Source of the DNA: Pseudolabrys sp.
GTDB taxonomy: Bacteria; Pseudomonadota; Alphaproteobacteria; Rhizobiales; Xanthobacteraceae
Direction of reading: 5' to 3'
Length of the DNA: 64,000 nt
Assembly: GCA_017849615.1 (NCBI GenBank)
Contig: JAFIGS010000017.1
Location: forward strand, 124,001-188,000
Shown piece after piece: positions 1-64,000 of the stretch; position 1 is the first letter of the stretch; every line of letters starts with the position of its first letter. The position numbers and the translations under genes were made by a program. A model generated the notes under the pieces. That model was not told where the DNA came from. It made no database searches and was given only the letters and a program-made list of their open reading frames with translations.

Positions 1-459
1 GCCGGCAATTCCGGCGATACTCATGCCGTAGCCGATATAGTCGCGGTAAGGCCCCACCGCTCCGGCCATGGGCATCGATAGAAACACGATGCGCGGATTG
101 ACGGCGGCCACGTCGGCATATTCGAGGCCGAACTTCTTCATCGCCTTAGGCGAGAACGAGTTGGCCATCACATCGGCATGGCGGGCCATATCGAGGATCA
201 CCTCGCGCGCGCCCGGCGCCTTCATGTCGATCGAGACGCTTTTCTTGTTGGTGTTGCGCACGGCGAAATAGCCACTCTCCTCTAGGCTGCGCCTGCCGAC
301 CAACGGCTCGGCGCGGCGCAACTGGTCCGGCCGCGTCCGCGACTCGATCTTGATCACCTCGGCACCGAAGTCGGCGAGGATCTTGGTCGTGAACGGCCCG
401 GCGCCGACCCAGGTGAAGTCGATGACGCGGATGCCCGTGAGAGGAGCTTGCGCGCTCAT
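1..459 (-). CDS. Class III CoA-transferase (CaiB/BaiF family), N-terminal part; gene runs off the left edge
   Basis: The visible 153 codons begin with ATG at 459 and read without a stop to base 1, so the C-terminal part is missing. The N-terminus (LTGIRVIDFTWVGAGPF, then LADFGAEVIKIES) is the Rossmann half of a class III CoA-transferase, which moves CoA between carboxylic acids. The nucleophilic Asp expected near residue 170 lies beyond the edge, so activity cannot be judged. The start overlaps the stop of the upstream gene by 4 bp (ATGA), implying translational coupling. It is the last visible gene of the leftward operon. With its neighbour it could form a two-subunit CoA-transferase of the BbsEF kind, in which only one subunit carries the nucleophile; that is inference. 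Confidence 0.85.
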   Translation of the reverse strand, partial: MSAQAPLTGIRVIDFTWVGAGPFTTKILADFGAEVIKIESRTRPDQLRRAEPLVGRRSLEESGYFAVRNTNKKSVSIDMKAPGAREVILDMARHADVMANSFSPKAMKKFGLEYADVAAVNPRIVFLSMPMAGAVGPYRDYIGYGMSIAGIAG

Positions 460-1661
460 GCCATCGCCTCGTCGGCCAGCGCCATGCGGATCGCTTCGGT
501 CTGCTCGCCCAGCCGCGGCGCGCGCAAGCCGGCGGCCCACGGCGTTTGCGACAGATGATAGGGCGCGCCGGGGCCTCTCAGTTCGGTGCCGTCGATCTCG
601 CCGATGCGGGTGAAGAAGCCGCAGGCGTTGAGATGGGCGTCGTTGAAGACCTCGCGGCTGTCGTTGATTGGTGCGATCGCGATGTGGCGAGCCTGGCCCT
701 GTTCGAACAACTCCTGCTTGCCGCGCGTGGCGGCGAAGGCGGTGAAGATCACGCGAAATTTCGCCTTGTTCTCGGACTTCGCCTTGAAAGCGTTGTCGAA
801 CCATTCCGGCTCACTCAGGCTGGCCGCATCCGGCACGCCGCTCTCTCGCAGCCAAGCGACGACGTCGGACCAGCCGGTGCCGAGCCCGGAGTCGGCGGCG
901 TACAAAAGGACGTAGCCGTCCTTGCACGGATAGATACCGATGCCGGCCTGGCGTTCATCCTCGCCGAGACGCCGCCGCTCGATACCCTTCAGCGTCAGGA
1001 ATTGCGGCGCGGTCTCGGTGCCGAGCGCGACAATTTCCTGCATCGAAACGTCGATGAACTGGCCCCCGCCCACCGCCTCCCGGCCGAGATAGGCGATCAT
1101 GCTCATCACCGCCGCGTATTGCGCGCTGCTGTAGACGGCGAGTTCACCCTCCACCACCAGCGGGCCGCGATCGGCGTAACCGGTGAGCCACGCCATGCCG
1201 CCGGCAGCCATCGCCACCATGTCGTCGCCGGCGTCCTGTGCGCGCGGGCCGCTCTGGCCGAACGGCGTCACGCTGCACCAGACGATATCGGGATTGAGTT
1301 CGCTGACCTGCTCATACGCGATGCCATCGGCCTTTCGCGCGCTTTGCAAGCGGTCGTCGAGAACGATGTCGGCATTGCGCAGCATGCCGCGCAGCAGCGC
1401 GCGGTCGTGCTCCTCGGACAGGTCGAGCACGACGCTTTTCTTGCCGGCGCTCAGATATTGAAAATGCAGGCTGGCATTGTCGTCCCGCCTGTCGCCGAGG
1501 AATGGGCCCTCACGGCGGGCCTCGATGCCGCCTGGCGGCTCGACCATCGTGACGTCGGCCCCGAGATCGGCGAACAGCTTGCTGGCGTAACCCAGAGATT
1601 GCGTGAGATCGAGCACGCGGAGGCCCGCGAGCGCCTTGTTGTCTGTCGTGCCGCCGATCAT
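456..1661 (-). CDS. Class III CoA-transferase family protein lacking the usual nucleophile
   Basis: A 401-residue CaiB/BaiF protein of full family length. Motifs LAGLRVLDLTQSLGYASKLF and LADLGADVTMVEPPGG mark the N-terminal fold, and GQFIDVSMQE the segment after the active site. Gapless alignment of PLVVEGELAVYSSAQYAAV with the usual P-x3-G-x3-A-D-L-x-x-G segment puts Val176 where the catalytic Asp should be. The protein may therefore be the non-catalytic partner in a heteromeric transferase (compare BbsE/BbsF of toluene degradation) or have another role. ATGA overlaps join it to iclR upstream and to the truncated CoA-transferase gene downstream. The substrate is unknown; context suggests a cyclic or branched acid. 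Confidence 0.85.
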   Translation of the reverse strand: MIGGTTDNKALAGLRVLDLTQSLGYASKLFADLGADVTMVEPPGGIEARREGPFLGDRRDDNASLHFQYLSAGKKSVVLDLSEEHDRALLRGMLRNADIVLDDRLQSARKADGIAYEQVSELNPDIVWCSVTPFGQSGPRAQDAGDDMVAMAAGGMAWLTGYADRGPLVVEGELAVYSSAQYAAVMSMIAYLGREAVGGGQFIDVSMQEIVALGTETAPQFLTLKGIERRRLGEDERQAGIGIYPCKDGYVLLYAADSGLGTGWSDVVAWLRESGVPDAASLSEPEWFDNAFKAKSENKAKFRVIFTAFAATRGKQELFEQGQARHIAIAPINDSREVFNDAHLNACGFFTRIGEIDGTELRGPGAPYHLSQTPWAAGLRAPRLGEQTEAIRMALADEAMA

Positions 1662-2398
1662 CCGGTGCCCCCCAGCCGCATGCCGAGCAGGCTCGAGAGC
1701 TGCGCCGCAGCTTCGACCACCATGGCGCGCAGCTTGTCCTCGCGATCGTCGAAACGCCCGCTCGGACCGGTAACGGTGATGCAGTAGGCGTTGCCGTCGT
1801 GGCTGAACACGGGCGCGGCGATAGCGGTCGCACCGCGCACGCGCTCGTTATGGGTGACGGCGTAGCCCTGCTTCTTGATTTTCGCGAGCGCCTTCTTGAG
1901 ACGCGCCTTGTCGACTTCGGTCGGCTTGCCTTGCGACTTGATGACCCGGTCGATCTCGGAGGCCTTCATGCGCGACAGGAACACCTTGCCCGTCGCGCCG
2001 TGCAGCAGCGGCAGGCGCGCGCCCGGCGCGACGATCGACTTGAGCGACGACTTGCTCTCCACCGCGTCGAGACAGACGCGATGATCGCCGTCGAGCATGC
2101 TGATCTCGGCGGTCTCGCCAGTCTTGGCCGCCAGCATTTCCAGATGCGGGTGCGCGATGTCGCGAATGCCCAGAGACTTCTGGGCAATGCTCGCCAGCGT
2201 CATAAGCTTGTGTGATAGCCCATAAGACTGATTTTCAAGCTGGATCAGATAGCCGGCGCCCACCAACGTCGCGAGAATGCGGAACGTGGTCGTCTTCGGC
2301 AGCGAGATAGCCTGCGAGATTTCCTGCAACGACATGCGCGGCTTTTCGTCGCTGAAACACTCCAGCACGGCCAGCGACCTTTGCAGCACCCGTATCAT
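1658..2398 (-). CDS. IclR-family transcriptional regulator
   Basis: A 246-residue protein with an N-terminal winged helix (SLQEISQAISLPKTTTFRIL, about residues 23-42) and a C-terminal IclR effector domain of about 170 residues. An ATG 36 bases further upstream is open, but the start at 2398 overlaps the upstream stop in the ATGA arrangement used throughout this operon, so it is preferred. IclR proteins usually bind small organic or aromatic acids and act on divergent catabolic operons. This gene lies inside the leftward operon, and an IclR-like palindrome (GGAACGCGTTCC) lies in the shared control region at 7138-7149, so it probably controls both the CoA-transferase/ring-opening operon and the ABC-importer operon. 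The effector is unknown. Confidence 0.9.
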   Translation of the reverse strand: MIRVLQRSLAVLECFSDEKPRMSLQEISQAISLPKTTTFRILATLVGAGYLIQLENQSYGLSHKLMTLASIAQKSLGIRDIAHPHLEMLAAKTGETAEISMLDGDHRVCLDAVESKSSLKSIVAPGARLPLLHGATGKVFLSRMKASEIDRVIKSQGKPTEVDKARLKKALAKIKKQGYAVTHNERVRGATAIAAPVFSHDGNAYCITVTGPSGRFDDREDKLRAMVVEAAAQLSSLLGMRLGGTG

Positions 2399-4200
2399 GC
2401 GACTTCTCCATGCGCGGCGGAGCGGCTCGTCCACTCCCGCAGAACGCCGTCGCGATCTGCGCCGGCTTCGCCGATCATCGCACCGGGTACCGGCGGTGTC
2501 AGTGTCAGGGCGTATGGCACCCCCAGAACATTCGCGAAGGCCCCGCCCGATGTCGGCATACGGCGCAGCATGCTCCGCGCGGCCAGTGTTTCATCGGCGA
2601 ACACCTCGCCGAGTTCACGAATGACGATGTCGTCCGCGCCGGCGCGGCACAGCAACCATCGGCCCTTTTCATCGCGCGTCACATCGCCGGCGAAGCTGGC
2701 AGCAGGATATTGCGCGCCCTCCTCCATCAGCCACTGCAGCGCCGCGAGCATCGACACATCGACGTGGTACGCAAAGCCGGTGCGATCACGCAGCCGAAGC
2801 GCGGCGAGGATGCCGAGCACCGCGACATGACCGGACAGAAGATCGGCAATGGAGAAGCCGACCTTGCACGGCGTCGCGCCGCTGCCAACCCGTGTCATAA
2901 TGCCGCTCTCGGCCTGGATCACGGTGTCGAGCGCCGCGTCCTGCGCACCGTGATGGCCATATCCGGAAATCGAGCAGTAGATGAGATGCGGATGGCGGCG
3001 CGCGAGCGCATCGACGCCGAAGCCGAGCTTGTCAAGCGCGCCGGCCTTGAGGTTCTGCACCAGCACATCGGCATGACCGAGCAGCGTATCGAGAACCGCC
3101 CGATCGCCTTCCTCGGACAGATCGAGCATCACCGACCGCTTGCCGGTGTTGTAGTGAGCGAAGTAGCCGCTGATATGGCCGGCACGCGGCGACCAGGTGC
3201 GCGACACCTCGCCGCCCGGCGGCTCGACCTTGACGACGTCGGCGCCGAGGTCGGCGAGCGAGCGGCCGGTGATCGGGCCGGCGGTGAAAGGGCCGATCTC
3301 CACGACCCGGACACCCTTGAGGGGCAGCGCCCCCGCGACTTTCGGCTGACGCGCCGGTTTGCCGGCTCGCGCCGTCGCGATAAGGCCGAAGGGAAGTGCA
3401 CTGCCGCCCTCGCCCGCGCCGGCCGCGATAGCGCCGGCGGGAATGCCGCTCTTCTTCAGCAGCGCCGAAAGTTCGGTCACGCGATGCGTGCGCGTCCACG
3501 CCTCGACCAGCGCATCGACCGCGGCGATATTGGCGCGGCGCGCATTCATGTCGATGAAAGAAGGATCCGCCGCCTTGTCGGCCTGCCCCATGAGACCGAG
3601 CAGCTTCTTCCACTGCGCGTCCGAACTGGTGCAGACCATAATGAAGCCGTCGCTCGCGGCATAAGCGTTCCACGGCGCGCAGATCGAATGGCGCGCGCCC
3701 TCGCGATAGCCGGAGCCCTTGCCGGTCATCGCCTGCGCGATGAAGGTCCCCAGCAGGCTGGCATTGGTGTCCCACAGCGAGGCGTCGATATCCTGCTCCG
3801 GGCCGCCGGCCTCGACGACGCGCAGCGCCGCCAAAATAGCCGCCGCCGCATCGATGCCGGCGAAGATTTCGAGCACCGGCGCCACCACCGGCTGCGGCGG
3901 GCCGTCAGCCAGACCGCTGGTCCCCATCAGACCGCCAAGCGCCTGCATCACGATTTCCGCATCGTCCGCAGCGATCGAGGGATGCCGCAGCGCGCCGGTC
4001 GCCGAGATGAAGCAGCGCACGCCCACCGCGGGCGGCAGCCTCGCATCACGCGCACCAACGTACGCATGCGCTCCGGCGCTGGCCACGTCGCGCACGACGG
4101 TGCCGCCGAGCCGCGCCAACAGACCGGCGCAGACCGCGACCGCGTAACGGCCGTCGCCCTGCACGATCTTGATGCCGCTGAGCGCCGCTTCGGCGTCCAT
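2395..4200 (-). CDS. Tandem-domain class III CoA-transferase (two CaiB-like units in one chain)
   Basis: 601 residues, about 1.5 times normal CaiB length. Residues 1-290 hold a degenerate first unit with a weak N-terminus but a clear C-terminal lobe (about 125-260). A second N-terminal unit starts near residue 292 (LPLKGVRVVEIGPFTAGPI) and runs to the end with a shortened C-terminal lobe. At the nucleophile position the first unit has Glu111 (PVLEIFAG) and the second Asp453 (FSIADLLSG), so only the second looks catalytic. This may be a natural fusion of the catalytic and structural halves of a heteromeric transferase. It overlaps iclR by ATGA and begins 5 bp after the acyl-CoA dehydrogenase gene. 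Confidence 0.85.
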   Translation of the reverse strand: MDAEAALSGIKIVQGDGRYAVAVCAGLLARLGGTVVRDVASAGAHAYVGARDARLPPAVGVRCFISATGALRHPSIAADDAEIVMQALGGLMGTSGLADGPPQPVVAPVLEIFAGIDAAAAILAALRVVEAGGPEQDIDASLWDTNASLLGTFIAQAMTGKGSGYREGARHSICAPWNAYAASDGFIMVCTSSDAQWKKLLGLMGQADKAADPSFIDMNARRANIAAVDALVEAWTRTHRVTELSALLKKSGIPAGAIAAGAGEGGSALPFGLIATARAGKPARQPKVAGALPLKGVRVVEIGPFTAGPITGRSLADLGADVVKVEPPGGEVSRTWSPRAGHISGYFAHYNTGKRSVMLDLSEEGDRAVLDTLLGHADVLVQNLKAGALDKLGFGVDALARRHPHLIYCSISGYGHHGAQDAALDTVIQAESGIMTRVGSGATPCKVGFSIADLLSGHVAVLGILAALRLRDRTGFAYHVDVSMLAALQWLMEEGAQYPAASFAGDVTRDEKGRWLLCRAGADDIVIRELGEVFADETLAARSMLRRMPTSGGAFANVLGVPYALTLTPPVPGAMIGEAGADRDGVLREWTSRSAAHGEVA

Positions 4201-4205
4201 TGCGA

Positions 4206-5360
4206 TCAGCTCCGAAATGCGTCGAGCCCCGTGAGTTCGCGCCCCTGAATGAGCGCGAGGATCTCATTGGTGGCGTCCGGGATCGGCAGCATGCGCACGT
4301 CGCGATACATCGCCTCGAGCTTGGCTTCGCGGCTGATGCCCATGGCGCCATGCACCTGGATCGCCAGCGAAATGGCGTCATGGCAGGCGGTGGTCGCGTA
4401 GCGCTTGGCCATCGCCGAAGTGCCGTTAGCGCGTTCGCCGCGATCGATAGCGTCGAGCGCGTAATAGCAGAGCAGACGGCTGGTGGTGATCGCGGTCTGG
4501 ATGTCGGCGAGGTTTTTCTGAATCAGCTGGAAGCCACCGATGGCCTTGCCGAACTGCTTGCGCATGCCGGCATAGGAAACCGCCGCGTCGAACGCCTTCT
4601 GCGCGAGCTGTGTCGCGGCAAGACCGACCAGCGGACGGTTGCCGTTCCAGGTCAGGGTCAGCACCTTGGCGGCGTCTCCCGCCGAGCCGAGCGCGTTGTT
4701 CCTCGGCGTTTTGGTGTTGTCGAAGAAAACTTCGGCAAGATGGCCCTGGCGCAGCCCGAGCGTCGCGGTTTCCTGGGTCTTGAAGTCCGACGTACCGCGC
4801 TCGCAGACGACACGGCGCATGCGGATCGAACCGTCGGCCTGGGTTTCGCCGCAGGTGACGTTGATGGTGTCGCAGATGGAGGCGTTGGTAATCCAGGCTT
4901 TGCTGCCGTTGATTACCAGCATGTCGCCGTCTTCGCGCACACGGGTTTTGACGCCGCGCGGATCGGAGCCGATATCCGGTTCGGTGGTGCCGGTGCAGCA
5001 GATCTTTTTGCCCTCGAACAGAGGCGTGAGAATGCGCTCGCGCTGGTCCGGCGTGCTTTCGGCATAGATGCGCGCGATGGTGCACTCATGCGCCAGAAGC
5101 GAGATCGCCACCATGGCGGGCAGCTGTTCGAACATCAGGCCGTAGTTCAACATGCTCATGCCGGAGCCGCCGGCCGATTCCGGCAAGCGCGGCGCTGTCA
5201 GCCCCTGGCTCGCCAGCACGCCGTAGATGCGCAGCATCTCTTCCTTCGGCAGCGGGGTATCGGCATCGTTGCGGTCAAGCACCGGCTGGATGTCGCGTTC
5301 CACCATGCGGATGGCGGAATCGCGCACCATGGTCTGTTCGTCGGAAAGTGTGAATTGCAT
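4206..5360 (-). CDS. Acyl-CoA dehydrogenase
   Basis: 384 residues, the normal length for a soluble FAD-dependent acyl-CoA dehydrogenase that forms a 2,3-double bond and passes electrons to electron-transfer flavoprotein. Visible landmarks are the N-terminal helical domain (MQFTLSDEQTMVRDSAIRMV), the middle-domain segment CTGTTEPDIGSDP, and the C-terminal YRDVRMLPIPDATNEI region holding the candidate catalytic Glu. The gene sits between the BadH-like SDR and the tandem CoA-transferase in the leftward operon. In that setting it is a candidate for the cyclohexanecarboxyl-CoA (BadJ-like) oxidation step or its equivalent on a related cyclic or branched substrate. That assignment is inference. Confidence 0.92.
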   Translation of the reverse strand: MQFTLSDEQTMVRDSAIRMVERDIQPVLDRNDADTPLPKEEMLRIYGVLASQGLTAPRLPESAGGSGMSMLNYGLMFEQLPAMVAISLLAHECTIARIYAESTPDQRERILTPLFEGKKICCTGTTEPDIGSDPRGVKTRVREDGDMLVINGSKAWITNASICDTINVTCGETQADGSIRMRRVVCERGTSDFKTQETATLGLRQGHLAEVFFDNTKTPRNNALGSAGDAAKVLTLTWNGNRPLVGLAATQLAQKAFDAAVSYAGMRKQFGKAIGGFQLIQKNLADIQTAITTSRLLCYYALDAIDRGERANGTSAMAKRYATTACHDAISLAIQVHGAMGISREAKLEAMYRDVRMLPIPDATNEILALIQGRELTGLDAFRS

Positions 5361-5374
5361 GTCTTGGTGTCCGA

Positions 5375-6163
5375 TCAGGGCATTACGAAGCCGCCGTTGA
5401 CGCTGAGAACCTGGCCAGTGATCCAGGACGCGTTACGGCTGGCGAGAAAAGCGATGGCGGCGCCGATATCGACCGGCTCGCCGATGCGGCGGGTGGGATA
5501 CATTTTGAGGACGGTCTGCACGCGCTTGGCGTATTTCTCGTCGCCCATCTGCGCGCGCATGCCCTCCTCGCGCTCCTGGCGCAGCTCGGTGTTGGTCGCG
5601 CCCGGCGAGACGACATTGAGCGTAATCCCGTCCTTGCCGGCTTCCTGCGCCACCGACTTCACCAGCGCGATGACGCCGGCCTTGGCCGCGGCGTAATAGG
5701 ACAGCCGCGCCTGGCCGATGCGCGCTGAGTCCGAAGCGAGGCAGATGATGCGGCCGTACTTGCGCGCGCTCATCCCCGGCAAAGCCGCATGAATGACGTT
5801 CATCGGCCCATACAGGCAGACATCGACCATGCGCTTCCAGTCGGCAGGGCCGGAGTCGGCGAACAGCTTGTCGTCGAGCACGGCGGCGCAATTCACCACC
5901 ACCGACAGCGGGCCAAGGTCCTTCTCGACCGCAGCCATCATTGCCTTGACCTGCTCAAGATCGGTGACGTCGGCCTTGAGGCCGGCGGTCCTGGCGCCGC
6001 TGCTCGCGGCAAGCTTATGCGCCGACGCCTTGGCGGCCTCGCCATTGATATCGGCGAGCGCAACATTGCAACCGTCGGCCGCCAGCAGTTCGGCGGCGGC
6101 ATAGCCGATGCCGCGCGCCCCGCCGATGATCAGAACGGTTTGACCCTTGATTCCGTAATCCAC
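5375..6163 (-). CDS. SDR dehydrogenase, BadH-like (3-hydroxyacyl-CoA oxidation)
   Basis: A classical short-chain dehydrogenase of 262 residues: nucleotide-binding GGARGIG near residue 15, VVNCAAVL in place of NNAG, catalytic Ser in CLASDSAR, and YYAAAKAG supplying Tyr and Lys. The GTG start at 6163 follows an AGGGGTC ribosome-binding site; the frame stays open further upstream but that part lies inside the crotonase gene. The ASDSARIGQ...YYAAAKAGVIALVKSVAQE pattern and the C-terminus resemble 2-hydroxycyclohexanecarboxyl-CoA dehydrogenase (BadH), and the next gene upstream is BadI-like. I infer oxidation of a ring hydroxyl on a CoA ester before ring cleavage; a general 3-hydroxyacyl-CoA dehydrogenase is the alternative. 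Confidence 0.88.
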   Translation of the reverse strand: MDYGIKGQTVLIIGGARGIGYAAAELLAADGCNVALADINGEAAKASAHKLAASSGARTAGLKADVTDLEQVKAMMAAVEKDLGPLSVVVNCAAVLDDKLFADSGPADWKRMVDVCLYGPMNVIHAALPGMSARKYGRIICLASDSARIGQARLSYYAAAKAGVIALVKSVAQEAGKDGITLNVVSPGATNTELRQEREEGMRAQMGDEKYAKRVQTVLKMYPTRRIGEPVDIGAAIAFLASRNASWITGQVLSVNGGFVMP

Positions 6164-6204
6164 AACGACCCCTGATTGAAAAAAGCGCCGCCAACCGCGG
6201 TGCG

Positions 6205-7002
6205 TTAGCGCTTGGCGCGATACTGGCGGAAATTCGGCTTCCGCTTTTCCAGGAAGGCGCGGATGCCCTCCATGTTTTCCGTATTGCCGTAGATCGAGGC
6301 GAGCAGTTCGGCGGTCGGGAAATAGGAGCTGTAGAACTCCTGATCGGAGCCGGCATTGAGCGCCAGCTTGGCGATGCGCAGGCTTTGCGGGCTCTTGTCG
6401 AGAATGTCCTGGCACAAGGCATCGACGCGGGCGTCGAGTTCTTCCGGCTCGCAGACCTCGTTGACGAGACCCATGTCGAGCGCCTGCTGCGCGGTGTAAA
6501 GCCGGCAGGTGTAGACCATCTCGCGCGCCTTGCGCTCGCCGACATAGCGGGCGAGCAACTGGCAGGCGCCCCAGATCGGTATGCTGCCGACGCGGGGACC
6601 GGTCTGACCGAATTTGGAATCGCTGGAAGCGACGGAAAGATCGCAAAACAGGTGGATTTCGTTGCCGCCGCCGACGCAATAGCCGCGCACCTTGGCGATC
6701 ACCGGCTTGTCGATCATGCGCATCGCGGTGGACAGCGCGATCAGGCGGCGCATATGGGTGCGACCAACCTCCGGATAGCGCTTGCTCTGATCGCCGACAT
6801 CGCCGCCTGCGCAGAACGCCTTGTCGCCGGCGCCGGAAAGGACGACGACACCGACTTCCGGATCATCGGCCGCAATCGAAATCGCGCGCGTCAGTTCCTC
6901 GTAAGTCTGCGGACGCACCGCGTTACGAACCTTGGGACGATTGATGACGATATTGGCAATGCCGCCCTGCGCTGCGTACGTGATGTCGTCGAACTGAACC
7001 AT
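6205..7002 (-). CDS. Crotonase of the BadI/MenB type (possible ring-opening 2-ketocyclohexanecarboxyl-CoA hydrolase)
   Basis: A 265-residue crotonase starting MVQFDDITYAAQGGIANIVI, close to the BadI start; an ATG 27 bases upstream is also open but has poorer spacing. Oxyanion-hole segments are GDKAFCAGGD and RGYCVGGGNEIHLFCD, followed by FGQTGPRVGS and GERKAREMVYTCRLYTAQQA, the signature of the MenB/BadI branch rather than ordinary enoyl-CoA hydratases. BadI opens the ring of 2-ketocyclohexanecarboxyl-CoA to pimelyl-CoA; MenB makes naphthoate rings, but no menaquinone genes are nearby. With the BadH-like SDR and acyl-CoA dehydrogenase downstream, ring cleavage in alicyclic acid degradation is the best reading. 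It is the first gene of the leftward operon. Confidence 0.85.
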   Translation of the reverse strand: MVQFDDITYAAQGGIANIVINRPKVRNAVRPQTYEELTRAISIAADDPEVGVVVLSGAGDKAFCAGGDVGDQSKRYPEVGRTHMRRLIALSTAMRMIDKPVIAKVRGYCVGGGNEIHLFCDLSVASSDSKFGQTGPRVGSIPIWGACQLLARYVGERKAREMVYTCRLYTAQQALDMGLVNEVCEPEELDARVDALCQDILDKSPQSLRIAKLALNAGSDQEFYSSYFPTAELLASIYGNTENMEGIRAFLEKRKPNFRQYRAKR

Positions 7003-7122
7003 TCCGTTTCCACCCGATATTGCGGTCATTTTCGCTCTGCCATGACCGGCGGTTATCGCACCGTGACGAGAAGTCTTTGGTGCACTCAGACGATCTGAAC
7101 CATTGTTTTTACGCCTGTGGCA

Positions 7123-7149
7123 TCTAGTCCACTAGACGGAACGCGTTCC
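7123..7149. promoter_or_regulatory. Candidate operators in the divergent control region (IclR-type palindrome plus second inverted repeat)
   Basis: The gap 7003-7243 separates two divergent catabolic operons. It holds a perfect 12-bp palindrome GGAACGCGTTCC at 7138-7149, which matches the GGAA-N4-TTCC core typical of IclR-family sites. Beside it, at 7123-7136, is TCTAG-TCCA-CTAGA, a perfect inverted repeat with 4-bp spacing. The remainder is comparatively AT-rich and probably carries both promoters, but I see no -35/-10 pair clear enough to name. The binding protein (the iclR product at 1658-2398) is inferred from family and location. Confidence 0.5.
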
Positions 7150-7243
7150 ACACCATAGAATTCGCTTCGACAGTTTGTCAACGCTCCCGACGATCCGACG
7201 ATAGAAACGGGCATCGCGAGCAAATGCGGAGGAAACCGAGGAC

Positions 7244-8452
7244 ATGTCTTCACTTATCAAGACGGCTGCAGTGACGGTCGCACTCGCCGGCGCGCTCGTG
7301 TCGACGCATGCGGCGGCACAAAATACGATCCGGATTGGAGCGCCGCTGGAGTTGAGCGGTCGTTTCGTTGCTTACGGCGCGCAAGGAAAGCGCGGCGTTG
7401 AAATGGCCGTCGATGTTTATGGTGGAAAGATCGGCGACAAGAAGATCGAGGTTCTGTTCCGCGACGTGCAGAGCAATAACCAGGTCGCGGTGACGGCGTT
7501 CACCGAACTGACACAGCAGGAGAAGGTCGATTTTGTCATCGGCCCGATCGCGTCGGGCATCGTCGCGGCATCCGTTCCCGCTTGGCGTCAGAGCAAGCCG
7601 CTCTGGATCGTTCCCGGATCTTCCTCGACGCAGCTCGAAGAAGCGATGAAGGGAGAACCGCTGTTCTTCCACACCTATCCGTGGGCCTATCAGTATCACG
7701 AAGGCACGGCGAAGGCGCTCGCCGAAGCGATGGGCAAAGGCAAGAAGGTGGCCATCGTTTATTCGGACGGCGCCTATGGCCGCGAGCAATTGCCGTGGGC
7801 CAAGGAGTTTTACACCAAGAATGGCTTTACCGTCGTCGCGACCGAACTCGTTCGCGAAGGCGCCGCCGATCTCAATCCGGTGCTGCAGAAGATTCGCCTG
7901 ACTCGCCCCGACGTGCTCGTCGGCATCGTACAGACCACCGACGGCATTCAGCTGGCCAAGCAAATCCACGTCGCCAAGCTGAACATCCCGGTGCTCGTCG
8001 GCACCGCCTACCCGCAGCTTCAGGAATGGTCACAGGCCACGGGCGAAGCTGCCGACGGCTGGATCGGCGCCACCACCTATCTGCCGGGCATGAAGCGCGC
8101 GGCAGACCCCAAGCTTGCGAAGCTGTTTCCGTCGCTGACCGACTGGGAAGCCGATTTCAAGAAGCGCTACAATCGCGAACCGGAGTTCCTCGACGTCACT
8201 AACTACACCTCGGCGATGATGCTCCTAGTCGCTATCGAGCGCGCCGGCTCGACCGACAAGGACAAGGTTGCCAAGCAACTGACTACGCTGAATATTCAGA
8301 CGATGCTTGGCACCTCCAACTTCGTGCCGACTCCGGGCGGCGCCCTCCATCAGGCGTTCAACGAAATGGTCGTGTTCCAGCGTGTCGGCGAGAAGTTCGT
8401 CGCGCTGTATCCGGCCGACGCCGCGAGCGGCAAACTCAAGCTCAAGCAATAG
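7244..8452 (+). CDS. Periplasmic substrate-binding protein of a branched-chain-amino-acid-type ABC importer
   Basis: 402 residues with a Sec signal peptide (Lys5, hydrophobic core, cleavage after THAAA near residue 25) and a type I periplasmic-binding fold starting NTIRIGAPLELSGRFVAYG. GGAGG is present 5' of the ATG. It is the first gene of the rightward operon and is followed by two permeases and two ATPases, making a complete LivKHMGF-type importer. In Rhodopseudomonas-like bacteria such importers often carry aromatic or alicyclic acids and fatty acids rather than amino acids. Linked CoA-transferases and ring-opening enzymes suggest the same here; the ligand is not visible from sequence. 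Confidence 0.92.
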   Translation: MSSLIKTAAVTVALAGALVSTHAAAQNTIRIGAPLELSGRFVAYGAQGKRGVEMAVDVYGGKIGDKKIEVLFRDVQSNNQVAVTAFTELTQQEKVDFVIGPIASGIVAASVPAWRQSKPLWIVPGSSSTQLEEAMKGEPLFFHTYPWAYQYHEGTAKALAEAMGKGKKVAIVYSDGAYGREQLPWAKEFYTKNGFTVVATELVREGAADLNPVLQKIRLTRPDVLVGIVQTTDGIQLAKQIHVAKLNIPVLVGTAYPQLQEWSQATGEAADGWIGATTYLPGMKRAADPKLAKLFPSLTDWEADFKKRYNREPEFLDVTNYTSAMMLLVAIERAGSTDKDKVAKQLTTLNIQTMLGTSNFVPTPGGALHQAFNEMVVFQRVGEKFVALYPADAASGKLKLKQ

Positions 8453-8525
8453 CCCCTCATGCCGGCCTGCGACGACGTCGCAGGCCGGCCCTTCCGGGTC
8501 GACCTTTTTTCCGGAGCCGATTTTC

Positions 8526-9404
8526 ATGTCTCTATTCTGGCAATGCCTCGTCGATTCGCTGCTGCTTGGCGGTCTCTACAGCTTGATGTCGATCGGGCTT
8601 TCGCTCGGCTTCGGCGTCACGCGCATCATTAATTTCGCGCACGGCGAGATGATCATGTTCGGCGCCTACGGCGCCTACTTCGGGTCCGTCCTTTTGGGCG
8701 TCGACCCCCTGCTTTCGCTGCCTCTGGTCGCAATTCTCGTCGCGGTCACGGCCGCCGTCGTGTTCAAGGCCCTCATCGAGAAGGTGTTGGACGCACCCCA
8801 CATCAATCAGATCCTCCTGCTGTTTGGCATAAGCCTCGCGCTGCAGAACGTCGCCGCCATCCTGTGGACAGGCGACGCGCGCTCCGTCTCGACGCCCTAC
8901 TCGCTGACGGCCTTCGAGTTCGAGACCCTTCTCGTTCCGCACGGCCGGGTCATCGCGTTCGCCACCGCCGTGGTCCTGATCGTCGCGCTGTTCTGCTGGC
9001 TCCGCTTCAGTGAGCTTGGCCGCGCGACCCGCGCGGTCGCCGAGAACGGCCAGGCGGCGACGCTGATGGGTATCAATGTCTCGCGGATGTACATGCTGTC
9101 ATTCGGCATCAACGCCGCGCTCGGCGCAGCGACAGGCGCCATCAGCGCGTTCCTGCTGACCATCACGCCCTTCATGGGCTTCCACATGCTGATCAAGGCC
9201 TTCGCGATCGTGGTGCTGGGCGGCCTGGGCAGCGTGACCGGAACGATCCTCGGCGCCTTCGCGCTGGCCTTCGCCGAGACCTGGGTGAGCTACTACGTGC
9301 CCGAAGGCAACGGATGGGCTGAAGGCGTCGCCTTCGTCGTTCTTTTGTGCGTTCTGATCATCCGTCCGAAGGGAATTCTCGGACAAGCCGTGGCGGTGCA
9401 TTGA
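8526..9404 (+). CDS. ABC importer permease, LivH type
   Basis: 292 residues with about eight hydrophobic segments. The start ATG at 8526 (MSLFWQCLVDSLLLGGLYSL) is chosen because LivH proteins begin just before the first membrane helix; upstream codons in this frame overlap the binding-protein gene. SIGLSLGFGVTRIINFAHGE is the family hallmark near the N-terminus, and the C-terminal GGLGSVTGTILGA segment is the cytoplasmic loop that meets the ATPases. The stop overlaps the next gene by one base (TGATG), so the two permeases are probably made in equal amounts and form a heterodimeric channel. Confidence 0.93.
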   Translation: MSLFWQCLVDSLLLGGLYSLMSIGLSLGFGVTRIINFAHGEMIMFGAYGAYFGSVLLGVDPLLSLPLVAILVAVTAAVVFKALIEKVLDAPHINQILLLFGISLALQNVAAILWTGDARSVSTPYSLTAFEFETLLVPHGRVIAFATAVVLIVALFCWLRFSELGRATRAVAENGQAATLMGINVSRMYMLSFGINAALGAATGAISAFLLTITPFMGFHMLIKAFAIVVLGGLGSVTGTILGAFALAFAETWVSYYVPEGNGWAEGVAFVVLLCVLIIRPKGILGQAVAVH

Positions 9405-10372
9405 TGAAGGCCCGGATTGCTATTTTTCTGGTTCTCGGCGTCGCGGTGATCCTGCTTCCGCTGATCGCGCCGCCCGTGATGAACAACATGATCCTTCGCG
9501 TCGGCAGCCTCGTGATGCTGGCGATCAGCTGGAATCTCGCGGCCAATGCCGGACTCATCTCGCTCGGGCATTCGGCGTTCTGGGGGCTCGGCAGCTATGC
9601 GGCTCTGCTGGTGGCCAACAAGCTGGGATGGCCGTTCTTCGCGTCACTCATTCCGGCAATGATCGTCGGCGCGATATCGGCCGCGGCTATCGCCGTGATC
9701 ACCGGCCGGCTCAAAGGCATCTTTTTTGCCATCTCGATGTTGGCGCTGTCGGAATGCCTGCGCGTCATCGCCGTGATGACGCCGGGCTTCACCGGCGGCG
9801 GCGCCGGCGTCTTCATCGATCAGGCGCTGCGGCCGAGCACGCAGACCGTCGCGATGGTCACGGCGTTCTGCGCCGTCGCCTGCGGGTTCATCGCGTACTG
9901 GATTTCGCTGACGCCGTTCCACTATGCCTGCCGCGCCATGCGGAACAATGAAAGCGCGGCGGAAATGCTCGGCATCAATCCTCTGCGTTTCCGAATTGCC
10001 GTGCTCAGCCTGTCCGGCGCGATGGCTTCCCTCGCGGGCGGTGTGAACATCTGGTACAGCGGCTTCCTCGACCCGATGATCGGCTTCGACCTCCACGTCA
10101 CCATCCTGGCGCAAATCGCGCCGATCCTCGGCGGCATCCATACGCTGGCCGGACCGATCATCGGCGCCTTCGCCACCATCGGTCTGTCGGAGGCGACACG
10201 CATTCTGCTCGGCGAGCAAGGCGTCAGCCTCCTGGTCTATGGCCTGATCCTGGTCTTCTCCATCCTCTACATGCCGAAAGGCATTGTCGGCACCTGGAAT
10301 ACCTGGGTCCAGTACCGCTCCCGCGGCGCCGCCAGCGCCAAGGTCGGGACGACGAAGGCGGCTCCGCTATGA
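9404..10372 (+). CDS. ABC importer permease, LivM type
   Basis: 322 residues with about ten hydrophobic stretches. Starting ATG 9404 (MKARIAIFLVLGVAVILLPL) shares one base with the livH-type stop. The conserved AISWNLAANAGLISLGHSAF segment near residue 40 and the coupling loop GGIHTLAGPIIGA near residue 255 identify LivM. The tail after residue 300 is a short polar cytoplasmic segment. It overlaps the following ATPase gene by ATGA. It should pair with the preceding LivH-type permease as the membrane part of the importer. Confidence 0.93.
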   Translation: MKARIAIFLVLGVAVILLPLIAPPVMNNMILRVGSLVMLAISWNLAANAGLISLGHSAFWGLGSYAALLVANKLGWPFFASLIPAMIVGAISAAAIAVITGRLKGIFFAISMLALSECLRVIAVMTPGFTGGGAGVFIDQALRPSTQTVAMVTAFCAVACGFIAYWISLTPFHYACRAMRNNESAAEMLGINPLRFRIAVLSLSGAMASLAGGVNIWYSGFLDPMIGFDLHVTILAQIAPILGGIHTLAGPIIGAFATIGLSEATRILLGEQGVSLLVYGLILVFSILYMPKGIVGTWNTWVQYRSRGAASAKVGTTKAAPL

Positions 10373-11103
10373 CGACTTTGCTCAACGTGGAAGGCCTGCG
10401 CGCCGGCTACCAGGACTCCATCGTCCTCCAGGACATCAGCCTGTCGGTCAATCAGGGCGAGGTTGTCGCCCTGCTCGGCGCCAACGGCTCCGGCAAGACG
10501 ACGACCATGCGCGCCCTCACCGGCCTGATCCGGCCGTTCGGCGGCAAGATCACCTTCGCCGGCCAGGACCTGCTCGCCGTGGAGCCGCACAAGCGCGTGG
10601 ATCTCGGCATCGCGCTGTGCCCGGAAGGACGCCAGGTGTTCCCGAACATTTCGGTCGAGGAAAACCTGTTCCTCGGCTCGTTCTGCAAACGCTCCCGCCC
10701 GGATCGCAAGCAGACGCTGGACAGCGTCTACTCGCTGTTCCCGAAGCTGGCGGAACGGCGCGAGCAGAAGGCCGGGCTGATGTCCGGCGGCGAGCAACAG
10801 ATGCTCGCGGTCGGCCGCGCCCTGATGAGCAAGCCGACCATGCTGCTGCTCGATGAACCATCGCTCGGCCTGTCGCCGAAGATGGTGCAGATTCTTTTCG
10901 GCGCCATCGGCCAGGTTGCCAGGAGCGGCATCAGCATTCTGCTGGTCGAGCAAAATGCACAGGCCGCCTTCGCCGTGGCGAGCCGCGGCTACGCCATCTC
11001 CATGGGCCGCGTAACAGCCAGCGGCACAATCACCGAACTGACCAAATCCGGCGCGCTGCAGAGCTCCTTCCTGGGCTCGCACCAGCCGGCCGCGACCGCG
11101 TAG
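10369..11103 (+). CDS. ABC importer ATPase, LivF type
   Basis: 244 residues. Walker A is GANGSGKTT (about residues 38-46), the signature is SGGEQQMLAVGRAL, and Walker B is LLLDEPSLGLSP. The short form with CPEGRQVFPNISVEENL after Walker A is typical of LivF. Coupled by ATGA to the LivM-type gene. It would form the ATPase dimer with the LivG-type protein encoded next. Confidence 0.93.
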   Translation: MTTLLNVEGLRAGYQDSIVLQDISLSVNQGEVVALLGANGSGKTTTMRALTGLIRPFGGKITFAGQDLLAVEPHKRVDLGIALCPEGRQVFPNISVEENLFLGSFCKRSRPDRKQTLDSVYSLFPKLAERREQKAGLMSGGEQQMLAVGRALMSKPTMLLLDEPSLGLSPKMVQILFGAIGQVARSGISILLVEQNAQAAFAVASRGYAISMGRVTASGTITELTKSGALQSSFLGSHQPAATA

Positions 11104-11118
11104 CGCCGGGAGACAGCC

Positions 11119-11856
11119 ATGCTTGAGATCGAACATGTCACCAAGCGCTTCGGCGGCCTGCTGGCGATCAACGACCTGTCGCTTACGGTGAAGAAGAACC
11201 AGCTGCTGGGTGTCATCGGCCCCAACGGCGCCGGCAAGACGACGCTCCTCAATGTGATCACCGGCTATTTCCGGCCGAGCCAGGGCAAGATCACGTTCGA
11301 AGGCGAGCGCATCGACGGCAAGGCGCCGTATGAAATCTGCCGCCTCGGCATCGCCCGCACCTTCCAGGTGGTGCAGCCCTTCCCGGAGATGAGCGTGCTC
11401 GACAACGCCATGACCGGCGCCCTGTTCTCGCGCGAGGGCATCACCATCCGCAAGGCGCGCGACCGCGCCATGGAAGCCCTCGAAATGGTGGACATCGCCC
11501 ACCAGGCCGACGTGATGGCCGGTGCGCTGACGCTCGGTGCGAAGAAGAAGCTGGAGCTTGCCCGCGCGCTGGCGACGCAGCCGCGCCTCCTGCTGCTGGA
11601 CGAGGTGATGGCCGGCTCGCCGCAGTCCGACATTGACGACCTGATGAAGCTCCTGCAGCGCATTCATGCCAAGGGCGTGACCATCCTGATGATCGAGCAC
11701 CTGGTTCACGTCATCATTGCGCTGGCGCAACACGTCTTCGTGCTGAACTTCGGCCAGGAACTGTTCCAGGGCAACCCGGGCGACGTCATTTCGCATCCCG
11801 AGGTGATCGAATCCTATCTCGGCAAACCACTCGAAGCCCTCGCCGCCGAAAGTTGA
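11119..11856 (+). CDS. ABC importer ATPase, LivG type
   Basis: 245 residues. Walker A is GPNGAGKTT, and ARTFQVVQPFPEMSVLDNAM is the LivG-type Q-loop region. The signature helix reads LTLGAKKKLELARALA, where Leu-Gly-Ala replaces the usual Leu-Ser-x-Gly, and Walker B is LLLDEVMAGSPQSD with Val-Met-Ala where most LivG proteins have Pro-x-Ala-Gly-Leu. These changes are unusual and could lower ATPase activity at one site, as in asymmetric ABC pairs. A GGGAG ribosome-binding site precedes ATG 11119. The stop overlaps the following hydrolase start. Confidence 0.9.
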   Translation: MLEIEHVTKRFGGLLAINDLSLTVKKNQLLGVIGPNGAGKTTLLNVITGYFRPSQGKITFEGERIDGKAPYEICRLGIARTFQVVQPFPEMSVLDNAMTGALFSREGITIRKARDRAMEALEMVDIAHQADVMAGALTLGAKKKLELARALATQPRLLLLDEVMAGSPQSDIDDLMKLLQRIHAKGVTILMIEHLVHVIIALAQHVFVLNFGQELFQGNPGDVISHPEVIESYLGKPLEALAAES

Positions 11857-12659
11857 ACGTCAACGTGACGATGCGTACCGCGACGACCGACATGCCGATG
11901 GCAGCGCACATTGCCGGCGCCGGCGATGACGTCATCCTCATTCACGGCGGACGCGGTTCGCATACGCATTGGGCTCGCAACATCGGGCCGCTGGCGCGGG
12001 AACATCGCGTGATCGCGCTCGACCTGCCCGGTTTCGGCGATTCACCTGACGTATCGCGCGACATCGACGCCGACCGCTATCTGTCGCTGGTGACCGCCGG
12101 CATCCGCCACCTGATTGGCGACCGCTTCGCTTCTGTCGTCGGCTTTTCGTTCGGCGGCGCGGTGGCCGCGCATGTCGCCCGCCAGTTGGGCGACCAATGC
12201 CGCAGACTGGCGCTGCTCGGCCCCGGCGGTTTCGGCGAAGCCAAAGGCCGCGTGCTCGATCTCAAGCCGGCGCCGGAAGCGATCGAAACCGATCCGCGTT
12301 ACCGCGCCGTGATCCGGCACAATCTCCTTGCGATGATGCTGCACGATTCTGCCAGCGTCAGCGAGGAAACCGTCGACATCCAGTGCCGCAACATCGCGCG
12401 GGGCCGCTTCAACAGCCTCAAGGTCAGTCTGCGGCCGACGCTGATCGGCGATATCGCGGCGATGACCTGCCCGCTGGCGATGGTGTGGGGCGCCAACGAC
12501 GCCGTCGCCTATCCCAGCCCGCAGGCGCGCGCCGCCGGCTGCCAGGCCGTCCGGCCCGATCTTGAACTGACCATCGTTCCCGGTGCCGGCCACTGGGTCC
12601 AGTATGAAGCGGCGGACACGGTCAACGCGCTGCTGCTCGATTTCCTTCGCACAAATTGA
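11853..12659 (+). CDS. Alpha/beta-hydrolase, MhpC/BphD-like
   Basis: 268 residues if translated from TTG 11853, which overlaps the upstream stop (TTGA); an in-frame ATG at 11871 is the alternative. The catalytic triad is readable: Ser in GFSFGG, Asp in VWGANDAVAYP, and His in VPGAGHWVQYE. The oxyanion loop is HGGRGSHTHW. The pattern (ALDLPGFGDSP, GPGGFGEAKG) is close to carbon-carbon-bond hydrolases of aromatic meta-cleavage pathways, but the family also holds esterases and CoA-thioester hydrolases. Sitting between the importer and a crotonase, it probably acts on a CoA-ester or ring-cleavage intermediate. Confidence 0.8.
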   Translation: MNVNVTMRTATTDMPMAAHIAGAGDDVILIHGGRGSHTHWARNIGPLAREHRVIALDLPGFGDSPDVSRDIDADRYLSLVTAGIRHLIGDRFASVVGFSFGGAVAAHVARQLGDQCRRLALLGPGGFGEAKGRVLDLKPAPEAIETDPRYRAVIRHNLLAMMLHDSASVSEETVDIQCRNIARGRFNSLKVSLRPTLIGDIAAMTCPLAMVWGANDAVAYPSPQARAAGCQAVRPDLELTIVPGAGHWVQYEAADTVNALLLDFLRTN

Positions 12660-12687
12660 ACGAACCTAACGACAAAGGATCCACGAC

Positions 12688-13470
12688 GTGACCTACAAGA
12701 ACATCAAGACCAGCCGCGAGGGCGCCGCCTTCATCATCACCTTCAATCGCCCCGAGCGGCGCAACGCCATCAGCGTCGAGACCATGGACGAGTTGATCGC
12801 GGCCGGCCAGGAAGCCGATGCGATGACCGACGTGTTCGGCATCATCCTCACCGGCGGCATGGACTATTTCTCGGCCGGCGCCGACCTCAACGATGCGCTG
12901 GCGATCAAGGGCGCTGCCGACGGTCTCGCCTATTTCAAGCGCTGGCACCGGCTTTGCGATGTCTACGAAAACCTGACCAAGCCGGTGTTCGCCGCCATCG
13001 AAGGCTTCTGCATGACCGGCGGCTGCGAATTCGCCATGGCCTGCGACATCCGCATCGCGGCCGAGGATTCGACCTTCGCCATCACCAGCGCCAAGATCGG
13101 CACTGTCGCCGGCGCCGGCGGCACGCAGCGCCTCGCCCGTCTGGTCGGCCCCTCCAAGGCCATCGAGATCATGTTCTCGGCCGACCCGATCGACGCCACC
13201 GAGGCGCACCGCATCGGCCTCATCAACCGCAAGGTCGCCAAGGGCCAGGCGGTGGCCGAAGCCAAGAAGATGATCAAGGTCTACGAGAACCGCGCGCCGC
13301 TGAGCCTCGCTTTCATCAAGCGCGTCGTCTATCGCGGCCTGCAGATGGATCTCGCCTCCTCGCTCGAATTCGAGGCGTTCCTGGTCTCGACCATCTACAG
13401 CTCGCAGGACCGCAAGGAAGGCATCTCGGCGTTCCTCGAAAAGCGCCAGGCCAAGTTCCAGGGCAAATAA
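12688..13470 (+). CDS. Enoyl-CoA hydratase/isomerase family protein
   Basis: A 260-residue crotonase starting at GTG 12688, preceded by AAAGGA. Oxyanion-hole segments are GGMDYFSAGADLND and EGFCMTGGCEFAMACD; a conserved AKIGTVAGAGGTQRLARLVG follows, the usual hydratase helix region. A Glu is not obvious at both usual catalytic positions, so hydratase, isomerase or hydrolase activity cannot be settled. The C-terminus (GISAFLEKRQAKFQGK) is standard. It lies in the rightward operon between the hydrolase and the CoA-transferase and probably catalyses one beta-oxidation step. Confidence 0.9.
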   Translation: MTYKNIKTSREGAAFIITFNRPERRNAISVETMDELIAAGQEADAMTDVFGIILTGGMDYFSAGADLNDALAIKGAADGLAYFKRWHRLCDVYENLTKPVFAAIEGFCMTGGCEFAMACDIRIAAEDSTFAITSAKIGTVAGAGGTQRLARLVGPSKAIEIMFSADPIDATEAHRIGLINRKVAKGQAVAEAKKMIKVYENRAPLSLAFIKRVVYRGLQMDLASSLEFEAFLVSTIYSSQDRKEGISAFLEKRQAKFQGK

Positions 13471-13493
13471 GACCGCGACGAAAGCGACACGAC

Positions 13494-14717
13494 ATGGCCC
13501 AATCCAAAACCGAAGCGCGCCTTCCGCTCGCCGGCGTGCGCGTGGTCGATTTCAGCCGCCTGCTGCCGGGACCCTGGTGCACCCAGATGCTGGGCGATCT
13601 CGGCGCCGAGGTCGTCAAGGTCGAGCAGCCCGGCGCGGGCGATGTCGCCCGGCACAATCCGCCGAGCTATCGCGAGAGCAGCGTCTATTTCAACAGCGTC
13701 AACCGCAACAAGCGTAGCCTGTCGCTCGACCTGTCGAAGCCGCGGGGCCGCGAGGTTGCCCATCGTCTCATCGCCCGGGCCGATATCGTCATCGAGTCGT
13801 TCCGGCGTGGCGTGCCCGCCAAGCTGGGCATCGACTATGACACGGCGCGCAAGCTGAAACCGGACATCATCTATTGTTCGATCACCGGCTTCGGCCAGAC
13901 AGGCGCCTATGCCAGAATCCCCGGCCATGACCTCGTCGTCCAGGCCGCCACCGGCCTGATCGCCGCGGCCGCGAATGGCGGCACCGCCACCGTGCCGGGC
14001 TTCCAGGCCGGCGACTATGCCGCCGCCGCTTACGCGACCATCGGCATTCTTGCTGCGCTGAACCGCCGGCGCGACACCGGCATGCCCTGCTATATCGACA
14101 CCTCGATGTTCGATAGCCTGTTCAGCATGTGCAACATCGTGCTGACCTCCGGCATGGCGCATATCGCCGGTAATCGCGGCGCACAGGCCATGGAAGTCTG
14201 GGGTGGCAACCCGCGCTATTCGATCTACACCGCGCAGGACGGGCGCGCTGTTGCGGTCTCGCTGCTCGAAGCGCGCATCTGGAAATCATTCTGCGACCTG
14301 ATCGGCCGGCCCGACCTGGTGTCCGCCGACGAGTCCCACAGCGACCGCCACAGTAGCCACGGCGAGCGCGCCGCGATCTATCGCAAGGCGATTCAGGATT
14401 ATTGCGGCTCGATGCCGCGCGACCTCCTGATAGAGAAGATGCTCGCCGCCGACATTCCCATTTCGCCTGTCAACAGCGCCGACGAGGCACTCGAGGATAT
14501 CCACGTTCGTGACCGCAAGCTGATTGAATGGGTTGAGCATCCTCTCGAAGGCCGCATTCCGCAGATCGCCAATCCGCTCGGTGTCAGCGGCCTGACCGAT
14601 ACGCAGCGCTCCGTCGCGCCAGCGCTGGGCGCCGACAACGACGCCATCCTGAGCGAACTCGGCTTTGGTGACGCTGAGCGCGCCAGCCTGCGCAGCGACA
14701 ACATCATCGGAACCTGA
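13494..14717 (+). CDS. Class III CoA-transferase (CaiB/BaiF), apparently catalytic
   Basis: 407 residues starting ATG 13494 (MAQSKTEARLPLAGVRVVDF); the same frame is open upstream but lies inside the crotonase gene. The family nucleophile is present as Asp174 (FQAGDYAAAAYATIGILAAL), unlike the 401-residue paralogue at 456-1661. LGDLGAEVVKVEQPG and KPDIIYCSITGFGQTG are standard. It probably loads CoA from a donor such as succinyl-CoA onto the imported acid, so no ATP-dependent ligase is needed in this region. The substrate is unknown. Confidence 0.9.
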   Translation: MAQSKTEARLPLAGVRVVDFSRLLPGPWCTQMLGDLGAEVVKVEQPGAGDVARHNPPSYRESSVYFNSVNRNKRSLSLDLSKPRGREVAHRLIARADIVIESFRRGVPAKLGIDYDTARKLKPDIIYCSITGFGQTGAYARIPGHDLVVQAATGLIAAAANGGTATVPGFQAGDYAAAAYATIGILAALNRRRDTGMPCYIDTSMFDSLFSMCNIVLTSGMAHIAGNRGAQAMEVWGGNPRYSIYTAQDGRAVAVSLLEARIWKSFCDLIGRPDLVSADESHSDRHSSHGERAAIYRKAIQDYCGSMPRDLLIEKMLAADIPISPVNSADEALEDIHVRDRKLIEWVEHPLEGRIPQIANPLGVSGLTDTQRSVAPALGADNDAILSELGFGDAERASLRSDNIIGT

Positions 14718-14730
14718 CCGGGAGCCACTC

Positions 14731-16089
14731 ATGTCGCGTACGCCGAACGCCGACGCCGTCAGCGCTTACATCGCCGGCACCAGCAACCGCGCGATCCCTG
14801 AGCCGGTGCTCGAGGCGGCGCGCATGTGTCTGGTCGACTGGTTCGGTGTCGCCATCGCCGCGCGCGACGAAGGTGCGGCACAGGTGGTGCGCAAGGTCGC
14901 CGAAGGACGCAACGGCGACGCCGCCGTGCTGTTCGGCGCTCCGACCGACGAGACCTACGCCGCGCTGATCAATGGCACCATGGCGCACTGTCTCGACTTC
15001 GACGACACCCATGTCGGCTCACTGGCCCATCTGAGCGGCCCCACCTGGGCGGCCGCCCTCGCCGTCGGCACAGCCCGGAAGGCCAAGCCGGCCGACATCC
15101 TGCGCGGCTTCATCACCGGCTTCGAGGTCGGCGCTCGGATCGGCGCCGACAACTTCGGTGACGCGCTCAATACGCGCAGCCTGCATTCGACCGGCTTCTG
15201 CGGCTGCTTTGCCGCCGCCGCCGCCGCCGGCGCCCTTTACGAACTCGACGCCCCGCAGGCGCTCAATGCCATCGGCGCCGCCGCTACGCAGGCTTCCGGC
15301 CTGACCGGCTCGTTCGGCACCATGAGCAAACCGTTCCACGCCGGCAAGGCCGCGTTCAATGGTGTGCTATCGGCGCAGCTCGCCAAGGCCGGCTTCGTCG
15401 CGGCGCATGACCTGATAGAGCCCGGCACGGGCCTTTCGACGGCCATGATCCAGGATCGGTCGCGGGCGATCGCGCCCATGAATTTCGCGGCCGACGACTG
15501 GGAGATCCTGCACAACACCTTCAAGCCCTATGCATCGTGTCTGCTGACGCATCCGGTGATCGACTCGGCGCGCAAGGCGCGCACACAGATCGCGGGCCGC
15601 GCCATTGGCAGCGTTCAGGTGAACGTCCATCCGATGGCGGTTCAACTCGCCGGCAATCCGGCGCCACAGACGCCCTTGCAGGGCAAGTTCAGCACCGCCT
15701 ATTGCGCCGCGCTGGCGCTCGGCGGTCACATGGCCGCCGCACCGGACTTCTCTCCCGAACGCCTGAGCGACCCAGCGCTGCGCGATCTCGTCGGTCGCGT
15801 GACGCTCCATGTCGTGCCTGAGATGGAGAAAACGGCGGCCTCGATGGTCGTTACCCTGGCGGACGGCGCAACTGTCGCGACCGACACGCCCCTGGCGCTC
15901 GGCAACCCTGGCAATCCGATGAAATGGGATGACCTCCGCGCCAAATTCGTCGGTCTTGTCGGACCGGTGCTGGGCCGCGGCACGGACGTCGTGTTCGACA
16001 ATTTGCGAAGTTTCGCTCGAGGGGGCGATCTCGCTGCGGTCCTCAACGAGCTCGACAAGGCGGACAACAGCGCGCGGAAAACGGCCTAG
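14731..16089 (+). CDS. MmgE/PrpD family protein
   Basis: 452 residues from ATG 14731 with GGGAG upstream. The family includes 2-methylcitrate dehydratase (PrpD), cis-aconitate decarboxylase and several sugar/amino-acid dehydratases and epimerases. Landmarks are the all-helical N-terminal domain with NGTMAHCLDFDDTH (about residues 82-95), HSTGFCGCFAAAAAAG, and TMSKPFHAGKAAFNG. No prpB or prpC is nearby, so it is probably not part of the methylcitrate cycle. It is the last gene of the rightward importer operon and converges with the lactonase gene 11 bp away. Confidence 0.88.
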   Translation: MSRTPNADAVSAYIAGTSNRAIPEPVLEAARMCLVDWFGVAIAARDEGAAQVVRKVAEGRNGDAAVLFGAPTDETYAALINGTMAHCLDFDDTHVGSLAHLSGPTWAAALAVGTARKAKPADILRGFITGFEVGARIGADNFGDALNTRSLHSTGFCGCFAAAAAAGALYELDAPQALNAIGAAATQASGLTGSFGTMSKPFHAGKAAFNGVLSAQLAKAGFVAAHDLIEPGTGLSTAMIQDRSRAIAPMNFAADDWEILHNTFKPYASCLLTHPVIDSARKARTQIAGRAIGSVQVNVHPMAVQLAGNPAPQTPLQGKFSTAYCAALALGGHMAAAPDFSPERLSDPALRDLVGRVTLHVVPEMEKTAASMVVTLADGATVATDTPLALGNPGNPMKWDDLRAKFVGLVGPVLGRGTDVVFDNLRSFARGGDLAAVLNELDKADNSARKTA

Positions 16090-16100
16090 GATCTCCGGGC

Positions 16101-17015
16101 CTAGATCTCGGAGAAAGCGCGCCGGCCCGGCACGGGCATGTCGGCCTGCAGGATCGTTCCCGTCTCGGACTCCGTGATGTAGAGCCGCCGCCGGTCCGGT
16201 CCGCCGTAAACCACATTCGTTGTGTGCGCGCCGGCGCATGAGTTAATGCGCAGCATCGGCTCGCCGCGCGCGCTGAACAGCCAGACTACGCCCAGGCCGA
16301 TATGTGCGACGACGAGGTTGCCCTGTTCGTCAATGGTGATGCCGTCGGGACCGCCGCCGCCGCTGAGCTGGATGAAGGTGCCAACCTTGGCCACCGAGCC
16401 GTCCTTCATCAGCGGCACCCGCCAGATCGCATTGGCGCGCGTGACCGCGACATAGAGGACGGTCTCGCTGGGATCGAGGACGAGCCCGTTCGGGCTCGGT
16501 ACGTTGTCCAGCAGACAATCGACCTCGCCGCTGGCGCGCACGCGAAACACCCGGCCGGTCTGATCGTGCCAGCCGGTCAATCCCTGATCGGTGAAATAGA
16601 TGTCGCCGTTGGAGGCGAAGGTCAGATCGTTGACCGCCTTGAGACGCTCGAGCCGCACGCGGGTCACGAAAGGCGACACCTTCCCCGTGGCCGGGTCGAG
16701 CGTCACGATGCCATGCTTGTAGTCGGCGATGAAAATCCGGCCGTCGCGATGAAACGTCAGGCCATTGGGCTCGCCGTCATATTCGGCAACCAGCGTGAAC
16801 TCCCCTTTCGGGGTTACGCGGAAAACACGGCCCCAGGGAATATCGACGCAGTACAGATTGCCGTCGCGATCGAAGGCCGGCCCTTCGAGCAGAGAATGCG
16901 CCGGCAGCACGCCCGGCTGATGCCTGTGCCATTCGGAATCCGGCGCGGACTTGCGGAACTCATCCGGCAGACGCGCGAAAACGCTGGCAGTGACGGCAGG
17001 CGGCGGTGCAAACAC
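16101..17015 (-). CDS. SMP-30/gluconolactonase/LRE-family lactonase
   Basis: 304 residues forming a six-bladed beta-propeller of the SMP-30 type, with repeated blades such as EGPAFDRDGNLYCVDIPWG, NGLTFHRDGRIFIADYKHG and NDLTFASNGDIYFTDQG. Conserved Glu near 44, Asn near 130 and Asp in VADYKHG-like positions fit the single divalent-metal site of the family. Such enzymes hydrolyse aldonolactones to acids. It follows the TRAP-transporter genes in the same leftward direction, 44 bp after dctM, so the imported substrate may be a sugar lactone or its acid. There is no signal peptide, so a cytoplasmic location is likely. Confidence 0.85.
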   Translation of the reverse strand: MFAPPPAVTASVFARLPDEFRKSAPDSEWHRHQPGVLPAHSLLEGPAFDRDGNLYCVDIPWGRVFRVTPKGEFTLVAEYDGEPNGLTFHRDGRIFIADYKHGIVTLDPATGKVSPFVTRVRLERLKAVNDLTFASNGDIYFTDQGLTGWHDQTGRVFRVRASGEVDCLLDNVPSPNGLVLDPSETVLYVAVTRANAIWRVPLMKDGSVAKVGTFIQLSGGGGPDGITIDEQGNLVVAHIGLGVVWLFSARGEPMLRINSCAGAHTTNVVYGGPDRRRLYITESETGTILQADMPVPGRRAFSEI

Positions 17016-17059
17016 GTCGGGTTTCCTCGATCACACAATCAGGCGCGAAAGGCGTGCCG

Positions 17060-18355
17060 TCACTTCATCACGGCCGGCAGCCACAATGCAATCTGCGGAA
17101 ATGCGTAAAGCAGGAATGCGAAGCCGATGATGATGCCGCAATATGGCAATGACGCTTTGGCGACATCGCCAAGGGTGCGGTCCGGGACGATCGACTGGAC
17201 GGCGAAAAGGTTGAGCCCCATCGGCGGCGTCAAGGCGCCGAGCTCGATGAAGACGACGAGAATGATGCCGACCCATACGCCGTCGAAGCCGAGCGTCGCC
17301 AGCGACGGATAGAGCAGCGGCACGGTCAGCAACACGATCGACAGGCCGTCGATGAACATGCCGATAATCAGATAAACGAACAGCAGCACGCAGAAAAACA
17401 GCAGCGGCGAGATCTGCAGGCCCGCCAGCCAGGCTGCAAGGCCATGGCCGATGCCGGAAGATACAATCGCGAAGTTGAGGATCTGCGCGTTGATCGTCAC
17501 GAACATGATCACCGCGCTGGTCAGCACCGTGTTGCGCAACGCGCGCCAGAACCCTTCCGGCGTCATTTCGCGGTAAAGAAGCGCGAGCAGCAGCGCGAGC
17601 AGGCTGCCGAAGCCGGAGGCCTCGGTCGGCGTGACGATGCCGGTATACATGCCGCCGATCACGGCGGAGATCAGAAGGACGATCGGGAACGAGTCCCTCG
17701 CCGCGCGCATGTACTCGATCTTGCCGACCGGCTTGGCCGGCACCAGGCTCGGCTGGAACCAGACCCGCACCATGACGTAGATCGAGAACAGACCTGCGAG
17801 AAGGAGGCCCGGCACGATGCCGGCCATGAACAGATCGATGATCGATTCCTGCGTCATCGAGCCGTAGACGATGAGCGGAATGCTCGGCGGAATGAGAATG
17901 CCGAGGCAGCCGCCCGCCGTCAGTGTGCCGAGCGTCAAGGTGTCGGAATAGCCGTGCGAGCGCATCTCGCGCGTCGCCACCGTGCCGACCGTCAGCGCCG
18001 TGGCGACGGAAGATCCGGCGATGGCCGAGAACACCGCGCAGCCGAAGATGTTCGTCTGCGCCAGACCACCGGGGACGTGGCGGAACAACCCGGCAATGCC
18101 CGAATAAAACCGCGTGGCGATGCCGCTTTGCAGGATGAGTTCGCCCATCAGCACGAAAAGCGGGATCGAAACCAGGTTGAAATTCGTGGTCGTATTCCAG
18201 ACCACGTCGCCGAAGGTCGGCCAGAGCATCATGCCCGACGCGAGGGTGATGCCCATCATGCCGACGAAGCCCATGCTGGCGCCGATGCTCACGCCGCCGG
18301 CGATGCAGCCGATCAGCGTGAGGCCGTAGATCAGAAGCGCGTCGGTCCAGCTCAT
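17060..18355 (-). CDS. TRAP transporter large membrane subunit, DctM type
   Basis: 431 residues with about twelve hydrophobic segments, the ion-coupled transport subunit of a tripartite ATP-independent periplasmic transporter. GCLGILIPPSIPLIVYG near residue 155 and LGALTPPMGLNLFAVQ near residue 360 are the two family repeats that build the substrate/sodium sites. The ATG shares one base with the dctQ stop (TAATG), consistent with the two forming one membrane complex. Confidence 0.94.
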   Translation of the reverse strand: MSWTDALLIYGLTLIGCIAGGVSIGASMGFVGMMGITLASGMMLWPTFGDVVWNTTTNFNLVSIPLFVLMGELILQSGIATRFYSGIAGLFRHVPGGLAQTNIFGCAVFSAIAGSSVATALTVGTVATREMRSHGYSDTLTLGTLTAGGCLGILIPPSIPLIVYGSMTQESIIDLFMAGIVPGLLLAGLFSIYVMVRVWFQPSLVPAKPVGKIEYMRAARDSFPIVLLISAVIGGMYTGIVTPTEASGFGSLLALLLALLYREMTPEGFWRALRNTVLTSAVIMFVTINAQILNFAIVSSGIGHGLAAWLAGLQISPLLFFCVLLFVYLIIGMFIDGLSIVLLTVPLLYPSLATLGFDGVWVGIILVVFIELGALTPPMGLNLFAVQSIVPDRTLGDVAKASLPYCGIIIGFAFLLYAFPQIALWLPAVMK

Positions 18356-18876
18356 TAGTCCAACCCGTGGAGAATTTCGGTTTCCTGCGCCGATTCGCGG
18401 TGCAGAAGCGCAAGCGCCGTCTGCTCGACGAAAGCGAGCGTCAGCAGGGCGAAGCCGATCGGCAGGATGGCCTGGGGAATGACGAGCGGCACCTGGACCG
18501 CCTGCAGCGAAACGGTGCCGTAGCTCCAGCTCGTCCAGGCAAGCTCGAACGTGGTCCAGGCCAGAACCGCGCTCATGCCCGCCCCGATAACACCGCCAAT
18601 CACCTTGAGGATGGTCTGGATCGCCGGCGGCACGCGGTTGATCACCGCCTCAACCCTGAGGAAGCGGCCATGGCGCAGCGCCGGCACCAGGCACAACAGC
18701 GTCGCCGCGGTGAAGAAATATCCGGCGAACTCATCGGAAATCTGGGTGGAGCGGCCGAACAAGGTGCGGCCGAACACTTCGACGTTCATCAGCAACCCCA
18801 TCAGCAGCACGGATACGATCGCGGCTGCGATGGCGACACGTTCGAGACGGTCGAGAAGGGATGAAATGGCGGTCAT
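18355..18876 (-). CDS. TRAP transporter small membrane subunit, DctQ type
   Basis: 173 residues with four hydrophobic helices, the normal form of DctQ. The segment VFGRTLFGRSTQISDEFAGY after the first helix is typical. It lies between dctP and dctM in the leftward operon and overlaps dctM by one base. DctQ supports the DctM elevator domain and is required for transport. Confidence 0.92.
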   Translation of the reverse strand: MTAISSLLDRLERVAIAAAIVSVLLMGLLMNVEVFGRTLFGRSTQISDEFAGYFFTAATLLCLVPALRHGRFLRVEAVINRVPPAIQTILKVIGGVIGAGMSAVLAWTTFELAWTSWSYGTVSLQAVQVPLVIPQAILPIGFALLTLAFVEQTALALLHRESAQETEILHGLD

Positions 18877-18931
18877 CTGCGGGCCAATGGAAGTGCGGCG
18901 GATCGCGACATTGCGATCCGCCGTCCGTTAG

Positions 18932-19936
18932 TTATTTGCAGGCCTCGATCGCGGCGGCCAGCATCTGCTTGCCGGAGTTGCCGACCTTGGCGGCCCACTC
19001 GTCGGAGATCGGCTTCGTCATGTCGCGGAGCTTGGCTTCCTCGGCCGGCGAGGCGTCGCGCAGCGTCATGCCGCGCTCGGCCAAGGTCTTGCGCGCAGTC
19101 TGATCGGCCTCGATCATCTCGGCACGATAGCGCGGCGCCCATGCCTTGGTCTTGGCGATCAGGATGTCACGCACATCGGCCGGCAGCGCGTCGAGGGCGG
19201 CCTTGTTCACCGCGAGCACCTGATGCGCCAGCGTCAGGTTGATCATGTAGCCGAACTTCGTGACCTCGTTGAATTTCCAGTCGAGCGCCGGCACCGCCGC
19301 GGTGAAAGCGCCGTCGACCACGCCGCGCTGCAGGGCGGGAATGACCTCGGCCGGTGTGATGGTGACGCCCGAGCCGCCGACGAGGCGCATCATCTCGGCC
19401 TGCTCGCGGTTCCACGAGCGCACTTTGAGATTTTTCAGACCTTCGATGCCCGCAACCGGCTTGGCGAGCCAGAGCTGCTGCGGCGGCATCGCCCAGTGCA
19501 TGATCGGATCGACCTTGAACTTGGTCTGCATCACCTGGGATACGACCGGCGTAATGGCGGGCACCGCCTTGTCGTAAAACTTGTCGATCGAAGTGCAGGA
19601 GAACGGCATCGACAGCGCGTTTAGCTCGGGCACGTCGCCGGCAACGAAGCCGAGGGCGACGTCGCCCATCTGCACCTGATTGCCGGCGGTGATGCGCAGA
19701 ACGTCCGATGCTTTGTAGGGCAGTTCGCTCGCGGCAAAGACAGTGATCTTCAAACGGCCGCCGGTCGCCTTGGTGACGTCCTCGGCGAAGGCGCGGTGGA
19801 GCAGCGTCGGTTTATCCTTGGCGCCGAAGTAGGTGTAGAGCTTCCAGTCGGCGTCGGCCGCCATGGACGGCGCGGTCAGCGGCGCCACCAGGGCGCCGAG
19901 GGCGACCAAAGCGCGGAAGACGTGCGGCAGCTTCAT
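18932..19936 (-). CDS. TRAP transporter periplasmic solute-binding protein, DctP type
   Basis: 334 residues from ATG 19936, preceded by a strong GGGGAGGA site. A signal peptide (MKLPHVFRALVALGALVAPL, cleavage near SMAADA) leads into the DctP fold. The family arginine that salt-bridges a carboxylate ligand is most likely in NLKVRSWNREQAEMM near residue 175. First gene of the leftward operon, divergent from the DeoR regulator. The linked kinase, dehydrogenase and dehydratase point to a C4-C6 sugar acid or lactone as ligand. The frame extends upstream of 19936 across the control region but that part is not coding. Confidence 0.92.
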   Translation of the reverse strand: MKLPHVFRALVALGALVAPLTAPSMAADADWKLYTYFGAKDKPTLLHRAFAEDVTKATGGRLKITVFAASELPYKASDVLRITAGNQVQMGDVALGFVAGDVPELNALSMPFSCTSIDKFYDKAVPAITPVVSQVMQTKFKVDPIMHWAMPPQQLWLAKPVAGIEGLKNLKVRSWNREQAEMMRLVGGSGVTITPAEVIPALQRGVVDGAFTAAVPALDWKFNEVTKFGYMINLTLAHQVLAVNKAALDALPADVRDILIAKTKAWAPRYRAEMIEADQTARKTLAERGMTLRDASPAEEAKLRDMTKPISDEWAAKVGNSGKQMLAAAIEACK

Positions 19937-19991
19937 GAAATCCTCCCCAGTAAGCCCGTCGAATGGCTGTGCGGGCCTCAGGGGGAAACTC

Positions 19992-20055
19992 TTGATGCGA
20001 ACTTGATCGTTGTCAATCGAATTTGTCGTAGTTTGACGTCTATTGATCGAGTTTG
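19992..20055. promoter_or_regulatory. Candidate operator cluster between the TRAP operon and the DeoR regulator
   Basis: Inside the divergent gap 19937-20074 a short motif, roughly CGA(A/G)(T/C)TTG, occurs as direct repeats: GCGAACTTG at 19997-20005, TCGAATTTG at 20017-20025 and TCGAGTTTG at 20047-20055, with a weaker TCGTAGTTTG at 20026-20035. The starts are 20 and 30 bp apart, close to whole helical turns. Two copies carry the longer form TTGAT-x-CGA. DeoR-family repressors typically bind multiple direct repeats of this sort, and the adjacent gene encodes one. Assignment is by motif and position only. Confidence 0.5.
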
Positions 20056-20074
20056 TATAGTCTCTGGAGAAACA

Positions 20075-20893
20075 ATGGCACCCGATCGACAATCCACCGC
20101 ACGAGTCGCCCTCATCCCGGCCCAGCGCCAGGCGATGATCCTCGAACTGTTGCAAGTCGACGGCGCCGCTTCGGTGCAGCACTTTGCCGACGCCATCGGC
20201 GCCTCGGTCGCCACCATCCGGCGCGACCTCGAAACGCTTGAATCCAAAGGATTTCTGGACCGCACTTTCGGCGGCGCCAGCCTGCGGGCGCGGGCGCTGG
20301 TGCGGCTCGAGCCCGGCCATGCGGTCTCCGCGCATATCCGCCACGATGAAAAGGTGGCGATCGGGAAAACGGCCGCAAAGCGTATCGAGCCCCACCAGAG
20401 CGTGATATTCGATAGCAGTTCAACCGTTCGCGAAGCGGCGCAGGCCGTTCTCGAGCGCGACATCCCGATCACCGCCATCACAAACGATCTTCTCGTGGCG
20501 CAAACCCTCGCTCACTCGGCGTCGATCACGGTGCTGACCATCGGCGGCCGCGTCCGTCCCGGTTCGATGACCTTGCACGGCGCGCCGGGCGAAGAATTTC
20601 TGCAGGGCGTGAAGGCCGATGTGGCGCTGATCGGCGCGCATGCCATCACGCTCGATGGGCCTAGCGAAGTCACCATCGAAATCACCCGTATCAAGCAGCT
20701 CATGGCCAAAGCCGCGCGCAGCGTGCGCGTGCTGGCCGACCATACCAAGCTCGGCGATGCGTCCACCTTCCGCATCTGCGGTTTCGGCGACATCGACGAA
20801 CTGGTTACGGACTGGAAGGCCGACCTGGCCATCTGCGCCGCCCTGCGCGAGCGCGGCGCCACCGTCACCATCGCCGCGTCGGGCGCGGGCTAG
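20075..20893 (+). CDS. DeoR/GlpR-family repressor of the sugar-acid locus
   Basis: 272 residues from ATG 20075 (GGAG 8 bp upstream). The N-terminal helix-turn-helix reads FADAIGASVATIRRDLETLE, followed by the DeoR C-terminal sensor domain with DSSSTVREAAQAVLERDIPI and ADHTKLGDASTFRICGFGDI, which in the family bind phosphorylated sugar intermediates. The gene is immediately followed, 2 bp after its stop, by the four-carbon acid sugar kinase, whose phosphorylated product is a plausible inducer. It is divergent from the TRAP importer operon and likely represses both. Confidence 0.92.
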   Translation: MAPDRQSTARVALIPAQRQAMILELLQVDGAASVQHFADAIGASVATIRRDLETLESKGFLDRTFGGASLRARALVRLEPGHAVSAHIRHDEKVAIGKTAAKRIEPHQSVIFDSSSTVREAAQAVLERDIPITAITNDLLVAQTLAHSASITVLTIGGRVRPGSMTLHGAPGEEFLQGVKADVALIGAHAITLDGPSEVTIEITRIKQLMAKAARSVRVLADHTKLGDASTFRICGFGDIDELVTDWKADLAICAALRERGATVTIAASGAG

Positions 20894-20895
20894 CC

Positions 20896-22053
20896 GTGGA
20901 GCCTGTCCGCATCCTCGCTGACGATCTCACGGGCGCGCTGGACTCGGCCGGCTGCTTCGTCGGCGCCGGACGCACCCTGCCCTTGATCTTCCATGCCGCC
21001 TCGATCCCGCAAAGCGGAAGCTGCGCGTTTTCGACCGAAACGCGCGATGTGCCGGAGAGCGAAGTGCTCGCGCGGCTGACCGCGTATCGGCCCGCGTTCG
21101 ATGCGTTCGACGGTGTGGCCTTCAAGAAGATCGACAGCCTCCTGCGCGGCCACGTCGCCGCCGAGATCGCGCACATCGTTCGCCACAACCAATTTAACGC
21201 CGCGGTGCTGGCGCCGGCATTTCCGGCGCTCGGCCGTCTCACACGCGCTGGCCGGCAATGGGCAAAATTCGCAGATGGCGAAGCGTTTCGCAGGGTCGGC
21301 CCCGATCTCGTCGAGGAATTCGCCCGTTTCGGCATGGAAGTGCGAACGGATTTGTCCGGGCTACTAGCCGCCGGCGCTCCCCACGTTGTGCTTTGCGACG
21401 CCGAGAGCGACGACGATCTCCGTCGCATTGTCGATCTCGGCGCGGGTCTCGGCCGCGTTCTCTGGTGCGGCAGCGCCGGCCTTGCGGAAGCTATCGCAGG
21501 CGACATCAAAACGCTCACGCTTGCGGCCAGACGCCTGCTGGTCATTTGCGGCACGAGGCATCCGGTCGCGGCGCTGCAAATCAAGAAGCTCTGCGATGAC
21601 GAACCTTCGGCTCTGGCGTCCTTGTCGCCGGGGTTCAATGCCGCCGCCGCGGCGCGGATCGTCAACGAGCGCCTCCGGAACGGCATGTGGGCGGCGCTGG
21701 CCGTCGACTTTCCCGATCTGCCGGCCGCACAAGCCAGAAGCCTGCTCGAGAACACTTTGAATGACGTGTTGCCCCGCATCGAACGACCCGATGCAGCGAT
21801 TGTCATGGGCGGCGACACCCTCGCGGTCTGCAATGACGTGCTGCGCGCGCGCCGGCTGACCGTTCGCGGACTGCTGAGCCGCGGCATTGCCGTCTCGGAA
21901 TTCACCGACGGCGCCTGGGCATCGATGCCTGTCATTTCGAAATCCGGTGCTTTTGGCTCAGAAGATACGCTGCGGCAGATCGTCGATCTGACCGGAGCCT
22001 GTCGGCCGGCGGATTATTCGACGCCCGTTCAACGCCCCTCTTTCGGACAATAG
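20896..22053 (+). CDS. Four-carbon acid sugar kinase family protein (OtnK/DtnK, DUF1537)
   Basis: 385 residues from GTG 20896. The N-terminal RILADDLTGALDSAGCFV is the hallmark of the family, in which the Asp pair lies in the acid-sugar site; FKKIDSLLRGHV follows near residue 78, and the C-terminal ATP-binding lobe has VMGGDTLAV. Characterised members phosphorylate D-threonate, D-erythronate, L-threonate or 3-oxo-tetronates. It is somewhat shorter than the common 410-430 residues. The next gene encodes a PdxA-like dehydrogenase, the known partner that oxidises and decarboxylates threonate-4-phosphate to dihydroxyacetone phosphate. Confidence 0.9.
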   Translation: MEPVRILADDLTGALDSAGCFVGAGRTLPLIFHAASIPQSGSCAFSTETRDVPESEVLARLTAYRPAFDAFDGVAFKKIDSLLRGHVAAEIAHIVRHNQFNAAVLAPAFPALGRLTRAGRQWAKFADGEAFRRVGPDLVEEFARFGMEVRTDLSGLLAAGAPHVVLCDAESDDDLRRIVDLGAGLGRVLWCGSAGLAEAIAGDIKTLTLAARRLLVICGTRHPVAALQIKKLCDDEPSALASLSPGFNAAAAARIVNERLRNGMWAALAVDFPDLPAAQARSLLENTLNDVLPRIERPDAAIVMGGDTLAVCNDVLRARRLTVRGLLSRGIAVSEFTDGAWASMPVISKSGAFGSEDTLRQIVDLTGACRPADYSTPVQRPSFGQ

Positions 22054-22058
22054 GTTCT

Positions 22059-23060
22059 ATGCCTCTGACGCGTCTTTGTATTACGATGGGCGATGCCGCC
22101 GGTATCGGTCCCGAAATCATTCTCAAGGCGTTGCGCACGCTGCGATCGGGCGCCGCCTCGCCGACGTCGCAACTTGCCGTAACGGGATCGGCCCGTGTCT
22201 TCGAGACGGCCGCCAAGGCAATGAATCTGCCTAACTTGCAAAGCTTCGACGGCGTCGAGCTGATCGACGTCGATAACGGCGCGCCCGTGCCCGCTTTCGG
22301 ACAATGGTCGGCGCAGACCGGCGACCTCGCTTATCGCGCCATCGCCGCGGCAGTCGAGGCGCAACGCAGCGGCCGCACCGATGCGATCGTCACCGCGCCG
22401 CTCAGCAAGGAAGCGCTTCACCTCGCCGGCCATCAGTTTCCCGGACACACAGAATTGCTGGCCCATCTCACCAACAGCACCGGTCCGGTGATGATGCTGG
22501 CGCACGGCGATTTCCGCGTCAGCCACGTGACCACTCATATCCCGCTGGAGCAGGTTCCGGCGAAGGCGACGCCCGAGCGGATGGCGCGCGTTGTCACCCT
22601 CACCCACCAGACGCTGATGCGGCTGGGCCTCGAGCGGCCGCGCATCGCTGTCGCGGCGCTCAATCCTCATGCCGGCGAAGGCGGCGTGCTGGGCCGCTAC
22701 GACATCGACGTCGCCGGCCCCGTGCTCGAGAAGCTGCGCCAGCAGGGCATCGACGTGTCAGGCCCCGTGCCGGGAGACACTGTCTTCGTAAAAATGCGCG
22801 CGCGCCAGTTCGACGCCGTGGTTGCGATGTATCACGATCAGGGGCACATTCCGGTCAAGCTGCTCGGCTTTTCGGTCGATCCGAAAACGGGAGCCTGGGA
22901 GGCGCTGAGCGGCGTCAACATTACGCTTGGCCTGCCGCTGATCAGGACCTCGGTCGATCACGGCACCGCCTTCGATATTGCCGGCAAGGGCATCGCCAGC
23001 GAACGCAGCCTGATCGAAGCGATCGAATACGCCGAATTGCTGGCCAGCCGCAAAGAGTGA
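22059..23060 (+). CDS. PdxA-family 4-phospho-acid dehydrogenase (PdxA2/DtnX-like)
   Basis: 333 residues, full length for PdxA. GDAAGIGPEII at the start, TAPLSKEALHLAGHQFPGHT near residue 110 and MYHDQGHIPVKLLGF near residue 257 carry the divalent-metal and substrate residues. Classical PdxA acts in vitamin B6 synthesis, but no other pdx gene is nearby and the gene directly follows an acid-sugar kinase. The catabolic PdxA2 role, NAD-dependent oxidation and decarboxylation of D-threonate or D-erythronate 4-phosphate, is therefore preferred. Operon spacing is 5 bp from the kinase. Confidence 0.88.
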   Translation: MPLTRLCITMGDAAGIGPEIILKALRTLRSGAASPTSQLAVTGSARVFETAAKAMNLPNLQSFDGVELIDVDNGAPVPAFGQWSAQTGDLAYRAIAAAVEAQRSGRTDAIVTAPLSKEALHLAGHQFPGHTELLAHLTNSTGPVMMLAHGDFRVSHVTTHIPLEQVPAKATPERMARVVTLTHQTLMRLGLERPRIAVAALNPHAGEGGVLGRYDIDVAGPVLEKLRQQGIDVSGPVPGDTVFVKMRARQFDAVVAMYHDQGHIPVKLLGFSVDPKTGAWEALSGVNITLGLPLIRTSVDHGTAFDIAGKGIASERSLIEAIEYAELLASRKE

Positions 23061-23073
23061 CCCGGGTCGGACC

Positions 23074-24606
23074 ATGACAGAACCAGCTTCGAAAGCGCCA
23101 CGCGTTATCCGCCTCGCCGCCGACGACAACGTCATCGTCGCGGTCGATCAGATCGGTCAAGGCGCGAGCATCGCCGGTGTGACGGCGCAGGCGCGCATTC
23201 CGCGCGGCCACAAGATGGCGGTTACGCCGATCGCGTCGGGCGAACCGGTCCGCAAATACGGCCAGGTGATCGGCTTTGCGTCGCAGCCAATTACGCCCGG
23301 CGACTGGGTGCACGAGCATAATGTCGCCATGGGCGACTTTGCCCGCGACTATCGTCATGCCGAAGACGCCAGGAACGACGAAGTGCTGCCGCCGGAACTG
23401 CGCGCCACCTTCGAGGGCTTTGTCCGGCCGAACGGCCGCACCGGCACGCGCAATTATGTCGGCATTCTCACCTCGGTGAACTGCTCGGCCACCGTCGCCA
23501 AGTTCATCGCCGATGCGGTCAATCGCTCGGGCATCCTGAACGACTATCCGGGGATCGACGGCGTCGTGCCTTTCGTCCACGGCACCGGCTGCGGCATGGC
23601 CTCGCGCGGCGAAGGCTATGACGTGCTGCAGCGGACGCAGTGGGGCTATGCCACCCATCCGAACCTCGGCGCCGCCTTGATGGTCGGCCTCGGCTGCGAG
23701 ATGTTCCAGATCGAGCGCATGAAGAGCGAAGGCCATCTGGTTGAGGGGGATCACTTTCAGTCCATGACCATCCAAGCCATCGGCGGCACGAAGAAGACCG
23801 TCGCCGAGGGTGTCGAGCGCGTCAAAGCGATGCTGCCGGTGGCGGCGAAGGCGAAGCGCGAGACCCGGCCGGCGTCCGAAGTGGTGCTGGCGCTGCAATG
23901 CGGCGGCTCGGACGGCTATTCCGGCATCACGGCCAACCCGGCGCTGGGCAAGGCGGTCGATCTGCTGGCCAAACATGGCGGCACCGGCGTGCTCGCCGAG
24001 ACACCGGAGATCTACGGCGCCGAGCATCTTTTGACGCGCCGCGCGCTCAACACCACGGTCGGCGAGAAGCTGGTCGAGCGTATTCGCTGGTGGGAAGACT
24101 ACACGACGCGCAATCGCGGCGAGATGAACAACAATCCGTCGCCCGGCAACAAGGCCGGCGGCCTCACCACCATCCTGGAGAAGTCGCTCGGCGCCGCCGC
24201 CAAAGGCGGTTCGAGTACGTTGCGTGCGGTTTATGAATATGCCGAGCCGATCACCGAACGTGGCTTCGTCTTCATGGACACGCCTGGCTACGATCCGGTC
24301 GGCGCCACCGGACAGGTCGCCGGCGGCTGCAACGTCATGTGCTTCACCACAGGCCGCGGTTCTGCCTTCGGCTGCAAGCCGACGCCGTCGATAAAGCTCG
24401 CCACCAATCACTATGTCTACGAAACCATGACCGACGACATGGACATCAATTGCGGCGATGTGCTCGACGGCGTGTCGCTCGAGGACAAGGGCCAGGAGAT
24501 CCTCGACAAGGTGCTCAAGGTCGCCTCCGGCGAGCGCACCAAGTCGGAAGATCTCGGCTACGGCGAACTCGAATTTGTGCCCTGGCAGATCGGCGCCACG
24601 ATGTAG
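23074..24606 (+). CDS. UxaA/GarD-family sugar-acid dehydratase (altronate/galactarate type)
   Basis: 510 residues with both family parts: an N-terminal SAF-like domain (about 10-95, ending HEHNVAMGDF) and the C-terminal catalytic domain beginning near residue 115 (GFVRPNGRTGTRNYVGILTS). The Cys-containing segments VHGTGCGMASRGEG, LQCGGSDGYSGITANPALG and GCNVMCFTTGRGS carry residues linked to the metal centre. The family dehydrates altronate or galactarate to 2-keto-3-deoxy acids. It is the last gene of the rightward operon and converges on the selenium operon. The exact substrate is not determined by sequence. Confidence 0.9.
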   Translation: MTEPASKAPRVIRLAADDNVIVAVDQIGQGASIAGVTAQARIPRGHKMAVTPIASGEPVRKYGQVIGFASQPITPGDWVHEHNVAMGDFARDYRHAEDARNDEVLPPELRATFEGFVRPNGRTGTRNYVGILTSVNCSATVAKFIADAVNRSGILNDYPGIDGVVPFVHGTGCGMASRGEGYDVLQRTQWGYATHPNLGAALMVGLGCEMFQIERMKSEGHLVEGDHFQSMTIQAIGGTKKTVAEGVERVKAMLPVAAKAKRETRPASEVVLALQCGGSDGYSGITANPALGKAVDLLAKHGGTGVLAETPEIYGAEHLLTRRALNTTVGEKLVERIRWWEDYTTRNRGEMNNNPSPGNKAGGLTTILEKSLGAAAKGGSSTLRAVYEYAEPITERGFVFMDTPGYDPVGATGQVAGGCNVMCFTTGRGSAFGCKPTPSIKLATNHYVYETMTDDMDINCGDVLDGVSLEDKGQEILDKVLKVASGERTKSEDLGYGELEFVPWQIGATM

Positions 24607-24645
24607 CCACGGCGGTCGATCGGACGCGGGTAGAGCGAGTTCGCA

Positions 24646-24855
24646 CTACTCCGCGATCCATTCCTCCGCTTGCAGCCATCGCAAGGAGGTTGCGCCGGGA
24701 AACGGCCTGCCGGCCTGCTGTTCGAAATCACGCAGGCAACCGCGCAACTTCTGGCGCAAGGCTTCCAACGCCGGCGGATCGTCGGGCGAGCCGGGAATAG
24801 CCGATCGCTCGAAACGCTCCGCAGCGCCCGCGCCGGCGCCGTTCCGTCTCGTCAC
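24646..24855 (-). CDS. Small uncharacterised protein at the end of the selenium operon
   Basis: A 69-codon frame that starts at GTG 24855, 22 bp after the lipoyl-protein gene; an ATG at 24921 would overlap that gene by 44 bp. The C-terminal part, LEALRQKLRGCLRDFEQQAG then SLRWLQAEEWIAE, looks like an amphipathic helix with one Cys and a Trp-rich end. I recognise no family. No good ribosome-binding site is visible for either start. It is kept because it continues the operon in the same direction without a gap; it could be non-coding. Confidence 0.4.
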   Translation of the reverse strand: MTRRNGAGAGAAERFERSAIPGSPDDPPALEALRQKLRGCLRDFEQQAGRPFPGATSLRWLQAEEWIAE

Positions 24856-24877
24856 CCGCGCGGCGGCCGTGAAAGCC

Positions 24878-25318
24878 TTACTCGGCGCGCGCTTTATACG
24901 ATCCGGTCGCGATCCAGGCATCGATGGCGGGGCCGATCTCGTCGCCGGCCACTAGGCCCTCCCGCCAGTCGTTTACCGCCGGGCGCATGACGATCATCCA
25001 GCCTTCGCCGAATGCATCCTTCATAAGGATTTCCGGACAGTCCATGAGCGTCTCATTCTGCGCGACCACGGCGCCGTCAAACGCCGCGCGCGCCGCGCCG
25101 ATCCATTTGCCACCTTCGACCATGGCGAACCATTTGTCCTTATCGAAGGTCTGGCCGAGGCGCTTGGGCGTGAACACCAGCACCTCGCCCATCAGCTTCA
25201 CCGCCCAGGTGGTGAAGCCTGCGCGCACCGTGCCGTCGGGCAGCGGCATGTACCAGATCTGGTTCTCGACGTCGTAGAACCGGTCCTCCGGAAACTCGTA
25301 GCCCTGCACCTGCGCCAT
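24878..25318 (-). CDS. GcvH-like lipoyl carrier protein
   Basis: 146 residues from ATG 25318. The core matches glycine-cleavage H protein: MVEGGKWIGAARAAFDGAVV aligns with the lipoylation hairpin, putting Lys71 at the lipoyl-lysine position, and the FGEGWMIVM segment near residue 103 matches the conserved YGEGWL element. No gcvP, gcvT or lpd is in the window, and the gene stands behind selB and a DsrE-like gene. Lipoate-binding proteins of this type next to DsrE/TusA proteins are known from sulfur-oxidising sHdr systems (LbpA), but no Hdr subunits are present here. A carrier role in sulfur or selenium transfer for formate dehydrogenase is my inference. Confidence 0.8.
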   Translation of the reverse strand: MAQVQGYEFPEDRFYDVENQIWYMPLPDGTVRAGFTTWAVKLMGEVLVFTPKRLGQTFDKDKWFAMVEGGKWIGAARAAFDGAVVAQNETLMDCPEILMKDAFGEGWMIVMRPAVNDWREGLVAGDEIGPAIDAWIATGSYKARAE

Positions 25319-25388
25319 GATACGCGCTCTATCCTGCTTTGCGCATGACCATCTCCGAAAACCGGCAGGCAATTTTCGGGATCATGCC

Positions 25389-25784
25389 CTAGAATGTCAG
25401 GACGCGGGCTTCGCCTTCCATGACCGTCTGGATCATGGCGGCTGCGCCCATCATGCCGCTGCATTCGGCAATGAGGTCGATGTCGTCCTTGTCGAACAAT
25501 TCGAGATTGGCGGGACAGGCCCAGAGCTTAACGCCCTGATCGTGCGCCTCGCGTATCCAGTCGAGCACGGTCTTGTCCTCGTCCGCCTTGATGCGGATCG
25601 CTTCCGCGACGCCCTTGAACATCAGCTTGCCGGAGGTAGCCGTGCAGAGCAGATCGACCTCGTAATCCATCGCGGCCGCGACCGCGGCGTAGTAGAAGGG
25701 CGCCGCCAGCTCTTCGGGATTGCGCGGGTCGGTATTCATCAAAACGATGAGAAGCCGGCGCGCCGCGGTGCGCTCTCTCGTCAT
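25389..25784 (-). CDS. DsrE-like small protein
   Basis: 131 residues from ATG 25784, coupled by ATGA to the upstream gene. The Rossmann-like start ARRLLIVLMNTDPRNPEELA, the central VDLLCTATSGKLMFKG and the end GVKLWACPANLELFDKDDID, then AECSGMMGAAAMI, fit the DsrE/DsrF/peroxiredoxin-like fold used in sulfur relay. Candidate active Cys are in WACPAN and AECSGM. It sits in the same operon as a lipoyl carrier, while a TusA gene lies in the divergent operon 12 kb away. A persulfide or selenide carrier role is plausible; the substrate is not known. Confidence 0.78.
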   Translation of the reverse strand: MTRERTAARRLLIVLMNTDPRNPEELAAPFYYAAVAAAMDYEVDLLCTATSGKLMFKGVAEAIRIKADEDKTVLDWIREAHDQGVKLWACPANLELFDKDDIDLIAECSGMMGAAAMIQTVMEGEARVLTF

Positions 25785-26170
25785 TGCAGGTCCACTTCCT
25801 CGACCTTGAGCTTGCGGCCCCACTGGTCGAAGAACGCGCCTTCATTGAGCACGAGACGGTCATCGCCCAGACGCGTTTCCAGCTCGCGCAGTTTGATGCG
25901 CGCAGTCGGGTTGTCGAGCGGCCCGCCATGGATATCGACCACGGGAAAGAACGCCGCGCCGTTCCACGGCACGCCCGCCCCGGCGAACAGCACGGTGATC
26001 TCTCCCCAGTCCACCTCGGTGCCGATGATGTTGAGGTAGGTCGAGACCAGCGGGTTGACCTTGATCTCGGATATGTCGACCAGCACGATCAGCGCCGTGA
26101 ACGAGCCGGTGGCGGCGAACTCCGCGGCGAGCCACTGCTCGAACGTCGTGACGGTCTCAGAAGTCGACAA
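25781..26170 (-). CDS. Conserved-looking protein of unknown function (129 residues)
   Basis: 129 residues from TTG 26170, which has GGAG at a good distance upstream; the frame is open further upstream but overlaps the preceding gene fully. The sequence has a hydrophobic beta-rich core (FTALIVLVDISEIKVNPLVS, WGEITVLFAGAGVPWNGAAF) and a charged C-terminus. No Cys, signal peptide or membrane helix is visible. I do not recognise the family. It overlaps the end of the upstream gene by 14 bp and the DsrE-like gene by 4 bp, so it is firmly inside the formate dehydrogenase/selenium operon and probably works with its neighbours. Confidence 0.7.
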   Translation of the reverse strand: MSTSETVTTFEQWLAAEFAATGSFTALIVLVDISEIKVNPLVSTYLNIIGTEVDWGEITVLFAGAGVPWNGAAFFPVVDIHGGPLDNPTARIKLRELETRLGDDRLVLNEGAFFDQWGRKLKVEEVDLQ

Positions 26171-26615
26171 GCGGCGTCTCCGGCATGTAGTGCTCGAACA
26201 GCACCCAGAACGGCTGCGGGTGCGTCTGCGCGTACCAGTCCTCGAAGGCGCGGAGTGCGGCGAGCACGTCCGGCGGCGGCGCCTCGTCGTCCGCCGGCCC
26301 CAGCGCCGCGAACATCTCCTTCGACACCGGCGCAAAGTGCGACAGGGTTTCGCTGCGCGCCTCGCTGTCGCTGTCCCAGCCGAGCTTCGCGCGCAGGATG
26401 CCGTTGCCGGCCGCGACCGCGATTTCTTCGTCATCGGCGACGGTTACGGCTTCGGCCACCGCGCGCATGAGATTGTATTTGCGGTAGGCGAAAGCGCGCT
26501 CGTCGGCGAGACGCTTGGTGCGCTCGACGAACTCACGGCGCAGGGCCTCCTCGGCCGCGCCGGCGTTCTCGGCAAAATCCTTCAGGGTGTCGAGAAACGA
26601 CGGGGCTGGCGTCAT
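26157..26615 (-). CDS. Protein of unknown function directly after selB/selC (152 residues)
   Basis: 152 residues from ATG 26615; the ATG overlaps the selB stop (ATGA). The N-terminal half is strongly helical and charged (AAEEALRREFVERTKRLADE, AVAEAVTVADDEEIAV), and the C-terminal half is acidic and aromatic (FEDWYAQTHPQPFWVLFEHY). No Cys, signal peptide or known motif is visible. Its coupling to the selB stop is evidence that translation of selB continues through the tRNA-Sec sequence. Function unknown; context suggests an accessory of selenoprotein or formate dehydrogenase biogenesis. Confidence 0.72.
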   Translation of the reverse strand: MTPAPSFLDTLKDFAENAGAAEEALRREFVERTKRLADERAFAYRKYNLMRAVAEAVTVADDEEIAVAAGNGILRAKLGWDSDSEARSETLSHFAPVSKEMFAALGPADDEAPPPDVLAALRAFEDWYAQTHPQPFWVLFEHYMPETPLVDF

Positions 26616-28711
26616 CCGGCTCTCCTGTTGCGCGGGTTGGCGCCGCTGGATGGCGAATTTGGCGGAAGAGAGAGGGAGTCGAACCCACCAAGGACCGGCT
26701 CGCGGCCCCTCCCGGATTTGAAGTCCGGACGCCCCACCGGGGACGATTCTCTTCCATTGTTCGATGCGTCGACCGGCGGTTCGCCAGAGCGGCGGAATAA
26801 ATCGAGCCTGTGCCTGTTGATGCGGCGCAGATCGCCGCGGCGCAAGGTGACGCCATGGCGGTCGAAGAACTCGAGGATTTGTATCGCGACCTTGCGGCCA
26901 TTGTCGACACGGTCGCGGAACTGCGCCGCCGTGAACTGACCGTCCTCGGCCTTCGCCGCACAATCGACGATGATATCGACCATCTCGGCGACGGTGCCGC
27001 GCAGGAAGAAGTGGTCATGCGCGACTTCGTCCACCTTGCCCATGCGGCCGAGCAGCTTCAACAGCCGTCGCACCTCCGGCTCGCGCAAATCGGTCACCCC
27101 GGCAATGTCGCGCACCCGCGGCGGCCGGAACCGCTCATCCCCGCCGATCAGCGGCGCGATGGCGGCCCAGGCCTTCTCGTCGCCGGGCGTCAGCCGGACC
27201 TCGTGACCCTTGAGCCGGACCCAGGCGCCGTCGAGCCCGGCCTCGCCGGCTTTGACCAACTGGTTGAGGAAGGCGATGAAGGCCGGCGCCGGCAGGCGGG
27301 GCTGCATCTGCATGCGCAGCGGCTCGAGGCCGATGCCGGGCAAATCGGGATGCGCGCCGTGAAATTTGGTTAGCGTCTCGAGCACCCCGCGCTTGAGGGT
27401 GAGCCAGCGCGCCGCCGACAGCGCCAAGGTCACCCCGCCCGCCTGCACGGTGAGCGCGTCGCAGGCTTTCACCAGCGCCGCAGCGTCGTCCGCCGACAGC
27501 GCGCGGTCTCGCGCGAAGGCGACGATATCGACGTGATAAGGCAGCGCATCGAGCAGCGCGGCGAACGCGGCCTGCGGATCGGCCAGCGCATGGGCGGCGA
27601 GCTGCGCCAGACGCTCCGGCGTGCGGCGCTTGCGCGCCGGCGCGCGCAGATCGAGGAACTTGCCGCCGCCGATGGTGCGCTGCGCGGTCGTGTCGCGCAG
27701 CACGAAGCGGTCGCCCGACGCCGCTGCGATCGGATGATCGAGCACGAGCTGAATCAGCGCCTCGGCGCCGGGGGCGATCGGCGTCTCGCCGAGCAGCACG
27801 ATACGCGCGGCCACGTCGGAGGCGCCGTGATGCAGCCGCACCGGGGTCCATTGCGCGACCGGGCGGGTCTCGGTGGCCAGCAGCTTGAACGTCGCGTCGA
27901 TGCGGTCGGTCGGCGCATGCAGCGCCGGGTCGAGCACCATGGAGCCACGCGCGATGGCGTCCTTGGTGATGCCGTCGCCGGCGAGATTGAGCGCGCAGCG
28001 CTGCCCGGCGACGCCCCGCTCGGCCGGACGATCCTGCGCATGGATCGAGCGCACGCGGGCCTCCAGCCCGGTCGGGCTGACCAGCACATGGTCGCCAACC
28101 GCGACCTGCCCGGACAGCACCGTGCCGGTGACGACCGTGCCGGTGCCCTGTAAAGTGAAGGAGCGATCGACCGCAAGGCGGAAGCGACCCTGCGCCGAGC
28201 GCGCCTTGATGCGCTTGGCCTCATCGAACAGGACATCGCGCAGCAGTTCGACGCCGTCGCCGGTCACGGTCGAGACCGGCAGCACATCGATGCCGGCAAG
28301 CGAGGTTGTGGCGACCGCGTTCTGGATGTCGGTGGTCGCTGCCGCGATGCGCTCGGGGGTGACGAGATCGGCCTTCGTTAGCGCGACGATGCCGCGCTCG
28401 ATGCCGAGCAGATCGACGATGGCCAAGTGCTCGCGGGTCTGCGGCATGACGCCGTCATCGGCCGCGATGACCATGAGCACGAAGTCGATTCCGGTCGCGC
28501 CGGCCAGCATGTTGTGGACAAATTTCTCGTGGCCCGGCACGTCGATGAAGCCGAGCACGGAGCCGTCCGGCGCCGGCAGATAGGCAAAGCCGAGATCGAT
28601 GGAAATGCCGCGCGCCTTCTCTTCCTTGAGACGGTCGGTGTCGCGGCCGGTGAGCGCACGCACCAGCGAGGTCTTGCCGTGGTCGATATGGCCGGCGGTG
28701 CCGATGATCAT
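26612..28711 (-). CDS. selB: Selenocysteine-specific elongation factor SelB, with a C-terminal extension read from tRNA-Sec
   Basis: 699 residues. The GTPase domain has [27 protein letters not shown] and TKAD; EF-Tu-like domains 2-3 follow, then winged-helix repeats ending [20 protein letters not shown] and a HRLDLF end near residue 639. Those helices bind the SECIS hairpin, and the GTPase part carries Sec-tRNA to the ribosome. The normal fold ends there, but no stop occurs: the frame passes through all of selC (residues 653-684) and stops at 26612. The stop overlaps the next start by ATGA, and the selB start overlaps the preceding stop the same way. The extra 60 residues are low in recognisable structure. 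Confidence 0.95.
26660..26755 (-). tRNA. selC: tRNA-Sec (anticodon UCA), embedded in the selB reading frame
   Basis: A 96-nt tRNA including encoded CCA (26660-26662). The 5' end GGAAGAG at 26755 pairs with CTCTTCC at the 3' side, giving the long acceptor stem. The anticodon is TCA at 26719-26721 inside loop CTTCAAA closed by a GGA/TCC-type stem, and the T arm has GGTTCGACTCC. The variable arm is long (about GAGGGGCCGCGAGCCGGTCC), as in bacterial tRNA-Sec. All 96 bases lie in frame inside selB and encode its codons 653-684. This tRNA decodes the UGA at FdoG position 200. Confidence 0.95.
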
Positions 28712-29487
28712 GTGGGCACCTCCAGCGGTTCGGCGGCGCGGCGCTCAGCCTCAAGCTTCTCATCGGGCGTCAGCGTGGCGCGAACGGCATCGAAGAAGCG
28801 CGCCGCCAGCGGGCTGCCGCCGTTGCGCGCGCGCATGAGCCACGTCATCGCCGCGACCGCGTCGCGCGGCGCGCCGGAGCCGAGATGATACGCCGCGCCG
28901 AGCATGGCCTGGCCGTCGGCGTCGCCGCGTTCGGCGCCCTGCCGCCACCAGTGCACGGCGGCATCGGCATCGCGCGGCACGCCGAGCGCGTTATGATGGA
29001 TCATGCCGAGGCGCGTCATCGACGCGGCAATGCCTTGCGCGGCGGCGCGTTCGGCCCATTCGCGCGCGGCGACGACATCGCCGGCGATAGTGTCGCCTTC
29101 CAGCAGCATCCAGCTCAGCATGTCCTGCGCGGTGGCGTCGCCCTGCTCCGCCGCGGCGCGATACAGTTCGGCGGCGCGGGCATTGTCCTGCTCGACGCCG
29201 TCGCCCTTGAAATACAGGGTCGCGAGGTTGCGCTGGCCGATGGCGTCACCGCCTTGCGCCGCGAGCTGCAGCCAGCGCTCGGCCAGCTTGACATCGCGCT
29301 CAACGCCCATGCCCTCGTTGAAGCAAGCGCCAATATTGTTGGCGGCGCGGGCGACCCCGGCATGGGCCAGCGGCGTCCAGATATCGAGCGCGGCCTGATA
29401 GTCGCCGCGCGCGGCGGCGTCGTAGGCCGCGGCCATGCGCTGGGCGACATCCGGCTCGGGCTGTTTGCGCGCGCCGAACCAGCCCAT
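28708..29487 (-). CDS. Sel1-like TPR-repeat protein between selA and selB
   Basis: 259 residues from ATG 29487. After a short start ([20 protein letters not shown]) come about six Sel1-type helical repeats, for example [40 protein letters not shown] and [20 protein letters not shown]. The name Sel1 has nothing to do with selenium; such repeats mediate protein binding. No signal peptide. It overlaps selA by one base (TGATG) and selB by four (ATGA), so it is translationally locked between two selenium genes, which suggests a scaffold or assembly role. No direct evidence. Confidence 0.88.
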
Positions 29488-30887
29488 CACGGCGCCTCCA
29501 GCTTCGCCAGATTGGCGAGAAAGCCATCGACGTCTTCGAGGCAGCGCAGATCGAACAGCAGCGCGTCCTTCTCGATACGGCCGACCACCGGCACCGGCAG
29601 ACCGCGCAGCGCATTGGACAGCGCATTGAGGCGGCCGCCGCCTTTCGCGACCGGCGCGATGGAGACAGCGAGGCTCGGCAGCGTCTCGACCGGCATGGCG
29701 CCGGAGCCGACCTGGCTGGCGCATGGCGCGGTGTCGATCCTGTAGCCGTCGCCGAGCTTGTCTTTCAGCGACGGCATGATGCGTGCGGCCACGGCCTGCA
29801 TCTCCTTCACCGGCCGCGCCAGCAGACGATAGGTCGGCAACGTCTGCGTCAGACGGTCCGGATCGCGGTAGAGCCGCAAGGTCGCTTCGATCATGGCGAG
29901 GCGGATCTTGTCGACGCGCAGCGCGCGCTTCATCGGGTTCTTGTTGAGCCTCGCGATCAAATCCTTGCGGCCGACGATGAAGCCGGCCTGCGGCCCGCCG
30001 AGCAGCTTGTCGCCGGAGAACGTGACGAGGTCGGCGCCTTCGGCGATCGCTTCCGCGACCGTCGGCTCGTGCTTCAGGCCGTAGCGCGTGAGGTCCACCA
30101 GCGTGCCGGAACCGAGATCGTTGACCAGCGGCACCTTGTGCTCCTGCGCCAGCGCCGCGAGTTCGCGCGGCGAGACTTCCTTGGTGAAGCCTTCGATGCG
30201 GTAGTTCGAGGTGTGCACCTTGAGAATGAGGCCGGTGTTGTCGCCGATGGCGCCGACATAATCCTTCATGTGGGTGCGGTTGGTGGTGCCGAGCTCGACC
30301 AGTCTGGTCCCTGCCCGGCTCATGATGTCGGGCATGCGGAAGGCGCCGCCAATCTCGATCAGCTCGCCGCGCGAGACGATGGATTCCTTGCCCTTGGCGA
30401 AGGTGTTGAGCGTGAGCAGCACCGCGGCGGCGTTGTTGTTGACAATGGTCGCGTCTTCGGCGCCGGTCAGTTCGCACAGGAGGTCGCGCACCAGTTCGTC
30501 GCGTTCGCCGCGCTTGCCGCCGCCGAGATCGAACTCCAGCGCCACGGCGTTACGCATGGCGACAGTTGCGGCCTCGACCGCCGCTTCGGCGATCAGCGCG
30601 CGGCCGAGATTGGTGTGCAGCACCGTGCCGGTGAGATTGAACACGGGCTTGAGGTTGGGTTCGGCCTGCTTTTCGAGACGCGCCATACCCGCGCCCGCCA
30701 AGGCCGCCGCCTCCCCCGCCGCGCCGGCCGCGCGCGCCGCCCCGATGACGTCGCGCACGGCCGCAACGGTGGCGGTGCGGCCGAAGCGCTCGGCGGCGGC
30801 CACCGCCGTCGCGTGGCGCATCACCTCATCGACCGAAGGCAACTTGCGGAGCGCCGCGGCAGACGTTGGCGCCTGGGCTTTGGCCAT
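29487..30887 (-). CDS. selA: L-seryl-tRNA(Sec) selenium transferase
   Basis: 466 residues, normal length. The PLP lysine is Lys294 in TFSGDKLLGGPQAG, next to E. coli Lys295. Other family features are NLTGTVLHTNLGRALIAEAA near residue 85 and NNNAAAVLLTLNTFAKGKE near residue 150. SelA converts Ser-tRNA(Sec) to Sec-tRNA(Sec) using selenophosphate from SelD. The gene follows fdhE by 7 bp and precedes the Sel1-repeat gene and selB, all in one leftward transcription unit with the selenoprotein they serve. Confidence 0.96.
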   Translation of the reverse strand: MAKAQAPTSAAALRKLPSVDEVMRHATAVAAAERFGRTATVAAVRDVIGAARAAGAAGEAAALAGAGMARLEKQAEPNLKPVFNLTGTVLHTNLGRALIAEAAVEAATVAMRNAVALEFDLGGGKRGERDELVRDLLCELTGAEDATIVNNNAAAVLLTLNTFAKGKESIVSRGELIEIGGAFRMPDIMSRAGTRLVELGTTNRTHMKDYVGAIGDNTGLILKVHTSNYRIEGFTKEVSPRELAALAQEHKVPLVNDLGSGTLVDLTRYGLKHEPTVAEAIAEGADLVTFSGDKLLGGPQAGFIVGRKDLIARLNKNPMKRALRVDKIRLAMIEATLRLYRDPDRLTQTLPTYRLLARPVKEMQAVAARIMPSLKDKLGDGYRIDTAPCASQVGSGAMPVETLPSLAVSIAPVAKGGGRLNALSNALRGLPVPVVGRIEKDALLFDLRCLEDVDGFLANLAKLEAP

Positions 30888-30894
30888 CGCGCCC

Positions 30895-31812
30895 TCAATA
30901 GCCGAGCATCAGGGGATTGACCGCGCCGCGCCGATAACCGAGGTCGCGCACCAGAAGATCGAGCGCGAGGCTGGCGACGTCGTCGGCGACCGGATCGAGC
31001 GCCGGATTGGCGACCTGCTGCATGATCTTCACGTAGCTGTGGCAGTTGTCGCAGGTCTCGGCGCGCACCTGCTTGTCGTGCTCGACATGCTGATAGCCGA
31101 TGCCGCCGGTTTCGCCGCACAAAGTGCATTTGATGCGAACGTAATTCCAGCTCGTGGCGCACAGCGAGCAGACGCAGAAGCGGGTGTTGTGCGCGCCTTC
31201 CCAGCCGACGACCAGCGAGGCGACCGGCGGGCCGCCGCAGCATGGGCAGGCGCCGTTGCCGACCGGCACGAGACTCTTGGGCTCAAGGCGGGCCGCCTGC
31301 CGCGCGAAATGCACCTGCACCGCGGCGGCGATATAGAGGTGATCGGCCAGCGCCTCGACCGGAATACGGTCGGCGAGCACGGCGCCGGCCATGGCGGCGC
31401 ACTGGCCTTCGCTCGCGGTGGCGGCGCGCTCCAGCGCGGCGCGCGCGGCGTCCGGCATGTCCATGTCTATCGCCTGAGCGAACAGCCGGGCGAGCGTGGT
31501 GTCGAAGGCCTCGTCGGCCGTGAAGCGCGACCGGTCGAGCGGCGGCTTGGCATGCTCTTTCGCGCACGCCAGCGCCTCCGCGGACGGCATGTCCGGGGCC
31601 GGCAGACCGTCCTGCAAATTGTGCTGGATGCCGCTGAGCTGACCGAGGAAATTCAGATAAGGGCCGAGCTGATGCCCCGTCGCCAGCGAATGGAAACGAT
31701 GCGCGCGCAAGGCGAACAAGGTTGTGGGATCGGGAAGCCTGGCAAAGGGCGGCTCGGCAATCTGGCCGATCGGGACCGGCTCATCCCGGGGCGCGCCAAC
31801 ACTGCTACTCAT
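30895..31812 (-). CDS. fdhE: Formate dehydrogenase accessory protein FdhE
   Basis: 305 residues. The C-terminal half carries the four CxxC pairs of FdhE that form rubredoxin-like iron sites: CPCCGG, CVCSLC, CTLCGE and CDNC. FdhE is a cytoplasmic chaperone that binds the catalytic subunit of respiratory formate dehydrogenases before Tat export. Placed after fdoI in the operon, as in other bacteria. FdhD, the sulfurtransferase also needed for these enzymes, is not in the window. Confidence 0.93.
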   Translation of the reverse strand: MSSSVGAPRDEPVPIGQIAEPPFARLPDPTTLFALRAHRFHSLATGHQLGPYLNFLGQLSGIQHNLQDGLPAPDMPSAEALACAKEHAKPPLDRSRFTADEAFDTTLARLFAQAIDMDMPDAARAALERAATASEGQCAAMAGAVLADRIPVEALADHLYIAAAVQVHFARQAARLEPKSLVPVGNGACPCCGGPPVASLVVGWEGAHNTRFCVCSLCATSWNYVRIKCTLCGETGGIGYQHVEHDKQVRAETCDNCHSYVKIMQQVANPALDPVADDVASLALDLLVRDLGYRRGAVNPLMLGY

Positions 31813-31873
31813 AACTCACGAACCCCCCGGGCCACGTGCCTTGGAAATTTCCGGACTTGTTTTTATTGGCGGA

Positions 31874-31898
31874 GTGTGGCGCCGCGAGGGCGCCACAC
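31874..31898. other. Intercistronic hairpin between fdoI and fdhE
   Basis: The 96-bp gap after fdoI contains a perfect 10-bp inverted repeat, GTGTGGCGCC and GGCGCCACAC, with a 5-base loop. No T-run follows on the leftward strand, so it is not a clear terminator. It may weaken read-through or protect the fdoGHI part of the mRNA from decay, so that structural subunits outnumber the accessory and selenium proteins. Confidence 0.45.
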
Positions 31899-31908
31899 CC
31901 GATGTCGT

Positions 31909-32583
31909 TCAGGCTTTCTTGCCGCCGCCAACCAGTTCGCGGAGCCATTTGCGATGGTGCCGCCAGGCCCAGCCGCCGGTCACCTGCCCCCTCGTCATGG
32001 CGCCAATGGTACCACGAACCCAGATCGCCGCATAAACGTGGACGATCCAGACGCAGATGATGGCCACCGCGCCGAGGGCGTGGATCAGCACGGCGAAACG
32101 CTTGGTCTCGACGGTCGAATAGGCCGCGAAGTACTGGTCCCAGATCAGGATGCCGCTCGCGATCAGGATCACGATCAGGACCGACATCGACCAGAACACG
32201 ACCTTCTGGCCGGCATTGTACTTGCCGATTTCCGGCAGCCGCTCCTCGCGGCCGCCGAGCACGTCGGCCAGCCGCGCCATCCAGGTGCCGTCCTCCGACG
32301 CCCACAGGTTCGCCCGCCAGAAGCGGACGAACAGGCCGGCGAAGGAGAAGAACAGCACGACGCCGATCCACGGATGGATCCAACGCGTGGTCTGTCCGCC
32401 GCCGAACAGGCCGGTGAGGAAGAACAGGCTGGGATGGAACAGCGCCAGGCCCGAGAGCGCGAGCAGGACCAGGCAAGTTGCCGTGATCCAGTGGTTGACG
32501 CGCGCCCCCGCGGTGTAGCGGTCGACCTTGACAGGCTGACCGGGGTGGACGCCGTCCCCCCGCTCGACGTCGTATGCCGTCAT
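31909..32583 (-). CDS. fdoI: Formate dehydrogenase cytochrome b556 (gamma) subunit
   Basis: 224 residues with four membrane helices (about 28-48, 66-86, 127-147 and 165-185). Histidines in [16 protein letters not shown] and [20 protein letters not shown] are candidates for the two b-haem ligands. In the FdnGHI/FdoGHI complex this subunit passes electrons from the Fe-S subunit to quinone. The ATG overlaps the fdoH stop by four bases. The C-terminus ends in a basic cytoplasmic tail. Confidence 0.92.
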
Positions 32584-33527
32584 GACGTCTTCCCCTTTCC
32601 GGCGAGCTCTTCGGCCTTCCGCTCCTCTTCCTCCGAGACCTTGTTAGGTCCGGTGACGAGGTGGTGGATCACGCCGATCGCCGCAAAGGCTGCCATGGCC
32701 GCGAGGCCGGCATACTTGGTGGCGCCCTTCCACAATTCCACGACCGGGCTGATGCGCGGATTGTTGGGCAGGTTGGCGTAGATCTGCGGCTGGTCGTTGT
32801 GATGCAGCACGTACATCACATGGGTACCGCCGACGCCCGGCGGATCGTAGAGGCCGGCATTCTTGAAGCCGCGCGACTGAAGGTCCTTGATGCGGCCTTC
32901 GGCGTGCTTCTTCATCTCGTCCTTGGTGCCGAACACGATCGCCTGTGTCGGGCAAGCCTTGGCGCAGGCCGGACCCTGGCCGACGGCGACGCGATCCGAG
33001 CACAAGGTACACTTGTAGGCCTTGTTATCGACCTGGCTGATGCGGGGAATGTTGAAGGGACAGCCCTTCACGCAGTAACCGCAGCCGATGCACTTGTCGT
33101 GGTCGAAATCGACGATGCCGTTGGAGTACTGCACGATGGCGCCGGGCGCCGGGCAGGCCTTGAGGCAGCCCGGATCGGCGCAGTGCATGCAGCCATCCTT
33201 GCGGATGAGCCATTCCAGATTCTTGCTCTCCGGATTGACCCATTCGGTGAAGCGCATCGTCGTGAACATATCCGGCGTCAGGTCGTGCGGATTGTCATAG
33301 ACGCCCGTGTTGACGCCGACAGGCGTGCGCATGTCGTTCCATTCGAGGCAAGCCACCTCGCACGCCTTGCAGCCGATGCACTTGGACACGTCGATGAGCT
33401 TGGCCACCGGCGTGAGCTGACGCGCCGGCGGCGAGATGTTCGACGCCGAGCGCTTGATGAGGTCTTCCTGACCGTACGTCGTCTTGACGTCGGTGGTCGG
33501 GGCGGGAGGGAGAATGAAGCTGACCAT
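32580..33527 (-). CDS. fdoH: Formate dehydrogenase iron-sulfur (beta) subunit
   Basis: 315 residues. Four ferredoxin-like cysteine clusters are visible: [37 protein letters not shown] and [20 protein letters not shown], matching four [4Fe-4S] centres. A single membrane helix near the C-terminus (about 268-290, [20 protein letters not shown]) anchors it on the periplasmic side, as in FdnH. It lies 14 bp after fdoG and overlaps fdoI by ATGA. Confidence 0.95.
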
Positions 33528-33541
33528 TGTGCTGCCCTCCC

Positions 33542-36500
33542 TTACGCGACCGGTCCGGGGATCGACTCGATGTCAACGAGGAACGCCTTGTATTCCGGCG
33601 TCTCGATGTTCGCGTCTCCCACGTAAGGCGTCAGCGAGTTGGGGCCGAAGCCCTTCTTCGTTTCGCCTATGAAGCCCCAGTGCAGGGGTATGCCGACGAT
33701 ATGGACCGTCTTGCCGTCGCAGGTGAGCGGCTGAATGCGCTTGGTGACGACGGCTTTCGCCTTCACCGATCCGCGCTTCGACCACACCCGCACCCAGCCG
33801 CCGGACTTGACGTTCTTCTCGGCGGCCAGCTGCTCGCTGATCTCGACGAAGAACTCCGGCTGCATGGCGGCGTTGCGCTGCGAATGCTTGGTCCAGAAGT
33901 GGAAGTGCTCGGTGAGACGGTAGGACGTCGCCGCATAGGGGAAGTCCTTGGCCTCGCCGAACTGCTCCATATCGCCCTTGAACACGCGGGCGACCGGGTT
34001 GCCCCTGATCTTCGGCGCCATGACGTTGGCGATCGGCGCCTCGAACGGCTCGTAATGAGCCGGGAAAGGACCGTCGCGCAGCATGCCGCGCGTGAACAGG
34101 CGGGCGGAGCCCTCCGGGTTCATGATGAAGGGACCGACTTCGGTCGGCTTCATGGTCGGGCCGATGTCCGGCACATCGTCGCCGGTCCAGGTCGTGCCGT
34201 TCCACTCCAGCAGCTTGCGGGTCGGATCCCACGGCTTGCCGTTGAGGTCCGCCGAGGCGCGATTGTAGAGGATGCGCCTGTTGACGGGCCACGACCACGA
34301 CCACTTGCCGAAGGTGCCGAGATCCGCCGGGTCGCTGTTGTCGCGGCGGGCCATGTTGTTGCCGGCCTCGTTGTAGCAGCCCGAGTAGATCCAGCAGGCG
34401 CAGGCCGTCGTGCCGTCGTCGCGCAAGGCGGCGAAGGAGACGACCTGCTTGCCCTTCTGCAGCAGCATCTTGGTCGGATCGTTCGGATCCGGCACGTCGG
34501 CGAGCACGGAGCCGTTGAGCTCCTTGGCCAGTTCGTGCGGCGACGGCACGCCCGGATCCTTGTAGCGCCAGTCCAGCTTCAGGATCGGTTCGGCAAAGGC
34601 GCCGCCCTCCTGCTGGTACAGCTTCTTCAGGCGCAGATAGATCTGCGCCATGATCCAGGTGTCGTGCTTGTTTTCGCCGGGCGGGGAGCCGCCGGCCCAG
34701 TGCCACTGCAGCCAGCGGCCCGAGTTGGTCAGCGATCCTTCGTCTTCGGCAAAGCACGTCGTCGGCAGCTCGATCACTTCGGTCTGGATCGAGCCCGAGT
34801 TCACGTCGTTGAACTCGCCGTGGTTCTCCCAGAACCGCGCCGTCTCCGTCTGCAACGGATCCATGACGACGAGGAACTTGAGCTTGGAGAGCGCCGTGGT
34901 GAGCTTCTTGCGGTTCGGGAACGACAGCAGGGGGTTGAAGCCCTGGCAGAAGTAGCCGTTCATCTTGCCTTCGTGCATCAGCTCGAAGACCCGCAGGACG
35001 TCGTAGGCCGGCACGTCGAGCTTCGGCAGATAATCGAAAGCGAAGTTGTTCTCCGGCGTCGCCGCGTCGCTCCACATCGACTTCAGGAAGCTCACGAAGA
35101 ACTTCTTGTAGTTCTGCCAGTAGCTCATCTGGTTCGGCCGCATCGGCTTGAAGCCGCGGGTCGACATGTACTGGTCGAACGTCGTTTCCTTTTCCGTCGG
35201 GATATTGAGATAGCCCGGGATCAGGTTGGACATCAGGCCGATGTCGGTCAGCCCCTGGATGTTGGAGTGACCGCGCAACGCGTTCATGCCGCCACCGCGC
35301 ACGCCGATATTGCCCAGGATGAGCTGGAGCATCGCCATGGCGCGGATGTTCTGCGAACCCTTGGAGTGCTGGGTCCAGCCGAGCGCGTACATCGAGGTCA
35401 TCGTCTTGGTCGGCGTCGAGCACTCCGAGATCATCTGCGCCACCTTCAGGAACTTGTCCTTCGGCGTGCCGCAAATGCGCTCGACCATCTCGGGCGTATA
35501 GGCCGAGACGTGCTTCTTCAGCAGATTCCAGACGCTGCGCGGGTGATCGATGTCGGACTTGACGAAGCCGTCCTCGCCCAACTCGTAGTCCCACGTCGAC
35601 CGGTTGTAGTCGCGGCGGGCTTCATCGTAGCCGGTGAAAAGGCCGTCGTTGTAGTCGAAGCCTTCCTTCACGATGTACGAGGCGTTGGTGAAGTTCCTCG
35701 TGTATTCCCACTGCACCTTGTCGTTCTGGACGCAGTAGTTGATCACGCCGAGCAGGAACGCGATGTCCGTGCCCTGGCGGATCGGCGCATAGAAGTCCGC
35801 CACCGCCGCCGAGCGCGTGAAGCGCGGGTCGACAACGATGAGCTTGGCGCCGCGGTTGGCTTTCGCCTCCGTGACCCATTTGAAACCACAAGGATGCGCC
35901 TCGGCGGCATTGCCGCCCATGATAATGACGAGGTCGGTATTCTTGATATCCGTCCACGAGTTGGTCATCGCACCGCGACCGAATGTTGGGCCCAAACTGG
36001 ACACCGTCGGTCCGTGTCAAACTCTCGCTTGATTATCGAATGCCAGAATACCCGTGCTGCGCACCACCTTGTACGTGGCCCACGCGGTTTCGTTCGTTGT
36101 TGCGGAGGCGGCCAGGAAGCCCGTCGTCAGCCACCGGTTCACGGTGACGCCGTCGGCGTTCTTGGCGACAAAGTTCTTGTCGCGGTCGTCCTTCATCAGC
36201 CGCGCAACGCGATCGAGCGCGACGTCCCAGGACACGCGCTCCCACTTGTCCGAACCCGGCTTGCGGATCTGCGGATACAGCGTGCGCGTCTTGGCCGTGA
36301 CCATATCGAGGAGACCGGCGCCCTTCGGGCACAGAGTGCCGCGATTGGTCGGATGATCCGGGTCGCCTTCGATCTGAACGATCTGGGCCTTTTCGCCCTT
36401 CTTCAAATCGCCCTTCGAATACATGATGATGCCGCAGGCCACCGAGCAGTAGGTGCAGGTGTTGCGCGTCTCGGCCAGATTCGCGAGCTTCCATGGCCTG

Positions 36501-36616
36501 ATCGACGTCGCATAGGCGGCTTCGATATCACCGAAGCCCAGTGCACCCAGAGTTGTGCCGGCAACACCCGCGCTTGCGCCCTTCAGAAACTGGCGCCGCG
36601 AGAGTTCCATATTCAT
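33542..36616 (-). CDS. fdoG: Formate dehydrogenase major (alpha) subunit, selenocysteine-containing
   Basis: 1,024 residues with in-frame UGA at 36017-36019 read as Sec200; E. coli FdnG is about the same length with Sec196. The flanking residues DNQARV-Sec-HGPTV match the known formate dehydrogenase active site. A twin-arginine signal ([13 protein letters not shown]) shows export as a folded protein. Cys54, Cys57, Cys61 and Cys96 ([13 protein letters not shown]) hold the [4Fe-4S] cluster next to the bis-MGD molybdenum or tungsten centre. It oxidises periplasmic formate to CO2 and passes electrons via FdoH and FdoI to quinone. AAGGAGG precedes ATG 36616. Split annotation at the UGA would be wrong. 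Confidence 0.96.
35988..36019 (-). promoter_or_regulatory. Sec codon and bacterial SECIS hairpin in fdoG mRNA
   Basis: Counting the U of UGA (36019) as 1, the apical hairpin starts at base 15: GG, bulged U at position 17 (36003), GUCC, loop AGUUU, GGGC, CC. The bulged U17 and the GU in the loop are the features recognised by SelB in E. coli fdhF and fdnG, and their placement here is the same. The 4-bp upper stem includes one U-G pair. Confidence 0.9.
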
Positions 36617-36938
36617 CGTCTTGGCCCTCCTTTGAGAGCTGGCCCCCGACGGGGGACGACCGTCGCCCGCGCGCCCTCCGGCAACGCAGACGTCGCGCGA
36701 ATGCGCGTAACGAAAAGGTATTTTTGAACTGGAACAAAGTCAAACAGACGCAAAATCTGAAGACACAAATTCGCGTTATGTTGCAACGCAATAGACGGCA
36801 CTGAGCAAACGCTGGATCAGAACTCCATCCGTCATTTTTCGAGGCCGCAGTCAGAACTATATTTCGATTTCATGCCGGCATCGGCATGGACGTTTTGCCG
36901 ATTGACCGTTCCATCCCGGCGAGAGCACTATCCGCCTC
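36617..36938. promoter_or_regulatory. Divergent control region between the fdo/sel operon and the tusA/selD side
   Basis: 322 bp without a gene. The left end carries the fdoG ribosome-binding site; 36715-36800 is AT-rich compared with the surroundings and probably contains the leftward promoter. CATGCC-GGCATC-GGCATG at 36871-36888 is an inverted repeat with 6-bp arms, a possible protein site for the rightward promoter. I see no convincing -24/-12 or -35/-10 pair and no FNR-type site that I would defend. Confidence 0.35.
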
Positions 36939-37478
36939 GTGATTTCGCACGCTGCTCCCGAGTTTCGGGGCGTATCGTGGCTTGGGTTGTGGTCCGGCAC
37001 GGTGTTGTCCGCGGCGGCTGCGTTGCTCGTTCCGGTCGCGGCACACGCCGCCGGACTCGTCCTGTGGACTGAACCCAACCCGCAGGCCTTCGCGCTTCCC
37101 CGCCTGGACGACTCCAACGCTGCGGCTTTTGGCCTCAGAAGCCAGAGCGGCGAGACCGTCCTTGTCCACTTCTTCGCCAGTTGGTGCGAGCCCTGCCGGG
37201 ACGAATTGCCCGCGCTCAACCGTCTCGCCGCACCGGCCTTGACGGTGGTCGCGATCGCCGTCGCGGACACCGATTCGCGGCAGAAGCTATTCGGCGCCTG
37301 GGAAGACAACTGGCTGGCCTATAATTTCGCACACGACATCGCGCTGCCGGGCGCGACCGGGCCGAAACTGGGCTTCCTGATGTATCCGCAGGCCGAGTGC
37401 GGCCCGAACCGGCTGGATTGCCTGGATCCGGATAGATTCAAATACACCATCACCGCCAAGGAACAGACTGCGGCGTGA
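36939..37478 (+). CDS. Thioredoxin-like exported protein with an atypical C-terminus
   Basis: 179 residues from GTG 36939, with a hydrophobic export segment (about 15-38, ending VPVAAHA). Residues 70-115 are TlpA/ResA-like: TVLVHFFASWCEPCRDELPA holds a WCEPC redox motif (Cys83, Cys86). After about residue 120 the sequence no longer looks like thioredoxin; the usual cis-Pro segment (G-x-P-T) is missing, and the last 45 residues (including GFLMYPQAECGPNRLDCLDP) add two more Cys. It may be a truncated or chimeric gene, or a real variant. It is divergent from fdoG, so a role in periplasmic thiol or selenol chemistry is possible. Start choice is uncertain. Confidence 0.6.
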   Translation: MISHAAPEFRGVSWLGLWSGTVLSAAAALLVPVAAHAAGLVLWTEPNPQAFALPRLDDSNAAAFGLRSQSGETVLVHFFASWCEPCRDELPALNRLAAPALTVVAIAVADTDSRQKLFGAWEDNWLAYNFAHDIALPGATGPKLGFLMYPQAECGPNRLDCLDPDRFKYTITAKEQTAA

Positions 37479-37505
37479 GACCGTTCGCCATCATCGCCAA
37501 GGATT

Positions 37506-37531
37506 CCGGATGCCGCGGCCGCGGCATCCGG
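37506..37531. terminator. Perfect 26-bp palindrome, probable terminator or mRNA hairpin
   Basis: The arms CCGGATGCCGCGG and CCGCGGCATCCGG are exact complements, 28 bp after the thioredoxin-like gene. In RNA the tip would open to a small loop leaving an 11-bp GC-rich stem. Only a weak T-rich stretch (TGTCTTCACGTCGTGTT) follows, so termination may be partial, separating this gene from the tusA-selD genes. Confidence 0.5.
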
Positions 37532-37610
37532 TGTCTTCACGTCGTGTTGGCGGGTGGAACCCGCGGCGGCTCCTGTCTGTTGGGATTCCGACAGAACACA
37601 GGAGCAGACC

Positions 37611-37964
37611 ATGCGACCCCGCGCATTGTTTCTTTCCACCGTGATGCTGACGTCCGTCCTCGGCGGCGCGGTCTACGCCCAGCAAAGCCAGCCCGACGCG
37701 CAGACGCAGCCCAGCGAGAGCAAGGATCACACCCCGCAGAACGGCAGCGCCGAAGGCACCAAGCCGGAGCACATGGGCTCATCCGGCTGGACCGGTGGCA
37801 CCGGCGGCTCGCACATCGGCACCAGCAACTCCGCGACAAGCGGTTCAGGCTCCACGGATTCCGGAATCAATACCGAGGCTGCCAAGGGCCAGCCCCTGAC
37901 GGCGACTGGCGAGGATCTCAAGGGTCCCGCGGTGCGCTTCGCGCCCAACAAAACTCCGGAATAA
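37611..37964 (+). CDS. Small secreted Ser/Gly/Thr-rich protein of unknown function
   Basis: 117 residues from ATG 37611 with AGGAG upstream. A clear signal peptide (MRPRALFLSTVMLTSVLGGA, cleavage after VYA near residue 23) is followed by a low-complexity polar region rich in Gln, Ser, Gly and Thr (GTGGSHIGTSNSATSGSGST) and no Cys. No domain is recognisable. It is 19 bp upstream of the tusA-like gene and so appears co-transcribed with sulfur/selenium genes, though its location is outside the cytoplasm. Confidence 0.75.
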   Translation: MRPRALFLSTVMLTSVLGGAVYAQQSQPDAQTQPSESKDHTPQNGSAEGTKPEHMGSSGWTGGTGGSHIGTSNSATSGSGSTDSGINTEAAKGQPLTATGEDLKGPAVRFAPNKTPE

Positions 37965-37983
37965 TCCATGCTAGGAGGGCGCC

Positions 37984-38223
37984 ATGAAAGCGCCCTCCGC
38001 CATTGCTCTGGATCTGCGCGGCCTGCGCTGCCCGCAGCCCGTGCTGCGCGCCAAAAAGGTGCTGCGCACCCTCGACGCAGGCGCATTGCTGACGCTCGAA
38101 TGTACCGACCCGCTCACGGTCATTGACGTTCCCCATTTTTGCAATCAGACCGGCCACCGCCTGATCGCGCGCGAGAAGCGCGACGATCTGTACATCTTCA
38201 CTATCGAGAAGAAGAGCGGTTAG
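37984..38223 (+). CDS. TusA/SirA-family sulfur carrier
   Basis: 79 residues with the family motif LDLRGLRCPQPVLRAKK; Cys16 is the persulfide-carrying residue of the CPxP motif. TusA proteins take sulfur from a cysteine desulfurase and hand it on for tRNA thiolation, molybdenum cofactor chemistry or dissimilatory sulfur metabolism; SirA-like proteins also occur next to selD. The desulfurase gene starts 2 bp after its stop and selD follows, so it probably shuttles sulfur or selenium between them. AGGAGG precedes the ATG. Confidence 0.92.
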   Translation: MKAPSAIALDLRGLRCPQPVLRAKKVLRTLDAGALLTLECTDPLTVIDVPHFCNQTGHRLIAREKRDDLYIFTIEKKSG

Positions 38224-38225
38224 CC

Positions 38226-39446
38226 GTGGCGATTTATCTCGACAGCAATTCGACGACGCCGATCGAGCCGGCTGTGCTCGCGGCCATGCTGCCCTACCTC
38301 ACCGAGCACTTCGGCAATCCATCTTCCGCGCATGTGCTTGGCCATGCGGCGCATGAGGCCGTCGACAAGGCGCGTGCGCAGGTCGCCGCGCTGATCGGCG
38401 CCTCGCCCGGCGAAATCGTGTTCACCAGTGGCGGCACCGAAGCGACCAACATGGCGATCCGCGGCGCAGCCGCGATGAGCCAGCGCCGCACCATTGTCAC
38501 CACCAATATCGAGCATCCGGCGACCGACGCCTGTTGCGCCGAGCTGGCGAAGCAGGGCTTCATCATCAAGCGGCTGAAGAGTTCGGCCGATGGCCTCGTC
38601 GATCCCGCTGAAGCGCGTTCGCTGATCGATGCCGACACCGCGCTCGTGTCGATCATTCACGCCCAGAATGAGATCGGCACGCTGCAGCCCGTCGCCGAGA
38701 TCGCGGCGCTGGCGCATGCGGCCGGCGCACTGGTGCATGTCGATGTGGCGCAGTCCGTCGGCAAGGTGCCCGTCGATGTCACGGCGCTCGGCGCCGACCT
38801 GATCTCGATCGCCGGGCACAAGCTCTATGCCCCGAAGGGCGTCGGTGTTCTCTATATGAAGCGCGGCATCGCGCTGCCGCCGCTTCTGGTCGGCGCCGGA
38901 CAGGAGCGCGGCCGCCGTCCCGGCACGGAGAACGTGCCCTATATAGTGGCGCTCGGCGAAGCCTGCCGGCTGGCGCAAAACGCATTGGCGGAAGCGGAGC
39001 CGCGTCTGCGCGCGCTCAGCGCGCGACTGCTCGAGCATCTCATGCATCAGGTGCCCGGCCTGACCCTGGTCGGTGATCGCGAGCGGCGGCTGCCGAATAC
39101 ATTGAATGTGCTGTTTCCAGGCGTCTCCGGGCGGCAATTGCTGGCGGCATGCCCGGCCGTGCTCGCCTCGAACGGCTCGGCCTGTCATGCCGACAGCGAA
39201 GAGCCTTCGGCGATCCTGCTGGCGCTCGGCATTGCCCGCGACATCGCGCTCGGCACCGTGCGGTTGTCTCTGGGACGGCACACCACGCAAGACGACGTCG
39301 ATGCCGCCGCCGAACAGCTCGCGGCGGCGTGGCGCATCCTCGTCATTCCGGGGCGCTCGCATAAGCGAGCGAACCCGGAATCCGGAGGCGGATTCGTATC
39401 ATCGGGCTGGATTCCGGGTCCGCCCCTTCGGGGCGTCCCGGAATGA
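38226..39446 (+). CDS. Cysteine desulfurase (NifS/IscS class) with a repeat-derived C-terminal tail
   Basis: 406 residues from GTG 38226. PLP lysine is Lys199 ([14 protein letters not shown]) and the catalytic Cys320 lies in [13 protein letters not shown] on the flexible loop of class I desulfurases. The enzyme frees sulfur (or selenium from selenocysteine) from the amino acid as an enzyme-bound persulfide or selenide. Lying between tusA and selD, it is a candidate selenium donor for selenophosphate synthesis or sulfur donor for formate dehydrogenase maturation. The last 34 residues and the stop codon come from a palindromic repeat (39342-39447), so the original C-terminus has been replaced. 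Confidence 0.92.
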
Positions 39447-39447
39447 C
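39342..39447. repeat. Palindromic interspersed repeat (about 106 bp) overlapping the desulfurase 3' end
   Basis: Outer arms GTCATTCCGGGGCG (39342-39355) and CGTCCCGGAATGAC (39434-39447) are nearly exact complements. Inside are a second pair, CCCGGAATCC (39374-39383) and GGATTCCGGG (39409-39418), and two small hairpins, GCTCGC-ATAA-GCGAGC near 39355-39370 and CGCCCC-TTC-GGGGCG at 39421-39435. This nested structure is typical of small mobile palindromic repeats common in Hyphomicrobiales genomes. It supplies the last 34 codons and stop of the desulfurase gene. Confidence 0.8.
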
Positions 39448-39483
39448 GGACTTAGTAAGAGACATCAGGCCAGGAGAATTGCC

Positions 39484-40548
39484 GTGAACATCCAGACGCC
39501 GATCAGGCTGAGCCACCTCTCCCATGGCGGCGGCTGCGGCTGCAAGCTGGCGCCGTCGGTGCTGACGCAGTTGTTGTCGAGCCATCCGATGACGACGCCG
39601 TACAAGCAGTTGCTGGTCGGCGTCGAGACCGGCGACGACGCCGCGGTATGGGAGCTGGATCCCGGCAACGACAACGGCACCTGTATCATCGCGACCACCG
39701 ACTTCTTCATGCCGATGGTGGACGATGCGCGCGACTTCGGCCGCATCGCCGCGACCAACGCCATCTCCGATGTCTATGCCATGGGCGGCACGCCGATCTT
39801 CGCCCTCGCCATTCTCGGTATGCCGGTCGACAAGATCCCGCCGGAGATGGTGCGGCAGATTCTCGAAGGCGGTCAGTCGGTCTGCGCGGAAGCGGGCATC
39901 CCGATCGCCGGCGGCCATTCTATCGACTCGCCGGAGCCGATCTACGGCCTCGCCGTCATTGGCACCGCGCAGAAAGCGGACATCCGCCGCAACGCCGATG
40001 CAAAAGCGGGAGATGCGCTCATTCTCACCAAGGCGCTCGGCGTCGGCATCTATTCGGCCGCATTCAAGAAGAGCGCGCTGTCGCGCGCGGCCTATGACGA
40101 GTTCATCGCGACGACGACCTTGCTCAACAAGGTCGGCGCCACGCTCGCGAAGGAACCGGCCGTGCACGCAATGACCGACGTCACCGGCTTCGGCCTGCTT
40201 GGCCACGCGCTCGAACTGGCGCGCGGCTCGGGCAAGACCGTGACCATTAACGCCGGCAGTCTGCCGTTCCTCAAGGAGGCCGCCGCGCTGGCGCAGCAAG
40301 GTTTCATCACCGGCGCGTCCGGCCGCAACTGGAAGAGCTACGACGCCCACGTGACCTTGCCGGACGGCACGGCCGAGTGGCAGCGCCAGATCCTGTGCGA
40401 TCCGCAAACCTCGGGCGGTCTGCTCATTTCCTGCGCGCCGGACAAGGCCGACACCTTGCTCAAGGGCATCGTCGCCGCCGGTTATTCCTCGGCGCGGATC
40501 ATCGGCCGCGTCGCAGCGGGCGAACCGATCGTGGCGGTGGCGCCCTAG
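39484..40548 (+). CDS. selD: Selenophosphate synthase (selenide, water dikinase), Cys form
   Basis: 354 residues from GTG 39484, with CAGGAG upstream. The N-terminal [10 protein letters not shown] places Cys18 and Lys21 at the positions of catalytic Cys17 and Lys20 in E. coli SelD; many organisms have Sec there but this one has Cys, so SelD itself does not need Sec decoding. [33 protein letters not shown] and [20 protein letters not shown] are the ATP- and metal-binding segments. The product supplies selenophosphate to SelA, completing the Sec pathway in this window. Confidence 0.95.
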
Positions 40549-40574
40549 ACGTCAGACTGCGTGACGACGGCCTA

Positions 40575-41756
40575 TCAAGACCGCTCGAAGATCGCCGCGA
40601 TGCCCTGCCCGCCGCCGATGCACATGGTCACCAGTGCGCGCTTTTGCTGCGTACGCGCCAGCTCATAAACAGCCTTCACGGTATTGATGGCGCCGGTGGC
40701 GCCGACCGGATGACCGAGCGAGATGCCGCTGCCATTCGGGTTGACCTTGGCCGGATCGAACTTCAGTTCGCGCGCCACCGCGCAGGCCTGCGCGGCAAAA
40801 GCCTCGTTGGATTCGATAATATCGATGTCGCCGATGGCGATGCCCGTCTTTTTCAGCGCGAGCCTGGTCGCCGGAATCGGCCCCAGCCCCATGAATAGCG
40901 GCTCGACGCCGGCATGGGCGTAGGCGACCATGCGCGCCATCGGCTTGAGACCGAGCCGCTTCACCGCCGCCTCGCTTGCCAGCACCACGGCGGCAGCGCC
41001 GTCATTGATGCCGGAGGCATTGCCGGCGGTAACGCTACCGCCGTCACGCTTGAACACCGGGCGCAGCTTGCCGAAATCATCGGCCACCGCATCGTGCCGC
41101 GTGTGCTCATCGGTGTCGAATACTTCAGCGCCCTTGCGTCCCTTGATTTCGATACCGAGGATCTGGTCCTTGAAATAGCCCGACCGCGTGGCATGCGACG
41201 CGCGGCGATGGCTCTCCAAAGCCAGCGCATCCTGATCTTCGCGCGGAATCCTGTGTCGCTCGGCGACGTTCTCCGCGGTCACGCCCATCAATACGCGGTT
41301 GAACGGATCGTTGAGCGCGCCGTCGAGAATATCGATGAGGGGCGCATTGCCCATCCGGGTGCCCCAGCGCACCGAGGTGGCGAAGAACGGCGCCTGCGAC
41401 ATGTTCTCGGCGCCGCCGGCAATGGCGACATCGCAATCGCCGAGGCGAATGCTCTGCGCGGCCGAGACCACCGCCTGCAGCCCCGAGCCGCAGAGACGAT
41501 TGACGGTCAGCGCCGGCGTCTCGACCGGAAGACCGGCTTCGATCGCGGCCACACGGGAGATGTACATGTCGCGCGGACCGGTGTGCAGCACCTGGCCGAA
41601 AACGACATGGCCGATTTCTGCCGCGGCCACGCCCGAACGGCGCAGCGCCTCCGCGGTCACCTTCGCGGCGAGATCGGTGGCCGGCACACCCTTGAGACTG
41701 CCGCCGAATGTGCCGATCGCCGTACGCACGCACGACACGACATAGACTTCATTCAT
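40575..41756 (-). CDS. Acetyl-CoA acetyltransferase / beta-ketothiolase
   Basis: 393 residues with all thiolase residues: nucleophile Cys89 (VNRLCGSGLQAV), His in SLGHPVGATGAI and the second Cys in CIGGGQGIA. The family cleaves 3-ketoacyl-CoA with CoA or condenses acetyl-CoA. It is the last gene of a leftward operon of acyl-CoA dehydrogenases, SDR and hydroxyacyl-CoA dehydrogenase, so it likely performs the thiolytic step of beta-oxidation. Confidence 0.94.
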   Translation of the reverse strand: MNEVYVVSCVRTAIGTFGGSLKGVPATDLAAKVTAEALRRSGVAAAEIGHVVFGQVLHTGPRDMYISRVAAIEAGLPVETPALTVNRLCGSGLQAVVSAAQSIRLGDCDVAIAGGAENMSQAPFFATSVRWGTRMGNAPLIDILDGALNDPFNRVLMGVTAENVAERHRIPREDQDALALESHRRASHATRSGYFKDQILGIEIKGRKGAEVFDTDEHTRHDAVADDFGKLRPVFKRDGGSVTAGNASGINDGAAAVVLASEAAVKRLGLKPMARMVAYAHAGVEPLFMGLGPIPATRLALKKTGIAIGDIDIIESNEAFAAQACAVARELKFDPAKVNPNGSGISLGHPVGATGAINTVKAVYELARTQQKRALVTMCIGGGQGIAAIFERS

Positions 41757-41806
41757 CGTCTTCTCTCCACTTATCCGGATCGTGCGACCCGAAGCTCCCC
41801 TGCATT

Positions 41807-43609
41807 CTAGAAGCAGGCGTCCGGAAACATCGCCGCCATGTCATTGCCCGAACGCACCAGCGCGAACTGCAGTCGCGTCTTCGGCAGTTCGGTCGCGAAG
41901 AAGTAGCGGCAGGCGTGGCGCCGCCCGGCTCGCACCACTGCATCGGCCGTCGCCGCGCGCGCCTGATCAAGCCAGAGCCAAGCCACGACGACATGGCCGA
42001 AGGCAGACAGGAACGCCGCCGCATTATACAGCGCCGCCTCGGACGATACAGTGCGCAGCACGGCGATCGTATCGTTGACGTCGGCCCAGGCGGTCCGCAG
42101 CGCGGCGCATTCGGCGGCGAGATCGTCGCCGCAGGCCGCGAGCGTCGCATCGATGCGCTCGCCCAGCAGCGCCAGCGCTTCGCCATTGCCGCGCAGAATC
42201 TTGCGGCCGACGAGGTCGTTGGCCTGAATGCCGTGGGTGCCCTCGTGAATCGGATTGAGACGGTTGTCGCGATAGACCTGCTCGACATCGAAGTCGCGCG
42301 TATAGCCGTAGCCGCCATGAACCTGGATCGCCAGATCGTTGGCGGCGAGGCCGAACTCGGCCGGCCAGCTTTTGCCGATCGGCGTCAAGAGACCAAGCAA
42401 CTGACCAGCGATGTCACGCTCCGCTTCGCTGGACGCGGCGGCCTCTTCATCGACGAGGCGCGCACAGTACAGCACCAGCGCCAGCGCGCCCTCGGCGTAG
42501 ACTTTTTGCGCCAGCAGCATGCGGCGCACGTCGGCATGGACCACGATCGGCACCGGCGCCGAATCCTTGCGGGCGGCGCTCGCCCGCCCCTGCGTGCGCT
42601 CGCGGGCATAGCCGAGCGCATGGCGGTAGCCGCGGCAGGCCAATGCAGCGGCGCCGACGCCGACGGCAATGCGCGCCTCGTTCATCATGCTGAACATGAT
42701 GGCGAGCCCCTGCCCGACGTCGCCGATACGGTAGCCGATCGCACCGGCGGCATGGCCCGGCCGATGCCGCGCGCCCTCGCCGAAGGCGAGCAGGCAATTG
42801 GCCGTGCCGCGGTAGCCCATCTTGTGATTGAGCCCGGCAACGACGACGTCATTGGCTTCGCCGAGACTGCCATCGGCCGCCGGCAGAAATTTCGGCACGG
42901 CGAACAGCGAAATGCCGGCGAGCCCGGCGCCGAGACGGCCGTCCTCGCCCGGCACCTTGGCGAGCACCAGATGCACGATGTTCTCGCTGGCGTCCTGGTT
43001 GCCGCCGGAGATCCACATCTTGTTGCCGAACAGACGGTAGCGCGGGCCGAGCAGCGGGTCGGCGCCATCGGCGATGGCGCGCGTGGTGATGTCGCCGAGC
43101 GAGGAGCCGGCCTGCGGTTCGGACAGGCACATCGTGCCGAACCAGCGCCCCTCGATCTGCGGGCGCGCCAGGACATCGATCTGCGCCGGCGTGCCGAAGA
43201 CGGTGAGCAGGCGCGCATTGGCCACCGTCAGCATCGGATAGGCCGCGGTGGCGATATTGGCCGCCATGGTCATCGCCGTGGAGGCCGTATGGATGAGCGC
43301 CGGAATTTGCGCGCCGCCGAGCTTCTCGTCGAACGAGGCCCCGAACAGACCGGCCTCGGCATAGGCGCGCAGCGCATCGGCGATTTCCGGCAGCACATGA
43401 ACAGCGTCACCGTCGAGCGACGGCTCGACGCGATCCGAGAGCTTGTAGTGCGGCGCGAAGTGTTCGTCGGCAAGGCGTGCACTCAGGTCGAGCACGGCGT
43501 CGAAGGTCTCCCGGCTGTGCTCGGCAAAGCGCTCATGCGCCGTCAGGGCGTCGGCGGCGAGCCAGTCGTAGACAAGGAAATCGAGGGTCGCACGATCGAT
43601 ATACGGCAT
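41807..43609 (-). CDS. Long-form acyl-CoA dehydrogenase with C-terminal extension
   Basis: 600 residues, well above the usual 380-400. The start is ATG 43609 (MPYIDRATLDFLVYDWLAAD), one base into the upstream stop; the frame is open further upstream but that lies within the SDR gene. The catalytic core has CLSEPQAGSSLGDITT and GNKMWISGGNQDASENIVHL; YGYTRDFDVEQVYRDNRLNP and IHEGTHGIQANDLVGRKILR fit the large ACAD subgroup with the catalytic Glu in HEGTHGIQ. A helical C-terminal domain (about 470-600) follows. The likely role is oxidation of a CoA ester in the same pathway as the neighbouring genes. Confidence 0.9.
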   Translation of the reverse strand: MPYIDRATLDFLVYDWLAADALTAHERFAEHSRETFDAVLDLSARLADEHFAPHYKLSDRVEPSLDGDAVHVLPEIADALRAYAEAGLFGASFDEKLGGAQIPALIHTASTAMTMAANIATAAYPMLTVANARLLTVFGTPAQIDVLARPQIEGRWFGTMCLSEPQAGSSLGDITTRAIADGADPLLGPRYRLFGNKMWISGGNQDASENIVHLVLAKVPGEDGRLGAGLAGISLFAVPKFLPAADGSLGEANDVVVAGLNHKMGYRGTANCLLAFGEGARHRPGHAAGAIGYRIGDVGQGLAIMFSMMNEARIAVGVGAAALACRGYRHALGYARERTQGRASAARKDSAPVPIVVHADVRRMLLAQKVYAEGALALVLYCARLVDEEAAASSEAERDIAGQLLGLLTPIGKSWPAEFGLAANDLAIQVHGGYGYTRDFDVEQVYRDNRLNPIHEGTHGIQANDLVGRKILRGNGEALALLGERIDATLAACGDDLAAECAALRTAWADVNDTIAVLRTVSSEAALYNAAAFLSAFGHVVVAWLWLDQARAATADAVVRAGRRHACRYFFATELPKTRLQFALVRSGNDMAAMFPDACF

Positions 43610-44388
43610 CAGATCACCGAAGAGCCGCCATCGACGATGAGGATCTGGCCGGTGACATGCGCCGACGCATCCGAGGCGAACAGCAACGTGGCGCCCTTGA
43701 GGTCCTGATCGCCGCCGAGCTGGCCGCGCGGCGTGCGCGCGGTCAGGTCCTGCTCGAAGGTGCCGAGCACGCCCTTGGTCATTTTCGACGGGAAATAGCC
43801 GGGCGCGATGGCGTTGACGGTGATGCCATAGCCGCCCCACTCGGCCGCCAGCGCGCGCGTCATGTTGACGACGCCGCCTTTGGTCGTGTTGTAGGCGATG
43901 GTGCCCGGCATGCGCGGCGGGTGCCCCTTGAAGCCTTCGATCGAGGCGATGTTGACGATGCGGCCCTTGCCAGCCGGGATCATCGCTTTCTTGGCCGCCG
44001 CCTGCGCGAGCAGGAACGGCGCGGTGAGATTGAGCGCGACCACCTTGTCCCAGGCGTCGCGCGGATGGTCTTCCGCCGGCGCGCCCCAGGTGGTGCCGGC
44101 ATTGTTGACCAGAATGTCGAGCCGGCCGTGTCGCGCCAGGATTTCATCGACGACCGATGCCGGCGCATCGCCCTTGCCGAGGTCGACCGCAATGGCGGAA
44201 GCCTTGATGCCCAGTTGCGTCAGATGCGCGACAGCGGCGTCGAGCTCGTCCTGCTTGCGCGCGGTGAGCATCACGAACGCGCCGAACTCGCCCAACGCCT
44301 CGGCCATCTGCAAACCGAGACCGCGTGAGCCGCCGGTCACGATTGCAACACGACCGGAAAGATCGAACAACGCCTTAAGCCCGCTCAT
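43609..44388 (-). CDS. SDR oxidoreductase
   Basis: 259 residues. Cofactor motif GGSRGLGLQ (near 20), NNAG at about 94, catalytic Ser in NIASIEGF, and YNTTKGG supplying Tyr and Lys, then IAPGYFPSKMTKGVLGTF as the substrate-binding loop. The family is broad; 3-ketoacyl-CoA reductase or 3-hydroxyacyl-CoA dehydrogenase are plausible. Coupled by ATGA to the hydroxyacyl-CoA dehydrogenase upstream and by TGATG to the acyl-CoA dehydrogenase downstream. Confidence 0.9.
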   Translation of the reverse strand: MSGLKALFDLSGRVAIVTGGSRGLGLQMAEALGEFGAFVMLTARKQDELDAAVAHLTQLGIKASAIAVDLGKGDAPASVVDEILARHGRLDILVNNAGTTWGAPAEDHPRDAWDKVVALNLTAPFLLAQAAAKKAMIPAGKGRIVNIASIEGFKGHPPRMPGTIAYNTTKGGVVNMTRALAAEWGGYGITVNAIAPGYFPSKMTKGVLGTFEQDLTARTPRGQLGGDQDLKGATLLFASDASAHVTGQILIVDGGSSVI

Positions 44389-45713
44389 ACGGCACCCGGT
44401 GTCTTGTCAAAGTCGGCAAAGTTTCGGCCGCGTTGCGCGAGCTCACCAAGCAAGGGCGCCGGCGCCCAGTTGTCATCGTACTTCGCGTGCAACGCCCTCA
44501 CCGCATCGTGAATGCGGCCGATGCCGACACCGTCGGCCCAGGCCATCGGCCCGCCGCGCGCGGCCGGGAAGCCCATGCCGTAGACGTAGCAAAGATCGAT
44601 ATCGCTCGCGCGCTCGACGATGCCCTCGCCGAGCAGCCGCGCGCCTTCATTGACCAATGCATAGAGCGTGCGCTCTAGAATTTCATCGTCGCCGATGGCG
44701 CGCCGCGTGATGCCGAGGCGCCCGGACTCCTCGGCAATCATCGTCTCGACCACCGGATCCGGCTCGGCGGAGCGTGGACCGGACGGATAAAGGTACCAGC
44801 CCGCGCCGGTCTTGCTGCCGAGACGGCCGCGCTCGTAGAGCAGATCGGCGAGCCGCGAATAGCGCATGTTCTCCGGCCAGTTCTTCAACTGCCGCTGCCG
44901 CACGAACCAGGCGACGTCCTGCCCGGCCATGTCGAGCATGGCGCAAGGCCCCATGGCGAGACCGAAGCCGGTGAGCACGCGGTCGATGTCCTGCGGCAGC
45001 GCCCCCTCCTCCATCAGGAGATCGACCTGCCGCAGATACGGATACAGCATGCGGTTGGCGCAGAAGCCGTCGCATACGCCGACCGTGACACCGACTTTCC
45101 CGATGCGTTTGGCGAGCGCGATCACGGTAGCCAATACCGAAGCGTCAGTTTTGGCGCCGCGCACGATTTCGAGCAGGCGCATGACGTGCGCCGGGCTGAA
45201 GAAGTGCAGGCCGACAACATCCTGAGGACGCTTGGTCACGGCGGCGATGGCATCGACATCGAGAGCGGAGGTGTTGGTGGCGAGGATGGCGCCGGGCTTT
45301 GCGATGCGATCGAGCCCCGTGAAGATATCGCTCTTCACGCTCATGTCTTCAAAGACGGCCTCGACGATGAGATCGGCCTGGCCGAGCACCGAGAGATCGG
45401 TTGCGCCGGCGATGCGATCCTGACGCGCGCCGACTTCGGCGCCCGACAATGTGCCTTTTGCCCGCGCGCGGTCATAGACCTCGCGAATGCGCGCCAACCC
45501 TTTTTCCAACGCAGCCTCGTCGCGCTCGACGAGAGTCACGGCAAAGCCGGCATTGGCGAAGACCATGGCGATGCCGCTGCCCATGGTGCCGGCGCCGATC
45601 ACGCCGACATTCTCGATCGGACGCAGCGGCGTCGTCTGATCGACACCGGCAACGTGCGACGCCGCCTCTTCGGCGCGCTTCAGATAGGCCGCAGCATCCC
45701 ACCCGGAAGTCAT
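44385..45713 (-). CDS. 3-Hydroxyacyl-CoA dehydrogenase (FadB-like, no hydratase domain)
   Basis: 442 residues if started at ATG 45713, where GGGAG lies 9 bases upstream; two earlier in-frame ATGs have poorer spacing. The NAD-binding GVIGAGTMGSGIAMVFANAG lies near residue 40 and GLHFFSPAHVMRLLEIVRG near 170 carries the catalytic His. Two 3HCDH C-terminal domains follow (NRMLYPYLRQVDLLMEEGAL and VNEGARLLGEGIVERASDID). The hydratase domain of FadB is missing, so a separate crotonase is needed. Part of the leftward beta-oxidation operon. Confidence 0.92.
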   Translation of the reverse strand: MTSGWDAAAYLKRAEEAASHVAGVDQTTPLRPIENVGVIGAGTMGSGIAMVFANAGFAVTLVERDEAALEKGLARIREVYDRARAKGTLSGAEVGARQDRIAGATDLSVLGQADLIVEAVFEDMSVKSDIFTGLDRIAKPGAILATNTSALDVDAIAAVTKRPQDVVGLHFFSPAHVMRLLEIVRGAKTDASVLATVIALAKRIGKVGVTVGVCDGFCANRMLYPYLRQVDLLMEEGALPQDIDRVLTGFGLAMGPCAMLDMAGQDVAWFVRQRQLKNWPENMRYSRLADLLYERGRLGSKTGAGWYLYPSGPRSAEPDPVVETMIAEESGRLGITRRAIGDDEILERTLYALVNEGARLLGEGIVERASDIDLCYVYGMGFPAARGGPMAWADGVGIGRIHDAVRALHAKYDDNWAPAPLLGELAQRGRNFADFDKTPGAV

Positions 45714-45755
45714 CCGTCTCATCTCCCTAAATCCAGATCCAGCCAATAGGCCGCG

Positions 45756-46973
45756 TCACGTCCAGAGCTTCGCGTCCTTGCCGAGTTCGATGCGCGCGAT
45801 CTGATCCATATGGACTTCGTCCGGACCGTCGGCGAGGCGCAAGGTGCGCGCCAGCGACCAGGCTGCAGCGAGACCGAAATCGCTGCTGACTCCGCCGCCG
45901 CCATGCACCTGGATGGCGCGGTCGAGCACGGCTTGCGCCATGCGCGGTGCAACGACCTTGATCATCGCAATCTCGGCACGCGCCGCCTTGTTACCGACCG
46001 TATCCATCATGTGGGCCGCCTTCAACGTGAGCAGACGGGCCTGATCGATTTCCATGCGGCTCAGCGCCACCGCCTCGCGCAACATGCCGTGCGACGCCAT
46101 CGGCTTGCCGAACACATGACGGCCGCTGGCGCGCGCGACCATCGATTCCAGCGCCCGCTCCGCGAGACCAATGGCGCGCATGCAGTGATGGATGCGGCCG
46201 GGACCAAGGCGACCCTGGGCGATTTCGAAGCCACGACCTTCGCCGAGCAGCATGTTGGATGCCGGCACGCGTACGTTTTCGAAGTTGACTTCCATATGGC
46301 CGTGCGGCGCGTGGCCGTAACCGAACACGCTGAGCGGACGCACCACGGTCACGCCGGGCGCGTCCATCGGCACCAGGATCATCGACTGCTGCCGATAGGT
46401 CTCCGCCGACGGGTCGGACTTGCCCATGAAGATGAGAATCTTGCAGCGGCGATCGCCCGCGCCCGAGGTCCACCATTTGCGACCGTTGATGACGTAATGA
46501 TCGCCGTCGCGCTTGATGCTGGACTGAATGTTGCGCGCGTCGGAGGAAGCAACGTCCGGCTCCGTCATGGCGAAGCCGGAGCGGATCTCGCCTGCGAGCA
46601 GCGGCGCGAGCCACTGCTTCTTCTGCGCCTCAGTGCCGTAGCGCACCAGCACTTCCATATTGCCCGTGTCGGGCGCCGAGCAGTTGAAGACCTCGGCGGC
46701 GATGGGCGAGCGGCCCATGATTTCGCACAGCGGCGCGTACTCGACATTGGTCAGGCCGGCGCCGAGGTCGCTTTCGGGGAGAAACAGGTTCCAAAGGCCG
46801 GCCTTGCGGGCCTCGGCCTTCAGGTCTTCCAGGATCGGCGGCGTTGCCCAAGGATCGGCCAGCCCGGCATGTTGCTCGTCATAGACACGCTCGTTGGGAT
46901 AGACGAACCGGTCCATGAAGGACTGGCAGCGGGCAATCAAGTCCTTGGTCTTTTGGGAATATTCGAAGTCCAT
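45756..46973 (-). CDS. Acyl-CoA dehydrogenase of the ACAD10/11 type
   Basis: 405 residues from ATG 46973 ([20 protein letters not shown]). Features of this branch are the N-terminal [32 protein letters not shown], and the C-terminal [20 protein letters not shown] with [20 protein letters not shown]. In mammals ACAD10/11 combine such a dehydrogenase with an N-terminal kinase; in Pseudomonas the parts are separate (LvaA kinase with acyl-CoA dehydrogenase LvaC). Here the matching kinase gene lies divergently 115 bp away. I infer action on 4-hydroxyacyl-CoA after phosphorylation; ordinary beta-oxidation is the alternative. Confidence 0.9.
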
Positions 46974-47020
46974 GCGTCTCCCCGCCTCTTGCCAGTCGCA
47001 CTTGCGAGAGTGTACATTTT

Positions 47021-47061
47021 CTGTCCGACAGTTCAACAGTCCATTCATCGGACAGTTTCGG
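47021..47061. promoter_or_regulatory. Candidate operator shared with the control region at 58,321
   Basis: The 115-bp divergent gap 46974-47088 contains, at 47034-47061, a sequence that agrees at 24 of 28 positions with one at 58321-58348. Its core is GTCCATTCATCGGAC, an inverted repeat of the form GTCCG-N5-CGGAC with one mismatch, followed by AGTTTCG. A further half-palindrome, CTGTCCGACAG, lies at 47021-47031. It probably controls both the acyl-CoA dehydrogenase operon (leftward) and the kinase gene (rightward). Confidence 0.65.
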
Positions 47062-47088
47062 ACCGCATCCCTCCGCAGGACCAGGCCA

Positions 47089-48147
47089 ATGACGCCCGAA
47101 GTTAGCGAAATTCGAAGCGGACACGAATTCGATAGCGGCCGCCTCGCGGAGTATTTGGCGGGACATCTCGACGGCTTCGCCGGGCCACTCTCCATTCGCC
47201 AGTTCAAGGGCGGGCAGTCCAACCCAACCTTCCTGGTCGAAACCGGCGACAGCCGCCGCTACGTCCTGCGCAAGAAGCCGCCCGGTCAATTGTTGCCCTC
47301 GGCGCATATGATCGAGCGCGAATACCGGGTGATGCATGCGCTGGAGGGCACGGCCGTGCCGGTCATCCGCACCCACCTGCTGTGCGAAGATGCTTCGATC
47401 ATCGGCACGCCGTTTTATCTGATGGATTTCGCTGAAGGCCGCGTATTCCGTGATCCGGCGCTGCCGGACATGGCGCCGGCAGAGCGCGGCGCGATCTACG
47501 CCACCATGGGCGAAGTGATGGCCAGGCTGCACGCGGTCGATTGGCGCGCAGTCGGCCTCGAAAGTTTCGGCAAGCCGGCCGGTTATGTCGCCCGGCAGAT
47601 CGCGCTGTGGACGCGGCAATACGAAGCCGCCAAGACCCATGACATCCCTGCCTTTGACGAATTGATCCGCTGGCTTCCGGCAAACATGCCGGCGAACGAG
47701 ACCACCGCCATCGCGCATGGCGACTTCCGCCTCGAGAACCTGATCTACCATCCGAGCGAAGCGCGCGTGCTCGGTGTTCTCGATTGGGAACTGGCCACGC
47801 TCGGCCATCCGCTGGCCGACGTTGCCTACAATTGCATGATCTGGCATCTCGATCCGTCGACGCCCAACCTCGGTGGCCTTGCCGGCCGCGACCTTGCCGC
47901 GCTCGGCATACCCACTGAAGCGGAGTATCTCGCCGGCTACGCCAAAGCCGCCGGCATCGAGAAAATCGAGAACTACTCGTTCTTCCTCGCCTTCGCTTTC
48001 TTCCGTTTCGCCTCCATCGCCCAGGGCGTTTATGCCCGCGCGCTGGCCGGCAATGCGAGTGCGCCGAACGCGCTGCAGGTCGGGCTTCTGGCCGCCCCTC
48101 TTGCCGACCTCGGCTGGAAAGCCGCGCAGGGCCAGCTCTCAAACTGA
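47089..48147 (+). CDS. APH-family kinase, ACAD10/11 N-domain-like (LvaA type)
   Basis: 352 residues from ATG 47089. The aminoglycoside-phosphotransferase fold is clear: [20 protein letters not shown] as the glycine-rich loop, VLRKKPPG with the ATP lysine, [20 protein letters not shown] with the catalytic Asp, and [20 protein letters not shown] with the metal Asp. This subgroup phosphorylates the hydroxyl of 4-hydroxyacyl-CoA so that it can be eliminated. Antibiotic resistance is very unlikely because this branch and its acyl-CoA dehydrogenase neighbour are catabolic. It ends just before a strong terminator. Confidence 0.9.
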
Positions 48148-48162
48148 TACGCACCGACAAAA

Positions 48163-48192
48163 GAAACGGCCGGGGTTGCCCCCGGCCGTTTC
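48163..48192. terminator. Bidirectional rho-independent-type terminator
   Basis: A perfect 13-bp stem, GAAACGGCCGGGG and CCCCGGCCGTTTC, with the 4-base loop TTGC. It lies between the converging kinase gene and the solute-binding-protein gene and has A-rich and T-rich flanks (AAAGAAAC on the left, GTTTCGCGTTT on the right), so it can serve both directions. Confidence 0.85.
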
Positions 48193-48215
48193 GCGTTTGA
48201 CGTCAATGATGACGC

Positions 48216-49409
48216 TTAGTTCGTAGCCATCTTGCAGGTGACGGCCGGTGCGACGTCCTGCGCGCTGACGGTGGTCTTGATCACCGGACGCAACTGCCCA
48301 TCGACCGATTCCACCACGCCGAAGTAGTTCGGCTTGAGCAGTTGGTGATCGTCCTTGCGGACGGTCAGCTTGCCCATGATGGTGTCGAAAGAGCCGCCCG
48401 ACATCGCCTTGGCGACGTCCGCCGGCTTAACGCTCTTGGCCGCCGCGACCGCCTGGAAGATGACCTGCATGCCGAGGTAGGTCTCGCCTTCGAAATTGGT
48501 CGGCGGGACTTTGTACTTGGCGACCCAGGCATCGACGAACGCCTTGTTCTCCGGCGTGTCGAGAGTCGACGAGTAGTTGATGATGCCGTAGACGCCCTTG
48601 GCGGCTTCGCCCAGGGTTTTCACGGTGCCGTCGGTGGTGAAGCTCACGCCCGCCACGGTGATGGCGTCGGTCAGCCCGAACTGCTTCGCCTGCTGAGCGA
48701 AGTTGACCGCGTCGCGGCCAGCCAGCACGACCCAAACGCCTTCTGCGCCGCTCTTTTTGACCTGCTCGATGTAGGGCGCGAAGTCATTGATGTTGGCCGG
48801 CGTGTAGAACTCGCCGACCAAGGTGCCGTTCGCAGCTTTCACCGCTTCGCCGAACAGCTTGCCGGAGCCGCGGCCCCAGGCGATATCGGCGGCGACGACG
48901 GCCCACTTCTTTTCCTTCCGCTGCGACAGCCACGGCTTAACGGTCGCCGCATCCATCGCCGACTGCGTGTTGACGCGGAACACGCCCGGCACGCAGTTCG
49001 CGCCGGTGAGCTCGTCCGCCTTGTTGATGGTCGACACGTAGATCGAGCCCCAGCGCTCCATCAGCGGCGCGATGGCGAGACCTTCACCCGAGGCGATCAG
49101 CCCGGTGAGGATCGGATAGCCTTCCGACACCAGCTTTTCCGCCTGACGACGGGCGAGCTCCGGCTTGGCTTCGGTGTCGTAGGACTTGAATTCGACCTTG
49201 TGGCCGGCAACGCCGCCCTTGGCGTTGGCTTCATCGGTGGCGAAGCGCACGGCGCGCATCACTTCCTCGCCGAGCGTGGCGTAGGTGCCCGACAGATCGG
49301 TCGGCACGCCGAGCTTGAGCGGGTCGGCCGCGAGCGCGGACCCGACCAGCGCGGCGCCGAACACGGCCGTGCCCAGCGTCGCAGTAAGAGCAGTCACTCC
49401 CTTTCGCAT
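48216..49409 (-). CDS. Periplasmic substrate-binding protein of the second branched-chain-type ABC importer
   Basis: 397 residues with a signal peptide (MRKGVTALTATLGTAVFGAA, cleavage after SALA near residue 27) and a type I binding fold (LKLGVPTDLSGTYATLGEEV). Cys in TGANCVPGVFRV and AVTCKMATN could form the disulfide seen in some members. It is the last gene of the 12-gene leftward operon, after the two ATPases and two permeases of the same importer, and precedes the terminator. Only limited identity to the first binding protein at 7244 is apparent, so ligands probably differ. Confidence 0.93.
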   Translation of the reverse strand: MRKGVTALTATLGTAVFGAALVGSALAADPLKLGVPTDLSGTYATLGEEVMRAVRFATDEANAKGGVAGHKVEFKSYDTEAKPELARRQAEKLVSEGYPILTGLIASGEGLAIAPLMERWGSIYVSTINKADELTGANCVPGVFRVNTQSAMDAATVKPWLSQRKEKKWAVVAADIAWGRGSGKLFGEAVKAANGTLVGEFYTPANINDFAPYIEQVKKSGAEGVWVVLAGRDAVNFAQQAKQFGLTDAITVAGVSFTTDGTVKTLGEAAKGVYGIINYSSTLDTPENKAFVDAWVAKYKVPPTNFEGETYLGMQVIFQAVAAAKSVKPADVAKAMSGGSFDTIMGKLTVRKDDHQLLKPNYFGVVESVDGQLRPVIKTTVSAQDVAPAVTCKMATN

Positions 49410-49476
49410 TTCCTTCCTCCTCTTGAGCCGCCGGCGGCGGCGCGTTTCGGATCGATCTGGCGTCGATCACGTTCAT

Positions 49477-50172
49477 TCAGATGGCGATATGCCGCTCCAG
49501 TTCATCGCGGGTGACATTCTGGAGCGATCCGGATTCCGCCACGGCCCCCTTCGACAGGACGTAGAAGCGTTGGGCGACGCGGTGGATCAGACTGATGTTC
49601 TGCTCGATGAGCAGGATGCCGATGCCGTCCTCTCCGAGCCTGACGAGCAGCGCGGCGAGTTCGTCGACGACAACGGGAGCGAGGCCTTCGCTCGGCTCGT
49701 CGAGGATGAGCAGATCGGGGTTGGCCATCAGCGCCCGGCCGATCGCCAGCATCTGCTGCTGGCCGCCGCTGAGCGCGAGGCCGGGATTGGCGCGCCGTTC
49801 GCGCAGGATCGGGAACAGATCCTGCACCTTCTCCAGCGACCACGGGCCCTTGCGGCCGGTCGCGGTGCCGAGCAGCAGGTTTTCCTCGACGGTCAGGTTC
49901 GGCAGAATGCCGCGGCCCTGCATGACGATGGCGATGCCGTTCTGCGCCGCCGTGTAGCCGCGCAAATCCTTGATCGTGCGGCCCCGGATCTCGACGTGGC
50001 CCTGGCCGATGCGCGTCACGCCGCACAGCGTGTTGACGACGGTGGTCTTGCCGACACCGTTGCGTCCGACCAGCGCGACGCGCTCGCCGGCATCGACATC
50101 GAAGGTGACGCCGTTGAGAATGCGGGCGCGGCCGTAAAGCGCGTGAACGTCGTTGAAGGCGAGCAGCGACAT
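49477..50172 (-). CDS. ABC importer ATPase, LivF type (second importer)
   Basis: 231 residues from ATG 50172, sharing one base with the upstream LivG-type stop. Walker A GRNGVGKTT, QGRGILPNLTVEENLLLG, signature LSGGQQQMLAIGRALM and Walker B LLILDEPSEGLAP are all intact. The frame extends upstream but inside the neighbouring ATPase gene. Confidence 0.93.
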   Translation of the reverse strand: MSLLAFNDVHALYGRARILNGVTFDVDAGERVALVGRNGVGKTTVVNTLCGVTRIGQGHVEIRGRTIKDLRGYTAAQNGIAIVMQGRGILPNLTVEENLLLGTATGRKGPWSLEKVQDLFPILRERRANPGLALSGGQQQMLAIGRALMANPDLLILDEPSEGLAPVVVDELAALLVRLGEDGIGILLIEQNISLIHRVAQRFYVLSKGAVAESGSLQNVTRDELERHIAI

Positions 50173-50879
50173 CACGCCTCCGTCCCGAGGTAAGCGGCGA
50201 TGACGGTCGGATCGACGCGGATTTCGGCGCAGGTGCCCTCGCTCAGCGAACGGCCGAGATGCAGCACGGTGATGCGATCGCAAATCGAGAATACCACCTG
50301 CATGTCGTGCTCGACCAGCAGCACGGTGACCTTCCAGCGGTTGGCGAGGTCGCGCAGGATGCGCGCAAGGCCGAGCGATTCTTCCATCGTCAGACCGGCC
50401 GCCGGCTCGTCGAGCAGCAGCACCGCCGGCCGCCCGACCAGCGCCAGAGCGAGATCGAGTCGGCGCTGGTCGCCGTAGCTGATTTCCCCGGCCGGAATGT
50501 CGGCCAATTCCGTCAGCCGCAGTTCGTCCATCACTTCGGCAATGTCGGCGCCGGGCACCGCCCACGCCGCGACCAGCAATTGCTGTTCGACGGTCAAGTC
50601 GGGGAAGATGTTGGTGCGCTGGAACGAGCGCGCCATGCCGCGGCGGCGCCGCTCCTGCGGCGTCAGGGCGCTGATGTCCTCGCCGTTGAGCAGCACCTTG
50701 CCGCCACGGGTGGCCGCGCGGCCCGACAGCACATCGATCAATGTCGATTTGCCGGCGCCGTTCGGCCCGATCAGGCCACGGATTTCGCCCTGCTTGACCG
50801 CGATGTCGACATTGTCGAGCGCGGCAAAGCCGCCGTAGCGCCGCGACAGCCCGATGCCTTCGATCACATGGCCGGTCAT
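50172..50879 (-). CDS. ABC importer ATPase, LivG type (second importer)
   Basis: 235 residues from ATG 50879, coupled by ATGA to the permease upstream; an ATG seven codons earlier is possible but overlaps more. Walker A GPNGAGKSTLID, ARSFQRTNIFPDLTVEQQLL and Walker B VLLLDEPAAGLTMEES are standard; the signature is ISYGDQRRLDLALALV, the usual LivG form. In contrast to the first importer, no catalytic oddity is seen. Confidence 0.93.
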   Translation of the reverse strand: MTGHVIEGIGLSRRYGGFAALDNVDIAVKQGEIRGLIGPNGAGKSTLIDVLSGRAATRGGKVLLNGEDISALTPQERRRRGMARSFQRTNIFPDLTVEQQLLVAAWAVPGADIAEVMDELRLTELADIPAGEISYGDQRRLDLALALVGRPAVLLLDEPAAGLTMEESLGLARILRDLANRWKVTVLLVEHDMQVVFSICDRITVLHLGRSLSEGTCAEIRVDPTVIAAYLGTEA

Positions 50880-51877
50880 CGTCCCGTCCCCCGGCGCCAC
50901 AGCAAGAGAGCCAGACCGACGACGCCGCGCGGCATCGTCAAGGTCACGACAACGAGAATGCCGCCGACAATGGCGGGCCAGTACTCGGCGAACTGGCCGG
51001 CAAAATCCTTGATGTAGAAGAGCACGATGGCGCCGATGGCGGGGCCGAAGATGAACTTGGCGCCGCCGATGATCGCCATGATCAGCGCGAAGCCGGACGT
51101 GCTCCAGTGGAACATCTGCGGCGCGATGTAGCCGTTGTAGCAGGCCTGCAGAATCCCGGCGGTCGCGGCGATGAACGCGGCAATGGCATAGACCAGCGCC
51201 GGCGGCATCACCGTCGAATAGCCGAGGAAACGCGCGCGCTCCTCATTGTCGCGAATGGCGGCTGCGACCTGGCCGACACGGCTGCGCGTGAACAGCACGA
51301 GGCCGACCAGCACGAGAACGAGGATGGTCCAGGACAGCACCAGCATGAAGGCGGGGTCCTGCAGCTTGCGCGCCGAGAAGCCGAACACGCGCGCCGGCAG
51401 ATCGAACGACATGCCGTCGTCGCCCTTGGCGAGCTCACGCCAGCGGAACACCACCTCGTAGAAGGCCTGGCCGACGGCCAGCGTCAGCATCGCGTGGGCA
51501 ACGCCGGTGATGCGCGAGATGACGAGGCCGAGCAGGAAGGCGACCGCGGTCGGCAGGATCAGCGCCGCCAAAAGCGCCAGCTCCGGAGCAACCCACTGCC
51601 GGGCAACAAGCACGCCGATCGTATAGCCGCCGAGCCCGAAGAACGCCGCCTGCCCGAAGCTGGTGCGGCCGTTCTGCAGGATCAGGAAGCCCACGCTCGT
51701 CGCCAGAAGCGCGTCGAACATCGCCTGCGCCAGCAGCGACATGGCGATCTTGGTCGGCACGATCCATGGCAGGGCCGCGCCGACCGCCAGCGCCGCAACG
51801 GCGCCGCCGATCAACATGGCGTGGCCTACAGGCTTGCGGCGGGGCTTGGCCGCGCGGGCTTCAATAAGCGTGGTCAT
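50876..51877 (-). CDS. ABC importer permease, LivM type (second importer)
   Basis: 333 residues with about ten hydrophobic segments. GFLILQNGRTSFGQAAFFGL is the family's N-terminal hallmark, and the coupling loop is IGGAKFIFGPAIGA near residue 275. It overlaps the LivH-type gene upstream and the LivG-type ATPase downstream by ATGA each. The first 20 residues are basic and cytoplasmic. Confidence 0.92.
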   Translation of the reverse strand: MTTLIEARAAKPRRKPVGHAMLIGGAVAALAVGAALPWIVPTKIAMSLLAQAMFDALLATSVGFLILQNGRTSFGQAAFFGLGGYTIGVLVARQWVAPELALLAALILPTAVAFLLGLVISRITGVAHAMLTLAVGQAFYEVVFRWRELAKGDDGMSFDLPARVFGFSARKLQDPAFMLVLSWTILVLVLVGLVLFTRSRVGQVAAAIRDNEERARFLGYSTVMPPALVYAIAAFIAATAGILQACYNGYIAPQMFHWSTSGFALIMAIIGGAKFIFGPAIGAIVLFYIKDFAGQFAEYWPAIVGGILVVVTLTMPRGVVGLALLLWRRGTGR

Positions 51878-52722
51878 GTCCGCGACCCCGCAAAACCGGT
51901 CGGCCGCCAGATCAGGATGCCGACCATGAGCATGAACGGCAGCACCGTCGCCGCCCAGGGCAGATAGACCGCGCCGAAGTTATGAATCTGTCCGATCAGC
52001 AGCGCCGCGATGAACGCCCCGGCGAAGCTGCCCAGCCCGCCGATGACGACGACGATGAAGGAGTCGATCAGAATGTAATTGCCCATGGTCGGCGACAGCG
52101 ACAGCAGCGGCCCGGCGACGACACCGGACAAACCCGCCAAGGCGGTGCCGAGGCCGACCACGATCAAGCTCAGGCGATCGACATTGATGCCCTGCATGCT
52201 GGTGACGCGCGCATCGGTCGAGGCGGCGCGGATATAGAGGCCGGTTCGCGTGTAGCGCAGCCAGAGACTGAGCGAGACCGCAACCGCGACGCTCACCGCG
52301 ATGACGAACAGGCGATAGATCGGAAACGGCGAGCCGCCGATGCTGACCGTACCGGCGAGCAGCGGAGGCACCGGATAGGTGAGATAAGCCTTGCCCCAAA
52401 CCTTGGTGACGACGGTTTCGAGGATCAGAAGAATGCCGAAGGTCACCAGAACGGTGACGATGTGATCGTGCTTGCGCAATGTGCTGAACACGGCGGCGTC
52501 GAGTGCGCAGCCCACCAGCGCCATGGCGAAGACGGAGACCAGCAGCCCGCTCCACCAGTAGCCCATGGCCGCGATGCTGAAGCCGATATAGGCGCCGATC
52601 ATAAACAGCGCGCCATGCGCGAAGTTGACGACTTCGCGCAAACCGAAAATCAGCACGAGGCCGACCGCCAGCAGATAAAGCAGGCCGCCATAGACGATGC
52701 CATTGAGGATCTGGATCAGCAT
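51874..52722 (-). CDS. ABC importer permease, LivH type (second importer)
   Basis: 282 residues from ATG 52722 (MLIQILNGIVYGGLLYLLAV). AVGLVLIFGLREVVNFAHGA is the LivH hallmark and GGLGSFAGAFIAA the coupling loop. It begins 7 bp after the SDR gene stop, so importer and enzyme genes are one transcription unit. Confidence 0.92.
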   Translation of the reverse strand: MLIQILNGIVYGGLLYLLAVGLVLIFGLREVVNFAHGALFMIGAYIGFSIAAMGYWWSGLLVSVFAMALVGCALDAAVFSTLRKHDHIVTVLVTFGILLILETVVTKVWGKAYLTYPVPPLLAGTVSIGGSPFPIYRLFVIAVSVAVAVSLSLWLRYTRTGLYIRAASTDARVTSMQGINVDRLSLIVVGLGTALAGLSGVVAGPLLSLSPTMGNYILIDSFIVVVIGGLGSFAGAFIAALLIGQIHNFGAVYLPWAATVLPFMLMVGILIWRPTGFAGSRT

Positions 52723-52729
52723 GGCACCC

Positions 52730-53500
52730 CTACCCCGCCGTGTAGCCGCCATCGACGAAGATGGTCTGGCCGGTGACGTAGCCCGCCGCGGGCGACGCCA
52801 GAAAAACGAGAACGCCGACGACATCCTCGATCTCGCCGAGCCGGCCCACCGCCGAGCGCGAGCGGACCTTGTCGTAGAGTTGCGGCTGCGTGCGGATGAG
52901 TTCGCGATTGAGATCGGTAACGATGACGGTGGCGCCGATGGTGTTGACGGTGATGCCGTGCGGGCCGAGCTCGAACGCCATGGCCGCGCCGAAATTGGCG
53001 AGCCCCGCCTTGGTGGCGCTGTAGGCTGTGCGATTGGCCATGCCGCGGCCCGACAGGATCGACCCCATATTGATGATGCGGCCGCGCTTGCGCTCGATCA
53101 TCGGCCGGGCGAACGCCCGCGAGCACAGGAAGGCGCCGGTCAGGTTGACGTCGAGAACGTTGCGCCATTCCTCGAGGCTCGTATCGGCCAAGGTCTTGGG
53201 CGAGGTGATGCCGGCATTGTTGAACAGGATATCGGCGCTGCCGAGTTCGTTGACGATGCGGTCGCAAGCCTGCGCGACCAGGGTCTCGTCGGTGACGTCG
53301 GCCTCGACGATCAACGCGCGGCGGCCGGCCTTCTCGACCGCCTCCGCCGTTCCTTTCAGCTTCGCGATATTGCGGCCGATGAGCGCGAGATCGGCGCCGG
53401 CTTCCGCCAGCGCCACCGCGCCACCATGGCCGATGCCGCCGCCGGCGCCGGTGACGACCGCGACCTGACCCTTCAGACTGAACAGCGCGTCGTGGTTCAT
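52730..53500 (-). CDS. SDR oxidoreductase (first of a tandem pair)
   Basis: 256 residues from ATG 53500. GAGGGIGHGGAVALAEAG is the nucleotide-binding region, NNAGITSPKTL follows near residue 90, NMGSILSGRG carries the catalytic Ser and YSATKAGLANFG the Tyr and Lys. The C-terminus FVDGGYTAG is typical. Likely a 3-hydroxyacyl-CoA or ring-hydroxyl dehydrogenase. It is followed by importer genes and preceded, 4 bp away, by a second SDR with limited similarity, so the two likely act at different steps. Confidence 0.9.
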   Translation of the reverse strand: MNHDALFSLKGQVAVVTGAGGGIGHGGAVALAEAGADLALIGRNIAKLKGTAEAVEKAGRRALIVEADVTDETLVAQACDRIVNELGSADILFNNAGITSPKTLADTSLEEWRNVLDVNLTGAFLCSRAFARPMIERKRGRIINMGSILSGRGMANRTAYSATKAGLANFGAAMAFELGPHGITVNTIGATVIVTDLNRELIRTQPQLYDKVRSRSAVGRLGEIEDVVGVLVFLASPAAGYVTGQTIFVDGGYTAG

Positions 53501-53504
53501 GCCG

Positions 53505-54278
53505 TCACATCGCCATCTGGCCGCCATCGACCGGCAAGGCGACGCCGGTGATCATGCGGGCTTCATCGGACACGAGAAACAGCGCCGCCGCCGCCACATC
53601 TTCCGGCTCCGGCATGCGCGCCAGCGGAATGGTAGCGCGGAAGCGCTTCATCGCTTCGTCGTGGTCGCCGGCCATGCCGGGCAGAAACGCCTCGAGCATC
53701 GGCGTCGCCACCACCGTCGGGCACAGCGCGTTGACGCGGATGTTCTGCGGCGCCAGCTCCAGCGCCAGCGAGCGCACCAGGCCGACGATGCCGTGCTTGG
53801 CCACGGTGTAGAGGCTGAAATTCGGCTTGGCCTTGAGGCCCTGCAGCGACGAAGTAAACAAGAGCGCCGCGCCGGCCGGATTGCGCTGGGCGCTGGCGCG
53901 CAGATGCGGCAGCGCCGCGCGCGTCATCTGCATGACGCCGAACAGGTTGACGCGCAGCACGCGCTCCAGCGTCGCGTCATCGACGTCCTCGAACGGGCCG
54001 GTGAACGGTCCACCGGCATTGTTATGCACGATATCGAGGCCGCCGAATTTTTCGACGGCGAAAGCGACGGCGCGGTCGTCCTGTTCGGTCGATGTGTGAT
54101 CGACGCGAATAAACGCGGCGTTGCCGCCGATCTCCCTGGCGACCTTTGCGCCGCGCGTCTCATCGACATCGGTGACGACGACCTTGGCGCCTTCGGCGGC
54201 GAAACGCACCGCCACGGCACGGCCGAGACCCGATCCCGCGCCGGTCACCAGCGCGACCTTGCCCGCAAGCCGCGTCAT
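53505..54278 (-). CDS. SDR oxidoreductase (second of a tandem pair)
   Basis: 257 residues from ATG 54278, coupled by ATGA to a 64-codon gene upstream. GAGSGLGRAVAVRFAAEG, NNAGGPFTGPFEDVDD, LFTSSLQGLKAKPNFSLY and the YTVAKHG site are visible. Asp at the end of beta-2 (VVVTDVDETRG) indicates NAD rather than NADP. Substrate unknown. Confidence 0.9.
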   Translation of the reverse strand: MTRLAGKVALVTGAGSGLGRAVAVRFAAEGAKVVVTDVDETRGAKVAREIGGNAAFIRVDHTSTEQDDRAVAFAVEKFGGLDIVHNNAGGPFTGPFEDVDDATLERVLRVNLFGVMQMTRAALPHLRASAQRNPAGAALLFTSSLQGLKAKPNFSLYTVAKHGIVGLVRSLALELAPQNIRVNALCPTVVATPMLEAFLPGMAGDHDEAMKRFRATIPLARMPEPEDVAAAALFLVSDEARMITGVALPVDGGQMAM

Positions 54279-54469
54279 GCCGCGGTCTCCGCGTCGCCGG
54301 CCGGAATGGTGATGTCGAGCAGCGCGGCGATGCGGCCGCGCAGATGACGGTATTGACCGTTGAGCAACGCGTCGCCGCATTGGCACAGCGCGTCGGCGTC
54401 GGCGAGCATGCGCGACAGGATGCGATGATCGCGGGCGGTTTCATCCGCCGCGTCTTGGACGTTCCTCAC
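54275..54469 (-). CDS. Small protein of unknown function (64 residues) inside the catabolic operon
   Basis: 64 residues from ATG 54469, coupled by ATGA to the SDR downstream and starting 12 bp after the CoA-ligase stop, so it fills an otherwise empty slot in a tight operon. Preceded by GGAGG. The sequence is helical with a CQC motif (ADALCQCGDALLNGQYRHLR) and ends in a flexible Ala/Thr tail. I know no family. It might be a small partner of the ligase or SDR; a metal-binding role through CQC is speculative. Confidence 0.65.
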   Translation of the reverse strand: MRNVQDAADETARDHRILSRMLADADALCQCGDALLNGQYRHLRGRIAALLDITIPAGDAETAA

Positions 54470-54481
54470 GTGGCGCCTCCT

Positions 54482-55909
54482 CTACAGGCGGTAGCCTTGT
54501 TGCCGCTCGTCTTTCCAACGGCGGGCTTTGTAATTGAATTCAGGCAGTTCATTGCGGCCGCAGACGGTGAGCGACATCCACACATTGGTGCGCTCCTTGA
54601 TCGTCGTCCGGATGCGTTCGATCAAATTCATCTTCGTCGCATGGTCGAAAGCGGCAGCGGCGTCGGTGAAGGCAACGCGTACTTCGATCTCGGTCTTGCC
54701 ATCGCCGCTGGTGTAGACGCGGCCGGCATATTCGGCGACTTCGCCGAACGAGAATACGGCGGCGTCGATCGCCGACGGCCACACGTTGTTGCCGCGGATT
54801 TTCAGCATGTCATCGAAGCGGCCGATGGTGCCGCACTCGATGGCGTTCCAGGCGCGGCCGGAGTTGGCATCGCGGTACGAGATGAAGCGCGCGGCGTCGC
54901 CGGTGCGGAAGCGGATGACGGGCGAGCCTTCGATCGACAGATTGGTGACGACCATCTCGCCGGTCTCGCCGGACGCGACGGGCTCAAGCGTCTCCGGATG
55001 CACGACCTCGAAGAGCGTTTCCCATTCGAACAGATGCATCAGGCCGCGGCCGCCTTTGGCGCCGAACACGCCGTCCGCGCAGGTCGAGGCGCCGAAGCCG
55101 GCGCATTGCGTCGAGCCGTAGCCTTCCTGCAGGCGGCAGCCCCACAGCGATTCGATGCGCTCGGCCCATTCGAGCGGATAGCCTTCGGCGGCGATGAACA
55201 GAGTGCGCAGCATCGGAAAGGCGCGCTTCGGCTCGAGGCCGCGGCGCATGAGCGCTTCGGTCAGCGTGTGCAGGTAGTTGGTCGATGCGTAGATGAAATG
55301 CACCGCGCCGATGCGCTGCATCAGGTCGATCTTGGCGTCGGTGGACAAAGTGCCGCCGACATGAAACGCCGTGGCGCCGATGATGCGCAGGCCCTCGCCC
55401 GGCCCCCAGCCGCCGGTGGTCAGGCCGCCTGACGGCACGCAATTGATGGCGATGTCGCCGGGCCGCAGGCCCGCCAGAAACCACGGCAGCGCGTGATAAT
55501 AGCCCTGCATGTGCACGTCGTGCTGGCTGCGGCCGTAGATCTCCTGGCCGAGGCCGGAGGTGCCGCCGGTCATGTTGACCAAGGCAACGTCTTCACGCGC
55601 GACGCCGAGACGCGCGCCGAAGGGCGGATGCTCGGTCTGATCGGCGAGGAAGTCCGCCTTGCTCGACAGCGGAAAGCGCGCACGGAATTCGTCGAGCGAC
55701 GCGAGCCTGTCCGGATCGATGCCGCCCTGCGCCATGCGGGCGCGGTAATAGCCGCTCGTCTTGTTGAGGCGGGCAAGCTGACGGCGCAGCTTGCGCAGCT
55801 GCAATTCCTCGAGCTCGGCGCGCGACAGGGTCGCAAGCCGGGCAAGCCGCGCCGAATCCACGAACGGATTGGCGGTCTCGCTGTCGAACTGCTGCGCGGT
55901 GGCGTTCAT
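54482..55909 (-). CDS. AMP-forming CoA ligase, PaaK-like
   Basis: 475 residues. The arrangement with VALVNMTGGTSGLGQEIYGR as the phosphate loop and EGYGSTQCAGFGAS as the adenylate-binding core is that of the phenylacetate-CoA ligase group; GETGEMVVTNLSIEGSPVIR and RTGD lie before the C-terminal lid, which has KIRGNNVWPSAID. It would activate an aryl- or alkyl-carboxylic acid as CoA ester. It is translated 2 bp after the DUF35 stop. As the only ligase in the operon it probably starts the pathway. Confidence 0.9.
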   Translation of the reverse strand: MNATAQQFDSETANPFVDSARLARLATLSRAELEELQLRKLRRQLARLNKTSGYYRARMAQGGIDPDRLASLDEFRARFPLSSKADFLADQTEHPPFGARLGVAREDVALVNMTGGTSGLGQEIYGRSQHDVHMQGYYHALPWFLAGLRPGDIAINCVPSGGLTTGGWGPGEGLRIIGATAFHVGGTLSTDAKIDLMQRIGAVHFIYASTNYLHTLTEALMRRGLEPKRAFPMLRTLFIAAEGYPLEWAERIESLWGCRLQEGYGSTQCAGFGASTCADGVFGAKGGRGLMHLFEWETLFEVVHPETLEPVASGETGEMVVTNLSIEGSPVIRFRTGDAARFISYRDANSGRAWNAIECGTIGRFDDMLKIRGNNVWPSAIDAAVFSFGEVAEYAGRVYTSGDGKTEIEVRVAFTDAAAAFDHATKMNLIERIRTTIKERTNVWMSLTVCGRNELPEFNYKARRWKDERQQGYRL

Positions 55910-55911
55910 CG

Positions 55912-56319
55912 TCAGGCCGGCTCGAAGATGGGAAGCGTAATCTCGGGCGTCACCGATTTGAAGATGACACGAACCGGCATGTTCGCGGCCACCTTTTCCG
56001 GCTCGATGCCGACGATATTGCTGGCGATGCGCACGCCCTCGTCGAGTTCGATCAGCGCCACAACGTAAGGCACGTCCGCGGCGTAAACGTCACGCGGTAC
56101 CGGATGGCGCACCACGATCCACGAGAACACGCGGCCATGGCCCTTGCTCTCGATCCAGTCATGCTCGGGCGAATTGCACTTCGGGCAGTAGAAGGTCGGC
56201 GGGAAGCGCTTGTGGCCGCAATTCCGGCACGCCTGGATTTTCAGCTTGCCGTCGCGGCAGGCATCCCAGAACGGGCGGGTTTCGGCGTCGACGACAGGCA
56301 GCGGCTTGGCATAGGTCAT
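55912..56319 (-). CDS. DUF35 OB-fold protein with zinc ribbon
   Basis: 135 residues. The N-terminal helix (RPFWDACRDGKL) is followed by a rubredoxin-like zinc ribbon with Cys31, Cys34, Cys45 and Cys48 (CRNCG, CPKC) and a C-terminal OB fold (VFSWIVVRHPVPRD, PYVVALIELDEGVRIASNIV). Proteins of this family act as partners of thiolase-like enzymes, for example the DUF35 half of ChsH2 with the aldolase Ltp2 in steroid side-chain degradation. Its gene stands 3 bp after a thiolase-like gene, so the same partnership is likely. Confidence 0.9.
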   Translation of the reverse strand: MTYAKPLPVVDAETRPFWDACRDGKLKIQACRNCGHKRFPPTFYCPKCNSPEHDWIESKGHGRVFSWIVVRHPVPRDVYAADVPYVVALIELDEGVRIASNIVGIEPEKVAANMPVRVIFKSVTPEITLPIFEPA

Positions 56320-56322
56320 GGC

Positions 56323-57480
56323 CTAGTTCCTCAACACCATGGCGCTGCCGCAAGTCATCGCGCCGGCGGTGGTCAGACAGGTTTCGATATCGGGCACCTG
56401 GCGCAGGCCGGCCTCGCCGCGCAGTTGCTGCACGGCCTCGATGACGTGGTTGAGCCCGTGGATGTAGCCCTCCGACAGGAGGCCGCCGGCGGTGTTGAGC
56501 GGCAGTTCGCCGCCAGGCGCGATGCGGCCACCCTGCACGAACGGTCCGCCCTCGCCGTCCTTGCAGAAGCCGAGACCCTCGAGCTGCATGATGATGCTGT
56601 AGGTGAAGCAGTCGTAGATCTGCGCGATGTCGATGTCCTTGGGCCCCATGCCGGCGCTGCGCCACAGGTCGTCGGCGATGTACTTCGCGTAATTGTGCGA
56701 ATGATCGGGCCAGCGCAGCGCGTCGAACAGGTCCTCGCCCTGATTGGGCCCGCCGCCATAGGCGCCGCCGGAAATGTAGACCGGCTTGCGCTTCATGTCG
56801 CGCGCGCGCTCGGCCGACGTCACCAGTACGGCGCAAGCGCCGTCGGTTTCGAGGCAGATGTCGAGCATGCGGAACGGCTCGACGATCATGCGCGAGTTCA
56901 TGTAGTCGTCCATGCTGATCGGATCGCGCTGCATGGCGCGCTCGTTCTTCTCGGCGTTCTTGCGGAACGTCACCGCGATCTCGCCGAGCTGCTCGGCATT
57001 GGTGCCGTATTCGATCATGTGACGCCGGCACCACATCGCCATCGCCTGCGGATAGGTGATCCAGCCGAACGGCGCGGTGAACTGCGTAATGTTGTAGGCG
57101 GCAAGATCGCGGCCGCCGCCGAGACGGAAGCCGGAACGGCCGTTCATCGCGCGGTAGCACAGGACGGTTTCGGCAAGGCCGGCCTCGATCACCGCTGCGG
57201 CGGTGAGCACGATCATGTTGGCGGCGTTGCCGCCGCTGAGAAAGTCGTTGGCGTAACGCGCGGCGGGCACCCCGATTTCGGTCGCCACCGATATGGCCGG
57301 GACCGAGTCATTGAAGTTGAAGCTGACGAAGCCGTCGATATCGGCGGGCTTCAATCCGGCATCGGCGATCGCATTGATGCAGGCTTCCGACGCCAGGCTG
57401 CGCACCGTGCGGCCCGACTTCTTGGAGAAATCCGTCCAGCCGATGCCGGCAATCGCGTATTTGTCACGCAGTGCGTACAT
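56323..57480 (-). CDS. Thiolase-like protein (SCP-x/lipid-transfer group) without a visible nucleophilic Cys
   Basis: 385 residues with the thiolase fold. Where true thiolases have LCGSG, this sequence reads FLSGGNAANM near residues 80-89, leaving Ser82 and no Cys at the nucleophile position. The second half has CFTYSIIMQLEGLGFCKDGE and LNTAGGLLSEGYIHGLNHVI with His in GLNHV. Members that lack the Cys and pair with DUF35 proteins catalyse retro-aldol cleavage (Ltp2 type). I therefore prefer a retro-aldolase role in side-chain or ring breakdown over thiolysis. Confidence 0.88.
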   Translation of the reverse strand: MYALRDKYAIAGIGWTDFSKKSGRTVRSLASEACINAIADAGLKPADIDGFVSFNFNDSVPAISVATEIGVPAARYANDFLSGGNAANMIVLTAAAVIEAGLAETVLCYRAMNGRSGFRLGGGRDLAAYNITQFTAPFGWITYPQAMAMWCRRHMIEYGTNAEQLGEIAVTFRKNAEKNERAMQRDPISMDDYMNSRMIVEPFRMLDICLETDGACAVLVTSAERARDMKRKPVYISGGAYGGGPNQGEDLFDALRWPDHSHNYAKYIADDLWRSAGMGPKDIDIAQIYDCFTYSIIMQLEGLGFCKDGEGGPFVQGGRIAPGGELPLNTAGGLLSEGYIHGLNHVIEAVQQLRGEAGLRQVPDIETCLTTAGAMTCGSAMVLRN

Positions 57481-57495
57481 TGCAGTTTCCTTCAG

Positions 57496-58284
57496 TCAGC
57501 GCGCGAAGACCGGCTTGCGTTTTTCCTTGAAGGCGACGAGGCCTTCGGTGGCGTCGGGCTCGGTGGTGGCATAGCGATGGACGAAGTCGATCTCCTGCCG
57601 GAGCCCGGTGGCGAGATCCGTGGTCAGCGTGAGATTGGCGAGGTGCTTGGCGCCGCGCAGACCGACGCGGCTCTTCTCGCCCAGCTTCTCGATCAGAGCC
57701 GTGGCGGCGGATTCCAGTTCGGCGTCAGGCACGACGTCGCCGACCAGGCCCATCTCCTTGGCCTCGGCGGCGGTGACGAGGTCGCCGGTGAGCATCAGCT
57801 TCTTGGCGCGGAGCATGCCGATCGCGCGCGGCAGGCGTTGCGAGCCGCCGGCGCCGGGGAGCTGGCCGAAATTCAGGTGTCCGTCGCCGATCTTCGCCGA
57901 CTCCGCGGCGATGACCAGATCGCAGGCCAGCAGCAGTTCGAGCCCGCCGGCGACGCAGACGCCGTTGATGGCCGCGACATAGATTTTGCTCGACGCTTCA
58001 ATGGCATTGAGCATGTCGAAGAAGTCCTCGAGGAAGGCCGAGAACTTGTCCGGGTTCTGGTACAGGTGGATGTAGCCGTCGAGATCGCCGCCGGCCGAAA
58101 AGCTGCGGCCGCGGCCGGTGACCAGCACGGCAAAAATGTCCGCCCTCGCCTCAATCTCCGCCACCGCCGCCTTCAAGTCCCGCACAGTCGCCCAGTCGAG
58201 AGGGTTGAGCTTGTCCGCCCGCGCCAAAGTGAGGCGCGCGCAGGCCCCCTTCCATTCCAACTCGACGTTGGCCTCCGCTGACAT
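57496..58284 (-). CDS. Enoyl-CoA hydratase/isomerase family protein; first gene of the operon
   Basis: 262 residues from ATG 58284 (AGGGAAGAG upstream); in-frame codons further up overlap the operator region. Oxyanion-hole segments GRGRSFSAGGDLDGYI and INGVCVAGGLELLLACD are clear, then GQLPGAGGSQRLPRAIG, and the ending FKEKRKPVFAR is typical. As promoter-proximal gene it is directly exposed to the regulator that binds at 58,321-58,348. Confidence 0.9.
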   Translation of the reverse strand: MSAEANVELEWKGACARLTLARADKLNPLDWATVRDLKAAVAEIEARADIFAVLVTGRGRSFSAGGDLDGYIHLYQNPDKFSAFLEDFFDMLNAIEASSKIYVAAINGVCVAGGLELLLACDLVIAAESAKIGDGHLNFGQLPGAGGSQRLPRAIGMLRAKKLMLTGDLVTAAEAKEMGLVGDVVPDAELESAATALIEKLGEKSRVGLRGAKHLANLTLTTDLATGLRQEIDFVHRYATTEPDATEGLVAFKEKRKPVFAR

Positions 58285-58320
58285 TTCTCTTCCCTGGACC
58301 GCTCGGCTGCCAATTCTGGC

Positions 58321-58348
58321 CAACAGTCCGTTTGTCGGACAGTTTCGA
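58321..58348. promoter_or_regulatory. Candidate operator next to the GntR-family gene, twin of the one at 47,034
   Basis: Located in the divergent gap 58285-58429. The core GTCCGTTTGTCGGAC is a perfect GTCCG-N5-CGGAC inverted repeat; with flanks, ACAGTCCG and CGGACAGT match as arms with one mismatch. It agrees at 24 of 28 positions with 47034-47061. The most likely binder is the GntR-family protein encoded 82 bp to the right. Confidence 0.7.
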
Positions 58349-58429
58349 AAAGAGTATCATTTGCGGACCGGCCGTCAAGAGACACGACGAATCGTGTCTC
58401 ATGGTGCCGGACACCGAGGAGCAAGCCGC

Positions 58430-59218
58430 TTGCAAGAACATGAATTCAGCCGAATCGAACGCGCCCCGGCCTATCGGCTGGTCTATGACGCAATCGAACG
58501 CGAGATTCTGTCCGGTAAGCTGCGCGTCGGCGACCCGTTGCCCGCAGAGCTGCAGCTAGCCGAGCAGTTCGGCGTCAACCGCTCGACAGTGCGGGAAGGC
58601 ATCCGGCTCCTCGAGCAGAGTGGCCTTGTGGAGCGGGACGGCGGCAAACGGCCGCGCATCTCGTTGCCGCACTATCTCGACCTCGCCTCCTCAGCGAGCC
58701 GCGCCCTGATTCTCCACTCGGTGACCTTCCGCGAACTGTGGGAGGCCTCAATGGTGCTGGAGCCGGCGATCGCCGAAAGCGCCGCGCGTCATATCGACGT
58801 GAACGGCCTCGCCGAACTGAACAATAATATCAACGCCATGGAAGCCAATGTTCAGCGCTTCGAAGCCGGCGCCGAGGCGAACACAGATGAATTCGTTCAG
58901 CTCGACCGTGGCTTTCATGAAATCCTCGCCAAATTCGGCGGCAACCGGGTTCTCGCGCTGGCGCACGAGCCCGTGACTTCACTTTTCATTCCGACCGGTC
59001 AGATCATTTTGCAGCGGCTGAAGACCTATCGCCGTGTGCTCGATGCGCATCGGCACATCTACAATTGCCTGAAAGACAAGGACGCGGCAAAGGCGCGAAC
59101 CTGGATGCACAGGCACATGGACGACTTCCGCCGCGCTTACGAATTGACGGAACTGGCCTGGGATGCCCCGCTCGACGCGGTCAGTCTGGGAATAACGCAA
59201 GCCGCGCCTCATCGCTGA
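58430..59218 (+). CDS. GntR-family regulator, FadR/FCD subfamily
   Basis: 262 residues from TTG 58430, chosen because GAGGAG lies 9 bases upstream; a GTG at 58394 is also in frame. The winged helix reads LAEQFGVNRSTVREGIRLLE with EQSGLVERDGGKRPRIS as the wing. The C-terminal FCD domain is helical; His in RGFHEILAKFGG and in DAHRHIYNCL, plus HRHMDDF, are candidates for the metal/ligand site. Members respond to CoA esters or organic acids. Twin palindromes at 58,321 and 47,034 suggest it controls both acyl-CoA operons. Confidence 0.9.
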   Translation: MQEHEFSRIERAPAYRLVYDAIEREILSGKLRVGDPLPAELQLAEQFGVNRSTVREGIRLLEQSGLVERDGGKRPRISLPHYLDLASSASRALILHSVTFRELWEASMVLEPAIAESAARHIDVNGLAELNNNINAMEANVQRFEAGAEANTDEFVQLDRGFHEILAKFGGNRVLALAHEPVTSLFIPTGQIILQRLKTYRRVLDAHRHIYNCLKDKDAAKARTWMHRHMDDFRRAYELTELAWDAPLDAVSLGITQAAPHR

Positions 59219-59718
59219 CGCCGCTCAGTTCATGTGGGCTGGTCGCGTTGCAACCCTGCAGTTCCGAAATGGCCTGATTTTGTGCATCGCTCGACGCCAC
59301 GGCGTTCAGGCGGCCGCCTTCAACCGTGGCGACGATTCCGCCGCCGGCCGGCCGCCGGAAATCATGACGGGGCCGCCGCTGGCTCATTCTCGACAACCGC
59401 CAACTGGGGCTTGCCAGCGACGAAGTATCCGAGTGCTCCGCGCCCCTGTTTGTGATCGACACCGGGGGGAGCCAAGCGGCTATCCGCACCGCTGGCCAAA
59501 GCGCCGCCGCAAGAGCCTGCGCCGGACACGGCATCTGCTCAACCAGCTTCTCGCGGCGGACTGCGATACCGAAGCTCTCGGCGGGTCATGCCGAGATCTT
59601 AGGTCCTCTTAGCGGTGGTGCGCTGACACTTTTCCGGATCGTCCGCGTCAGGCTTCGCCGTGGCGGAGCCCGGCAAGACCTGACCGGAACAACCACTTTC
59701 GGTAGCATTGATGACATA
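59219..59718. other. Gene-poor stretch, no supported feature
   Basis: About 500 bp between the GntR gene and the promoter of the candidate RiPP cluster. Open frames on both strands here have irregular Arg/Ser/Ala-rich translations, no ribosome-binding sites and no recognisable motif, so I call none. It could be a decayed gene, marking the border between the core catabolic region and an acquired cluster. Confidence 0.5.
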
Positions 59719-59747
59719 TTGCAATCAAATTGAGCGGGGCGTATAAA
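59719..59747 (+). promoter_or_regulatory. Probable sigma-70-type promoter of the Cys-Ala peptide gene
   Basis: TTGCAA at 59719-59724 and TATAAA at 59742-59747 are separated by exactly 17 bp, close to the housekeeping consensus and unusual in such GC-rich DNA. The first start codon downstream is that of the peptide gene at 59823, giving a leader of about 70 bases with a strong GGGAGG site at 59811-59816. Confidence 0.65.
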
Positions 59748-59822
59748 ACACGCGCATAACTGGTACTTCATGCCCTGGACAATCAGGTTTGGCAACTTGA
59801 GTTCAACAAAGGGAGGCGTTCC

Positions 59823-60038
59823 ATGGACGTCAAGAAGCTCTCAGTGAAGGATGCCACGGCGGCCGCAGCGCGTTGTGCCGCAACAGCGGCTGAATGCGCG
59901 GCGAAGGCGGCCAAGTGTGCGGCCAATGCCGCGCGATGTGCAGCGACGGCGGCCGAAGCCAAGGCCAGGGCAGCCGCGGCCAAGTGCGCGGCAACCGCAG
60001 CGCGCTGCGCGGCAACCGCAGCGAAGTGCGGAGCCTGA
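59823..60038 (+). CDS. Candidate RiPP precursor: Cys-Ala heptad-repeat peptide
   Basis: 71 residues with GGGAGG 6 bases before the ATG. After a short possible leader (MDVKKLSVKDATAAAAR) comes a repeated heptad, Cys-Ala-Ala-x-Ala-Ala-(Glu/Lys/Arg). Cys occur at 18, 25, 32, 39, then, after a 9-residue spacer in which the expected Cys is Ala46, at 55, 62 and 69. Ala is over half of all residues. Such spacing would place every Cys on one face of a helix. The next gene encodes a DUF692/MNIO enzyme, a family that modifies Cys- or Asn-containing precursors. Also possible is a small structural or metal-binding protein, but the neighbours favour a modified peptide. Confidence 0.8.
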   Translation: MDVKKLSVKDATAAAARCAATAAECAAKAAKCAANAARCAATAAEAKARAAAAKCAATAARCAATAAKCGA

Positions 60039-60072
60039 CACCGGCAATCAAGGCACGGGATCTGAAGGTATC

Positions 60073-60099
60073 GGCGCGCCGCCGTCGAGGTGGCGCGCC
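60073..60099 (+). promoter_or_regulatory. GC-rich hairpin between precursor and MNIO genes
   Basis: Two copies of GGCGCGCC (60073-60080 and 60092-60099), each self-complementary, can pair to give an 8-bp stem with an 11-base loop. There is no T-run after it, and the MNIO ribosome-binding site GGAGG starts 3 bases later. It could cause partial termination or protect the peptide mRNA, so that precursor exceeds enzyme; it could also mask the enzyme's ribosome-binding site. Confidence 0.5.
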
Positions 60100-60116
60100 A
60101 ACCGGAGGCATCGGGT

Positions 60117-61037
60117 ATGAGCGTTCCACGCCTCGGCGTCGGCCTGCAATTCAATCCGGAACTCATCGGCTGGTTTCCGTTTCTTGACCAGCCGCTCGAT
60201 GCGCTTGAGATCCTCTTCGACTCCGTGATGAGTCCCCTCGATGGCCCGGGCTTGCTGTCGCCCAAGGCCATCGACCTCATCGGTGACATCACCGGCAAAT
60301 TCCCCCTTATCGGGCATTCGAATTACGGCGGCGACTTCGGATTCGACGATCTGATGCGCACGGCCGCGGCACGGCGGCATGTCCCGCTCGCGAAGAAGCT
60401 GAACGTCAACTGGGTCGCGAACCATTGCTTCTACAGCGACGCCTCCTGGTCGGACGTCTGGAGCAGTCCGCTGCAGTTCTCGCGCGCCGAGGCCGCGCGC
60501 GTCGCCACGAGAGCGCGTGCTCTTCAGGACCTCTACGGCGTTCCCCTCGCTCACGAGAACGCCGCATACTACCGGCCTTGCCCGGGCAGCGAGATGCCCG
60601 AAGAAGAGTTTCTCGCGCTCACGCTGCAACAATCCGGGTCGTATCTGCACCTTGACCTGCATAATGTGTATGCCAACGAGCAGAACCACGGCGCGAACGG
60701 CTATTCGGCGCGGCGCTTTCTCGACACGATCCCCCTCGACCGCGTCGTCTGCATTCATATGGCGGGCGGCCGCTGGATCGACGGTCAGTACCACGACCTC
60801 CACGACACGCGCGTGCCGGAAGCGGTCTGGGATCTGCTCGACGATGTTCTCTCCCGCGCGCGCCCCGGCGCCGTCATCCTGGAATATGAGACGGAAGCCC
60901 TTCTCTGCGACGGTGAGACCCTCGATACCGAACGCACCACAGACGTGATCCTCGCCGACCTCGAGCGAGGCCGCAACGCCTGGGACCGTGCCTATGGTCC
61001 GGCAAGCCGCCGCACGACCCGTAGCGAGGCCGCGTGA
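60117..61037 (+). CDS. DUF692/MNIO-family enzyme (multinuclear iron RiPP maturase)
   Basis: 306 residues from ATG 60117 (GGAGG upstream), normal family length. The family's metal ligands are readable: His67 (GHSNYGGDF), His103 (NHCFYSD), Glu147-Asn148 (AHENAAYY), Asp180, Asn183 and His191 (LHLDLHNVYANEQNHG), His214 (CIHMAGG), His229-Asp230 (HDLHDTR) and a late Glu in ILEYETE. Known members bind two or three irons and oxidatively rewrite Cys residues (methanobactin MbnB, TglH, oxazolin/bufferin enzymes) or Asp. The repetitive Cys peptide encoded just upstream is the obvious substrate. Coupled by TGATG to the next gene. Confidence 0.88.
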   Translation: MSVPRLGVGLQFNPELIGWFPFLDQPLDALEILFDSVMSPLDGPGLLSPKAIDLIGDITGKFPLIGHSNYGGDFGFDDLMRTAAARRHVPLAKKLNVNWVANHCFYSDASWSDVWSSPLQFSRAEAARVATRARALQDLYGVPLAHENAAYYRPCPGSEMPEEEFLALTLQQSGSYLHLDLHNVYANEQNHGANGYSARRFLDTIPLDRVVCIHMAGGRWIDGQYHDLHDTRVPEAVWDLLDDVLSRARPGAVILEYETEALLCDGETLDTERTTDVILADLERGRNAWDRAYGPASRRTTRSEAA

Positions 61038-61930
61038 TGGACGCCCGGCTGGTGTGGGACACCTGGCGGCGGGTTCTGACCGAAGACGATCTCGTCGCGT
61101 GGATTGCGGATCCTGGCGGCCGCGCGGAAAACTCCGTCCGTTTCGACGGCGACGAGCGGAAAATTCTGGACGACTACGCGAGCACGCCGGCGGCGACCGA
61201 GCAGAATATCTACATGTACCGTCGCGGACTGGTCAGGAACGGCCTCGGCGCGCTCAACATGGTGCCGCTGACACGCCGCATACTCCGCGCCAGCGGACTC
61301 GACCTCGATGAGATTGCCGAGATGTTCGCGCGCTCGTCCGGCTACCGCGATTACGGGCCGAATTTCTGGAGCAATGCCGCCGATTTCGTCGCTTTCCTGG
61401 CCCCTCATCCGGAATTCGCATCGCCGGCGCGACAGGATGTGATTGCTATCGATACAGCGACGATCGCGCTTGCGCGTCGTCTGGGCGTGTCAGCCCCGCC
61501 GGTCTGGCCCGACCGCATGATGGTCGCAGGCGCGGGCCACGAAATCCATTGGGACACCGCCCGTTTCATCGCCAATCCTGCGGCGGTGATCGTGCGATCG
61601 TCGTGCGATATCAGCGCCTGGATCGAGAATCCCTTCGCGTTCGATCCTGCTGTGGAGCCCGAGGCTTCATCGCGGCACTGGCTGATCTATTTCCCGGCCG
61701 CCGAGGCCGCGCACGAATACGCGGAACTGTCCGAACGATGCGCCCGCGTTTTCTCCACGCTTGCAACGCCCAGCACCGCGGCGGAAGTCTCGGCTGCGTT
61801 GGGCGACCTTTCTCTCGACGACGTACGCGGCCTTGTCGGCTCGCTCACCGCGCTCGGCGTGGTCGGCCCGGCGACCGAGGTGCGCCGCTCTCCGTTGTCG
61901 CGCCGGACCGCCGGCGCAGCCGCGCCATGA
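61037..61930 (+). CDS. Probable MNIO partner/precursor-binding protein
   Basis: 297 residues from ATG 61037, which overlaps the MNIO stop (GTG 61034 is an alternative). MNIO enzymes normally need a partner protein, encoded next to them, that binds the precursor leader. This protein has no catalytic motif I recognise. The N-terminal 120 residues are helical (WRRVLTEDDLVAWIADPGGR), the middle has beta-strands (EIHWDTARFIANPAAVIVRS), and the C-terminal 60 residues (CARVFSTLATPSTAAEVSAA, then LSLDDVRGLVGSLTALGVVG) look like a winged helix as in PqqD-like recognition domains. Family assignment comes mainly from position. Confidence 0.6.
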   Translation: MDARLVWDTWRRVLTEDDLVAWIADPGGRAENSVRFDGDERKILDDYASTPAATEQNIYMYRRGLVRNGLGALNMVPLTRRILRASGLDLDEIAEMFARSSGYRDYGPNFWSNAADFVAFLAPHPEFASPARQDVIAIDTATIALARRLGVSAPPVWPDRMMVAGAGHEIHWDTARFIANPAAVIVRSSCDISAWIENPFAFDPAVEPEASSRHWLIYFPAAEAAHEYAELSERCARVFSTLATPSTAAEVSAALGDLSLDDVRGLVGSLTALGVVGPATEVRRSPLSRRTAGAAAP

Positions 61931-63699
61931 GACAGTTCGACCCGCCAGCGGGCGTCGGCGAGCCCCCTGCGTCGGGCCGGCTGCCGAACGATGCGTTCGT
62001 CCTGCTCGACCCGGCCGTCGACGTCCTCGATACCGGGGCCGGCGAATATCATCTGCTCAGCCATGGGCATTTCGAAGCCGGCATGGTGGTGCCGCCGGGC
62101 GACGGCCTGCTCGCCTTCGTGACCGCGCTGCGGCAACCCATCAACCTCGCCCACTTGCGCGCGCAGTTCGACGATCAGGACATGATCGACAAGATGCTGG
62201 CCTCGCTGCTCCGGCACGGCTTCATCCATGTCACCTCGCCGTCGCCGCTATCCGCGGAGGAACTCGCGCGGCATCGATCGATCGCACGGGAAACGCGCGA
62301 CCTGGCGCTCCGCCACACCGTCGTGATTGATCTCGATACGCCGATATCGGCGGAGAAGATTTGCGATCGCCTGCGCGAGGAGACGGCCGCGCCCGAATTG
62401 CTGCTGCAATGCGCCCGGCTGGCAGACCACAAGGCCCTATTCGCCGAGCTCGCGCGCTTGCGGCAGTCCGGCGTCATCCGGATACATCAAACGATCGTGC
62501 AGACCGGGCGCCTCTCGGGCGATCCGGACCTTTGCCGTTCGCTCAACCGCGTCGGCGCGTCCGTCACGCTCGACGCCGTATCCTGGCCCGTGCCCGACGC
62601 TTCCCCGCCCGCGCTCGACGCAATGACACGTCATCGCGTCGCCGTGCACGCGCTGATGACGCCGGACTTGTCGATCCTCGACGCGGCGGTGCGCAGGCAG
62701 GCGCAGGATTGGGCGAGCGCGATGTTCATCTCCGGCCTGTGCCTGCGTCTGGACCCGGAGGCGCTCTGGCCGGACCGCGATGCCGGCGAAGACGACTTCA
62801 TCGCCCTGTTCGAAGCGGTGCTGGCAATCGAGAATGAATTCGGCGATGTGGCAATCGTAAACCTGCCGAGCGACGAGGTACTCCTCGGCAACACGGCTTC
62901 GTCGATGCCGGACGATCGGCCGGCCGGCTTCGCCGGTGACTTTCGCACAGCCTATCTGCGATGGCGTCTGCCCATCCTGAAGGCGTGCGAGAACGACAAC
63001 AGCTGGAGTCAGATACCCGAGGCCGAGGACAGACTGGTCCGCGCGCAGGACGATCTGCTGCCCAACCACCCTGACTTGCTGAAATTGCGTCCGGGTAGCG
63101 TCCTGGTCGATGTATGCGGCGGCCTGGGACGGGTTGCACGACGTTTGTCGCCCGCGGTCGGCGACGACGGGCTCGTCATCTCAATCGAAATGTATCGGTG
63201 CCTGAGCGACCGGGCGCGCCGGTTCGCTTGCGAGCGCAACTTCACGAACCTGCATTTTCGCCCGGGCTTGGCGCAGCGCCTTCCCTTGCCCGACGCCACG
63301 GCGGACGCGGCCGTCAACGAGTGGACCGGCGGAATATGGGAGTTGGGACTTGGGCCGGCCATGATCGGCGAGATGGCGCGGGTCGTCCGGCCCGGCGGCC
63401 GCATCGCGGTCACCCACCGGCTCGTCCGGCTTTCGCTCGACGCGCTGGCCCGGCCCTGGGTCCAATACGACGACATCTACAAATGGATACGCGAGGCCTT
63501 CGTGCATCCGGGCCTCTCCATCGTAGTGGAGCGCATCTGGGGACAGATCGTGCCGTCGATGATCGGCGACAACGCCACGCTCTGGCGCAAGCAGTACATG
63601 CCGCGCCTGATCAACCCTTACGACGTCATTTACAAATCCGACGACGGCCCGGGAGCACGCGCCGACGTCTACCTGACGATCATCGCACAACGGCAGTGA
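61927..63699 (+). CDS. Fusion of PqqD-like N-terminal region and class I SAM methyltransferase
   Basis: 590 residues from ATG 61927 (ATGA overlap). Residues 1-105 resemble a PqqD-type peptide-recognition winged helix (VLDTGAGEYHLLSHGHFEAG, then MIDKMLASLLRHGFIHVTS). Residues 120-340 form a mixed alpha/beta region (DPDLCRSLNRVGASVTLDAV) that could be a degenerate radical-SAM-like barrel, but no CxxxCxxC motif is present. From about 385 a Rossmann methyltransferase begins: VLVDVCGGLGRVARRL binds S-adenosylmethionine, and MARVVRPGGRIAVTHRLV is the late motif. I infer methylation of the modified peptide; the middle part is unassigned. Confidence 0.7.
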   Translation: MRQFDPPAGVGEPPASGRLPNDAFVLLDPAVDVLDTGAGEYHLLSHGHFEAGMVVPPGDGLLAFVTALRQPINLAHLRAQFDDQDMIDKMLASLLRHGFIHVTSPSPLSAEELARHRSIARETRDLALRHTVVIDLDTPISAEKICDRLREETAAPELLLQCARLADHKALFAELARLRQSGVIRIHQTIVQTGRLSGDPDLCRSLNRVGASVTLDAVSWPVPDASPPALDAMTRHRVAVHALMTPDLSILDAAVRRQAQDWASAMFISGLCLRLDPEALWPDRDAGEDDFIALFEAVLAIENEFGDVAIVNLPSDEVLLGNTASSMPDDRPAGFAGDFRTAYLRWRLPILKACENDNSWSQIPEAEDRLVRAQDDLLPNHPDLLKLRPGSVLVDVCGGLGRVARRLSPAVGDDGLVISIEMYRCLSDRARRFACERNFTNLHFRPGLAQRLPLPDATADAAVNEWTGGIWELGLGPAMIGEMARVVRPGGRIAVTHRLVRLSLDALARPWVQYDDIYKWIREAFVHPGLSIVVERIWGQIVPSMIGDNATLWRKQYMPRLINPYDVIYKSDDGPGARADVYLTIIAQRQ

Positions 63700-63738
63700 G
63701 GCTACCGGACTCGCAGTGGCAGGGCGTGAGGGACGACG

Positions 63739-64000
63739 ATGAGACCGCGGGAAGCTGCATTCGACGAAGCCCTCTCATCGCTGCGCCGGCTCGGCATTCC
63801 CGCCGTGCTGCCGGCGTTGCACGCCGCCGGCGTCGGCGTCAGGCGTACCGTTCTCGGCGGCTCGCACTCCGTGGCGATCTATCCGCCGATCGATTCCCTC
63901 ACGCCCCTCGAACCGCGGGACGCCATCGAGGGCATCGGCTGGGGCAAGGAGACGAGCCTCTACGTCCACATCGCATTTTGCGAAACGCGATGCACGTTCT
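63739..64000 (+). CDS. HemN-like radical SAM protein, N-terminal part; runs off the right edge
   Basis: 87 codons are visible from ATG 63739. The N-terminus ends in SLYVHIAFCETRCTF, the start of the CxxxCxxC motif in the form Y-V-H-I-x-F-C found in HemN-type (class C methylase or coproporphyrinogen oxidase-like) radical SAM enzymes; the third Cys would be the next codon, beyond the edge. No haem-synthesis genes are nearby. As the fifth gene in line with the Cys-Ala peptide and MNIO genes it is probably a second peptide-modifying enzyme of that cluster. Confidence 0.82.
   Translation, partial: MRPREAAFDEALSSLRRLGIPAVLPALHAAGVGVRRTVLGGSHSVAIYPPIDSLTPLEPRDAIEGIGWGKETSLYVHIAFCETRCTF

What the first reader, a model, noticed from the sequence alone, without database searches (positions are those of the whole stretch)
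59719..64000. Candidate new RiPP pathway: Cys-Ala heptad peptide with MNIO, PqqD-methyltransferase fusion and HemN-like radical SAM
A precursor-like peptide, an MNIO enzyme with its metal ligands in place, a putative partner, a 590-residue recognition/methyltransferase fusion and a HemN-like radical SAM protein follow one another with overlaps or short gaps behind one promoter. Known MNIO pathways (methanobactin, 3-thiaglutamate, oxazolin/bufferin, aminopyruvatide types) have different precursors; I know of none with Ala-rich heptads carrying Cys every seventh residue together with these two SAM enzymes. Novelty is judged from memory.
Basis: partly seen in the sequence, partly recalled or inferred. 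Interest (0 to 1): 0.93.

Follow-up and report, generated by a model that had tools for sequence, protein, structure and literature searches.

The report
Cysteine-repeat peptide with carbon-excising enzymes
A rare six-gene bacterial cluster seems to make a small alanine-rich peptide and then cut a carbon atom out of its regularly spaced cysteines, a reaction that the papers we saw report only for the last residue of a carrier peptide.

Summary
A 71-aa peptide with seven Cys (five of six intervals exactly 7) precedes an MNIO, a partner, a 590-aa methyltransferase protein and a HemN-like radical SAM enzyme. A sixth gene, just outside the window, encodes a CmoA-like SAM enzyme. The same six genes occur in six other loci (Bradyrhizobium, Sphingomonas, Burkholderia, a same-family relative); a profile finds one peptide in each of the 7 genomes or records, directly before the MNIO. 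The MNIO is 56% identical to TglH (27-29% to four other MNIOs), keeps all nine TglH iron ligands and, in 7 of 7, the Asn73 reported essential for Cys beta-carbon excision. The partner is TglI-like. But no PEARL was found, nor relatives of the tmo-type methyltransferase, B12 radical SAM or protease, and the Cys are gene-encoded and internal. Best reading: a PEARL-free relative of pearlin pathways that excises beta-carbons inside the chain and caps the mercaptoglycines with SAM enzymes. Not confirmed: 'PqqD' in the 590-aa protein (the RRE signal lies in the partner) and the promoter. Carboxy-SAM synthesis is doubtful (CmoA Arg199 lost, 7 of 7). New variant of a known kind; chemistry untested.

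The parts
59810..59816 (+). ribosome-binding-site-like AGGGAGG before the precursor
   Evidence: read from the sequence; GGAG is invariant in the 5 of 7 loci that were aligned upstream
59823..60038 (+). precursor peptide, 71 aa: leader-like MDVKKLSVK, then Ala-rich heptads with [RKE]-C-[AG]; 7 Cys
   Evidence: homologues before the MNIO in 7 of 7 loci
60117..61037 (+). MNIO (PF05114), TglH-type, 306 aa; alternative GTG start at 60090
   Evidence: PF05114 2.7e-37; TglH 8hci_D 1.5e-110; 55.8% identity, nine iron ligands kept; Asn73 equivalent kept
61034..61930 (+). TglI-like partner protein with C-terminal RRE-like region
   Evidence: NF058584 TglI 1.3e-24, 87 bits against a cut-off of 450; 8hci_C 1.3e-17; hhalign to a PqqD profile 76.6%
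61927..63699 (+). 590-aa protein: residues 1 to about 345 without a family match, residues about 385-510 a class I SAM methyltransferase domain
   Evidence: fused to the partner in Burkholderia
63739..64000 (+). HemN-like radical SAM protein, first 87 codons; the gene continues to window-equivalent 65271 (L002:4739-6271), followed outside the window by the CmoA-like SAM enzyme L002:6259-7005 (window-equivalent 65259-66005)

Best explanation
The cluster is a PEARL-free relative of the TglHI (3-thia-amino-acid) pathways. The DVKKLSV leader of the precursor is held by the RRE of the TglI-like partner; the TglH-type MNIO, with O2, removes the beta-carbon of gene-encoded Cys residues in the heptads (as formate), leaving 2-mercaptoglycine residues inside the chain. 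These thiols are handed to SAM enzymes of the cluster: the methyltransferase domain of the 590-aa protein (fused to the partner in Burkholderia) and/or the CmoA-like protein alkylate the sulfur (methyl more likely than carboxymethyl), and the HemN-like radical enzyme adds or rearranges a one-carbon unit. The product would be a peptide carrying several 3-thia-amino-acid residues. Shown by computation: gene content, conservation, catalytic residues, clade. Inferred: every reaction, their order, and that several internal Cys (rather than one) are processed.
For: MNIO identical to TglH at 159 of 285 aligned residues, with all nine Fe ligands named in PMC10880893 (passages) kept in 7 of 7. Asn73, reported there as essential and present only in TglH and orthologues (passages), is kept in 7 of 7 ours and 3 of 3 TmoH-like, 0 of 4 other MNIOs. 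Window protein 54-56% identical to TglH/TmoH-like versus 27-29% to four other MNIOs; 58 positions shared by these 11 sequences and absent from the 4. Partner TglI-like. Precursor under purifying selection, 7-10 Cys, one hit per genome or record, before the MNIO, 7 of 7. Five enzymes plus peptide in 7 of 7 loci. Partner fused to the methyltransferase protein in Burkholderia. Precedent for the logic: TmoHI excision, TmoS S-methylation, TmoD radical alkylation (PMC9303977: section 4 part 1 of 2 and section 11).
Against: Both characterised relatives act on a C-terminal Cys, and TglHI needs a set distance from its F[N/D]LD motif to the Cys (passages of PMC9016710); these 7 precursors have no Phe and no C-terminal Cys. 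The cluster's MNIOs form a branch of their own (support 97) with 25 fixed differences from TglH and TmoH-like. None of the cluster's SAM enzymes is recognisably related to the methyltransferase or the B12 radical SAM protein of a tmo-type locus, and no CmoB/TglF-type family appeared. In-chain mercaptoglycine is expected to be labile (my chemistry, not a result). No transporter or protease is shared by the loci within the flanks held. No expression or mass data.
Confidence: 0.55

Rival explanations
1. Carrier-peptide model: only one Cys (the last, after trimming) is processed to a 3-thia-amino acid that is released as a small molecule; the other heptads are scaffold, as in tgl and tmo but with a gene-encoded Cys.
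For: TmoHI accepts a gene-encoded C-terminal Cys (PMC9303977); TglHI-type residues.
Against: No Cys is C-terminal in 7 of 7 precursors; Cys number varies from 7 to 10 with a polar residue before and Ala, Gly or Ser after every one; the protease-like protein of a tmo-type locus (L035) has no tblastn match in the six other loci and none among the window cluster's six proteins below E 0.01; no PEARL found. TglG itself was not searched for.
Confidence: 0.13
2. Metallophore model: the MNIO turns internal Cys into thiooxazole or oxazolone/thioamide groups that bind copper, as in bufferins, oxazolins and methanobactins.
For: Multiple internal Cys in a short peptide; a PpoB2-type copper chaperone and a tyrosinase lie upstream in Burkholderia.
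Against: MNIO has the TglH-type Asn and only 27-29% identity to four other MNIOs; the partner is TglI-like and matches no DUF2063 or MbnC family; no signal-peptide-like hydrophobic stretch in any precursor (read by eye); nothing outside the six genes is shared by the loci.
Confidence: 0.12
3. In-chain 3-thiaglutamate: the CmoA-like protein makes carboxy-SAM and the 590-aa methyltransferase carboxymethylates each mercaptoglycine, as TglE/TglF do.
For: CmoA model TIGR00740 at 1.8e-40, best PDB match CmoA 4gek 1.1e-39; TglE is a CmoA homologue (PMC10491745, passages).
Against: Arg199, which salt-bridges the carboxylate in CmoA (PMC3663124, passages), is A/S/T in 7 of 7 (residue number from the 14-residue tag offset of 4gek); score below the family cut-off of 193.3; no CmoB/TglF-like family hit. 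Not closed: two invariant Arg (R173, R178) could replace it, and TglE's own residue was not available.
Confidence: 0.12
4. The peptide acts unmodified as a Cys-lined helical metal- or redox-binding protein and the enzymes modify something else.
For: Ala-rich heptads would be helical (general knowledge); Cys regularly spaced and polar-flanked.
Against: Peptide and five modifying-type proteins are linked in 7 of 7 loci, with an RRE-like partner; in the 7 genomes or records searched the peptide was found only beside the MNIO.
Confidence: 0.05

Closest known systems
tgl cluster (3-thiaglutamate, Pseudomonas syringae; TglA, B, H, I, F, E, G)
   Same: TglH-type MNIO with Asn73 and iron ligands; TglI-like RRE partner; a CmoA-family protein beside them
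   Different: no PEARL found and no CmoB-type (TglF) family hit; Cys gene-encoded, 7-10 per peptide and internal; extra HemN-like radical SAM and 590-aa methyltransferase protein; CmoA-like protein lacks Arg199
tmo cluster (3-thiahomoleucine, Tistrella mobilis; TmoA, B, H, I, S, D, G, T)
   Same: MNIO/partner pair; possibly the logic of excision, S-alkylation by a SAM enzyme, then a radical SAM step
   Different: radical SAM is HemN-like, not B12-binding; of the L035 tmo-type proteins compared, only MNIO and partner have relatives here
Bufferins / oxazolins / methanobactins (other MNIO RiPPs)
   Same: MNIO superfamily; several internal Cys in the precursor
   Different: partner of DUF2063 or MbnC type, Sec signal peptides in bufferins and oxazolins (PMC12452194); the four non-TglH MNIOs compared here are only 27-29% identical
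Class C radical SAM methylases (NosN/NocN, TbtI, C10P)
   Same: HemN-like by sequence, CxxxCxxC and the HemN Tyr position; NocN is the best solved match (1.7e-19)
   Different: substrate and reaction unknown; the match covers only residues 73-275

Membership tests
TglH-type MNIO (peptidyl 2-mercaptoglycine synthase) | iron ligands of TglH (nine residues) | tested here: met
   9 of 9 in 7 of 7 sequences; list from PMC10880893 passages
TglH-type MNIO (peptidyl 2-mercaptoglycine synthase) | Asn73, reported essential and TglH-specific | tested here: met
   Asn in 7 of 7; 0 of 4 outgroup MNIOs; role from PMC10880893 passages
TglH-type MNIO (peptidyl 2-mercaptoglycine synthase) | TglI-type partner with RRE | tested here: met
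   8hci_C 1.3e-17; RRE-like C-terminus; NCBIfam TglI score 87 is below its 450 cut-off
TglH-type MNIO (peptidyl 2-mercaptoglycine synthase) | beta-carbon excision of peptidyl Cys | not testable with these tools
   needs mass spectrometry
Pearlins | PEARL that appends the amino acid | tested here: not met
   PF04738 in 0 of 7 genomes/records (none of the 14 control genomes rang, but the model finds a tmo-type PEARL at 5.3e-20); that PEARL has no tblastn hit in the six other loci
Pearlins | modified residue at the C-terminus of a carrier with FxLD/E motif | tested here: not met
   no C-terminal Cys and no Phe in 7 of 7 precursors
Bufferin/oxazolin/methanobactin MNIO RiPPs | DUF2063 or MbnC partner | tested here: not met
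   no Pfam family for the window's partner at E up to 1
Bufferin/oxazolin MNIO RiPPs | Sec signal peptide on the precursor | tested here: inconclusive
   none seen by eye in the seven sequences; no predictor was run
Carboxy-SAM synthase (CmoA/TglE) | CmoA family sequence | tested here: inconclusive
   TIGR00740 139 bits against cut-off 193.3
Carboxy-SAM synthase (CmoA/TglE) | Arg199 binding the carboxylate | tested here: not met
   A/S/T in 7 of 7
HemN-like (class C) radical SAM | CxxxCxxC and the Tyr six residues before its first Cys | tested here: met
   C81, C85, C88 and Y75 invariant in 7 of 7; role of HemN Tyr56 from PMC12871812 passages, its spacing to Cys62 recalled. All NCBIfam HemN-type models score below their cut-offs
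HemN-like (class C) radical SAM | two SAM bound; one-carbon transfer | not testable with these tools
   -
PqqD/RRE domain in the 590-aa protein | detectable PqqD-like sequence | tested here: not met
   no PqqD among Pfam matches of 7 of 7 members; hhalign 0.9%; profile shallow (Neff 1.8), so a diverged RRE is not excluded

The most novel reading that the evidence does not exclude
An iterative, in-chain Cys beta-carbon-excising RiPP system: one MNIO converts most of 7-10 heptad cysteines of a helical peptide into 2-mercaptoglycine residues, which two S-alkylating SAM enzymes and a dual-SAM radical enzyme turn into an array of 3-thia-amino-acid residues of a kind not yet described, possibly with a SAM derivative other than carboxy-SAM made by the CmoA-like protein.
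Probability: 0.4. Interest if true: 0.88.

Novelty: new variant of a known kind. Interest (0 to 1): 0.72.

Why it matters
Beta-carbon excision from Cys is reported, in the papers seen here, only at the C-terminal Cys of a carrier peptide (tgl, tmo). A TglHI-type pair linked to a precursor with many internal, gene-encoded Cys and no detectable PEARL would show that the reaction can rewrite ribosomal peptide chains at repeated positions, and would be a route to peptides with N,S-acetal residues. It also links a HemN-like radical SAM enzyme and a diverged CmoA-type enzyme to this chemistry, and a natural partner-methyltransferase gene fusion suggests direct hand-over of the unstable thiol. The reading is cheaply testable by co-expression and mass spectrometry.

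Tried and rejected
Rejected: (a) reading the MNIO as an uncharacterised type: it is TglH-type. (b) Reading the CmoA-like gene as a plain carboxy-SAM synthase: Arg199 missing. (c) PqqD in the 590-aa protein: no support, nor does that region resemble the partner's RRE by profile comparison; the middle region does not resemble the cluster's radical SAM protein and matches no NCBIfam model. (d) Defence system: PADLOC gave only matches of the two methyltransferase domains to mad2, which I take as generic. (e) A Cys stripe on one helix face: the Cys resultant on a 100-degree wheel was not unusual against random placement in any of the 7 peptides (window: 1921 of 20,000 random sets as high or higher; lowest 1146, highest 7960), because of the breaks. 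(f) A conserved promoter: no sigma-70-like site and no obvious shared motif beyond GGAG in an alignment of 5 of the 7 upstream regions. (g) Viral contigs: no relative. (h) tblastn of the precursor in plasmids found nothing although one plasmid record holds a homologue; I put this down to the low-complexity filter, so that search says nothing.

Led nowhere: structure prediction of the 590-aa protein (job interrupted; tool then switched off), so the fold of its N-terminal part is unknown. Literature searches listed no paper that I could recognise as describing this cluster; they cover open-licence PMC papers only. The MNIO survey PMC12452194 names adjamnio-1 and -2 precursors whose sequences are in a supplement I could not open, so identity with one of those groups is not excluded.
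Full report
WHAT IS THERE. The window lies at G000:C35:124001-188000; the cluster runs off its right end, so I read on (L002; window position = L002 position + 59000). Six genes follow one another on the + strand: precursor 59823-60038; MNIO 60117-61037; partner 61034-61930; 590-aa protein 61927-63699; radical SAM protein 63739 to window-equivalent 65271; CmoA-like protein 65259-66005. The next + strand ORF is AllG-like and not part of the unit.

IS THE PEPTIDE REAL. MDVKKLSVKDATAAAARCAATAAECAAKAAKCAANAARCAATAAEAKARAAAAKCAATAARCAATAAKCGA has 7 Cys, five of six intervals equal to 7. Shuffling its residues reached this in 0 of 100,000 trials; the same test on the six homologues gave 0 for five and 4 for L005. 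Against the L020 homologue, 20 codons are identical, 38 differ synonymously and 13 non-synonymously, with differences by codon position 10/8/46. Homologues lie in front of the MNIO in all six other loci, 74-88 aa with 7 to 10 Cys; each of the seven has at least one break of 9 or 16 residues. A profile of the seven gave exactly one hit in each of 7 genomes or records, each directly before the MNIO. The profile was built from these same seven, and only genomes known to hold the cluster were searched, so this tests for extra copies, not for peptides in genomes without an MNIO of this kind.

DISTRIBUTION. Loci: window; L003 Bradyrhizobium yuanmingense, L004 Bradyrhizobium sp. Ghvi, L005 Sphingomonas kyeonggiensis (genome-contig scan); L020 (G193, unnamed, same family as the window's genome); L019 (G791, unnamed, same genus as L003); L009 Burkholderia stagnalis plasmid plas2. 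The five enzymes and the peptide are present in each. The unit is rare. MNIO hits: 2 of 198 genomes of the family, the window's own included (E up to 1e-30); 3 of 242 of the Bradyrhizobium-type genus, two being the seeds (1e-40); 1 of 398 of the phylum, the window's own (1e-40); 1 of 249 of the family of the Sphingomonas genome, the seed (1e-40); 4 of 385 of its class, one the seed and three of another type, below (1e-30). The 590-aa protein: 1 of 385 of the class, the window's own. Plasmids: 1 of 72,556 records for either protein. An all-against-all comparison of ORFs of at least 90 aa found nothing outside the cluster genes shared by all loci, within the flanks held; pairs of loci do share a few neighbours (see noticed in passing).

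THE MNIO. PF05114 at 2.7e-37; it scores far below the cut-offs of the NCBIfam HvfB, BufB, ApyH and ChrH models. Its best solved relative is TglH (8hci_D, 1.5e-110), 159 of 285 aligned residues identical. All nine iron ligands named for TglH are kept in 7 of 7 (ligand list from passages of PMC10880893). [quoted passage not shown] the equivalent Asn is present in 7 of 7 here and 3 of 3 TmoH-like sequences, and in 0 of 4 other MNIOs taken from three of the same genomes. Fifty-eight positions are shared by ours, TglH and TmoH-like and differ from all four outgroups; 25 differ in a fixed way between ours and TglH plus TmoH-like. In the tree ours form one group (support 97) apart from TglH and the TmoH-like sequences; the outgroup attaches on the TglH branch with weak support (63), so it is not settled whether ours are sister to, or nested among, the excision-type enzymes. 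TglH and TmoH-like are 65-66% identical to each other, ours 54-56% to them (window protein).

THE TMO COMPARISON. Three unnamed class members (G1461, G1589, G1686; L035-L037) carry MNIOs 56% identical to the window's. I read one, L035: the MNIO sits with a B12-binding radical SAM protein, a TmoI-like protein, a PEARL (PF04738, 5.3e-20), a membrane protein with an HExxH-like motif and a methyltransferase. That is the tmo layout described in PMC9303977 (passages, outline, section 4 part 1 of 2, section 11); the Tmo names for these genes are my assignment. Against the window cluster's six proteins only the MNIO and the partner are related, and of the L035 proteins other than the MNIO only TmoI-like matched in the six other loci.

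THE OTHER PROTEINS. Partner: TglI by NCBIfam 1.3e-24 (below cut-off), TglI chain 1.3e-17, RRE/PqqD-like C-terminus by hhalign (76.6%, E 2.1e-5). In Burkholderia the partner and this protein are a single 867-aa chain, which argues that they work together. Radical SAM: closest NCBIfam models STM4012, HutW, HemW, HemZ and HemN, all below cut-off; best solved match NocN; invariant CxxxCxxC and the preceding Tyr. CmoA-like: TIGR00740 1.8e-40 but below its cut-off (138.7 against 193.3 bits); Arg199 of CmoA is Ala, Ser or Thr in 7 of 7 (numbering from the 14-residue tag of 4gek); Arg173 and Arg178 are invariant.

HOW IT PROBABLY WORKS. See the best explanation. Supported by sequence: a TglI-type partner, a TglH-type catalytic site, linkage of SAM enzymes. 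Inferred: that excision happens on internal Cys, how many, which SAM enzyme caps the thiol, and what the radical enzyme adds. I put 0.55 on Cys beta-carbon excision in the chain followed by SAM-dependent capping, and 0.4 on the fuller claim that most Cys are processed to a new array of 3-thia residues.

MEMBERSHIP AND NOVELTY. It probably works like a TglHI pathway; it is not filed as a pearlin, since no PEARL was found and the target is not C-terminal. It does not meet the tested features of bufferins, oxazolins or methanobactins. No listed paper was recognised as describing it (open-licence PMC only, titles and starts of abstracts). For PMC12452194 I saw the outline, section 17 and passages; 'methyltransferase', 'HemN' and 'PqqD' do not occur in its main text; its adjamnio-1 and -2 precursors could not be compared. 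Other papers were seen as passages only (PMC9016710; PMC10880893; PMC12783734; PMC3663124; PMC10491745; PMC10214503; PMC9062424; PMC12871812; PMC12636315). Verdict: real, rare, new variant of a known kind, interest 0.72.

Noticed in passing
L005:2459-3484 and 4226-5167: In Sphingomonas two extra genes lie before the precursor on the same strand: a haem-oxygenase-like iron protein (PF14518, 6e-12) and another methyltransferase, with the CmoA-like gene between them.
   Followed up: partly
L009:8140-10743: Natural fusion of the TglI-like partner with the 590-aa-type methyltransferase protein in Burkholderia stagnalis.
   Followed up: yes
L009:950-3909 and 16948-19734: The Burkholderia cluster lies near a tyrosinase, a PpoB2-type copper chaperone, DUF7868 and, downstream, isocyanide synthase genes.
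   Followed up: no
L005:5205-5543 (-) and L009:12335-12664 (-): A small cupin-like protein (annotated 'DHCW motif cupin' in L009), 54% identical, lies beside the cluster in two distant hosts.
   Followed up: no
L003:12394-12957 (-), L004:11529-12134 (-), L019: A protein related in all three Bradyrhizobium-type loci lies near the cluster; the L003 copy is LuxR-like, just below the Pfam cut-off.
   Followed up: no
L035, L036, L037: Three unnamed class members carry TmoH-like MNIOs; L035 was read and has PEARL, B12 radical SAM and methyltransferase genes.
   Followed up: partly
window 59783-60298 (-): A long open frame runs antisense to the precursor and MNIO start; probably a by-product of GC-rich Ala codons.
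   Followed up: no
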